The notes under the pieces are model-generated. The model was not told where the DNA came from and did no database searches. It was given only the letters and a program-made list of their open reading frames with translations. 46,637 nucleotides of DNA from an uncultured bacterium. GTDB lineage: Bacteria; Margulisbacteria; WOR-1; XYC2-FULL-46-14; WPAF01. The stretch covers positions 1 to 46,637 of the forward strand of contig CAIYXV010000118.1 in assembly GCA_903930225.1 (NCBI GenBank), in the 5' to 3' direction. A program made the position numbers and the translations under genes. Shown here piece by piece: positions 1-46,637 of the stretch; within the stretch, counting starts at the first letter, position 1; every line of letters begins with the position of its first letter.

Positions 1-99
1 CCGCCCATTATTGATAAAAATCGGTTCGGATATTTTCAAATGCGGTCAGATCTGCTCGTTACGGTAAAAAGAGCAAGCTAACCACAGGCCTGTATGTCA

Positions 100-275
100 C
101 AGGGATTCAAATAGGGAAAAAGAGGGAGGCTCCATGCTCCGCATGGAGGGAGAAAAAACGGGAGTTTTTTCTCCGGGGGAGCAGTGGAGCGAAGCGGAAC
201 GTCGAGGGGGCAAAGCCCCCTTGAAGCGCAGGCGCAGTGAGCAGAGCGAACATAGCCGAGCAGTGAGAGTCCCTG
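100..275. repeat. multi-hairpin palindromic element upstream of GIY-YIG gene
   Basis: Closing stem CAGGGATTC(100-108)/GAGTCCCTG(267-275), one G-T wobble; internal perfect hairpins CTCCATGC-tcc-GCATGGAG (130-148), GGAGAAAAAA-cgggag-TTTTTTCTCC (149-174), AGGGGGC-aaa-GCCCCCT (205-221). Confidence 0.6.
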
Positions 276-312
276 TTTATTCTTACCGAGTAGAAGGGCG
301 AGGTTTTTAATT

Positions 313-561
313 ATGCCTTATTACGTCTATATCATCGAATGCTCAAATAAAGCTCTTTACACCGGCATAACTAACGATCTAAGTCGAAGATTTACCCAGC
401 ACCAAACCGGCAAGGGCGCCCGCTACACAAAATACAATCCGGCGGTAAAAATAAGATATTATAAGAAATATAAAAACAGATCGGAGGCGGCCAAAAGGGA
501 AGCTGAGATCAAAAGCTGGCCAAGGACGAAAAAGTTAGCGCTTATTAAGGGAGATAAATAG
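313..561 (+). CDS. single-domain GIY-YIG endonuclease (UPF0213-like)
   Basis: MPYYVYIIECSNKALYTGITNDLSRRFTQHQTGKGARYTK: YVYIIEC / LYTGIT core plus R and H residues typical of the family. Confidence 0.93.
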   Translation: MPYYVYIIECSNKALYTGITNDLSRRFTQHQTGKGARYTKYNPAVKIRYYKKYKNRSEAAKREAEIKSWPRTKKLALIKGDK

Positions 562-573
562 GCCCTTTATCTC
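551..573. terminator. hairpin between convergent genes (possible bidirectional terminator)
   Basis: GAGATAAA-taggccc-TTTATCTC, 8-bp perfect stem spanning the GIY-YIG stop codon; no strong U-tract. Confidence 0.4.
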
Positions 574-586
574 AACCCCAGCCCGC

Positions 587-1267
587 TTAGAAATTCCACT
601 GTACGTTCGCAAAGGGGATTATGTTTGCTCTCCGGTCCGAAGAATCAGCCGCGTAGAAGAGGCCTCCGACGCCTATCGTCCGGCCCTCGTTTAAGAAATC
701 CGCGCCCACGGCCATCTCGGAGCTCCGGCCAATGGGGATCCAGTTCGAATAAGCTTCAAAGAATATGTGCGTCACATCGCTTTGGTTGGTTATTAACCCG
801 GCTTTATATCCCAGTCCCGGCGAATTGATCGGGTTTGACGACGGCGCCGAGGTGTCATTTATGTTGGCGGTCCATTTGAGCCCCGCATGCAATATGTAAT
901 TGCCGTTATCAAGGCCCTTAGAGAGGATCACCGAATAATCGGTTGAGATCGGCGTGCTGGCCACGAGCGGGTAATAGATCGATGCGCCGAGCGATACTTG
1001 AGGCGCGCTGTCCGATTCCTCTACCACAACGTATTTGCCGTAAACGTTAGGCGTCTGGAACAGGTAGAGCAGGGCGTTGGTCCCTATCTGGAATTTATCT
1101 GACATGCCGTAATTCGCCCAGCCGATCACATCCATATTCCATTTTCCCTGTTTAAGAGTATAGGCGGTATCTGAGAATAACGCCCAGCAGGGTTTTGACG
1201 CGGCCAGGCTTTGCGAACCCGCTAATAAAATGAGGCCGATCACCAATGCGATAATATTGTTTTTCAT
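587..1267 (-). CDS. secreted/outer-membrane beta-barrel-like hypothetical protein
   Basis: Signal peptide MKNNIIALVIGLILLAGSQSLAAS; GGAG Shine-Dalgarno before the internal ATG; alternating beta-rich sequence ending in aromatic F. Confidence 0.65.
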   Translation of the reverse strand: MKNNIIALVIGLILLAGSQSLAASKPCWALFSDTAYTLKQGKWNMDVIGWANYGMSDKFQIGTNALLYLFQTPNVYGKYVVVEESDSAPQVSLGASIYYPLVASTPISTDYSVILSKGLDNGNYILHAGLKWTANINDTSAPSSNPINSPGLGYKAGLITNQSDVTHIFFEAYSNWIPIGRSSEMAVGADFLNEGRTIGVGGLFYAADSSDRRANIIPFANVQWNF

Positions 1268-1338
1268 GATTACTCCTTTTTTGTTCAAGCAATTATACTC
1301 TATTTGTACGCGGTTTCCAAACCCGATTGAAATTTCGC

Positions 1339-1367
1339 TTGACAGCCTCCGATAGATATCATATAAT
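1339..1367 (+). promoter_or_regulatory. exact-consensus sigma70 promoter
   Basis: TTGACA (1339-1344) N17 TATAAT (1362-1367) upstream of the Rrf2 gene. Confidence 0.85.
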
Positions 1368-1393
1368 GCCCATCAGTAAGGTAGGGATAAGAC

Positions 1394-1843
1394 ATGAAGA
1401 TAACTTATAAAGGTGATTACGCGTTGAAGGCAGTGATGGATCTGGGCTCTCACACTGGGGAGCCTCAATCCGCGGATCAGATCGCCCGGAGGCAGGATAT
1501 CCCGTTCAAGTTTTTAGAGCAGATCATGCTGCTGCTGAAGAAGGGCGGATTTGTAAAAGCGCAGAGAGGGAAAAAGGGCGGATATCTTTTGACCAGATCG
1601 CCGGCAAAGATCACGATGGGCGAGGTGCTGCGTTACATCGAAGGGCCGGTCGAGCCGATCGCGTGCGTGCGCAAAGGCGGGGAAAGGACCTGCAGTTACG
1701 CCAGCCGGTGCAGCCTCAAAGATGTCTTTGATGATATCGGGAAATACACGGCCAAAATAGTTGACGGCATAACGTTTGAGGACCTGATCAATAAACAGGC
1801 AAAAAAAATGAAAATGCGCGGCCCCGACATGTATTATATATAA
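1394..1843 (+). CDS. Rrf2 family transcriptional regulator
   Basis: MKITYKGDYALKAVMDLG N-terminal wHTH, KGGYLLTRSPAKITMGEVLRYIEGP, Cys cluster CVRKGGERTCSYASRCSL. Confidence 0.93.
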   Translation: MKITYKGDYALKAVMDLGSHTGEPQSADQIARRQDIPFKFLEQIMLLLKKGGFVKAQRGKKGGYLLTRSPAKITMGEVLRYIEGPVEPIACVRKGGERTCSYASRCSLKDVFDDIGKYTAKIVDGITFEDLINKQAKKMKMRGPDMYYI

Positions 1844-1894
1844 TATAATACTTGAGCGGGGCGGATTGAATCGAATGTAGAGAAATATATTTAG

Positions 1895-3199
<1,305 letters not shown>

Positions 3200-3223
3200 A
3201 TTAATTGAAAGAAGGGGATCAAT

Positions 3224-4153
3224 ATGGGAAAAATATTTGAAAGCATAACTGAAACTGTGGGGAACACTCCGCTGGTCCGGCTGAATAAGCTGGCCCAGGG
3301 AGCGGGGGCGACTGTGCTGGTTAAGGTAGAATCGTTCAATCCATTATCCAGCGTAAAGGACCGGATCGGCGTTGCCCTGATCGAGGACGCGGAGAAAAAG
3401 GGGCTGATTAAGAAGGATACTGTGATCATTGAACCGACCAGCGGCAACACGGGGATTGCGCTGGCTTTTGTCGCGGCCGCAAAAGGGTACAAGCTGATTC
3501 TTACCATGCCGGAGACGATGAGTATTGAGAGGCGCCAGCTGTTCAAAATATTCGGTGCGGAACTTGTGCTTACCGAGGGACCAAAGGGGATGAAGGGAGC
3601 GGTGGCAAAAGCGGAAGAGCTGGTCAAATCAACGCCCAACAGCTTTATGCCCCAGCAGTTCAACAATCCCGCCAATCCGGAGATCCACAAAAAGACCACG
3701 GCGGAAGAGATCTTAAAAGATACCGGAGGCAATATCGATTATTTTGTGGCGGGAGTGGGCACCGGGGGGACGATTACCGGAGTGGGCGAGGTGCTGAAAA
3801 AAAGATCGAAGAATGTGAAGCTCATCGCGGTCGAACCGAAAGATTCACCCGTGCTGTCCGGAGGCAACCCCGGTCCGCATAAGATACAGGGTATCGGAGC
3901 CGGATTCGTGCCGCAGGTGCTGAATACGAAACTGATCGACGAGATAATCCAGGTGGAAAGCGCCGATGCCGGGAACATTGCCCGAAGGCTTGCCCGGGAA
4001 GAAGGCATACTGGCCGGAATTTCGAGCGGCGCGGCTCTCTGGGCGGGGCTTGAGGTCGCCAGGCGCCCGGAAGCGAAAGGAAAAACTATCGTTGTCCTTC
4101 TCCCTGATAGCGGGGAAAGATATTTAAGCACCTGGCTGTTCGGTGAGCAATGA
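3224..4153 (+). CDS. cysK: cysteine synthase A
   Basis: [51 protein letters not shown]. Confidence 0.95.
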
Positions 4154-4210
4154 TCAATAGAAACTTCTGGAAACAAGTCTCTTAAAAGTATAGAATGATA
4201 AGGTAAATTA

Positions 4211-5335
4211 ATGGCAAAAAAAGTAAAAGCGAACGCCGGGAACGCCGGCATAGTAAAGGTTAAAACCTTCGAATTTGAAGGCTCGCTTCAGCTCGAGTCG
4301 GGGAAGTCACTTGGCCCGATAACGATCGCGTACGAAACCTGGGGCACTCTTAACCACGACCGGAGCAACGCGGTGCTCATCGCCCACGCGTTTTCCGGAG
4401 ATTCTCACGCGGCCGGTTTTTATGAGGGAGAGACTGTCCCCGGTTGGTGGGACGATCTGATCGGACCGGAGAAGGCATTTGATACCGATAAATATTTTAT
4501 CATCTGTCCTAACGTCATTGGCGGCTGCCGCGGCTCGACCGGACCGGCTTCGATAAATCCTGCTACCGGGAAACCTTACGCAACCGCGTTCCCGATCGTC
4601 ACGATCGGCGACATGGTCCTGGCGCAAAAAAAGCTGATCGATCATTTAGGGATCAAGAAACTCTTAAGCGTGGCCGGAGGGTCCATGGGCGGAATGTTGG
4701 CGCTCGAATGGGCGGCACAGTATCCTGATAGCGTCGCGAGTGTTATCCCGATCGCGGCGGCGCTCAAGCACTCCCCTCAGCAGATCGCGTTCGACGAAGT
4801 GGGCCGGCAGGCGGTAATGGCCGATCCAAACTGGAACGGCGGTAATTATTATGGTGGGTCGGCGCCGGAAAAAGGGCTGGCGGTTGCACGGATGATCGGC
4901 CATATCACTTACATGAGCAAAAGCTCGATGGAAGAAAAGTTCTCCCGGCGGCTGAAGAACGATGACTTAAGCTTCTCGTTCAACGCGGATTTTGAGGTCG
5001 AAAGATATCTCCGCTACCGGGGAGAGAATTTCGTGGGCCGGTTCGACGCGAACTCGTATCTTTATATCACCAAAGCCATGGACTATTTCGACCTGTCGGG
5101 AGAAAAGTTCTTTGGCAGAAATAAGACGATAAACACGAAATTTCTGGTGATCGCCTTTACTTCCGACTGGCTTTACCCCGTGGAGCAGTCCAAGGAGATC
5201 GTGAAACTTATGAAAAGCCGCCACGTGGATGTGTCGTTCTGCGAGATACAATCGGAATACGGCCATGATTCATTTTTGGTCGAGACTGATGAGGAATCTC
5301 ACCTTATCAAGCATTTCCTAAAGGGGCTGGCATGA
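4211..5335 (+). CDS. metX: homoserine O-acetyltransferase
   Basis: YETWGTLN, NVIGGCRGSTGP, GGSMGGMLALEWA nucleophile elbow. Confidence 0.95.
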   Translation: MAKKVKANAGNAGIVKVKTFEFEGSLQLESGKSLGPITIAYETWGTLNHDRSNAVLIAHAFSGDSHAAGFYEGETVPGWWDDLIGPEKAFDTDKYFIICPNVIGGCRGSTGPASINPATGKPYATAFPIVTIGDMVLAQKKLIDHLGIKKLLSVAGGSMGGMLALEWAAQYPDSVASVIPIAAALKHSPQQIAFDEVGRQAVMADPNWNGGNYYGGSAPEKGLAVARMIGHITYMSKSSMEEKFSRRLKNDDLSFSFNADFEVERYLRYRGENFVGRFDANSYLYITKAMDYFDLSGEKFFGRNKTINTKFLVIAFTSDWLYPVEQSKEIVKLMKSRHVDVSFCEIQSEYGHDSFLVETDEESHLIKHFLKGLA

Positions 5336-5922
5336 ACGAAAATAGACTGGACATAAAAATAATATCGGAATTCATAAAGCCCGCCTCCCGGGTCTTAGAC
5401 CTTGGCTGCGGGGAAGGCGATCTGCTCGCCTCCCTGATCGCCGAGAAAAAGGTGCTGGGGCAGGGGATCGAGATCGATCCTATGGCGGTCAGAAAGTGCA
5501 TAGAAAAAGGCTTAAACGTCACCCAGGAGAATATCGAGAACGGATTGAGCTGGTACCCGGATAACTCTTTTGACTATGTAATATTGAACCAGAGCATGCA
5601 GCAGGTCCTGCACGTCGACAAACTGCTCCAGGAAGCTTTTCGGGTCGGCAAATACGTGATCGTGGGTTTCCCCAATTTCGCGCAGTTGCGTTCGAGGTTG
5701 GACATATTCTTCTTTGGCAGGACGCCGATCACCAAATCGCTTCCTTACCAGTGGTTCGACACCCCGAACGTGCATTTCCTCACGATCAAGGATTTTAAGG
5801 TGTTTTGCGCGCGAAAAGGGTTCCGGATCCTGGCTGCGAGGTACATCGGAGAGAAGGGGGAGATAAAGTTCTGGCCCAATCTGTTCGCGGTGGATGGGGT
5901 CTTTCTGGTCGCGAAAGAATAA
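5332..5922 (+). CDS. metW: methionine biosynthesis protein MetW
   Basis: VLDLGCGEGDLLASL SAM motif; 4-nt ATGA overlap with metX. Confidence 0.93.
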   Translation: MNENRLDIKIISEFIKPASRVLDLGCGEGDLLASLIAEKKVLGQGIEIDPMAVRKCIEKGLNVTQENIENGLSWYPDNSFDYVILNQSMQQVLHVDKLLQEAFRVGKYVIVGFPNFAQLRSRLDIFFFGRTPITKSLPYQWFDTPNVHFLTIKDFKVFCARKGFRILAARYIGEKGEIKFWPNLFAVDGVFLVAKE

Positions 5923-5954
5923 ATCACGGATCGATTATGAAAGGGTGAATTTAG

Positions 5955-6725
5955 ATGACAATAATGCATGCGATCGTTCTGGGAATAATTCAGGGAATAG
6001 CGGAGTTCCTCCCGATCAGCAGTTCCGCTCATTTAGTCTTTATTCCATGGATCCTTAATTGGCAGCCGCACACGCTCACCTTTGACGTCGCGCTCCATAT
6101 CGGAACGCTTTTTGCGCTGCTGGCTTTTTTCTGGGAAGAGTGGTGGGGGATAATCAGGGGCCCGCTGGTCTGGCTGCTGCTGCTCGGCTGCATTCCGGGC
6201 GCGGTCGCCGGGTTTGTGGGCGAAAAGTATTTTGAGGAAACTTTCCGCGGTCCGGTAACGATCGCGGTTTTTATGATCGGGCTGGCGCTCCTGTTGTGGC
6301 TGGCTGAAGTCTACGGCAAGAAAAGAAGAGATCTCGCAGCGGTTAACTGGATCGACGCTACGGTCATTGGAATTTCGCAGGCGCTGGCGCTCATGCCGGG
6401 AGTTTCCCGCGCGGGTATAACTATGACTTCCGGACTGTTCATGGGGCTTAATCGGGAATCGGCGGCAAAATTTTCTTTTCTGCTTTCGGCGCCGATCATT
6501 GCCGGGGCCGGATTGTACAAAGGATACGGTTTATTGAAACATGGCTTGCCCGGCGATGAGCGACTGCCGTTTATTATTGGCATGCTGACCGCGGCGGTGG
6601 TCGGATTTTTCGCGATCAAATATCTTCTGCAATATCTGCAAAAGAACAGCTTCTATCTTTTTATTTGGTATCGTCTGATCGTGGGGGCGGGGCTGATCGC
6701 GCTGTTTTTGATCCGTTCAAGATAG
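5955..6725 (+). CDS. uppP: undecaprenyl-diphosphatase
   Basis: GIIQGIAEFLPISSSAHL and PGVSRAGITMTSGL motifs, multi-TM. Confidence 0.96.
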   Translation: MTIMHAIVLGIIQGIAEFLPISSSAHLVFIPWILNWQPHTLTFDVALHIGTLFALLAFFWEEWWGIIRGPLVWLLLLGCIPGAVAGFVGEKYFEETFRGPVTIAVFMIGLALLLWLAEVYGKKRRDLAAVNWIDATVIGISQALALMPGVSRAGITMTSGLFMGLNRESAAKFSFLLSAPIIAGAGLYKGYGLLKHGLPGDERLPFIIGMLTAAVVGFFAIKYLLQYLQKNSFYLFIWYRLIVGAGLIALFLIRSR

Positions 6726-6755
6726 AACGCGGCTCGAGTCAGATTATCGTCTCGC

Positions 6756-7781
6756 CTAGAACTGGTTGATCCTGCTTATCATTTCATTCAGCCGGCCGTA
6801 ATGGTCGCGGTTAAAACGCATGATCAGCCGGGGCAGCTGGGTGCAATCTTTGTCTTTTATTTCTTCGGCAGTCGGGCCGCAAGCTTCGATCTTTCCTTCC
6901 ACTAATATATCAGAGAATTTTCGGTTCAATTCGTTTATGGCGGAGGCGGGAAGCTCGCGGTTCAACCTTAAAACGGTTTGAGGACCGACCGACCGGATCG
7001 AGTGGTAGATCCGGTAGAAGTCCATTATTTCATCGACTGCTTCTTTAGCCGAACTCACGATCCGGAAAAGGCTAAGATCGCTTTTGGTTATAAACCCGCC
7101 CTTTAGCAGTTCTTTTTTTATAAAATACAGCCAGGTCTTCCAGTAGGAGCTCCATTTTGGATTGATCAGCAGGATGGGGCGGGGAGCGCTTTTCCCGGTC
7201 TGGAAAAGCGTCAGCATCTCGAACGCTTCGTCGTTGGTGCCGAATCCGCCGGGGAAAAGCACGGTCGCGTTTGATTCCTTGACGAAGATCAGCTTGCGGG
7301 CAAAGAAGTACTTGAATTCGATCAGCTTTTCGCCGCGCGCGATAAAAGGATTGGCTTTTTGCCGATTCGGCAGGCTGATGTTCACGGCAAAGCTCTGGTC
7401 CGCCGCGCCCCGGTTGCCGGCTTCCATCACTCCTCCTCCGCCTCCGGTGATGACCATATATCCTTTCTGGCAGATCATTCGGGAAAAATCACCGGCGATC
7501 TTATATTCGTCAGAATCAGGCTTGACCCTGGCCGATCCCCAGACGGTGACCTTTGGCGTGCCCCGGTATTTCTGGAAGATCCGGAAGGCATGCCTTAATT
7601 CCTTCAGCGCAGAATTCAGAATGCGCAGGTCGTATACGTCCGCCCGGTCAAGATGAAGTTTGATGATCGTCGTGAACATTTGCCGCAGGAGCTCTTCGGT
7701 TTCCGGGGTGCTGTATTTTTTGGTTAAGGATTCGATCTCTTTATCGATCTCAATCTTTTCGGTCGTATATTTTCCGTACAT
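6756..7781 (-). CDS. LOG family protein (Rossmann-like, PGGxGTxxE) with N-terminal extension
   Basis: VWGSARV, TGGGGGVMEAGNRGA, PGGFGTNDEAFE. Confidence 0.88.
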   Translation of the reverse strand: MYGKYTTEKIEIDKEIESLTKKYSTPETEELLRQMFTTIIKLHLDRADVYDLRILNSALKELRHAFRIFQKYRGTPKVTVWGSARVKPDSDEYKIAGDFSRMICQKGYMVITGGGGGVMEAGNRGAADQSFAVNISLPNRQKANPFIARGEKLIEFKYFFARKLIFVKESNATVLFPGGFGTNDEAFEMLTLFQTGKSAPRPILLINPKWSSYWKTWLYFIKKELLKGGFITKSDLSLFRIVSSAKEAVDEIMDFYRIYHSIRSVGPQTVLRLNRELPASAINELNRKFSDILVEGKIEACGPTAEEIKDKDCTQLPRLIMRFNRDHYGRLNEMISRINQF

Positions 7782-7791
7782 GAATTATGTT

Positions 7792-8328
7792 TTATCTTCC
7801 GTAGATCCCGGTCAGGCTGGCCTGGGCCAGGATATGCCCGTTCATTAGTTTTAGCAGTTCTTTGCGGTCGAGGCTCTTGTCGTCCGGTAATTTAGTATCA
7901 AGCGCGTAAAGTTTAAATATATAATGGTGGGGTTTGCCGGGTGGCGGGGAGGGGCTTATATATTCCGTTCCGCCGATCGTGTTCTTTCCGAAAGATGCTT
8001 CGGCGGGCATCGTTCCTTCGCTGATCCCTTTTGTCTCCGGGGAAAGGTTATAAGCGATCCAATGTACGAATATCCCTCTCGGCGCGTCGGGATCTTCGAG
8101 GATCAGGACCAGACTTTTCGCGTTCTTTGGAACGTTCTTAAATATCAGCGGAGGATTGATGCTGTCACCGTCCGCCGTGTATTTTATGGGCAGGACCGAA
8201 TTATTTTGATAGGCGGGACTTTGAATAATAAGATTATTTTTAAGCATGATCGAACCTTCCTTTTTATGCGCGTAGGCGATCCCTGAAATCAGCAGCGCGG
8301 CAAGAAGCAAGAGTAATAGTTTTTGCAT
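7792..8328 (-). CDS. YbhB/YbcL family Raf kinase inhibitor-like protein, exported
   Basis: Signal peptide; YTADGDSINPPL, EDPDAPRGIFVHWIAYNL, PPPGKPHHYIFKLYALD. Confidence 0.93.
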   Translation of the reverse strand: MQKLLLLLLAALLISGIAYAHKKEGSIMLKNNLIIQSPAYQNNSVLPIKYTADGDSINPPLIFKNVPKNAKSLVLILEDPDAPRGIFVHWIAYNLSPETKGISEGTMPAEASFGKNTIGGTEYISPSPPPGKPHHYIFKLYALDTKLPDDKSLDRKELLKLMNGHILAQASLTGIYGR

Positions 8329-8407
8329 CTCAGTGATGATTATAAGTTCAGGGGAGTGAAGTGTCAATCGCCGGGTCACGATTAGCCGGAAAGATCAGGC
8401 CCATCGG

Positions 8408-10249
8408 CTAGATATCGAGCTCTAGCGCTTCTTCTTTTTCCCCGGTGGGAGTTTCTCGATCGATCCTTTGGGTGACGAATCCGTGCTGTTTAAGGTCAAA
8501 GAACCATTTGACCGCCGAATCGGCAACGATTATCAGCACCAGGATCAGCATCGTGCCTGAAAGCAGAGCGTTGAGATTGCCGTTGAACGTTTGCTGGGGC
8601 AGATAATTGTTGAGAATATTCTCGATCCCCGCGTCGACCGTAGTCGCCAGCATAAAGAGCATAGGGATAAAGGTCACCAGGCCGTAAAGCTTGTTGCGGT
8701 TGTTCTTCATGATGATGGTGGTGCCGATCGCCAGGGCGGTGGTGGCCAGGAGCTGGTTGGCCACCCCGAACATCGGCCAGATGGTGCTGATGTCGCCGTT
8801 GTAAACCAGATACCCCCAGGCCAATACCACCAGCGCGCTGGTGATGATTATCCCGGGCATCCATTTTTGATCGCCCAATGGTTTGATGAACCGTCCGAGA
8901 ATGTCTTGCGTGATGTAGCGCGCGACCCGGGTGCCGGCGTCGATCGTGGTCAGGATGAACAGCGCCTCGAACATGATCGCGAAATGATACCAGTAGCCCA
9001 TCAGGCCTTTCATTCCCGGTATGCCGGAGAATATCTGCGCCATGCCGACCGCCAGGGAAACCGCTCCGCCCGGACGGCCGGTGATGTTTTCCTGGACCAT
9101 TTGCGAAAGGACGGGGAGGTTGACCACGCTCATTCCAAGCTTCTGGAAGATCTCCGGTTTGCAGTTGATGGCGAAATAATCTCCGGGAAAAAGTGACGTG
9201 GCGGCGATCAGGGCCATGATCGCTACAAAACCCTCGACCAGCATCGCTCCGTAGCCGATCGGCCGGATGTCGCTTTCGTTCGAGAGCATCTTGGGAGTGG
9301 TGCCGGATGAAATAAGGGCGTGAAAGCCCGAGATCGCGCCGCAGGCGATGGTGATGCAGACGAACGGCCAAACGCGGCCGGGAATGATCGGCCCTCCGCC
9401 AAAAATAAAAGGCGTTACCGCCGGCATCTTGATCGCCGGATGCACGATAAAGATCCCGACCGCCAAAAGCGCGATCGTTCCGATCTTAAGGTATGAGCTT
9501 AAATAATCGCGGGGAGCCAGGAGCAGCCAGACCGGCAGGACCGAAGCAAAAAATCCGTAGATCGGCAAGAGGATCGCCAGCTGCTGGCGCGAATAGGTGA
9601 AGGCCAGGGCCGCGGGAGAATGCTGAATGTAAAACCCAAAGAACACCCCGGCCAGCAGCAGGATGCTTCCGATGACCGATGCCTCCGCGATCGCGCCTTT
9701 TCTGATAACGTACATATAGAACCCGATAAAGATCGCGGCCGGTATGCTTACTATAATAGCGAACGTTCCCCAGGCGCTGTCGGCGAGCGTGTTGACCACC
9801 ACGATCGAAAGCCCGGCCAGGGCGGTGATGATTATAAATAGCACCGCGATCGCGGTCGCGACCCCGGCGGTGCGCCCGATATAATCCCGTGCGATCTTGT
9901 GCAGGGACAATCCGTTGTGCCTCACGGACGCAAAAAGGATCACGTAATCATGAACCGCTCCGGCCAGCACGGCGCCGATTATAATCCAGATCGCTCCCGG
10001 AAGGAAACCGAACTGCGCGGCCAGTACCGGCCCGACCAGCGGCCCCGCACCGGCGATCGCCGCGAAATGATGGCCAAACAGCACCCATTTGTTGGTCGGA
10101 TGATAATCGTGGCCGTCATTCAGCCGGTTGGCGGGAGTGACTTTTTTGGGATCGAGCGCGAGGACCTTTGCGGCCAGGAACGCTGAATAGTAGCGGTAGG
10201 CGAGGACAAAAACACAAAGCGCGACTACCAGCAGTACCAGTGCGTTCAT
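8408..10249 (-). CDS. cstA: carbon starvation protein / peptide-pyruvate transporter CstA family
   Basis: Multi-[55 protein letters not shown]. Confidence 0.95.
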
Positions 10250-10257
10250 GATAAATA

Positions 10258-10263
10258 ATTATA
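10258..10263 (-). promoter_or_regulatory. -10 element of leaderless promoter (cstA)
   Basis: TATAAT on minus strand, 8 nt before ATG at 10249, no SD. Confidence 0.6.
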
Positions 10264-10298
10264 ACATGCAGGCGGTATTTTGCATTTAAAATTCGTGG

Positions 10299-10304
10299 TA
10301 AAAT
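10299..10304 (+). promoter_or_regulatory. -10 element of leaderless promoter (P-type ATPase)
   Basis: TAAAAT, 7 nt before ATG 10312, no SD. Confidence 0.55.
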
Positions 10305-10311
10305 AACCGCA

Positions 10312-12840
10312 ATGACCGAAGAGTTTGATATAAGGAACATAAAAGGGCTGGGCGAAAGCGAAGCCGCGGAGCGGTTAAAAAAAGAAGGGTTCAATGAACT
10401 TCCCGCGCAAAAAAGCCGCAACTTTATCCAGATCTTGATAAGCGTCGTCAAAGAGCCGATGCTGATGCTCCTTCTTTTCAGCGGCCTGATCTATCTTTTT
10501 CTCGGCGAAGCAAGGGATGCCGCCATGCTGCTGCTGTTCGTGGTGGTCGTGGTCGGCATAACGTTCGTCCAGGAAAGAAGGACCGAACGGGCGCTCGACG
10601 CGCTCAAGAACCTTTCCAGTCCCCGGGCGCTGGTCATCCGTGACGGAAAACAGGTAAGGATCCCGGGGCGGGAAGTGGTTCGGGACGATATTATGATCTT
10701 GAGGGAAGGCGACCGCGTTCCTGCCGATGCTACCGTGATCTTCTCCGGCAATCTTACGATCAACGAATCTCTTCTCACCGGCGAATCGCTGGCAGTCCGC
10801 AAAACAGAGTGGGACGGTAAGACGGAATTCAGACAGCCGGGTGGGGAAGACCTTCCGTTCGTTTTTTCCGGCACGCTGGTAGTGCAGGGACACGGTGTCG
10901 CCCGGGTCGCCAGGGTCGGAGCGAATACTGAAATGGGAAAGATCGGACGGGCGATCGGGTCCATTGAAGAAGAAGATACTCAACTCAAAAAAGAAACGGC
11001 GCGGCTGGTACGCGACTTCACGATCGGCGGGCTGGCCCTTTGCCTGCTCGTGATCCTGATCTACGGCGTGACCCGCGGGGACTGGCTCAACGGGTTCCTT
11101 GCCGGTTTGAGTTTGAGCATGGCGATGCTTCCCGAAGAGTTCGCGGTGGTGCTTCTCATATTTTTAAGCCTGGGCGCCTGGAGAATGTCCAAGCGCCAGG
11201 TCTTAACAAGGCGGATGCAGGCGATCGAGACTTTGGGTTCGGCGACCGTGCTTTGCGTGGATAAGACCGGCACCATTACCATGAATAAAATGGTAATGAG
11301 CGAACTTTTGGCGAACGGCGAGCACTGCCGGGTGGACGGTATAACAGGCAATCTACCCGAAAAATTCCATGACCTGCTTGAATTCGGCAATCTCGCCAGT
11401 CAAAAAGATCCGTTCGATCCGGTGGAAAATGAGATCAAAGACGCGACTGAAAAATTCCTGGGAAACAGCGAGCATATCCACCATAACTGGAAACTGGTAA
11501 GAGAATACGCGCTGTCTAAGCACCTGCTCGCGCTTTCCCATGTCTGGGAGTCGCCGGATAAGATGAACTATGTAGTCGCCGCCAAAGGCGCTCCGGAAGC
11601 GATCTTAGACCTGTGCCATTTGCCCGAAAATGAAAAGCAATCCCTGCTGCAATGGGTGCATAAGATGTCTAATAACGGCTTGAGGATACTCGGAGTAGCG
11701 AAGGCGCAGTTTGAGAAGGGCTCTCTTCCCCGGGAACAGCATGACTTTAGTTTCACATTTGTCGGACTGATTGGGTTCGTTGACCCGGTGCGGCCCAGCG
11801 TGACGGAGTCGCTGAAAGAATGTTACGAGGCCGGGATCCGCGTGATCATGATCACCGGGGATTATCCGGGCACCGCCCAGCACGTAGCGAAGCAGATCGG
11901 CCTTAAAAATCCCGACAAATTTATCACCGGAGCGGAGATCAAGAACATGGATTTTAACCAGCTAAGGGAAAGACTGCTTGATACCAATATCTTTGCCCGC
12001 GTGGTGCCCGAGCAGAAGCTGGAGATCGTTTCCGCGCTCAAGGCGAACGGCGAGATCGTGGCCATGACCGGCGACGGGGTCAACGACGCGCCCGCGCTCA
12101 AACTGGCGCAGATCGGGGTGGCGATGGGGGAGCGGGGTACCGATGTGGCGCGCGAGTCGGCCGACCTGGTCCTGTTGGACGATAATTTCTCCTCGATCGT
12201 AGAGGCGGTCCGGATGGGAAGAAGGATCTACGATAATCTTAGAAAAGCGATCTCATATATCTTTTCGGTCCATGTCCCGATCGCGGGCATGGCGCTTTTG
12301 CCGGTGCTGTTTAAAATGCCGCTGGTCCTTTTGCCTGCCCACATCGCGTTCCTCGAACTGATCATCGATCCCGCCTGCTCGACCGTTTACGAGGCGGAGC
12401 CGGAAGAATCAAACATCATGAAAAGACCGCCCCGCCGCCTCGACCAGCCGCTGTTCGACCGGTCGACCTTTTTCACCAGCCTATTCCAGGGTTTAAGCGT
12501 TCTGGCGGTCGTTTTTATGGTCTTCTTTATCGCGCTTTATCTGGGCAAGGGGGAGCTGGACGCGCGAACGCTCACCTTTACCGCGCTGGTCGTGGCCAAT
12601 CTGTCCCTTATCATTGTCAACCTTTCCTGGGAGAGAAGGATCAGGGATATTCTTTTTGACAACAATCCCGCTCTCCGTTTTGTGACGGCGGGCGCGGTTA
12701 TTTCACTGGGACTTATCCTATACGTTCCTTTTTTAAGGGAAATGTTCCATTTTTCCATCCTTCACGCCAGTGATGTTTTAAGCGCGGTCCTGGCGGGAGC
12801 GGTCAGCGTGCTGTGGATCAGGGCGGTAAGAAAAAAATGA
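10312..12840 (+). CDS. cation-translocating P-type ATPase (P2-like)
   Basis: DKTGTITMNKM phosphorylation site, TGES, TGDGVNDAPALK, MLPEEFAVV M4 motif. Confidence 0.95.
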   Translation: MTEEFDIRNIKGLGESEAAERLKKEGFNELPAQKSRNFIQILISVVKEPMLMLLLFSGLIYLFLGEARDAAMLLLFVVVVVGITFVQERRTERALDALKNLSSPRALVIRDGKQVRIPGREVVRDDIMILREGDRVPADATVIFSGNLTINESLLTGESLAVRKTEWDGKTEFRQPGGEDLPFVFSGTLVVQGHGVARVARVGANTEMGKIGRAIGSIEEEDTQLKKETARLVRDFTIGGLALCLLVILIYGVTRGDWLNGFLAGLSLSMAMLPEEFAVVLLIFLSLGAWRMSKRQVLTRRMQAIETLGSATVLCVDKTGTITMNKMVMSELLANGEHCRVDGITGNLPEKFHDLLEFGNLASQKDPFDPVENEIKDATEKFLGNSEHIHHNWKLVREYALSKHLLALSHVWESPDKMNYVVAAKGAPEAILDLCHLPENEKQSLLQWVHKMSNNGLRILGVAKAQFEKGSLPREQHDFSFTFVGLIGFVDPVRPSVTESLKECYEAGIRVIMITGDYPGTAQHVAKQIGLKNPDKFITGAEIKNMDFNQLRERLLDTNIFARVVPEQKLEIVSALKANGEIVAMTGDGVNDAPALKLAQIGVAMGERGTDVARESADLVLLDDNFSSIVEAVRMGRRIYDNLRKAISYIFSVHVPIAGMALLPVLFKMPLVLLPAHIAFLELIIDPACSTVYEAEPEESNIMKRPPRRLDQPLFDRSTFFTSLFQGLSVLAVVFMVFFIALYLGKGELDARTLTFTALVVANLSLIIVNLSWERRIRDILFDNNPALRFVTAGAVISLGLILYVPFLREMFHFSILHASDVLSAVLAGAVSVLWIRAVRKK

Positions 12841-12952
12841 AAAATAAGATCGATCTGCTTTCGGGCGACGAGGCATTGGGAGCGTCGATCGCTGGGCTTT
12901 GATCTTTTTTATCATGCAAGTTTTTGGCTTCAAAATACGATAAAATATATGT

Positions 12953-13741
12953 ATGGCAGACCAATCAATTGCACCTATAAATCCTAATATCAGCGGCCAG
13001 AAAGAAGCTGTGGCCGGGAACCAATCCATTGCTTTTACCTCGACCGACCGCAAATTGATCGAAGAGCGGGGAGGGGAAATCAACAAAGCCCGCTCCTTTA
13101 AGGATATTTTCAATCAAAAAGGCCTTGCCGCGAAAGTAGAGAACGAAGAGACCACAGTCGAGCCGGGGCTGGATGTTGATATCCAGGAGCTGGCAAAAAG
13201 AAAACGCGACCACGCGCAGATGCTTAGCAATTCACCGGTCAAAGCGGTGCGCGACAAGATTGACACCTCGGGGGGGAATCTGCCGCCGCCACCCGCCGAC
13301 ATGAACCGGGGGCAGGATGAAGAGGTAAAAGAAGACCTGGAGACGGCGGATATCGGCAAGAAGACCGCGCAGATCGTCAAGGAGCTGAACATGCATCCGG
13401 ACGACATCGTGGATAAATTCCATCTTGATGAAAAAGACCTCTATAACCTGGTATTCAAGATCAAGGACCTGCACTTAAAGCGGCTGCTGACCAACGACCG
13501 AAAGGAATATCTGGAACTGACCGATATTATAAAAAAGGAAACGGTGGCCGCAGCCAAGCCGGAGGCGAAGGAATGGATCGAGAACCGGCTCAACCTGCTC
13601 ACGCTTTCATCCTCCCAGTACAAGCTCAAACTGCTGGATTCGCTGAAGACCATGGGGTGGAGCGACGAACAAAGGGAATCGGTCAAGTGGCTGCAGCAGA
13701 TCGCGGACAAATACTCTAAAGAAACGCGCGGACCAGAGTAA
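12953..13741 (+). CDS. hypothetical protein, alpha-helical, no recognised domain
   Basis: 262-aa ORF; TAAAAT 6 nt before ATG; converges with the GDT1 gene. Confidence 0.75.
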   Translation: MADQSIAPINPNISGQKEAVAGNQSIAFTSTDRKLIEERGGEINKARSFKDIFNQKGLAAKVENEETTVEPGLDVDIQELAKRKRDHAQMLSNSPVKAVRDKIDTSGGNLPPPPADMNRGQDEEVKEDLETADIGKKTAQIVKELNMHPDDIVDKFHLDEKDLYNLVFKIKDLHLKRLLTNDRKEYLELTDIIKKETVAAAKPEAKEWIENRLNLLTLSSSQYKLKLLDSLKTMGWSDEQRESVKWLQQIADKYSKETRGPE

Positions 13742-14291
13742 GAACGCCGAAGATCAGGAATACCCCGGCAGAGATCCATTGGATATGCTCACCTTTGATG
13801 AAACGCTTTACCCACGAACCGGCCAGCGCGGCCAGCGCGTTCACTGCCGCCATTCCCAATGTCGCTCCGATCCATACCTGGATGGGGGTCCCGTATTTCG
13901 CGGTCAGGGTGAGGGTTGCCAACTGGGTCTTGTCCCCGAATTCAGCGATGAAAAAAGAGATGAAAATAAAAATAAAAGGATGATCGGATCTGATCGATCC
14001 GGTCTTCTCCTCGTCCGTAACTTCTTCTTTACCAAAGATCGCCCATAACCCAAAGATAATAAAGAGTATTCCGGCGAAAGCCTGCAGATAGAAACCGGGG
14101 ATGAGGCGGTTTACCGCTTCGCCGAAGATGACTGCCAGCGCCATGAGGGCGGCGGTGGCGGTCGTGACCGCGCCGATCACGATCGCAGCGGGGAACCGGG
14201 TCGACAGCCCGAGCGTTAAAAGCTGGGTCTTATCGCCCAGCTCCGCTCCGGCTATGATCAGAAAAGCAGCAGCTAAAGGCCAGAAGTTCAT
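13716..14291 (-). CDS. TMEM165/GDT1 family cation transporter
   Basis: Two ELGDKTQLLTLGL / EFGDKTQLATLTL motifs (E-x-G-D-K/R-T/S). Confidence 0.96.
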   Translation of the reverse strand: MNFWPLAAAFLIIAGAELGDKTQLLTLGLSTRFPAAIVIGAVTTATAALMALAVIFGEAVNRLIPGFYLQAFAGILFIIFGLWAIFGKEEVTDEEKTGSIRSDHPFIFIFISFFIAEFGDKTQLATLTLTAKYGTPIQVWIGATLGMAAVNALAALAGSWVKRFIKGEHIQWISAGVFLIFGVLTLVRAFL

Positions 14292-14297
14292 TGATGG

Positions 14298-14303
14298 ATT
14301 ATA
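14298..14303 (-). promoter_or_regulatory. -10 element of leaderless promoter (GDT1 gene)
   Basis: TATAAT on minus strand, 6 nt before ATG at 14291. Confidence 0.6.
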
Positions 14304-14412
14304 TCAAATCGCGCCGGATAATAACCTGTTTATATTAAAATTACGGGATCTTTATTGTCTTTATGAGCGGCCGCTCTTTACAACTATAAATGTTTACCAT
14401 ATAATCTTGGAT

Positions 14413-14883
14413 ATGAATGAAAAAATGGTGAAAGTCGATCTATGCTGTGGTCCAAATAAGCCGGAAGGATTTATCGGCGTTGATACTGTGAAATGCCCGG
14501 GTGTTGATATTGTGGCTGATTTAAATGAAAGATTTCCCTTTGAAGATAATTATATTGATCAGTTAAGAGCCCACGATGCGATCGAACACCTGGCCGATAA
14601 AATACACACTATGAATGAAATTTGGAGAATTTGTAAAAATGGCGCGGCGGTTGACATTAAAGTCCCTTCCACTGATGGGAGAGGCGCCTTTCAAGACCCC
14701 ACTCATGTTAGTTATTGGAATATTAACTCATTTTATTATTACACATCAAATAATCCCGTCTTATATGAGCATTCAAGGAGATATGGATTTAAAGGAAATT
14801 TTAAGATAGAAAGTATTTATAATATAAGCGGCATTGATTGTGTAGTCCACGTAATAACAAAACTAATAGTGATCAAAGCATAA
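14413..14883 (+). CDS. SAM-dependent methyltransferase-like protein
   Basis: KVDLCCGPNKPEGFIGVDTVKCPGVDIVADLNERFPFEDNYIDQLRAHDAIEHL; ATG at 14413 is preferred over the upstream ORF start (TATAAT 7 nt upstream). Confidence 0.8.
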   Translation: MNEKMVKVDLCCGPNKPEGFIGVDTVKCPGVDIVADLNERFPFEDNYIDQLRAHDAIEHLADKIHTMNEIWRICKNGAAVDIKVPSTDGRGAFQDPTHVSYWNINSFYYYTSNNPVLYEHSRRYGFKGNFKIESIYNISGIDCVVHVITKLIVIKA

Positions 14884-14959
14884 ACTATTTGTAATCCCTT
14901 ATAATACTTGACGGATGGTACCAAATCGCGGCGAATAAATGCTATAATGTCCCCGCCAT

Positions 14960-15889
14960 ATGACAGAATTTTCAGTAATAATACCGCTGTTGAACGAACA
15001 GGAAGTTATTCCCTCGACCTATCTTAAGCTGAAAGAGATCATGGATGGGTTAAAATCACCCTACGAGCTGATCTTCATCAATGACGGCAGCACCGATCGC
15101 TCCGCCTCCATTATCAAAGAGATCGCGGGGCGGGATGCTAAGATCAAGCTGTTGAGCTTTTCGAGGAATTTCGGCCAGGAGGCGGCATTTAGCGCCGGCC
15201 TGGAGTTCGCTTCGGGCCGGGCCGTGATCTTTATCGACGCCGATCTCCAGGACCCGCCTGAGGTCATACCGAAAATGATCGAAAAGTGGAAACAGGGATA
15301 CGAGATCGTCTACGGCCGGAGGTTAAAAAGGGAAGGGGAAAGCTTTTTTAAAAGATGGTCTTCGGATCTATTCTACCGCTTTTTAAAAAGGATGTCCGAT
15401 CACGACATCCCGGTCGATGTCGGGTACTTCCGGCTGATCGATCGAAAGGTGTGCGAGGTTATAAAGGGCCTCCGGGAAAAGAGCCGGTTTTTGCGCGGTC
15501 TCATCAGCTGGACCGGCTTCAGGCAGGCTTCGGTCGATTACGTCCGGGTTAAACGAAAAGCAGGCGATACCAAATATCCACTCGGCCGAATGATCGAGCT
15601 TTCGCTTGCCGCAGTCACTTCTTTTTCCTACAAGCCCCTGCGGATCGCCACCTGGCTTGGATTCATCCTTTCGATCATGAGCTTTATTTATCTTCTGGTC
15701 GTGTTGTTCGAAAAAATATTCACTTCGAGCACGGTTTCAGGCTGGACTTCGATCATCGCGATCAACCTGTTCTTTAACGGAGTGGTCCTTATCATTTTAG
15801 GCATCATCGGGGAATATATCGGACGGATCTACGAGGAGGCTAAGGACCGGCCTTTATATATCATTGCGGACAAGACGGGTTTCAATTAG
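14960..15889 (+). CDS. family 2 glycosyltransferase with C-terminal TM segments (DPM1/GtrB-like)
   Basis: SVIIPLLNEQEVIP, FINDGSTDRS, FIDADLQDPPE, two C-terminal TM helices. Confidence 0.95.
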   Translation: MTEFSVIIPLLNEQEVIPSTYLKLKEIMDGLKSPYELIFINDGSTDRSASIIKEIAGRDAKIKLLSFSRNFGQEAAFSAGLEFASGRAVIFIDADLQDPPEVIPKMIEKWKQGYEIVYGRRLKREGESFFKRWSSDLFYRFLKRMSDHDIPVDVGYFRLIDRKVCEVIKGLREKSRFLRGLISWTGFRQASVDYVRVKRKAGDTKYPLGRMIELSLAAVTSFSYKPLRIATWLGFILSIMSFIYLLVVLFEKIFTSSTVSGWTSIIAINLFFNGVVLIILGIIGEYIGRIYEEAKDRPLYIIADKTGFN

Positions 15890-17007
15890 CGGAGGTCGTG
15901 CAGCAGCGCTTTCCATTCCCTCACGAACAAATTGATGTCGAAGATCTTCGACGCGTATTCTCTTTTTTCATCATTGACGATGTCCCCGCTGTTCAATACC
16001 TGCTCCATTTTATCCGCCAGGTCTTTTGAGTTTCCCGCTTTCGCGATCTTTCCCATGCCGGTGATCTGCACCGGCACCCTGACCCCCGGAAGGTCGGTCG
16101 CGATCACGGGCTTTCCGAAGAGCATCGCTTCCGCCTGTACCATTCCGAACACCTCGGTCTTGCCGATCGAGGGAAGCACCAGGCAGTCGATGTTCTTGTA
16201 GAACGCGCCCAGGGCCCCGCCGCTTAATTTACCAAGAAAGATGTGCCGGATATCTTTTTCAACCAGGCGATTGATGATCTTTTTGGAGTAGGGGTCTTCG
16301 GCCGAATGGAGTCCGGCGAAAACCAGTACCGGGTCTTTCAAATTGGCTTGCGCGACCGCGTCGATCAGATGTTCGATCCCTTTTTCGCTAATGATCCGGC
16401 CGCTGTAGCCGATCCAGATATTCCCGCCCTTGCGGTTTTTCAGCTCTTCGAACTTTTCTTCATCTACCGGGACCGGTTCGATCGGAGGCAGGATGTAGAT
16501 CAGTCTTTCATTGAACCGACTGATGCTCTTCTTGCTCTGGGCAAAATCCCGGGTATGGGTCACGATCCGGTCGGAGAGGGCGAGCTGAAAAAACACGAAT
16601 GCGTTGAGCAGCCAGTCGAACATTTTTCCGGCCGGGCCGCCGATCCCGTAATCGCAATTATAGATGGATACGGTCTTTTTTTTCAGCAGGCGGGCGAGGA
16701 TAAGGGCGGAAAGCCCTTCGAAATTAGGAAGATTTACCACCACGGCATCCGAATTTTTGATATCCCGATAGATCCGGAAGGGGTAGAACGGCATCAAAAA
16801 CCCTCCCGGGATCTTCATCAGGCCGCTAAGCCTTCGAACCTCCGCGCGGTCGATCGTCTCATTAGCCGGAAGGTCTCTTTTGAATTTGGCAGTCAGTACT
16901 TTTATCTTGAAACCCTCTTCGGACAGGTGTTTGACCAGCCGGTAGGGATATTTAACAATCCCTGTAACATTAGGGGACCAGTAAGTTGAGATCAGACTGA
17001 TTTTCAT
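15886..17007 (-). CDS. group 1 / GT4 glycosyltransferase
   Basis: GYSGRIISEKGIEHLIDA, VLPSIGKTEVFGMVQAEAMLFGKPVIATDLPGV. Confidence 0.93.
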   Translation of the reverse strand: MKISLISTYWSPNVTGIVKYPYRLVKHLSEEGFKIKVLTAKFKRDLPANETIDRAEVRRLSGLMKIPGGFLMPFYPFRIYRDIKNSDAVVVNLPNFEGLSALILARLLKKKTVSIYNCDYGIGGPAGKMFDWLLNAFVFFQLALSDRIVTHTRDFAQSKKSISRFNERLIYILPPIEPVPVDEEKFEELKNRKGGNIWIGYSGRIISEKGIEHLIDAVAQANLKDPVLVFAGLHSAEDPYSKKIINRLVEKDIRHIFLGKLSGGALGAFYKNIDCLVLPSIGKTEVFGMVQAEAMLFGKPVIATDLPGVRVPVQITGMGKIAKAGNSKDLADKMEQVLNSGDIVNDEKREYASKIFDINLFVREWKALLHDLR

Positions 17008-17112
17008 ATGCCGGACTTAATGATACCAAAAACCGGACGAGTATACGAGAAATATTTTACGGCGGGATAACCTTCTTTTTGAAATCACGGCCTCGTGTGA
17101 TAAGATAATATC

Positions 17113-18138
17113 ATGAAGATCGTACTTATTGGCCTGCCGCAGGCCGGACACCAGCAGCTTTTTTCAATATTGACCGGCATACCGCTTGAGACCGTCATGC
17201 TCAAGCCGATGGAGGTCCAGCAGGGGATATCGGAAATAGGTGACCTGCGCTTTGACCGCCTGGTTAAACTGTATAATCCTAAAAAAGTCGCGCGCGCGCG
17301 GATCGAGTATACGCTTCTTCCTGATTTTAACCTTCAAGGCCCGTTAAAAGAATTAATCTTTACCCAGTTAAAAAATGCCGATGAGATCTGCTTTATAGTG
17401 AAACAAGAATCGGCGGTATCAGATCTTCTAAACTTTAAATCCGAAATGGTCATTTACGATACGATGCTGGTGGAAAAGAGGTTGGACAGTATCAGCAAAG
17501 AACAGCGGAAAAAATACTCGGAGATAAAGGAAAAAGAAAAAGAGATAATGGAAAGTTGCAAAAAGCAGCTGGAGTCGGAGAAAATGATCAAAGACCTTGA
17601 ATTTGCGGAAGACCAAATTAAAAATCTTAAAACCTATCAATTCTTTACGTTAAAGCCCATTTTTGCGGTCATCAACGTGTCCGAAGATAAGATAAAGGAT
17701 ACTTCGGTATCTTCCGAAGTCAGCGCAAAGACCGGTTTTCCCTGTGTCCAGCTTTGCGCCGAATTGGAAGAAGAGATCAGCCGGCTTACGCCCGATGAGC
17801 GGGAAGTATTCATGAAAGAGCTGGGGGTAGAGGAACCCGCCACCGCCAAGATGACCCGCATGGCTTACGAAGGGCTGGGGTTGATCTCGTACTTTACGGT
17901 TGGAGAGGACGAAGTAAAAGCCTGGTCGGTAAGAAAAGGCGCCTTCGCGCCCGAAGCGGGCGGAGTGATCCACTCGGACATTGAAAAGGGTTTTGTTCGC
18001 GCCGAAATGTGCAAGTATGACGATCTGCTCGCGGCCGGGTCGGAGCAGAAATTAAAAGACTCAGGTAAATTCTATCTAAAGGGCAGGGATTATCAGATCG
18101 AGGATGGAGATATCCTAAACTTCCGCTTCAACGTTTGA
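17113..18138 (+). CDS. YchF/Obg-like protein with degenerate G domain and intact TGS/DUF933 C-terminus
   Basis: G1 is GLPQAGHQQLF (no GKS/T); C-terminus GLISYFTVGEDEVKAWSVRKGAFAPEAGGVIHSDIEKGFVRAEM...FYLKGRDYQIEDGDILNFRFNV. Confidence 0.9.
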   Translation: MKIVLIGLPQAGHQQLFSILTGIPLETVMLKPMEVQQGISEIGDLRFDRLVKLYNPKKVARARIEYTLLPDFNLQGPLKELIFTQLKNADEICFIVKQESAVSDLLNFKSEMVIYDTMLVEKRLDSISKEQRKKYSEIKEKEKEIMESCKKQLESEKMIKDLEFAEDQIKNLKTYQFFTLKPIFAVINVSEDKIKDTSVSSEVSAKTGFPCVQLCAELEEEISRLTPDEREVFMKELGVEEPATAKMTRMAYEGLGLISYFTVGEDEVKAWSVRKGAFAPEAGGVIHSDIEKGFVRAEMCKYDDLLAAGSEQKLKDSGKFYLKGRDYQIEDGDILNFRFNV

Positions 18139-18202
18139 TCCGCTTTTACTAACCGGCCGACATACTGAAATCATCCCCAAAACATGACGATTAAATATTG
18201 GC

Positions 18203-19252
18203 ATGAAGATCGATACAAAAATACCTCTTTTAGCGACCGGCGAACCATTCTCGTGCGGTATATCTCCGAGCGTCCCATATATCAGGCGGTGTCTGGGGCC
18301 GAGGGCTGATCTTTTGCTCGGCCATCTGGCGGAAAGGAACGGCCGCTTATATGATCAGCATTATTTGAGCCCGGTGCCGACCTTAAGAAGCGTCAAGTTC
18401 ACCTATGAAGGACAGACCGTGCCGCCGATGGTGCTGGTAAAACCAGGAGAGGTAGCGCGTTTCCTCTCTTTCTATGAAGTAAATATCCATCTCTGGGAAT
18501 CGGAGCGGTACCGCGACCGCTATTCCGATTCTCTTTCCGGATTCATGGCTCTGGCCCAGTCCCCGCAGCGCCGGAATTTAAAGTATCTTGAAAATTATCT
18601 TCTGGTGCTGAAGCCGAACGGGAAAATGATCATGATCGCCGACGATCATACCCATGCCGCTTACGGGTTCGGGCTGGCGCGCCGGATGCAGGTTCTGCGC
18701 GATGACGCCGAGCTGTTCCACGTGGATGAGCACAAGGATAATTTTACGGACCGGGGGGTTGAAAAGCTTTTTGCGGAAAACCCATCACTGTATACTTTAT
18801 CCCAATACTGCAAGACCAGGCTGGAGATCGACAGTTATCTGGCTTACGCCTGCCGGGCCGGTTATTTTAAGCCCAGTAACATAAATTACATTCTGACGGA
18901 AAATCTGGGCAGGACGGAAGCCCCGCCTTACCAGCCGGCCGGCAACACGCTCAAAGAAGGAAAAATGCTCCTGCTCGAACAGGTCCCTGAAAAAATGAGA
19001 AAAGTGATCGCCCGCGGCGGAAGCGCGATCCTTAACCTTGACTTTGATATCCTGGCATACCGACACGAACCGATCTTTCCGGAAAAAAAGAAAGCCGAAT
19101 TAGCCGGGGTCGGGGAAGAGTGGGTGATGGGACATCTTATGGAGACTGCCAAGATCGCGGATTTCATATTTATTGCCACCAGCCCGGATTATTTTAATGT
19201 TTCAAAAGCTACGGTTGTGAGGCTGATAAAGGCGATCGTCGACGCCGCATAA
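18203..19252 (+). CDS. UPF0489-like protein (arginase-fold-like motifs)
   Basis: IADDHTHAAYGF, LFHVDEHKDNF, ILNLDFDIL acidic/His motifs. Confidence 0.6.
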   Translation: MKIDTKIPLLATGEPFSCGISPSVPYIRRCLGPRADLLLGHLAERNGRLYDQHYLSPVPTLRSVKFTYEGQTVPPMVLVKPGEVARFLSFYEVNIHLWESERYRDRYSDSLSGFMALAQSPQRRNLKYLENYLLVLKPNGKMIMIADDHTHAAYGFGLARRMQVLRDDAELFHVDEHKDNFTDRGVEKLFAENPSLYTLSQYCKTRLEIDSYLAYACRAGYFKPSNINYILTENLGRTEAPPYQPAGNTLKEGKMLLLEQVPEKMRKVIARGGSAILNLDFDILAYRHEPIFPEKKKAELAGVGEEWVMGHLMETAKIADFIFIATSPDYFNVSKATVVRLIKAIVDAA

Positions 19253-19282
19253 AAAAAGAGGGCCGGTTAAGACCCTCTTTTT
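19253..19282. terminator. bidirectional intrinsic terminator
   Basis: AAAAAGAGGG-ccggttaaga-CCCTCTTTTT, 10-bp stem, A/T tracts on both sides, between convergent genes. Confidence 0.88.
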
Positions 19283-19302
19283 GATAATTTACACAACTAT
19301 TG

Positions 19303-19533
19303 TTATTTCGCCTTTTTGTTGTGCTTTTTTTCCGCTTTTACCGGGACTGCCTTCTCGGTTGTTGCCTTTACTTCCTTGTTGGTAGTAACGGTTTTGGTTT
19401 CAACCGTTGCTATGGATGTTTTTTCTTCAACCGGCTTCGCTGCCTTTTCTGCGGACGGGGCGCAACCCATGATCAGAACAGAGGCAAACAATACGAACGA
19501 TATCAACGCGATCGATTTCTTCATATTTTCCAC
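19303..19533 (-). CDS. small lipoprotein, Lys/Thr/Val-rich
   Basis: MKKSIALISFVLFASVLIMGCAPS lipobox; AGGAGG SD. Confidence 0.75.
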   Translation of the reverse strand: MENMKKSIALISFVLFASVLIMGCAPSAEKAAKPVEEKTSIATVETKTVTTNKEVKATTEKAVPVKAEKKHNKKAK

Positions 19534-19606
19534 CTCCTTAGTCGCTTAACAAATTACTTTGTATTATATATTAGCCACCGGACGATTTCAATCGAGAAGA
19601 AAGAGG

Positions 19607-19643
19607 TTGACAAAGAGTAGCACTGGATATAAAATGGTGCTAC
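19607..19643 (+). promoter_or_regulatory. nikR promoter with putative NikR operator
   Basis: TTGACA (19607-19612) N17 TAAAAT (19630-19635); dyad GTAGCAC (19617-19623) N13 GTGCTAC (19637-19643). Confidence 0.8.
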
Positions 19644-19644
19644 C

Positions 19645-20070
19645 ATGACAAAGGAAAGAGTGATCCGTTTTGGCGTTTCAATGGTCCCCGAGCTGCTTGG
19701 CAAGTTCGACCGGCTAATAAAAGAAAAAGGATATACCAACCGCTCCGAAGCGGTACGCGACATGGTCCGGGACAATATGGTTGAGAAGGAATGGGAAGAG
19801 GTTAAAGGCGAGGTGGTCGGCACGGTCACTCTGGTCTATAGCCACCACGTTCACGATCTTGCCGATAAGCTGACCGATATCCAGCATCACCACTGCAAAG
19901 CCATTGTTTCTACCACGCATATTCATCTTGATGAGCATAATTGCCTTGAGGTAATGATCATGAAAGGTAAAAGCGACGAGGTAAAAGCGATCGCCGAAAG
20001 ACTGATCAGCACGAAGGGTGTAAAGCATGGAAAGCTGGTTATGACTTCTACAGGAAAGGGCTTAAAATAA
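19645..20070 (+). CDS. nikR: nickel-responsive transcriptional regulator NikR
   Basis: RHH N-terminus [41 protein letters not shown]-type domain with [30 protein letters not shown] Ni ligands. Confidence 0.97.
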
Positions 20071-20071
20071 A

Positions 20072-20827
20072 ATGGATTGGATAAGGTCTTTACTGCTATT
20101 GTTGTTTATCAATGTATTGCTTTATTCCTCTGCCTGGGCCTGCCGTCCGCTGACGGTTGATGATTGCCCGCCGATAGAAAAAGGGAAGATTGGCATTGAA
20201 TCCGGTATTTCTTCTTTAAAAATTTCCGATTATGTCAGCAACCTGACTGAAGTGACTTCTGTTAAATACGGGATATTTAATAATATTGATGTTGGGGTTG
20301 ATCTGCCGTACTTGAATTTTACCCAGAACGGAGCACCGAATATTTCCGGCTTGGGCGACGCGATCGTTAAAACCAAGATAAATGTCGTCCCATCAGAAGA
20401 TCATTTTGCCGGACTGTCCTTTACTGCCGGGGCCAAGCTTAGCAACGGAGACGCGAACAAAGGCCTTGGCAGCGGCGCTACGGATTACTCAATAAATTCG
20501 ATCCTGACAAAAGAACTAGACAAACTGTCCATGCATTTAAATCTTGGTTATACAATGATCGGCCAGATCGCGGGACAAAGCTTGCGGAACGTACTGAATT
20601 ATGGCTGTGCCTTCGAAGCGCCTTTTATTGCCGATGCGACTCTGCTGGGGGAGATCTATGGCTTTACCAATTCCGATCCGGCATCGGACCTAAACCCGCT
20701 GACCGCTACCCTTGGAGCCAATAAAAAAGTGATCTCCGGATTGACCGCGGATGCCGGATTTTCGGTTGGATTGAACGATGCGGCGCCGCAGAATGTTTTT
20801 ATGATCGGGCTGACTACGGAAATATAA
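20072..20827 (+). CDS. outer-membrane beta-barrel transporter-like protein
   Basis: Signal peptide; CRPLTVDDCPPIEKGKIGIESG resembles the RPLTTDDAxTVEKGxxxxE start of MetA-pathway/phenol-degradation barrel proteins; beta-rich. Confidence 0.7.
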   Translation: MDWIRSLLLLLFINVLLYSSAWACRPLTVDDCPPIEKGKIGIESGISSLKISDYVSNLTEVTSVKYGIFNNIDVGVDLPYLNFTQNGAPNISGLGDAIVKTKINVVPSEDHFAGLSFTAGAKLSNGDANKGLGSGATDYSINSILTKELDKLSMHLNLGYTMIGQIAGQSLRNVLNYGCAFEAPFIADATLLGEIYGFTNSDPASDLNPLTATLGANKKVISGLTADAGFSVGLNDAAPQNVFMIGLTTEI

Positions 20828-20841
20828 GGAAAGGAGAAATA

Positions 20842-21552
20842 ATGCATATTCCAAACGATTTTCTCGACCCAAAAGTTTCGGGCAGTATGATGGGTGCGGC
20901 GGCGGTGGTGCTCGCGTATGCTCTGGCCAAAGTAAGGGCGGCGGTCACCGCGATCGTTCCGCAGGAGGCCCTGGCGGCGGCGGGGAAGGGGGTTGGTAAT
21001 CTTTTGAACGGCAGTAGAAGAGCCCTGACAAGATTAGGCGAACGAAAGCTCTATCTTATGGGTATGGCGGCCTCGCTCATATTCGCGGCGCAGATGTTCA
21101 ATTTTCCGATAAATAACGGCACCTCCGGACATCTTTTGGGCGGAGTGCTGGCATCGGTCCTGCTTGGCCCGTTCGCGGGAACGTTGGTCATTGCCGCGGT
21201 GCTGGCCATACAGTCATTGTTTTTCGGCGACGGAGGGATAATGGCGCTGGGAGCCAATATCATTAACATGGCTTTTTTCGGCGCGTTCATTGGTTATTAC
21301 ATTTATTATATTATTAAAAAATACCTGCCGGAATGGGCGAGCATCGGGCTTGCCGCCTGGGCTTCGGTCGTGCTGGCCGCTTTTGCCTGTTCGCTCGAGA
21401 TCGGATATTCAGGCACGATCGGTTTTAGCGCGATCATTCCCTCGATGTTTAAGGTCCACGCGATCATCGGTATCGTAGAAGCTCTGATTACCGTGACGAT
21501 GATAAAGGTATTCCGGTCAATGACCGCGGAGAACGGCGAGGAAACAGAATGA
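20842..21552 (+). CDS. cbiM: cobalt/nickel ECF S-component CbiM
   Basis: N-terminal MHIPNDFL, NFPINNGTSGHLLGGVLASVLLGPFAG, QSLFFGDGGIMALGANIINMAFFG. Confidence 0.95.
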   Translation: MHIPNDFLDPKVSGSMMGAAAVVLAYALAKVRAAVTAIVPQEALAAAGKGVGNLLNGSRRALTRLGERKLYLMGMAASLIFAAQMFNFPINNGTSGHLLGGVLASVLLGPFAGTLVIAAVLAIQSLFFGDGGIMALGANIINMAFFGAFIGYYIYYIIKKYLPEWASIGLAAWASVVLAAFACSLEIGYSGTIGFSAIIPSMFKVHAIIGIVEALITVTMIKVFRSMTAENGEETE

Positions 21553-21812
21553 AAAAGATAATATTCCTGGCCGTTGCGGTCGCGATCCTGGCCGCTTTTT
21601 TTGCCTCGGCCAATCCGGATGGTTTGGATCATGTAGCAGAAACGCTTGGATTCGGCGGTAAAGCGGCAGCCTCCACTGCGATAATGGCCGATTACAAAGT
21701 GCCGTTCATCCCGCATGCGTGTGTTTCAACCGCTTTGGCGGGAGTGACCGGAGTACTCTTGACCTTCGGCATTTTTTGGGCAACTATAAAACTTTCGGGA
21801 AAAACAAAGTAA
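21549..21812 (+). CDS. PDGLE domain (CbiN-like) protein
   Basis: FASANPDGLDHVAETLGF; 4-nt overlap with cbiM. Confidence 0.9.
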   Translation: MKKIIFLAVAVAILAAFFASANPDGLDHVAETLGFGGKAAASTAIMADYKVPFIPHACVSTALAGVTGVLLTFGIFWATIKLSGKTK

Positions 21813-21819
21813 TCTGTAA

Positions 21820-21825
21820 TATAAT
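21820..21825 (+). promoter_or_regulatory. -10 element of leaderless promoter (nadE)
   Basis: TATAAT, 6 nt before ATG 21832, no SD. Confidence 0.6.
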
Positions 21826-21831
21826 TAGTTC

Positions 21832-23421
21832 ATGAAGCTCGCGCTCGCCCAGATCAACAGTATGGTCGGAGATCTTTCGGGGAATACCAAAAAGATCAGG
21901 GACTTCATCGGCCAGGCAAGGTCTAACGGCGCCGATCTGGTCGTATTTCCCGAGCTGGCTATTACCGGCTATCCGCCGGAAGACCTGCTGCTCAAGCCTC
22001 AATTCATAGCCGATAGTCTGGCCTGTCTGAACGAGATCGCAAAAAGCGCTCAAGGTATCGCGGTTTACACCGGTTTTGTCGACTCCGCGCGCGGCTGTAT
22101 CTATAACGCCGGCGCCTTTATCGTCAACGGCAGGATCAGAGAGATCTACCGCAAGATGAACCTTCCCAATTATAGCGTCTTCGACGAAAAGCGGTATTTT
22201 ACCGAAGGGGAAAAAGTTTCGGTCGTAAATTACAAGGGGCTTAAGATCGGCCTGGGCATTTGCGAGGATATTTGGGTCGATGCCGGGCCGTACCGCGAAG
22301 AGGCCAAAAAAGGAGCGAAGCTGATACTGAACATCAATGCTTCTCCATATCATATAAACAAAGTAAAGGCTAGGGAAGCGATGCTCAAGAAACGCGCCAG
22401 GAGCACCCGGGCCCATGTGGTTTACGTGAACCTGGTCGGCGGACAGGATGAACTGGTGTTCGACGGCGGGAGCATGGCATTCGATCCCAAGGGGAACCTG
22501 ATCGCCTGCGCCCGGCAGTATGAAGAGGAACTTTTGGTCTTTGATCTTGAAGATGGGAGAATGGCGGACCGATGGTTGGGGGAAGATGAGGAAGTTTATA
22601 AGGCGCTGGTGCTGGGGACCAGGGACTATCTCGAAAAAAACGGCTTTAAGGAAGCGGTGATCGGGCTTTCGGGCGGGATCGATTCCGCGCTGACGCTGGC
22701 CGTGGCGGCTGACGCGTTGGGAGCGGACCGCGTCCACGCCATCTTTATGCCTTCGCAATTTACTGCCGATCAGAGCTTTGACGATTCAAAAGCGGTCGCC
22801 GCGAACCTAGGCGTCAAGCTGTCGGTCGTCCCGATCAAGGAGATCTATTCAAGATATCTGTCCGACCTGGCATCGGGTTTTCAGGGAAGAGCGTCCGATA
22901 CCGCGGAAGAAAACCTTCAGGCGCGGATCAGAGGTAATATTTTGATGGCGCATTCCAACAAGTTCGGCTGGCTGGTGCTGACCACCGGCAACAAGTCGGA
23001 GATGTCCACCGGCTACTGCACGCTTTACGGCGACATGGCCGGCGGGTTCGCGGTGCTCAAGGATGTGCCGAAAACACTGGCCTACCGGCTGGTCAAGTGG
23101 AGGAATTTAAAGACGAAGGTCATTCCCGATTCGATCATCAACCGTCCTCCGACCGCCGAGCTCAAACCAAACCAGCTGGACCAGGACACGCTTCCGCCTT
23201 ATTCTGATCTTGATCCGATCATGGAAGCGTACGTTGAAAAGAACAAGAGCATAAAGCAGATCGCCTCCTTGGGATTCGACCGCGAGACCGTGAAAAAAGT
23301 CATCTCCATGATCGATCATTCCGAATACAAGCGCCGCCAGGCGCCGCCCGGCCCCCGCATCACGCCGCGCGCGTTCGGCAAAGACTGGCGCGTCCCCGTC
23401 ACCAACAAGTACCGCGGCTGA
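21832..23421 (+). CDS. nadE: glutamine-dependent NAD+ synthase
   Basis: N-terminal nitrilase domain (FPELAITGYPPEDLL, GICEDIW) and C-terminal GLSGGIDSALTLAVA, TTGNKSEMSTGYCTLYGDMAGG. Confidence 0.97.
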   Translation: MKLALAQINSMVGDLSGNTKKIRDFIGQARSNGADLVVFPELAITGYPPEDLLLKPQFIADSLACLNEIAKSAQGIAVYTGFVDSARGCIYNAGAFIVNGRIREIYRKMNLPNYSVFDEKRYFTEGEKVSVVNYKGLKIGLGICEDIWVDAGPYREEAKKGAKLILNINASPYHINKVKAREAMLKKRARSTRAHVVYVNLVGGQDELVFDGGSMAFDPKGNLIACARQYEEELLVFDLEDGRMADRWLGEDEEVYKALVLGTRDYLEKNGFKEAVIGLSGGIDSALTLAVAADALGADRVHAIFMPSQFTADQSFDDSKAVAANLGVKLSVVPIKEIYSRYLSDLASGFQGRASDTAEENLQARIRGNILMAHSNKFGWLVLTTGNKSEMSTGYCTLYGDMAGGFAVLKDVPKTLAYRLVKWRNLKTKVIPDSIINRPPTAELKPNQLDQDTLPPYSDLDPIMEAYVEKNKSIKQIASLGFDRETVKKVISMIDHSEYKRRQAPPGPRITPRAFGKDWRVPVTNKYRG

Positions 23422-23452
23422 AATTTAGTCCCTTTCCTCACGAATATCCTGT

Positions 23453-24292
23453 ATGGGTATCGGTTCGACTTTCAATGGTTTCCGGGTGGAGCTGTCGCGC
23501 TTCAATCTCCCTTCCGCACGCGTAAGGCAGACCCTGCTTGATGTTTGGGGGAGAGAATCGGCAGGAGGATTGGCCAGGGGCGGGGAGCTTTACCGGCAGC
23601 TGGCTGACTTCAGGACCCAGCATTGCGATAAGAACGGGATACCCAGGGATGCAAGTGGCAACCTGACTTTGCTGCGATTGGAAGCCCCGTTCCGTCCGCA
23701 CCTGATCGAAGCCGCGGTCAATGCTTTGCCGAAATTGGAAGAAAGGATGATAGTTGAGTTCTATTACGGAGCTTTTTTAAGCGGTCCGCTGGCTTTCAGC
23801 GACAGTCCTTATGTTCAGGTTTCGCACGAACCAAAAGCGCTCGGTCTGGATACTTTACCAGCCGAATTCCTTAAAATGATCGGTCTGCCCAGCCTGGCGG
23901 AGTTGAACCTGGCCTCCTTTGCCAAGATGCTGAACCGGGAAGAGCTTGGTAAGATCGCATTGATCCAGAAAACTGCCCTGCCCAAACTGGTTCAGGTGAA
24001 CTCGACCGATCAGGAGTTCTCGTCGATCGAGAAGATGCAGGAGCTGTTCGACCTTTACCTTGAGATCAATTGCGGGAGCGGACCGGACGTGATCCACGAG
24101 CGGCTGGTACGGCCGGGCGGATACCTGATGTTCATGTTCCAGAACGAGGCCGGGTTCCCGGTCGCGTTGAACCGCGCGATGCGTGGTTCGCGCAAATTGA
24201 TGCGGCTTTCTGCAAGGATAACAAGGATGATCAGCGGGACCCCCGGGTTTGATCTTTCCCGGTACCAGGTGAGCGTTTATCAGAAGCTTTAA
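23453..24292 (+). CDS. hypothetical protein
   Basis: 279-aa ORF, no clear competing frame; no recognised domain. Confidence 0.65.
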   Translation: MGIGSTFNGFRVELSRFNLPSARVRQTLLDVWGRESAGGLARGGELYRQLADFRTQHCDKNGIPRDASGNLTLLRLEAPFRPHLIEAAVNALPKLEERMIVEFYYGAFLSGPLAFSDSPYVQVSHEPKALGLDTLPAEFLKMIGLPSLAELNLASFAKMLNREELGKIALIQKTALPKLVQVNSTDQEFSSIEKMQELFDLYLEINCGSGPDVIHERLVRPGGYLMFMFQNEAGFPVALNRAMRGSRKLMRLSARITRMISGTPGFDLSRYQVSVYQKL

Positions 24293-24415
24293 CGAGCCGC
24301 CAGCCGCGGCCGCCCAGATTGGCCCATTCCGGCAAACCCTGCCACCTGAAGCTGGTAAAAGACGACGCTCCGATCAAATCGCGTTTCCGGAAATATTTAT
24401 GCCGATCTGATCCTC

Positions 24416-24496
24416 AACCTGAGACTAAAGTCTCGGTTAAATTAAGTGATAGGGATAAGTGGGATTTTATTTTAACCGCGAATTTATTCGTAGGTT
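24416..24496. repeat. REP-like doublet of two imperfect palindromes
   Basis: AACC-t-GAGACT-aa-AGTCTC-GGTT (24416-24438) and AACC-g-CGAAT-tt-ATTCG-ta-GGTT (24474-24496). Confidence 0.6.
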
Positions 24497-24538
24497 GGAA
24501 TTTGGGATAAAATATATTCACTTGTCTTACCCCCTGTT

Positions 24539-25147
24539 ATGTTTTACAATTCAATCAATATGACATTATTTTTTGAGCAGTTCCTGCGGGTCTTTATCGC
24601 CATGTTCATTATTACCGATGTCCTGGGCAATCTTCCGTTCTTCATCGGGCTGACCGAGGGGCAGACCCAGCCGGAACGCAGAAAGACCTTTACCACCGCT
24701 ATCCTTACCGGCGTGGTGCTGTTGGCGGTATTCGTTTTCGCGGGCTCGCTGATCTTCAATCTTTTTGACCTGACGATCGACGACGTGAGGATCGCGGGCG
24801 GCATATTGCTTCTGTTCGTCGCGATCGAGATCATGATCAAGGGAAAGATAGACATTGGACAAAAAGAAGATCTGGGCGTGGTCCCTCTGGGGAGCCCTTT
24901 GCTGGTCGGTCCGGGAGCCATTACTTCGGCGCTGGTGATGCTTAAAGTCTACCCGTTCTGGGCAGTGATCGCGGGAATAACCGCGTGCTTTTTGGTGATC
25001 TGGCTGATCCTGAATTTTGCGGATACGGTTTACGGGTTCATGGGAAGGAACGGAGCGCTCATTATCACCAAGATCGCGGCTATCATAATCGCGGCGATCG
25101 CGGTGCTGTTCATCCGCCAGGGGATCCAGGCGATATTTTTAAAATAG
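24539..25147 (+). CDS. MarC family integral membrane protein
   Basis: IITDVLGNLPFFIGLTEG, GPGAITSALVML; start may be 24560. Confidence 0.93.
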   Translation: MFYNSINMTLFFEQFLRVFIAMFIITDVLGNLPFFIGLTEGQTQPERRKTFTTAILTGVVLLAVFVFAGSLIFNLFDLTIDDVRIAGGILLLFVAIEIMIKGKIDIGQKEDLGVVPLGSPLLVGPGAITSALVMLKVYPFWAVIAGITACFLVIWLILNFADTVYGFMGRNGALIITKIAAIIIAAIAVLFIRQGIQAIFLK

Positions 25148-25175
25148 ACCGCGGGCAATACTTTTAAGCGGAGCG

Positions 25176-27158
25176 TTATTCCTTCCAGATCTTATCGTTA
25201 TATTCGGAGACCATGCGGTGGGTGTTGAAGTATCCCGCCTCGCTGATGCAGTTAATCATCATGTCAACCCAGCTTGAGCTTTCCGTCTGTCGCGCGGCGG
25301 AATAATATTCCTTCATCATTTCTTCAAGATTTTGGTAGAGCTCATCTGAATCCTCTTTTAGCTTGAGGTCCGATTCACTGCCGATCTCTCCCGGCGCCGG
25401 CCGATACCCGAATATCCTCCCGATGCCTTTATCGGCCGCTTCGACCACCCAGCCGTCCAGGGTTGAGAGCTGGACCACGCCGTTGATGATCGCTTTCATG
25501 CCGCTGGTGCCCGAGGCCTCAAAAGGTGGGAGGGGATTGTTGAGCCAGACATCGACGCTTCCGGTCAGCTGTTTGGCAAAGTAGGTATCGTAGTTCTCAA
25601 GGAAGCAGATCCGCAATGATTTGCTTTCGCCCGAGAGCAGGGATATTTTCTCGAGCATGTTGTCCATGTGCAATGAGGCGGGGACATCGGCGGGGTGGGC
25701 TTTTCCGGCGATGATGATCTGCAGAGGCCCGACCCGGTGGGCAATCTCCACCAGGCGGTTGGGGTCGGTTAAAAGCATGGTCGGCCGTTTGTAGGTAGCG
25801 ATACGCCGCGCCCAGCTGATGGTAAAAGTGTTCTCGTCAAAGAACCAGAACTTTAAAAACTCCGAAAGCGCGCGCTTGCTCTCGATGTGCGCGTCCCACA
25901 GGCATTTTCTGAACCCGGCGTCAGTCTTGAGCGCCAGGACGTTCATAAGCTTGGTCGGGTCGGCCTCAAAGTCGCCGATCCGGTCCTTGAACTTCATCAG
26001 GCATTCCCGGATCGGCTTTGTCATCCAGGTGTGCGAGTGGATGCCGTTGGTGATGCTCTTTATATGGTCCTTATATTTCGGGAATTGTATCCGCATGACC
26101 TCGCCGTGTTTTTTTGCCACCCCGTTCACCGTATTGCTGGTATTGATGGCGAGCATGGTAAGGTTGGCGAGGTGGGGATGTTTTTCGTCCCGTCCGAAGC
26201 GGCGTACCAGGTCGATCTTGTCGGAGCCGAGCGCGGCTTCGAGCTCCTGCATGTCGAACCGGTCATGGCCGGCCTCGACGGGAGTATGGCAGGTGTAAGC
26301 GAACTGTTTTTTGATCTTTTCCGGGTCCTGGTCCTTTGCCATCTCGAGGAAAGCTAACGCGGCGTGGCCCTCGTTTAGATGATATTTATTGATCGAGTAG
26401 CCGAGGGCTTGCAGTGCCTTGACCCCGCCGATGCCGAGAATGGCGCGCTGGCAGATTTTGATCCAGTTATTGGTGCTGCGGTAGAGCTGTTCGGTAAGCT
26501 CCCGGAAGTAGGGAAGATTTTCTTCGATATTGGAATCGAGAAGGACGAGGGGAATGACGCTTTTCAGGTCATAGGAATAAACATAATATTTCCAGAGCTT
26601 AAGCGTAACTTCCTGCCCGCTAAGCTGGATCTTGATCCGGGGAATCAGGGGAATAAGGCCGGGGTAGGAGTCTGGATCCCAGGAAATAATATCGGGCATC
26701 TGGCCGCCGGAACGGAACCAGAATTTTTGCTTGAAGTAGCCCTTGCTCCAGAGGATCCCGATGCCGACCAGCGAGATCTTAAGGTCGGCGGATGATTTGA
26801 GCGAATCGCCCGCGAGCACGCCGAGTCCGCCGCTGTATATGGGCAGGTCGAGGATATTCCGCACCGGAAGGTAGTGGTAATAGTCCATGGCCTTCATGTT
26901 GGAAAAGACCTCGTGTTCGGTCAGGATGTTGCGCTCATCGACTGGATTTTTGGTCTTGAAGGTGTGGTAGATGCTGGGCGCGAGGCCGTATTCCATTGAG
27001 AAGTAGGCGATGGATCTCTGATCATTGGCGAGCAATTTTTTCTCCGCCTCGATCAGCGGCTGAACGGGAAAACCGAAGAATTCCGAATCGGTCATATCTT
27101 CAAGATATTTTTTATCGGTCGCGTCGAGTTTGACCAGCTCGATCAGGTTTTTTTGCAT
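25176..27158 (-). CDS. glgP: alpha-glucan (glycogen/starch) phosphorylase family
   Basis: AYFSMEYGLAPSIYHT, GGLGVLAGDSLKSSADL, NPLPPFEASGTSGMKAIINGVVQLSTLDGWVVE (PLP Lys). Confidence 0.95.
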   Translation of the reverse strand: MQKNLIELVKLDATDKKYLEDMTDSEFFGFPVQPLIEAEKKLLANDQRSIAYFSMEYGLAPSIYHTFKTKNPVDERNILTEHEVFSNMKAMDYYHYLPVRNILDLPIYSGGLGVLAGDSLKSSADLKISLVGIGILWSKGYFKQKFWFRSGGQMPDIISWDPDSYPGLIPLIPRIKIQLSGQEVTLKLWKYYVYSYDLKSVIPLVLLDSNIEENLPYFRELTEQLYRSTNNWIKICQRAILGIGGVKALQALGYSINKYHLNEGHAALAFLEMAKDQDPEKIKKQFAYTCHTPVEAGHDRFDMQELEAALGSDKIDLVRRFGRDEKHPHLANLTMLAINTSNTVNGVAKKHGEVMRIQFPKYKDHIKSITNGIHSHTWMTKPIRECLMKFKDRIGDFEADPTKLMNVLALKTDAGFRKCLWDAHIESKRALSEFLKFWFFDENTFTISWARRIATYKRPTMLLTDPNRLVEIAHRVGPLQIIIAGKAHPADVPASLHMDNMLEKISLLSGESKSLRICFLENYDTYFAKQLTGSVDVWLNNPLPPFEASGTSGMKAIINGVVQLSTLDGWVVEAADKGIGRIFGYRPAPGEIGSESDLKLKEDSDELYQNLEEMMKEYYSAARQTESSSWVDMMINCISEAGYFNTHRMVSEYNDKIWKE

Positions 27159-27165
27159 TAAAGCT

Positions 27166-27171
27166 ATTGTA
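27166..27171 (-). promoter_or_regulatory. -10 element of leaderless promoter (glgP)
   Basis: TACAAT on minus strand, 7 nt before ATG at 27158. Confidence 0.5.
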
Positions 27172-27218
27172 AATTAAAATCGATCCATTGTGAAGTGGAA
27201 ATATTTAAAAACAAGCGG

Positions 27219-27246
27219 TTGACATCAAAAATAGCCATTGTAGAAT
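27219..27246 (+). promoter_or_regulatory. sigma70-like promoter
   Basis: TTGACA N16 TAGAAT upstream of the 27280 gene. Confidence 0.7.
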
Positions 27247-27279
27247 GTCCTTGTGATCCAATCATAGGAGGAATTTATT

Positions 27280-27702
27280 GTGATGTATTTGATGATAGCC
27301 GGGATCGTTTCTTTGGTATTTGGCCTGGTGCTTCTGCTTTTCCCTAAGTATCTTAAGGGATTGTCTGCGGTGGTGGATCGATACCTGTTCGTGCTCGACG
27401 AATATTTGCGGCCGTACCAGAAACCGGCGGGATTTATCCTGCTTGTGGTCGGCGGCATCATGGTCATCATTAATTTGTTATACCCCGCGCTATCCCTTAT
27501 CCTGGCGCCGGTATGGGTGATCGCGATCCTGTTCGGCTTGCTTTTTGTGGCCATGCCCGACCGGCTCAAATCGATCACCGCGGTCGCCGACGCCAAGGTG
27601 GTCGACACCGACGAGTATGTCCAGAAGTCCAGCCGGTTCGTCGGAATAATCCTGCTGATCGCCGGGCTTTACATGTTCGTGATCGCGATTACATACCGGT
27701 AG
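27280..27702 (+). CDS. hypothetical small integral membrane protein
   Basis: Four predicted TM segments; two similar halves with DRYLFVLDEYLRPYQKPAGFIL / DAKVVDTDEYVQKSSRFVGIIL. Confidence 0.75.
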   Translation: MMYLMIAGIVSLVFGLVLLLFPKYLKGLSAVVDRYLFVLDEYLRPYQKPAGFILLVVGGIMVIINLLYPALSLILAPVWVIAILFGLLFVAMPDRLKSITAVADAKVVDTDEYVQKSSRFVGIILLIAGLYMFVIAITYR

Positions 27703-27840
27703 GAACTCCGTCCGTACCGGTCCCTGTCGCAGTTGATCTATTGACTGCCCAAATATCATATTAACCCCGGCTGATCGTTAAACTATTCCGCCTTTATTGA
27801 AATTATTCCTGCTTTGTTGCGATAAAAAAGTAGTGCAATT

Positions 27841-29118
27841 ATGGCAGGAATTTATAACAAAGTAATGGGATCCATAGATCGTTGTGTTTACCGGCTTTTA
27901 ACATCGCAGAGCCGTGTGCTGAATGCTTGTGACCGCGCTTTTACCCGCGGCTTTGGCCGCGCGGATGTCCGCGATTTAATGCCCGCTCAGGGCCCTGCGA
28001 TAGGGTCCAATATTATGATGATGTCGTCGGGCGGGCCCAATGATCCCGGAGCGACCAGTCCGTTCGCCTTTCCGATCGGCGGGGACCCTCTCAAGTTCAC
28101 AGTCGGTAATGTGGTTTCCGGGAAAAATGATAAGTTCACCGTGGTTCGGGAATTTGCCAAAGGCGGAATGGCAGAGATCTATTTGGTAAAAGATCCTCAG
28201 GGATGGGAGCGCCTGCTGAAGGTCATGGGGGATTTCTCTGCCATGCCCCGGGAAATCCAGGATGAGGCCTGTCTGCGTTTTACCAAAGAGGTCTTGATCA
28301 TGGAAGAAATAAAAAGCAAGTATGTGGTAAAACTGATCGACCACGATCCCCAGCCCTTCCCGCAGTGGTATGTAATGGAAAAGATCGCCGGCCGGGACCT
28401 TAAAACCACCATTGACGATTCGATGAATTCGCTGGCCCAAAAATGGGGCGCGCTGCTGGCAAAGAAAAAAGGCGAGGCGGAGATCTCTCAAGCCACCTGG
28501 GAATTGGCGTGGAGGCGTGCCCAGGAAGAAGCCAAATTGAAAGGGATACTGGACCTTAAGATCACGCTAGGCATAATGATCCACGCTATCAGCGGCTTGA
28601 TCGCTTTTGAAAAGGTCGCGGCCAGCCATCTGCAGTCGGCCAAAGTCGCCCATAGAGACATCAAGCCCGACAATATATTTATAGAACAAGATGATACTGG
28701 CACCATCAAGCGGGCGGTGCTCGGCGACTTCGGCATTGCCAGGATGGCCGGCAGCCAACTTACCCGGACCGAGCAGTTCGTGGGGACGATTGGCTATTCC
28801 GCGCCTGAGACTTTCGCTCTTGGCGGGTCAAAGTACGCCGATCAGCGTGCCGATATATTTTCTCTTGGCGCGACGCTGTATCACGTGTTGGTGGGCGAAG
28901 AGCCTTTTAAATCGAACGAACCGACCTTTATCTATCAATTTTGTACAACGCCGGCAACGCTGATCCAGCCGCTTACCGCAAATCGTCCTTATCATGTTTC
29001 TCTGCCGATCTGGCAAATGGTGTTCAAGGCAATGGCGGCCCAGCCCCAGGACCGTTACCAGTCTTACCGCGAGTTCGGCGAAGCATTGGTTGCCTTCTAC
29101 AAAGAATTGAATAAGTAA
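27841..29118 (+). CDS. Hanks-type serine/threonine protein kinase, cytosolic
   Basis: VREFAKGGMAEIYLVKD, VAHRDIKPDNIFIEQ, LGDFGIARM, GTIGYSAPE. Confidence 0.96.
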   Translation: MAGIYNKVMGSIDRCVYRLLTSQSRVLNACDRAFTRGFGRADVRDLMPAQGPAIGSNIMMMSSGGPNDPGATSPFAFPIGGDPLKFTVGNVVSGKNDKFTVVREFAKGGMAEIYLVKDPQGWERLLKVMGDFSAMPREIQDEACLRFTKEVLIMEEIKSKYVVKLIDHDPQPFPQWYVMEKIAGRDLKTTIDDSMNSLAQKWGALLAKKKGEAEISQATWELAWRRAQEEAKLKGILDLKITLGIMIHAISGLIAFEKVAASHLQSAKVAHRDIKPDNIFIEQDDTGTIKRAVLGDFGIARMAGSQLTRTEQFVGTIGYSAPETFALGGSKYADQRADIFSLGATLYHVLVGEEPFKSNEPTFIYQFCTTPATLIQPLTANRPYHVSLPIWQMVFKAMAAQPQDRYQSYREFGEALVAFYKELNK

Positions 29119-29159
29119 TTTATCCCTTTTCCCAAACTGGTATAATAGCTATCGGCACC

Positions 29160-29828
29160 ATGAAAAAATATTTCTTAGCGATACTTTTGCCGTTATTATT
29201 GATTTTTTTGGTTTCCTGCAAGATCAATCCTCCAAGAATACTTAACGTCTCTGGTCATAATTCGGTCATGATCTCGATCGATCTTTGCCCCTCGCATAAA
29301 AAGTATGAAAAAAAGTTATTTGCCAGTCTTGAACGGCTGGGGGACAGGCTGGGTGCGCCGGTCCCGGTAGCGATATCGGTTTCAGGAACATGGATGCGTC
29401 AGCATCGGATGGAGCTTGAAGAAATTAGAAAACTGAGACTTGATATCACCTGGGTTAACCATTCCTATACTCATCCGATAGCGGGCGATTTCCTGAACAA
29501 TCCGAAAGTTGATTTCCGCGCGGAAGTACTTAACAATATTAAGCTTATGAGGGCGTGCGGGCTGGTTCCTTCCAAATATTTCCGGTTCCCGGGATTAAGG
29601 TCTAATCCAAAAAATCTTACCGCGTTAAAAAAGATGGGATATGTTCCATTATCAGCCGACGCCTGGCTGGCCAAGAATCAACCGATCCGCAACGGCTCTA
29701 TTATTCTGGTCCACGGCAACGGCAACGATCCTCTGGGCGTCAAACTTCTTTTAAACTATTTACGGTCAAAAGACAGGGACCTGATGGATGGAAAACTGAC
29801 GATCATCAGCGTCAAAAATTTGCTATAA
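29160..29828 (+). CDS. lipoprotein polysaccharide deacetylase-like protein
   Basis: Lipobox LIFLVSC; VMISIDLCPSHKKYE, WVNHSYTHP (H-S/T-x3-H type), FRFPGLRSN. Confidence 0.8.
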   Translation: MKKYFLAILLPLLLIFLVSCKINPPRILNVSGHNSVMISIDLCPSHKKYEKKLFASLERLGDRLGAPVPVAISVSGTWMRQHRMELEEIRKLRLDITWVNHSYTHPIAGDFLNNPKVDFRAEVLNNIKLMRACGLVPSKYFRFPGLRSNPKNLTALKKMGYVPLSADAWLAKNQPIRNGSIILVHGNGNDPLGVKLLLNYLRSKDRDLMDGKLTIISVKNLL

Positions 29829-29829
29829 T
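29824..29829 (+). promoter_or_regulatory. -10 element of leaderless promoter (SemiSWEET)
   Basis: TATAAT, 6 nt before ATG 29836. Confidence 0.6.
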
Positions 29830-29835
29830 AAAAAC

Positions 29836-30087
29836 ATGGATCTGCAGATTGTTGGTTTCGCGGCGGCGGCGCTGACCACGACGGCTTTTCTGCCGCAGGT
29901 AATAAAAGCTCATACCAGCAGGCATACCAAGGACCTTTCCCTGCTGATGTACGGGGTTTTTTCCTGCGGACTGATCCTGTGGATCGTTTACGGACTGATG
30001 AGCGGGTCCCTGCCCGTGATCGCAGCGAACATTGTCACCCTCATGCTTAGCTTCTATATCATCTTCCTGAAATTAAGGTACGGGTAA
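29836..30087 (+). CDS. SemiSWEET (PQ-loop) transporter
   Basis: 83 aa, 3 TM, GFAAAALTTTAFLPQVIKAHTSRHTKDLS. Confidence 0.93.
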   Translation: MDLQIVGFAAAALTTTAFLPQVIKAHTSRHTKDLSLLMYGVFSCGLILWIVYGLMSGSLPVIAANIVTLMLSFYIIFLKLRYG

Positions 30088-30092
30088 ATTTA

Positions 30093-31568
30093 ATGGGACC
30101 GTTCAATCCAACTTATCTTTCAAAATCAAAATACATAGACGGCCTGCAGTGCCCGAAACTGCTCTGGTACGAATACAATAGGAAGAAGGAAGTGCCCGGT
30201 CCCAGCGAGATGATGCAGGCGGTGATGGAGGAGGGACGGAAGGTGGGAGAGGTCGCGCAGCGGCTTTTTCCCGGCGGCGTGAAAGTTGAACGGGACTTCA
30301 AACCGGAAAAAACGCACGAGCGGTCTTTGCGCGCGCTGGAACTTGGCAAGCCGCTGTTCGAGGCCGGGTTCGTCTATGGTAGGGCGTACGCGATCGCCGA
30401 TATCCTGGCCCCGGCGGACGACGGGACCTGGGACTTAATCGAGGTAAAAAGCGCCAGCAGCGTGAAGAAGGAATATTATGATGACGTGGCGTTCCAAAAA
30501 TACACATACTCCGGCGCCGGCGTGAAGATCGGCAAATGCTTTATCATGCACCTGAACCGGGAATATTTGAAGCAAGGCGAGCTTGAACCGGAAAAACTTT
30601 TTACCAAGGAAGACATAACAGAGGACGTCGACCGGCGGATCGAAGCGATCGGGGATTCGGTAGATTCCCTGATAAAAGTGATCGAAGGCAAAAACGCTCC
30701 GGAGATCAAGGTCGGCCCGCAGTGTTCCGATTGCCCGCTTTGGGACATGTGCTGGAGTTTCTTGCCCGAATCGAACCATGTTTTTCTCCTTCACCGCGCC
30801 GGCAAGGCGGCCTACGAGCTTATGAATTTGGGAATAATCAACTTAAAAGACATACCGGAGGCGTACGAGCTTACGCCGAGGAATCGTATCCAGATAAAAA
30901 GCTTATTGTCCGGCAAGCCGCACGTCGAAAAAGGGGCGATCGCCGAATTTGTGGGACGATTGGAATATCCGCTGTTCTTTCTGGATTTTGAGACCATTGC
31001 GCCAGCGATCCCGATCTTCGACCTTACCCATCCCTATGATGAGGTGGTTTTCCAGTTTTCCTTGCATATGATCAGGGAAAAGGGCGGGAAGTCCGCGCAC
31101 TTTTCTTTTCTTTCGACCAATCGGGACGATCCCCGTTATGAAGTGTTGAAAAAATTAAAGCAGCTGCTTGAAGATAAAGGTTCGATCATCGCTTATAATG
31201 CCAAATACGAAATGGATTGCATTAAAAAGGCGGTGGCCGCATATCCTGAATATTCCGACTGGTGCAAAACGCTTGAGCCCCGGTTCATCGATCTGTGGGA
31301 GCCGTTCAAGAATTTTTATTATTACCATCCCGACCAGGAGAACAGCACCTCGATGAAAAGCGTCCTGCCCGCCTTGACCGGATCGGGGTATGAGGGGCTT
31401 GATATCGCAGAGGGAGGGGCGGCCCGCACGGCATACATGCGCGTCACTTTCGGGCAGAATATCGATACCCGCGACCGGGAAAAGGTTTATTCCGACCTGC
31501 TCAAGTACTGCGAGCTCGATACCCGGGGGATGATCGACATCCTCAATGCTCTCAAAAAGGAAGTTTGA
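30093..31568 (+). CDS. DUF2779 protein: Cas4/RecB-like nuclease plus DEDD exonuclease-like domain
   Basis: LQCPKLLWY, WDLIEVKSASSVKKEYYDDVAFQ, QCSDCPLWDMC; then FFLDFETI, IIAYNAKYEMDCI, YCELDTRGMIDIL. Confidence 0.85.
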   Translation: MGPFNPTYLSKSKYIDGLQCPKLLWYEYNRKKEVPGPSEMMQAVMEEGRKVGEVAQRLFPGGVKVERDFKPEKTHERSLRALELGKPLFEAGFVYGRAYAIADILAPADDGTWDLIEVKSASSVKKEYYDDVAFQKYTYSGAGVKIGKCFIMHLNREYLKQGELEPEKLFTKEDITEDVDRRIEAIGDSVDSLIKVIEGKNAPEIKVGPQCSDCPLWDMCWSFLPESNHVFLLHRAGKAAYELMNLGIINLKDIPEAYELTPRNRIQIKSLLSGKPHVEKGAIAEFVGRLEYPLFFLDFETIAPAIPIFDLTHPYDEVVFQFSLHMIREKGGKSAHFSFLSTNRDDPRYEVLKKLKQLLEDKGSIIAYNAKYEMDCIKKAVAAYPEYSDWCKTLEPRFIDLWEPFKNFYYYHPDQENSTSMKSVLPALTGSGYEGLDIAEGGAARTAYMRVTFGQNIDTRDREKVYSDLLKYCELDTRGMIDILNALKKEV

Positions 31569-31575
31569 GCAAGGC

Positions 31576-33441
31576 ATGCGCGAACGTCTGCTGGCCATAT
31601 CTTTACTCCTGATCCTGACCGCGGCCGCCTTATCCCCGGTTCTTTTTGATGGTTTTACAAACTGGGACGACCAGATCATGATCACCCAGAACACTAAGAT
31701 CACAAGCCTTTCGCCGGATAACCTCAAGCTGTTCTTTACCGCTCCCCATGAGCGGCTTTACCATCCGCTCGTCCTGTTGAGCTACGCGGTCGATTATAAG
31801 ATCGCGGGAATGAACCCGTTTATTTTTCACCTGACCAACCTTATTCTGCACCTGCTTACGACTGTGCTGGTGTTCTGGTTCATTTATCTTTTAACCGGCC
31901 GGACCGCGGTGTCGTTTTTGGCCGCGCTGCTGTTCGGCATCCATCCCATGCATGTGGAATCGGTAGTCTGGCTTTCGGAAAGAAAAGACGTTCTCTACGC
32001 GTTCTTTTTCCTCGGTGCGCTGGTCTCATACCTTAAATATAAAAAGACCGGCCGGCAGGTGTTCTCCGCGCTGACGCTGGTTTTATTCCTTTTATCCCTG
32101 CTTTCAAAACCGATGGCGCTGACCCTGCCGTTCCTTCTTCTACTGATCGACTACTTCCTCGACTGTAAGCTCGATCTTAAAAAAGCAAGAGAAAAGTGGC
32201 CATACTATATTTTGTTTATGATCTTTACCGCGGTCATGATCTGGGCCCATTATTATTCGCAAGCGATCGAACCGATCCCTGCTTTTTCTATTATAAATAA
32301 ACTGGGGTTTGTCTGCTACGGGATTATTTTCTACATCGTTAAATTGTTCTTCCCCCTGAAGCTGTCGAATTATTATCCCCTGCCGCACGATCCGCAGGGG
32401 CTCCTGCCTATTGCTTATTATCTTGCCCCCGCAGCGCTGTTGCTTCTGGCGGCGGGAGTTTTATTCTCATTGAAATATACCCGTAAGATATTTTTCGGGG
32501 GGATGTTCTTCCTGATCGTAATCGCCCCGGTCTTGCAGATCATGCCGGTGGGGATAGGGGTGCTGGCGGACCGGTACACGTATATTTCTTATATCGGATT
32601 ATTCTATATTTTATCGTCAGGCATCGTTTGGGTCTATGATCGGAAGCCGCAATTCAAAGCGTTGATCTTAGTGGTATTGGTCCTGATAACGGGAGCGCTC
32701 TGCTTTTTGACCTTTCAGAGAGCGCTGATATGGAAAGACGGGTTGTCGCTTTGGGAGGATGTGATAAAAAAATATCCGGAGGCGGCGCTGGCGTATTATA
32801 ACCGGGGGGATGAGTATTTCTTGAGGCTCCATGATTATGACCGGGCGTACGCTGATTTTTCCCGCGCGATCGAAATTGACCCAACTTATACATCCGCGTA
32901 CATCAACCGGGGCTTGATCAAATATTACCGGGGAAAGATCGAAGACTCGGTCAAAGATTTTAACCAGGCACTGAAATACGATCCGAAGATCGGCGAAGCT
33001 TACGGCAACCGGGGAAATTCCTATCGCGCCCTGGGGAACCGGGCCCGGGCGCTCATTGATTATTCCCTGGCATTAAAATACAAGCCAAACTATCCGGAAA
33101 CGTTCTATAACCGCGCCAATCTTTATGTTGAGCTTGGCCAGTACGAAAAAGCGTACGCTGATTACGAGCAGGCCGTAAAATTAAAACCGGACTACGCCGC
33201 GGCCTATAACAACCTGGGCAACGCGTATTTCCGCGCCGGTGATCTTGGCCGCGCGTTTAACAGCTTTGATCGGGCGATCAGCGCCGATCCGAACTATCCG
33301 GACGCCTATTACAACCGTTCCGTGATTTATGCCAACCGGAAACAGTACCGGCTGGCGCTCCTCGACGCGAGCCGGGCGGCCTCTCTCGGCTTCCGGATCG
33401 ATCCGCGATATATCGAAAAGCTCAAGCGATATTCAGAATGA
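31576..33441 (+). CDS. TMTC-like multi-TM protein with C-terminal TPR repeats
   Basis: FTNWDDQIMITQN, LLFGIHPMHVESVVWLSERKDVLYA, more than six TPRs; start likely 31576. Confidence 0.88.
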   Translation: MRERLLAISLLLILTAAALSPVLFDGFTNWDDQIMITQNTKITSLSPDNLKLFFTAPHERLYHPLVLLSYAVDYKIAGMNPFIFHLTNLILHLLTTVLVFWFIYLLTGRTAVSFLAALLFGIHPMHVESVVWLSERKDVLYAFFFLGALVSYLKYKKTGRQVFSALTLVLFLLSLLSKPMALTLPFLLLLIDYFLDCKLDLKKAREKWPYYILFMIFTAVMIWAHYYSQAIEPIPAFSIINKLGFVCYGIIFYIVKLFFPLKLSNYYPLPHDPQGLLPIAYYLAPAALLLLAAGVLFSLKYTRKIFFGGMFFLIVIAPVLQIMPVGIGVLADRYTYISYIGLFYILSSGIVWVYDRKPQFKALILVVLVLITGALCFLTFQRALIWKDGLSLWEDVIKKYPEAALAYYNRGDEYFLRLHDYDRAYADFSRAIEIDPTYTSAYINRGLIKYYRGKIEDSVKDFNQALKYDPKIGEAYGNRGNSYRALGNRARALIDYSLALKYKPNYPETFYNRANLYVELGQYEKAYADYEQAVKLKPDYAAAYNNLGNAYFRAGDLGRAFNSFDRAISADPNYPDAYYNRSVIYANRKQYRLALLDASRAASLGFRIDPRYIEKLKRYSE

Positions 33442-35213
33442 CGCGTCGTAATCTTATAAGTGCCTTCCTGCTGTTGATCATCACCGCGGCCGTTTTTACC
33501 CCGTCCCTGTTCAACGGGTTCACGAACTGGGACGATCCGATGCTGATCATTGAGAATCCGGCGATCCGGGACCTTTCCCCGGGCGGTCTGGTAAAGATAA
33601 TGACCACCCCGGACGAGCAATACTACCGGCCCCTGCTTTTCCTTTCCTACGCGGTCGAATATCATTTTTTCAAGCTTAACCCGTTCATCTACCATTTTGA
33701 CAACCTAATGCTGCATCTTCTGAACACTCTTCTGGTATTCTGGCTGATCTATCTTTTGACCGGTTCGGGGCCGGTATCGTTCCTCACCGCGCTGCTGTTC
33801 GGCGTTCATCCCCTGCATGTGGAAGCGGTCGCCTGGGCGTCTACACGCGGGCATCTGCTTTACGCATTTTTCTTTCTTCTCTCGCTGATCTCGTATCTTA
33901 CTTACCGGAAAACAAAAAAAACGGCCCACCTTGTATTTTCCCTCATCCTTTTCTGCTTTTCCCTGATATCGAAGATAATGGCGGTCACGCTGCCGTTCAT
34001 CCTCCTGCTCTTCGATTATCTGCTGGAGGGAAGGATCAATAAACAACGCATCAAGGAAAAGATCCCGTATTTTGCGATCGCGTTCGCTTTTGGCCTGATC
34101 ACCATACTGGTCCATCATTTCGGCAGGATAACGGAGAAAATGCCGGATTTCAGTTTGCTCGACCGATTTTTTATAAACAGTTACGCGATCGTGTTTTATC
34201 TTATTAAACTGGTCGTCCCCTTGAAACTGGCGTGCTTTTACCCGGTCCCCGAAAAGATCGGTGGTTTTCTCCCGATCGCTTATCTGCTTTCACCCGTGGT
34301 TTTGCTTTTGATCTTGATAGCGGTTTTCCTTTCAGGCAGATATACCAGGAAACCGATCTTTGGCCTTTTGTTCTTCCTGACTGCGGTCCTGCCGACCTTT
34401 CAGGTTGTCCCGTGGGGGATCGCGCTTTTTGCGGACCGTTACACCTACATCCCTTGTGTCGGACTGTTTTATTTGGTTGGGGAGGCGGCGGTCTGGCTTT
34501 ACGACAAACAGAAAAATAATATCCACAAGATCTTATTGATCGTCGGTTCAATGGTCATTATCGGCGTGTTTTGCGTCCTGACCTGGCAGAGGTGCCTGGT
34601 ATGGAAGGACAGCCTAACGCTCTGGGGCGACGATATTGCCAAATACCCGAACGTGTTGGTTGCCTATTACAACCGCTCCCAGGAATATCTATTTGCAAAA
34701 AAGAATTACGCGAAGTCGATGGCCGATCTTGATCAGGTATTGCGGATCGATCCGGCTTACACTTCGGCTTATGTCAACCGGGGACTGATCCTGTTCAAGG
34801 AGGGGAAATTCCGGGAATCGGTGGCCGATTACGACCGGGCGATAAAACTTGATCCGGGGAACGTGGACGCGTATTTTAACCGCGGGTTGATCTTTGCCGG
34901 CAGGGGAGATTCCGCGAAAGCGCTCTTAGACTATGATCGGGCCGTTCAATTAAACCCGTATGACCCGGAATCGTTCAACAGCCGTGGTGATATTTATTTT
35001 AAGCTAGGGCGGACCGCGGATGCGCTTTTGGATTTTGAGCGAGCGATCCGGCTCGCTCCGGATTACGCCGAGGCCTATTACAACCGTGCGGTGGTATTTT
35101 ATTCCAAAGAGGAATTTGGACAAGCGTATCTTGACGCGCAGAAAGCCGCCGCGCTCGGGTATCCGGTGGACCGGCAGATGCTGGAGTCCCTGCGCCGGTC
35201 GGCCGGCCGATGA
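33438..35213 (+). CDS. TMTC-like multi-TM protein with C-terminal TPR repeats (tandem paralog)
   Basis: FTNWDDPMLIIEN, LLFGVHPLHVEAVAWASTRGHLLYA, TPR repeats; 4-nt overlap with the preceding CDS. Confidence 0.9.
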   Translation: MTRRNLISAFLLLIITAAVFTPSLFNGFTNWDDPMLIIENPAIRDLSPGGLVKIMTTPDEQYYRPLLFLSYAVEYHFFKLNPFIYHFDNLMLHLLNTLLVFWLIYLLTGSGPVSFLTALLFGVHPLHVEAVAWASTRGHLLYAFFFLLSLISYLTYRKTKKTAHLVFSLILFCFSLISKIMAVTLPFILLLFDYLLEGRINKQRIKEKIPYFAIAFAFGLITILVHHFGRITEKMPDFSLLDRFFINSYAIVFYLIKLVVPLKLACFYPVPEKIGGFLPIAYLLSPVVLLLILIAVFLSGRYTRKPIFGLLFFLTAVLPTFQVVPWGIALFADRYTYIPCVGLFYLVGEAAVWLYDKQKNNIHKILLIVGSMVIIGVFCVLTWQRCLVWKDSLTLWGDDIAKYPNVLVAYYNRSQEYLFAKKNYAKSMADLDQVLRIDPAYTSAYVNRGLILFKEGKFRESVADYDRAIKLDPGNVDAYFNRGLIFAGRGDSAKALLDYDRAVQLNPYDPESFNSRGDIYFKLGRTADALLDFERAIRLAPDYAEAYYNRAVVFYSKEEFGQAYLDAQKAAALGYPVDRQMLESLRRSAGR

Positions 35214-35245
35214 ATTTGAACGATATGAAAATGGCGGTTTTCAGG

Positions 35246-35251
35246 TATAAT
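35246..35251 (+). promoter_or_regulatory. -10 element of leaderless promoter (methyltransferase)
   Basis: TATAAT, 6 nt before ATG 35258. Confidence 0.6.
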
Positions 35252-35257
35252 TAAAGC

Positions 35258-35893
35258 ATGGTAGACAAGAAAAAACAGATCGATTATTACGAGCAACTGC
35301 TCGCGAAATACGGTGACCATTACCTTTCCCTGGACTGGAAAAGCCCCGAAAGCCAGGGAATAAGATACCGCGTCTTTGAGGACCTTCTGGTCATCGGGGA
35401 CAAGACGAATGAATTTTCGATCCTCGATATCGGCTGCGGGCTGGGTGACTTTTACGGATACTTAAAAAAGGCGGGATACACATTTAAATACGCGGGATAC
35501 GATATCGCCCCCCAATTGATCGAGGCCGCCAAAAAGAAATTCCCTGAAGCCGATTTTGAGGTGAGGGATATCCTGCACGATGATCGGCCCAAGCAGTTCG
35601 ATTTTGTGTTCTGCTGCGGCGCTCTTAATATCAGTTTTGAGGAAAGGGACACGCACCTGGACTTTATCCGTTCGATGTTGCTTAGAATGTTCGAATTGTG
35701 TAAGATAGGGATAGGGGTCAACTTTCTTTCATCGCAGGCGGTCTATTTTCTGCCCGATGACAGTTTCAGGCAGCCCCAGTATTTTTATTCCAAGCCCGAG
35801 GAGATAGTCGCCATGGCCAAAGGGATCGCGGACCGCTTCATTCTCCGGCACGAGTATCATCCGGGCGATTTTACGGTGTATTTGCTTAAATGA
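35258..35893 (+). CDS. class I SAM-dependent methyltransferase
   Basis: FSILDIGCGLGDFYGYLKKAG, YAGYDIAPQLIEAAKKKFPEADFEVRDI. Confidence 0.9.
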   Translation: MVDKKKQIDYYEQLLAKYGDHYLSLDWKSPESQGIRYRVFEDLLVIGDKTNEFSILDIGCGLGDFYGYLKKAGYTFKYAGYDIAPQLIEAAKKKFPEADFEVRDILHDDRPKQFDFVFCCGALNISFEERDTHLDFIRSMLLRMFELCKIGIGVNFLSSQAVYFLPDDSFRQPQYFYSKPEEIVAMAKGIADRFILRHEYHPGDFTVYLLK

Positions 35894-36891
35894 ACCCATT
35901 AAGAAGACTGATAATACCGGTCGTAATCCTGGTGGTGCTGGTGATCGGCGCGGTCGCCGGCTACATGCTGCTCGAAGGCTGGCCGCCGCTCGACGCGGTC
36001 TACATGGTCGTGATCACGCTCTCTACCGTTGGCTTCCGCGAGGTACACGACCTTAACACGGCCGGAAAACTGCTGACCATGATGGTCATTATCTGCGGCG
36101 TAGGCACTGCGGTTTACACGCTTGGCCAGGCGGTCGAGATCATCGTCGAAGGTGAGATCGTGGGATTCAGGAGGAGAAAGAAAATGGACAAAATAATTTC
36201 GGAAATGAGGAACCATTGCATTATCTGCGGCTACGGGAGGGTGGGACATCAGGTGGCGCACGAGCTTCTGGCCGAAAAGAAACCGGTGGTGGTGATCGAC
36301 AGCAAGCCGGAAACGGCCAAGGAGCTGGAGATGCAGAACATTCCTTATATTATCGGCGACATAACCTCCGACGACAATCTGGAAGAGGCCGGGATCCGGG
36401 CGGCCAAGACGCTGATCGCCTGCGCCGACTCGGACACGGCGAACGTGTTCGTCACGCTCTCGGCCCGGGCGCTGAATCCCAAGCTTTTTATCGTCGCGCG
36501 CGCCAGCCTGAAGGAAACAAACGAAAAGCTGGTGAAAGCCGGCGCCGACCGGGTAATGTCGCCTTATTTTATCGCCGGCCGGCGGATGGCGATGATGGCG
36601 ACCCGGCCGGTGGCGGTGGATTATTTGGATACGATCATGCACAGCGAGCATCTGGAGCTTGGGATCGGAGAATTAAAAGTTGAAGAAGGTTCGGAGATCG
36701 CGGGAAAAAGCCTGAAGGACGCGCAGATCAGGCAGAAATCCGGCGCGTACATATTAAGCGTGCGGAAGCCGAACGGTAATTTTATCCTCCAGCCCGCGGC
36801 CGATACCGTGGTTGAAAACGACGATATTGTGGTCGCGATCGGCACGCCCAAACAGCTCAACACGATCGAGAAGCTCGCAAAAATAAAATGA
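35890..36891 (+). CDS. potassium channel with TrkA-N/TrkA-C (RCK) domain
   Basis: Pore VVITLSTVGFREVHDL; CIICGYGRVGHQVAHELLAEKKPVVVIDSKPE; TrkA-C C-terminus. Confidence 0.94.
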   Translation: MNPLRRLIIPVVILVVLVIGAVAGYMLLEGWPPLDAVYMVVITLSTVGFREVHDLNTAGKLLTMMVIICGVGTAVYTLGQAVEIIVEGEIVGFRRRKKMDKIISEMRNHCIICGYGRVGHQVAHELLAEKKPVVVIDSKPETAKELEMQNIPYIIGDITSDDNLEEAGIRAAKTLIACADSDTANVFVTLSARALNPKLFIVARASLKETNEKLVKAGADRVMSPYFIAGRRMAMMATRPVAVDYLDTIMHSEHLELGIGELKVEEGSEIAGKSLKDAQIRQKSGAYILSVRKPNGNFILQPAADTVVENDDIVVAIGTPKQLNTIEKLAKIK

Positions 36892-37415
36892 TAAAAAAAG
36901 AAGAACAGTTCAGGGCGGAAGCGGCGCAGGCTGCGGCGGAGGCTATTTGCCTGGCCGCCCGCACAGCGCCCAAAGGCCGGGGGTTGGACCTGCTGGAGAT
37001 CGCGGTCATTTCCGGCGATACCATCGAAAAACTGTCGTGGAAAATGAAAGAGATCGGAGAGAGGGAGACCCATTCGACCTTTCTCCGGGACGCCGAGAGC
37101 ATTAAGCGCGCCCAGGCGGTCGTCCTGATCGGGACCAAATTAAAAACGATCGGGCTTAAGTACTGCTCGTTCTGCGGGTTCCCTAACTGTGCGGAGACGG
37201 AAAAAGCGGGCGCGATCTGCGCGCTCAATGCCGGGGACCTGGGGATCGCGATCGGTTCCGCGGTTTCCGTGGCAGAGGATCATAGGCTCGACAGTCGGGT
37301 GATGTATTCGGTCGGGAAAGCCTCAATCGAGCTTGCTCTACTGGGTCCGGAAGTAAAGATCGCTTACGGGATACCGCTGTCGGTCTCGGGCAAGAACCCG
37401 TTCTTTGACAGATAG
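36888..37415 (+). CDS. DUF2148 ferredoxin-like domain protein
   Basis: GLDLLEIAVISGD, YCSFCGFPNCAETEKAGAICALNAGDLGIAIGSAVSVA. Confidence 0.88.
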   Translation: MIKKEEQFRAEAAQAAAEAICLAARTAPKGRGLDLLEIAVISGDTIEKLSWKMKEIGERETHSTFLRDAESIKRAQAVVLIGTKLKTIGLKYCSFCGFPNCAETEKAGAICALNAGDLGIAIGSAVSVAEDHRLDSRVMYSVGKASIELALLGPEVKIAYGIPLSVSGKNPFFDR

Positions 37416-37418
37416 TAA

Positions 37419-37492
37419 AACTCACCCCCCTTGGTCCCCCTCTCTTATTAAGAGAGGGGGAAACCCGAACGAAGTGAGGGAGAGGGTGAGTT
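37419..37492. repeat. 74-bp MITE-like palindromic repeat with terminal inverted repeats
   Basis: AACTCACCC (37419-37427)/GGGTGAGTT (37484-37492); inner perfect 11-bp hairpin CCCCCTCTCTT-att-AAGAGAGGGGG (37436-37460). Confidence 0.75.
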
Positions 37493-37506
37493 AAAAAGGA
37501 GCATTC

Positions 37507-38106
37507 ATGTTTGACGATATAAGGATAATATTTGAAAGGGACCCGGCCGCGGCCAATATTTTTGAAGTATTGCTTTATCAGGGATTGTGGGCGGTCTGGA
37601 TCCACCGGGTCAGCCATTTTCTCTATAAGCTGTATATTCCGGTGATCCCCCGGCTTATTTCCCAGATCATGCGGCTTTTGACCCTGATCGAGATCCATCC
37701 CGGAGCGACGATCGGCCGCCGGTTCTTTGTCGACCACGGCAACGGGGTGGTGATCGGAGAGACTTCGGTGATCGGGGACGATGTGACGATCTACCAGGGA
37801 GTTACGCTGGGAGGGACGGGGAAAGAAAAAGGCAAGCGCCATCCGACGATCGGCAACGGCGTAGTGATCGGCGCGCACGCGATCGTTCTGGGCAATATCA
37901 ATATCGGCGACAATTCGCGCATCGGGGCGGGGGCGGTGGTCACCAAGTCGGTCCCGCCGAATTCCACGGTGGTGGGCAATCCGGCGCGGGTAGTGGTCCG
38001 GGAAGGCAAGAGGATCGAGCCGCTGGCGCACGCCGATCTGCCGGATATAATAGAAGAAATGGAAAAAAGGGTCCAAAAACTGGAAAATGCCTCTAAAGAT
38101 AAATAA
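37507..38106 (+). CDS. cysE: serine O-acetyltransferase
   Basis: [45 protein letters not shown] hexapeptide repeats. Confidence 0.95.
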
Positions 38107-39559
38107 TAATCTTACCCGCCGGATCGAAGAGTTCGTCCCCATAAAAACTTCGGAGGTGGGGATGTATGTCTGCGGTATTACCCCTTATGACGAAACCCAT
38201 CTCGGCCACGCCCGGGCGTACGTTACCTTTGACATTATCCGCCGCTACCTTGAATATTCCGGCTATAAGGTCAGGCATATCCAGAACATCACCGATATTG
38301 ACGATAAGATCATAAAAAAATCCGAGATCCTAAATCCGAAATCCGAAAATACCGATCCAAAAGTGAAATGCAGGGAAGTAGCTGAAAGGTTTACTGATTC
38401 ATTTTTTGAGGTCATGGACCGGATGAACGTGAAACGGGCGGACATTTATCCTAAAGCGACTGAACACATACCGGAAATGATCAAGTGGATCGGCGGGTTA
38501 ATGGATAAAGGCTTCGCGTATAAGTTAGATGACGGAGTTTATTTTGAGGTGGCAAAGTTCAAAGATTACGGCAAGCTTTCCCGCCGGAAGACCGAAGACC
38601 AGCAGGCCGGGGCCAGGGTAGAGGTGGACGCGAAAAAGAAAGATCCGCTCGATTTCGCGTTATGGAAATTCGCCAAGCCCGGAGAGCCGGCCTGGGAGTC
38701 GCCCTGGGGGGCGGGGAGGCCGGGCTGGCACATAGAGTGTTCGGTCATGTCGACCAAGTATCTGGGAGAGCAGTTCGACATCCACGGCGGGGGGCTCGAC
38801 CTGCAGTTCCCGCATCACGAGAACGAGATCAGTCAGACCGAAGCGTTGACGGGCAAGGTCCCCTGGGTGAAATACTGGATCCATAACGGTTTCGTCACCA
38901 TCAACCAGCAGAAGATGTCAAAGTCGCTCGGCAATTTTTTCTCCCTCAAGGATATTTTTAAGAAATTCGATCCGATGGTGGTTCGGCTTTTCCTGTTGAG
39001 CACGCATTACCGCAGCCCGCTCAATTTCTCCGACGCCCAACTTGCGGAATCAAAGGAAGCGTACGGGAAACTGCAAAAAGCGGTCGAGAATCTCAATTTT
39101 CTGATCTTAAAGGTCCCGGAGGCGGAAGCGGAGGTCGAAGTGCTTGAGACCGATGACGAACTGGATGTTTACCGTGAAAAATTCAGATCGGCCATGGATG
39201 ATGATTTTAATACCGCGGGCGCGATCGGTATGATCTTCGAGCTGGTCCATTTCATCAACGATCATGTCAAGGAAGAAAAGATTGATAAGGGTTCGCTTGA
39301 AGACGACAAGCGGCTGCTGATCGAGCTGTGCGAGGTGCTCGGGCTTCGGCTAGAACTTACCCAGGACAAGAAAATGGACCGGTATGTTTCAGAAGTCGGA
39401 CTGTCGAACGATGAGGTCGAAATGCAGATAAAAAAACGGGAAGCTGCCCGTACAAATAAGGATTTCGCGCTGTCCGACCGGATCCGGGAAGACCTTAAGA
39501 AAAATGGTATAATCCTGGAAGATACGCCTTTTGGCACCAAATGGAGCAGGCATGCTTGA
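38087..39559 (+). CDS. cysS: cysteinyl-tRNA synthetase
   Basis: [47 protein letters not shown]; overlaps cysE by 20 nt. Confidence 0.96.
38319..38346 (+). repeat. 4 x 7-nt degenerate heptamer tract in cysS
   Basis: AATCCGA GATCCTA AATCCGA AATCCGA; encodes the insert [10 protein letters not shown]. Confidence 0.75.
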
Positions 39560-40817
39560 CGCAAAATTATTAAGGAAAGATCCTGAAAAAGTCCGCTCGG
39601 CGCTTACGGCGCGGCAGGCCGATATTTCGCTTATCGACCGGTTCGCGAAGATCGACCAGAAATGGCGCGCGCTTACCTTTGAAGCCGACGAGCTTAAGAA
39701 AAAACGGAATGAGTATTCGGAAAAGGTCGGACAGTTGAAACGTTCCGGCTCTGATGCCTCATCACTTATGGAAGAGACCAGGGGGATCGGAGATAAAATA
39801 AAGGGATTGGAAGAGGAGATCCGGAAGATCGAAGAAGAATTAAACGAAGTGATCCTCTATCTCCCGAACCTTCCCCATGCAACTGTACCGGCAGGATCCG
39901 ATTCGACCCAGAATAAAGAGATCAAAAAATGGGGGTCGCCAAAACAATTTGCCTTTAAGCCGAAAGCGCATGACGAGATCGGCACCGGGCTTGGCATCCT
40001 TGATTTTGACCGGGCGGCCAAGCTTTCGGGCTCCCGCTTTGTGGTCTACCGCGGTATGGGTTCCGCGCTCGAGCGCGCGCTGATAAATTTCATGCTTGAT
40101 GTCCATACCAAAGAGCATGGCTATACCGAGATCATGGCGCCGGTACTGGTCAACCGCGAATGCATGGTCGGCACCGGACAGCTCCCCAAATTCGAGGAAG
40201 AGATGTTCAAATTGAAGGACGATCCTTTCTATTTGATACCGACCGCCGAAGTTTCGGTCACCAACCTCCACCGCGAGGAGATCCTCCCGGCGGATAAACT
40301 GCCGATGAAATACTGCTGTTATTCCCTCTGTTTCAGAAGGGAAGCCGGATCCTATGGCAAGGACGTGAAAGGGCTCATCCGCCAGCACCAGTTCAATAAG
40401 GTAGAGCTGGTCAAGTTCTGCGATCCGGCGGTATCTTACGACGAACACGAGAAACTGACCGCCGACGCGGAACAAATATTGCAGAAGCTGGGTCTCCCGT
40501 ACCGGGTAATGGCTCTCTGCGCCGGCGACCTCGGTTTCTCATCCGCCAAGACCTATGACCTTGAAGTCTGGTTCCCATCGGAAGGCAAATACAGGGAGAT
40601 CTCCTCCTGCTCGAATTTTGAGGATTTCCAGGCCCGCCGGGCCAATATCCGCTTCAAAAAGGCGGGCGGGAAGCCGGAATTCGTCCATACCTTGAACGGT
40701 TCGGGGCTGGCGGTCGGCCGGACATTCGCCGCGATCCTCGAAAATTACCAGAGAGAAGACGGAAGGGTAGACGTGCCGGATGCGCTTAAACCATATCTTC
40801 AAAAAGACCTGATCTAG
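39552..40817 (+). CDS. serS: seryl-tRNA synthetase
   Basis: [18 protein letters not shown], coiled coil, [61 protein letters not shown]. Confidence 0.97.
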
Positions 40818-40860
40818 GGATCGGAAACCTGCGAATTTCTTCTCATTTCTGAAATCCAAA

Positions 40861-40890
40861 TCATACCCACGAATTAATTCGTGGGTATGA
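40861..40890. repeat. 30-bp perfect palindrome (copy 1)
   Basis: TCATACCCACGAATTAATTCGTGGGTATGA. Confidence 0.9.
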
Positions 40891-40973
40891 GAAAAACTAG
40901 GAGCTGCGTCATTTAATCACAGGCCCAAAATCGATGCAAGTTTTCCGCTTTGGGCCCCGATTATAATAGTGAA

Positions 40974-41210
40974 ATGAGCATAGGTAATATTGGCTCGTCA
41001 AATTCCGTTGGAAAATCATATGCCGGCGATAGTGTGTCAAAATCCACCGGGAAGGATTTTATGCACGAGCTGGAGTCAAAGTTCAATAACGCGTTAAGCC
41101 ATCTTGAAGAAAGAAAAGACCTGCCGGTCGACGGCGTTTATTCATTCAACAACAATATTTACAACACTATGAACATCGCCCACGGCGGCAGCACCTCGGT
41201 AGTCGTTTAA
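40974..41210 (+). CDS. hypothetical small protein
   Basis: MSIGNIGSSNSVGKSYAGDSVSKSTGKDFMHELESKFNNALSH...; TATAAT (40962-40967) 6 nt before the ATG. Confidence 0.6.
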   Translation: MSIGNIGSSNSVGKSYAGDSVSKSTGKDFMHELESKFNNALSHLEERKDLPVDGVYSFNNNIYNTMNIAHGGSTSVVV

Positions 41211-41236
41211 AGCTTCTTCCCGCGATCTTACAAGTC

Positions 41237-41272
41237 AAATAATACCCACGAATTAATTCGTGGGTATTATTT
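41237..41272. repeat. 36-bp perfect palindrome (copy 2), terminator-like
   Basis: AAATAATACCCACGAATTAATTCGTGGGTATTATTT; shares a 26-bp core with 40861-40890. Confidence 0.9.
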
Positions 41273-41360
41273 TGGGTTAACCGGCCATCCGCTCCATTGA
41301 CAACGCGCTCCGATATTTGTTATCATTTACCACCCAGTGCAAATAAAGGAGCGATAAATC

Positions 41361-42005
41361 ATGTCAAAAAGATTATTTCTATTAGTCGCGTTAATGATCG
41401 CGGTCATGTTTGGGATATCGATCGCGGCGGAGTTTTCGGCCGATATGGTCTCGGTTTCAAAAGGCCAGACCATGAACTCAAAGGTTAATTTCGGCACCGA
41501 CAAATGGAGATCGGAGTTCCAGAAAGAAGGAACAAAGATGATCACCATCGTCCGCGCGGACAAGAATGTGGTCTGGATGGTAATGCCCGCGCAGAATTCG
41601 TACATGGAAATGGCGCTGACCAACGAGCACAAGATGGGTATGACCAAAAAGGCGCCGGGTGAGATCAGCCGGAAAAAGCTTGGGGCCGAGACCGTTAATG
41701 GGATGGTTTGCGATAAATACGAAGTGACTTATACTAATAAAGAAGGCACAACGAAAATGTACCAGTGGCTTTCTACAAGGGATATGATCCCGGTAAAATC
41801 GCAGGCGGCCGATGGCTCCTGGTCGATGGAAATGAAGAACATCAAGACCGGCAAACAGCCCATTTCACTGTTTTCCGTTCCCGCGGGTTACAGCAAGATG
41901 AGCTTGCCGGGTATGGGAATGACCGGAGCGAATTCGGGCAATAAGACACCCTCTTCCCCTAAAGACGTCAAGAATATGCTTAAGGGGAAGGTCCCGGGTT
42001 TCTGA
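41361..42005 (+). CDS. exported DUF4412-like protein
   Basis: Signal peptide; VWMVMPAQNSYMEMAL, VNGMVCDKYEVTYTNKEG; AAGGAG SD. Confidence 0.7.
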   Translation: MSKRLFLLVALMIAVMFGISIAAEFSADMVSVSKGQTMNSKVNFGTDKWRSEFQKEGTKMITIVRADKNVVWMVMPAQNSYMEMALTNEHKMGMTKKAPGEISRKKLGAETVNGMVCDKYEVTYTNKEGTTKMYQWLSTRDMIPVKSQAADGSWSMEMKNIKTGKQPISLFSVPAGYSKMSLPGMGMTGANSGNKTPSSPKDVKNMLKGKVPGF

Positions 42006-42014
42006 TAAACTTAA

Positions 42015-42251
42015 ATGCCTGCCTATGATTACCGCTGCGACCATTGCGGCAAATTTGAGCTGGAACAGAAGATATCCGACCATCCTCTAGTAAAATGCCC
42101 CAAATGCGGTAGGCCGGTCAAACGGTTGATCTCCGGAGCGGGGATCATCTTCAAAGGATCAGGATTTCACATTACCGATTACGGGAAGAAACCCGTAAAA
42201 CCCGAAAATAAATCCCCGGCCGGAACGAACGACAAGCCCGCGAATAAATAA
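42015..42251 (+). CDS. FmdB family zinc ribbon protein
   Basis: MPAYDYRCDHCGKFELEQKISDHPLVKCPKCGRPVKRLISGAGIIFKGSGFH. Confidence 0.95.
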   Translation: MPAYDYRCDHCGKFELEQKISDHPLVKCPKCGRPVKRLISGAGIIFKGSGFHITDYGKKPVKPENKSPAGTNDKPANK

Positions 42252-42312
42252 ATATTTGAACCTTGTTCTGTTTCCAGGAGGGGGAGGAGAATCTGAATGA
42301 AGTCGGGAAAGG

Positions 42313-42876
42313 TCATAGGGTAAGGAAATTCGCCAGCAGCTTTTTACCTTGTTCGGTGAGGATCGATTCCGGGTGGAACTGGACGCCTTCCACCTTCAAT
42401 TGCCGATGCCTTAATCCCATGATCTCCCCGTCGTCTGTCCAGGCCGAGATCTCTAGAACATCAGGCAGCGACGATTTTTCTACTACTAGCGAATGGTAGC
42501 GGGTGGCGGTAAAAGGATCGGAAAGGCCCCGGAAAATGGTCTTGCCGTCATGATGTATCTGCGAGGTCTTCCCGTGCATCAGCTGTTTGGCCTTGATTAT
42601 CTTGCCCCCGTAGACATAACCGATGCTTTGATGCCCTAGGCAAACGCCCAGGATCGGGATCTTTCCGGCAAAATGCTTGATCGCTTCGCAGGAGATGCCG
42701 GCGTCTTTGGGTTCCCCCGGACCGGGAGATATTACCAGACGCTCCGGCGCCAGCTTTTCGATCCCATTGATAGTGATCTTATCATTTCGGTAGACCTCCA
42801 CCTGCACGCCCAGCTCCTCGAAATACTGGACCAGGTTGTAGGTAAAAGAGTCATAATTGTCGATCATCAAGATCAT
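42313..42876 (-). CDS. anthranilate / aminodeoxychorismate synthase glutamine amidotransferase
   Basis: [55 protein letters not shown] (TrpG/PabA). Confidence 0.95.
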
Positions 42877-42925
42877 GGTTTTGTAATTATATCATCCCAA
42901 ATGGTAAAATAGACCGGTAAGATAT

Positions 42926-43984
42926 ATGAAGCTAATAAATCCTCAAAAAGAAGAGTGGAACAATTTTGTTGAATCGTCCCCGGGCAGCCAGGTCCTGCAA
43001 TCGTGGGAGTGGGGGGAGATAAAGCGTCCGCAGGGCTGGGAGCCGATCCGGTTAGCGGTCGAGGATGGGGGAAAGACCGTGGCCCAGATGCTGGCACTCA
43101 AGCGGGACATTCCTTATATCGGGAAGAGCGTTCTTTACGCTCCGCGCGGGCCGGTGGTCGATCTTAATAACGAACCGGCGCTGGATTTTTTGCTCGGCGC
43201 GGTCAGGTATGAGGCGAAAAAGAACGGATCGGTAGTCCTGAAGATCGATCCGGAAGTTGAAGAAGATGACCGCCAGACGCTCGACCTGCTTTATCGCAGA
43301 GGCTTTAAACCGCAAAAAAAGCAGATCCAACCCCGGTCCACGTTTTTCCTGAACCTCAAGGACGATCTGGATACCCTCATGTTGAGTTTTGAGGAAAAGA
43401 CCCGGTACAACATCCGCCTGGCGGAGCGGAAGGGAGTGACGGTCCAGGAGCTTTCCGGCACGCAGGGGATCGATATCTTTTATGACATTTACAGGGAGAC
43501 CGCGGGACGGGACCATTTCCTGATCCACCCGAAAGCATATTATCAGAAGATCTGGAGTACGATGGGCGGCTCTGGTATGGTTAGGATCTTTATTTCTGAT
43601 TTCAGGGGAGAGCCGATCGCCGCGGTGGTCAATTTTTTCTTCGGTAAAAGGGGATGGTATATGTATGGAGCCTCAAAATCGGCCCATCGCAACGTTATGC
43701 CAAACCACGCCCTGCACTGGGAGATAATAAAAAGAGCGAAAGCGGAGGGCTATGAAACCTATGATCTCTGGGGGATCCCTTCGAACCCGAAAGAGGGGCA
43801 CCCGCTCTGGGGCGTCTACCGGTTTAAAAAAGGGTTCAACGGGGAACTGGTGAAATTCGCGGGCTGCCTGGACCTGGTCTATGATCCGCTTGGCTATTTT
43901 ATCTTTGACCGGGGCCTGGAATGGTTCAAGAACATAAGAAGTCTCATTTTAAAAGGCCGGATCTCCGATTCACTTTCCGAATAA
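42926..43984 (+). CDS. FemAB-like peptidoglycan bridge aminoacyltransferase
   Basis: QSWEWGEIKRPQGW, EKTRYNIRLAERKGV, LWGIPSNPKEGHPLWGVYRFKKGFNGELVKFAG. Confidence 0.93.
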   Translation: MKLINPQKEEWNNFVESSPGSQVLQSWEWGEIKRPQGWEPIRLAVEDGGKTVAQMLALKRDIPYIGKSVLYAPRGPVVDLNNEPALDFLLGAVRYEAKKNGSVVLKIDPEVEEDDRQTLDLLYRRGFKPQKKQIQPRSTFFLNLKDDLDTLMLSFEEKTRYNIRLAERKGVTVQELSGTQGIDIFYDIYRETAGRDHFLIHPKAYYQKIWSTMGGSGMVRIFISDFRGEPIAAVVNFFFGKRGWYMYGASKSAHRNVMPNHALHWEIIKRAKAEGYETYDLWGIPSNPKEGHPLWGVYRFKKGFNGELVKFAGCLDLVYDPLGYFIFDRGLEWFKNIRSLILKGRISDSLSE

Positions 43985-44001
43985 AATCTTTATTTATACG
44001 C

Positions 44002-44067
44002 TTGACAACTGCTTCGTTTAGCCCTATAATGTTCAATAGTTGAACATTAATGTTTAGGTTTTGAACA
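44002..44067 (+). promoter_or_regulatory. exact-consensus sigma70 promoter with overlapping TGTTCAA dyad operator
   Basis: TTGACA (44002-44007) N17 TATAAT (44025-44030); TGTTCAA-tag-TTGAACA (44030-44046); second TTGAACA half-site at 44061-44067. Confidence 0.85.
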
Positions 44068-44600
44068 TGGATGACAATGAACTAAAACTTATCGTAGAGA
44101 TCGGCAAGAACAGCAGCACGACCCAGCGGGTGCTGTCGGAGCGCACCGAGCTGTCGCTGGGCATGGTCAATCTTATCCTGAAAAGATTGGTCCGGAGAGG
44201 GTACCTTAAATCCCGCGGATTGAACGCTAAAAAAGTTGAATACTTCCTCACTCCCAAGGGCTTCACCGAAAAAGTCAAAAAATCATATTCCTATATCTTT
44301 AAGACCATCAATCTGGTGCAGACCATACAGAATAAGATAAAAGAGATCATAATGACCGAATATGAGTTCGGAGCGAGAGATTTTGCCGTTTTTGGCGCCG
44401 GCTCACTGGCGGACCAGGTAATGCTAGTGCTTTCCGAACTGGAGCTTGAAGGATTAAAATTCAGGCCGGTCGAAAAAACAAGCGAACTTAAACCCAACGA
44501 CCAGGTGCTGACAACCGATGAGAAGATCAAAAAAGTGAACGGCAACAAGGTGATAAATATCGCCGAAAAATTATCCGATCTTTACTGGGGAGTGGAATAA
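44067..44600 (+). CDS. winged helix-turn-helix transcriptional regulator
   Basis: NSSTTQRVLSERTELSLGMVNLILKRLVRRGYLKSRGLNAKKVEYFLTPKG; start ATG 44067 preferred over TTG 44061. Confidence 0.88.
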   Translation: MDDNELKLIVEIGKNSSTTQRVLSERTELSLGMVNLILKRLVRRGYLKSRGLNAKKVEYFLTPKGFTEKVKKSYSYIFKTINLVQTIQNKIKEIIMTEYEFGARDFAVFGAGSLADQVMLVLSELELEGLKFRPVEKTSELKPNDQVLTTDEKIKKVNGNKVINIAEKLSDLYWGVE

Positions 44601-44613
44601 AAGGGGGACACGG

Positions 44614-45912
44614 ATGAAACTAGCGGTCATAGGGACGGGGTATGTCGGGCTGGTAACGGGAGCGTGCTTTGCCAATCTGGGAAATGATGTGGTCTGCGTG
44701 GACAAAGATAAAGCGCGGCTGTTGCTGCTTAACAAAAGGCAGGTTCCTTTTTATGAACCTGGTCTTCCGGAACTGGTGGCAAAGAACATAACGGCCGGCC
44801 GGCTTCGTTTTTCTTCCGATATCGCGGCCGCTTCCAAAAAAGCCGAGGTCATATTCATCGCGGTCGGGACTCCCCCCCAGGCAGATGGACAGGCGGACAT
44901 AACTGCCGTAGCCGAGGTCGCTAAAAGCATCGCCCGCGCGCTGAAGGGCGTGAAAAAATTCAAGGTGATCGTGAACAAGAGTACGGTGCCGGTGGGAATG
45001 GGCGATTTTGTCACCAAGGTCTTGACCGATAACCGGGTGCCGGAAAAATATTTTTCGGTCGTTTCCAATCCCGAGTTCCTGCGGGAGGGATCGGCGATTT
45101 CGGATTTTTTAAATCCCGACCGCATTGTCATCGGGGCCTCCAACAGCCGGGCCTTTAATGTAATAACCGAACTTTACCGTTCCTTAAAAGCGCACATCAT
45201 TTTTACCTCGGTCAAGAGCGCGGAGCTGATCAAGTACGCCTCGAACGCGTTTTTGGCGACCAAGATCTCTTTTATCAACGAGATCGCCAACATCTGCGAG
45301 CGGGTCGGCTCCGACGTGAGCGAAGTGGCTTACGCGGTCGGCATGGACAAGAGGATTGGCCGGGAATTCTTGAACGCCGGCCTGGGCTACGGGGGATCCT
45401 GCCTGCCCAAGGACGTGTCCGCGCTTATCCACGTCGCGCGGGAGGCCGGCTACGATCCGAAGATACTGGCATCGGTGAACGAGGTCAACGAATATCAGAT
45501 CGACGCTTTTATCGGCAAGATCTCAAAAACGCTTAAAACCCTCCGCGGACGAACGATCGCCGTGCTGGGCCTGGCGTTCAAACCCGAGACCGATGACCTG
45601 CGGGAAGCGCCGTCTATCAAGGTGATAAAAGCGCTGGTCAAGGGCGGGGTGAAGATCCGTGCTTACGACCCGGCGGCAGAGCGGCCGGCGAGAAAGATCC
45701 TTCCGGAGATCGATTTTTGTTCCGGGGTTTATGACGCGATCGAAGGCGCGGACGCGATCGTTTTTATCACCGAATGGCCGGAATTCCGTGACATCGATCT
45801 GATAAAGGCCCGAAAACTGGTAAAGCAGCCTTATCTGTTCGACGGACGCAACATCTATGATCCGAAGCGGATGCGCGAAGCCGGATTCAAATACATAGGG
45901 GTCGGACGATGA
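44614..45912 (+). CDS. UDP-glucose 6-dehydrogenase
   Basis: [69 protein letters not shown]. Confidence 0.97.
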
Positions 45913-46637
45913 TTGAAAAATCTCAAATCTCAAATCTCAAATCTCAAAATATTTTAATTACTGGAGGCGCAGGATTTATCGGGTCGCACCTGATCGATCT
46001 TCTGCTCAAAGAAGGCCAGCGGGTGGTTTGCGTCGATAATCTGGTCACCGGCTCCCTGCACAATCTTAAGCATCATGAAGGCAATCGCGATCTGAAATTC
46101 ATTGAGCATGACATCTCGACCTATCTTGATTATAAGGATAAAATCGATTACGTGCTTCACTTTGCTTCGCCGGCCAGCCCGGTCGATTATCTGAACCTGC
46201 CGATCGAGACCCTTGAAGTCGGGTCGCTGGGGACTTTCAACGCCCTGGAGCTGGCCTTGGAACACGAAGCGAAATTTTTGCTCGCTTCGACCTCCGAGGT
46301 CTATGGCGATCCCGAAATATCTCCGCAAAAAGAGGAATACTGGGGGCATGTCAACCCCATCGGGCCGCGCAGCGTATATGACGAGGCAAAGCGGTTCGCG
46401 GAAGCGGCGGCCTCGGCATACCGGAGATATCACGGTCTCGACGCAAAGATCATCCGCATCTTCAATACCTACGGTCCGCGCATGCGCAAGTTCGACGGCC
46501 GCGTGGTGCCCAATTTCATAAACCAGGCGTTAAAAGGAGAACCCTTCACGATCTACGGCGACGGGAAGCAGACCCGCAGTTTTTGCTATGTTTCCGATCT
46601 GGTGGATGGGATCTACAAAATGATTAATTCAAATATC
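45909..46637 (+). CDS. UDP-glucuronate decarboxylase (UXS-type SDR), partial, runs off window end
   Basis: Manual translation: [32 protein letters not shown]...[43 protein letters not shown]...[26 protein letters not shown]; not in the ORF track because no stop lies in the window. Confidence 0.93.
45921..45948 (+). repeat. 4 x 7-nt perfect tandem heptamer at the 5' end of the decarboxylase CDS
   Basis: TCTCAAA x4. Confidence 0.95.

Follow-up and report, generated by a model that had tools for sequence, protein, structure and literature searches.

The window analysed here, a stretch of 46,637 nucleotides, corresponds to contig C118 in a metagenome-assembled genome of 1.69 Mb, and near its start it carries two features on the forward strand: an insertion element without any ORF and with multiple hairpins (positions 100-275), which we call element A; and a small, UPF0213-like GIY-YIG nuclease gene (313-561), which encodes 82 amino acids and starts 213 bp past the first base of element A. 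The element is closed by a 9-bp stem with one wobble (CAGGGATTC at 100-108 with GAGTCCCTG at 267-275), and this stem encloses hairpin 1 (CTCCATGC/GCATGGAG, 130-148), hairpin 2 (GGAGAAAAAAC-GGGA-GTTTTTTCTCC, 149-174), which is the conserved core, and hairpin 3 (TCGAGGGGGC-AAA-GCCCCCTTGA, 202-224). The fold energy of this segment is -79.8 kcal/mol, compared to -53.7 ± 4.0 kcal/mol for shuffled sequences (z = -6.6; 0 of 200 shuffles were as good). The original prediction, made from the letters of the window, had described the closing stem, the three hairpins and a short GIY-YIG ORF about 210 bp after the start of the element, all of which we confirm; the repeated words that it listed are also present, but they are short palindromes of a kind that is frequent in these genomes. 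The GIY-YIG protein scores 66.4 bits against PF01541 (curated cut-off 22.6), which places it in the GIY-YIG superfamily, and its closest solved relatives are UPF0213 proteins. Further downstream (1394-4153) are ORFs that, by eye only, resemble an Rrf2-type regulator, an O-acetylhomoserine sulfhydrylase and a cysteine synthase.

Element A is dispersed, as the original prediction had proposed for this structured segment, and it is not single-copy: contig C42 of the window's own genome (G000) holds one partial copy with 90% identity and one weak fragment. Using two covariance models (the first built on eight copies, the second on thirteen), we found 15 copies scoring at least 50 bits in 9 of 74 genomes of the phylum Margulisbacteria (WOR-1/Saganbacteria), a count that includes the copies used for training, since the second model was trained on most of the 15, and that leaves out hits below 35 bits (G066:C243, G068:C63, G016:C2, and G065:C209). 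All of these genomes are draft or metagenome-derived, except for one single-contig genome. The named relatives that have the core of the element are WOR-1 and Saganbacteria, i.e., Margulisbacteria; and a strict DNA pattern returned only two records from the GTDB contigs, again Saganbacteria/WOR-1. No Rfam family above its gathering threshold covers element A, no match to Intron_gpI (RF00028) lies at element A in the window, L010, L011, L014, or L053-L055, and no DNA match to the element was found in the phage collection.

The helices of element A covary. In the alignment of thirteen copies, compensatory changes are found in 11 of the 22 pairs, compared to 5.6 ± 1.4 for shuffled alignments (0 of 500 were as good), and the signal is lost when the pairing partners are slid; by helix, 4 of the 11 pairs of hairpin 2 (with 96.5% of cells paired) and 6 of the 8 pairs of hairpin 3 show compensatory changes. 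The element also has conserved unpaired motifs (GAAAAG and GGGG..CAG). Covarying helices, conserved unpaired motifs and a location on the same strand as the tRNA (see below) would all be expected if element A were a functional non-coding RNA, co-transcribed with tRNAs as a riboregulator or processing element and duplicated along with tRNA 3′-ends; we consider this quite improbable, since the presence of the element is patchy: it occurs in nine of the 74 genomes, beside different tRNAs, and is missing in a congener at the same locus.

Nine of the 15 copies have an intact tRNA gene 35-190 nt upstream, on the same strand: tRNA-Glu (in two genomes), tRNA-Gln (in two), tRNA-Tyr, tRNA-Leu, tRNA-Met, and two tRNAs whose anticodon arm holds a group I intron. 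In most of these nine, an exact duplicate of at least 14-17 bp of the 3′-end of the upstream tRNA abuts the right end of the element, spanning from the T-loop to the discriminator base or slightly past it; for example, the tail is ATTCCCCCTGGGGCTA after tRNA-Glu in G014, ATTCCAGCCCGGGGAG in G010, and AATCCTTCCCTCTCCA after tRNA-Tyr in G019. The copy in G065, found by the second model only, has the same layout, and there the duplicate also covers the CCA and ends only after the complete terminator hairpin and its T-run. The other six copies have no visible intact tRNA; they are located at contig ends or have a tRNA 3′ tail only. In three loci (L012, L013, and L014), CCA is encoded in the intact tRNA but is lacking in the duplicated tail. 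Group I introns in tRNA anticodon arms were located at 1077-1313 in L012, 1086-1353 in L060, and 1322-1661 in L034; in L012 and L060, element A is directly downstream of the intron-bearing tRNA.

Large integrative elements classically land in tRNA genes; when a tyrosine integrase inserts at a T-loop, the tRNA is restored and a 3′ tail remains as attR. Element A has the T-loop insertion point, the regenerated tRNA and the 3′ tail by which such elements are recognized, and its order of intact tRNA, element, and 3′ tail (from the T-loop to the 3′-end) resembles tRNA att sites; it could thus be a miniature remnant, decayed or a satellite island, of a tyrosine-integrase element, with the tail as attR. 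We regard this as unlikely. The insertions are tiny (about 60-300 bp), too short to encode an integrase, though one might act on them in trans, and no integrase ORF was seen where sequence was read; in addition, one conserved covarying core is found across at least five tRNA isotypes, with many isotypes per family. An integrase origin would explain the tails, but neither this core in several isotypes, nor the inverted, host-matched left arm of the element, nor the mirror layout of the nuclease loci, the latter two being described next.

The left end of element A is an inverted T-arm (GGATTCGAACC against GGTTCGAATCC), and it is matched to the host tRNA: the left arm is GGACTTGAACC for a tRNA-Met with GGTTCAAGTCC, CTGGATTCGAAC for the tRNA in G010, and GCGGATTCGAACC for a tRNA-Cys, the last in a related insertion in C93 without a covariance model hit; at the tRNA-Gln of G066 the match is 22 nt long and reaches into the acceptor. 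Among the ten copies with a known host, the mean match of the left arm is 10.1 to the T-arm of its own host, and 7.2 to those of other hosts (permutation p = 2e-5, with tail and arm boundaries fixed by eye prior to the test; p = 0.004 without the three strongest copies). The left arms of L010 and L014 do not fit this pattern. A comparison of left arms to tails, which was made first, gave a weaker signal (for the close family by itself, p = 0.04); the claim is therefore based on the comparison to host tRNAs. Judged by these arms, the closing stem of 100-275 is best described as an inverted T-arm paired with the tail. Such an arm is not expected of integrase remnants. It could instead belong to a new class of insertion element, in which the left arm base-pairs with the T-arm of a tRNA to choose the target and insertion goes via the tRNA transcript, with GIY-YIG enzymes that cut T-arms as helpers; the duplication would then run from the T-loop to the 3′-end of the transcript, and the left arm would be copied from the host tRNA. 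We hold this proposal to be rather unlikely.

Empty sites were found for two loci by comparing G011 and G014, which belong to the same genus. At the tRNA-Glu locus of G014, three broken 5′ copies of tRNA-Glu precede an intact one, which is followed by a spacer, element A, and the tail, while G011 has a single clean tRNA-Glu in flanks that are 93% identical to those of G014 (like the duplicated tails mentioned above, the empty tRNA-Glu of G011 has no CCA). At the tRNA-Asp locus, G011 has one tRNA-Asp, and in G014 about 911 bp separate the upstream flank from the tRNA; this insert contains a nuclease ORF and a broken second tRNA-Asp, whose anticodon arm and T-loop hold palindromes and whose 5′ leader is duplicated too, over at least 25 bp. 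This pair of filled and empty loci confirms that the segment of about 911 bp is an insertion. Presence and absence of the gene at a fixed target site with an uninserted allele, as is typical of homing endonucleases, is seen for this relative of the window gene (filled in G014 and empty in G011), and not for the window gene itself.

The small GIY-YIG genes form a separate set of tRNA-locus elements. We examined 114 of them from a phylum-wide search: 57 have an intact tRNA at most 200 bp away, in all 57 cases on the same strand, where 1.9% would be expected (a genome-wide expectation, with 43-46 tRNAs per genome); probabilities computed for this association are too small, because the genes share ancestry and were treated as independent. 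Within the class, 50 of 75 are near a tRNA, and many others are located at contig ends; none of the 15 viral GIY-YIG relatives lies within 200 bp of a tRNA. Two layouts are found. Class 1 has the intact tRNA upstream; of 27 such loci, 7 show a significant 3′ tail of this tRNA behind the gene, mostly outside the tRNA-Gln/Asn clade. In class 2 a 5′ copy of the tRNA comes first, then the nuclease gene, and then, 19-140 nt on, the intact tRNA of the same kind; among the 37 loci where a tRNA lies downstream, the 5′ copy is present in 30, and it is broken by a palindrome, in the D-loop, the anticodon arm or the T-loop (the T-loop cases always directly after GTTC). This mirror layout, with the 5′ copy upstream and the intact tRNA downstream, is seen in half of the nuclease loci, which argues against the integrase origin considered above. 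The phylogeny of the small GIY-YIG proteins tracks tRNA isotype: their tree needs 28 isotype changes, versus 41-48 with shuffled labels, and 3 layout changes, versus 15-23. The window gene belongs to a homing-endonuclease-like group of mobile genes, in line with the link to homing endonucleases made in the original prediction. In one locus of G000 (L004; G000:C93:261-479), a small GIY-YIG frame with an in-frame TAA lies among several tRNA 3′ fragments, and we read it as a decaying copy.

No tRNA is visible beside the copy of element A in the window: its left flank (1-99) ends at the contig start, with the host tRNA expected beyond and not assembled, and the candidate tail is only 9 nt long. 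This tail is found at the right end of the element (GAGTCCCTGT, 267-276), where AGTCCCTGT (268-276) is identical to the 3′ segment of the T-loop and T-stem in the tRNA-Gln of relatives (L017, L018, and L020), a weak match of 9 nt; it is a probable truncated tRNA tail. The CAGGG/CCCTG of the closing stem fits the T-stem of tRNA-Gln, the inverted, T-arm-like left arm complementing the CCCTG of its 3′ strand. In the protein tree the window GIY-YIG protein falls in the class-1 tRNA-Gln/Asn clade, in which the expected 3′ tail after the gene was mostly not detected, and a sister protein sits 35 nt downstream of a tRNA-Gln(ctg). A DNA search of the window's own genome with the tRNA-Gln(ctg) of a relative returned only the tRNA-Gln(ttg) on C56 and a 20-nt match, an outcome compatible with loss of the host tRNA at the contig end, though no proof of it. 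Two distinct tRNA-locus elements appear to be stacked here at a single locus, probably of tRNA-Gln, that is cut by the contig end; most likely, a copy of element A entered a tRNA-Gln gene in which a class-1 GIY-YIG element was already present. The leftover AGTCCCTGT and the clade of the GIY-YIG protein agree with this reading.

The adjacency of nuclease and fold had led to the view that the two form a conserved cassette, in which the fold would serve as a guide or a recognition site. The window does show a GIY-YIG gene adjoining the fold, but no other solid copy of element A has such a neighbor, and the GIY-YIG genes examined elsewhere lack a solid copy of the element, an outcome that the original prediction had itself named as refuting; the cassette is largely refuted by this, and we consider it highly improbable. 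Insertion into tRNA genes is the common denominator of the two features, which was not visible in the window alone.

We consider it likely that element A and the separate GIY-YIG set are selfish elements that occupy tRNA genes, the tRNA being kept whole by partial duplication. Element A would be a non-coding, structured, non-autonomous mobile element that targets the T-arm of tRNA genes; its insertion would leave an intact tRNA upstream and a duplicate of the tRNA 3′-end (from the T-loop to the acceptor, once through the terminator) at the right border, and with this duplicate the host would keep a working tRNA. The GIY-YIG ORFs lie with an intact tRNA on one side and a broken, partial copy of that tRNA on the other. 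Insertion may be started by GIY-YIG cleavage in the T-arm, and repair that copies the inserted allele may produce the duplication. GIY-YIG enzymes may also act on element A in trans as helpers, which is only a guess since the window's copy alone adjoins a GIY-YIG gene.

The nearest functional relative is SegB of T4/T6, a GIY-YIG homing endonuclease that is free-standing, resides in the tRNA regions of phages and is reported to drive duplication and amplification of tRNA segments (PMC2988022, PMC13096335). Both systems have an intron-less GIY-YIG enzyme beside tRNA genes that it targets, in our case presumably; SegB, however, is a phage enzyme for which we saw no palindrome-bearing partial tRNA copy described, whereas here the proteins are chromosomal, single-domain and 82 aa long, and involve many isotypes. 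In architecture, the nearest relatives are the fungal mitochondrial mobile ORFs with duplicated gene ends in Glomus (atp6, atp9, cox2, and nad3) and Allomyces (atp6), in which an endonuclease ORF (GIY-YIG in atp9) lies in a gene and carries or duplicates its end, so that the host gene stays whole (Glomus and Allomyces, PMC3630166); those are mitochondrial protein genes, whereas here bacterial tRNA genes are involved, and the duplications are of the 5′ or the 3′ part. CPR and related genomes are known to have group I introns in tRNA genes (PMC8172020); some tRNAs here carry them as well, and the GIY-YIG gene of L034 overlaps a group I intron match. In contrast, element A and most GIY-YIG loci do not match the group I introns of Rfam and leave an unspliced, intact tRNA. 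We found no paper in the open-access literature on bacterial GIY-YIG genes with partial tRNA copies, and it seems that no bacterial insertion system built in this way has been described there before. What seems new is the combination of tiny nuclease genes and ORF-less structured elements in bacterial tRNA genes that are kept alive by partial duplication. Such a system would explain the abundance of small GIY-YIG genes in these genomes, the source of tRNA fragments, and the contigs of the window's genome that end at tRNA loci; and it opens the question of how tRNA-gene duplications arise to experiment, with enzymes of 80 residues and their cognate tRNA genes.

In the window's own genome, a partial tRNA copy is found near 12 of the 39 tRNA genes, and eight contigs (C1, C27, C61, C93, C100, C108, C118, and C128) have a start or an end that lies no more than a few hundred bases from tRNA genes or from these elements, which suggests that the assembly was broken by these repeats. 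The same genome has other insertions at tRNA genes. At the tRNA-Gln(ttg) on C56 (L190), a different structured insertion of 297 nt (element C) is followed by an exact tRNA-Gln tail, CGAGTCCCTGTCCCCCAG. Double-hairpin elements, GC clusters and REP-type palindromes are, like element A, short, palindromic or structured, ORF-less insertions, here too inside tRNA loops, but the conserved multi-helix core of element A is larger, and its ends derive from tRNA. Double hairpins of about 30 nt (TCCGCC..GGCGGATCCGCC..GGCGGA) are found at tRNA-Pro, tRNA-Thr, tRNA-Leu, and tRNA-Met genes of G000 (L183, L191, L197, and L198), where they sit in the T-loop, directly after GTTC, of a tRNA 3′ tail located 40-67 nt downstream of the intact tRNA.
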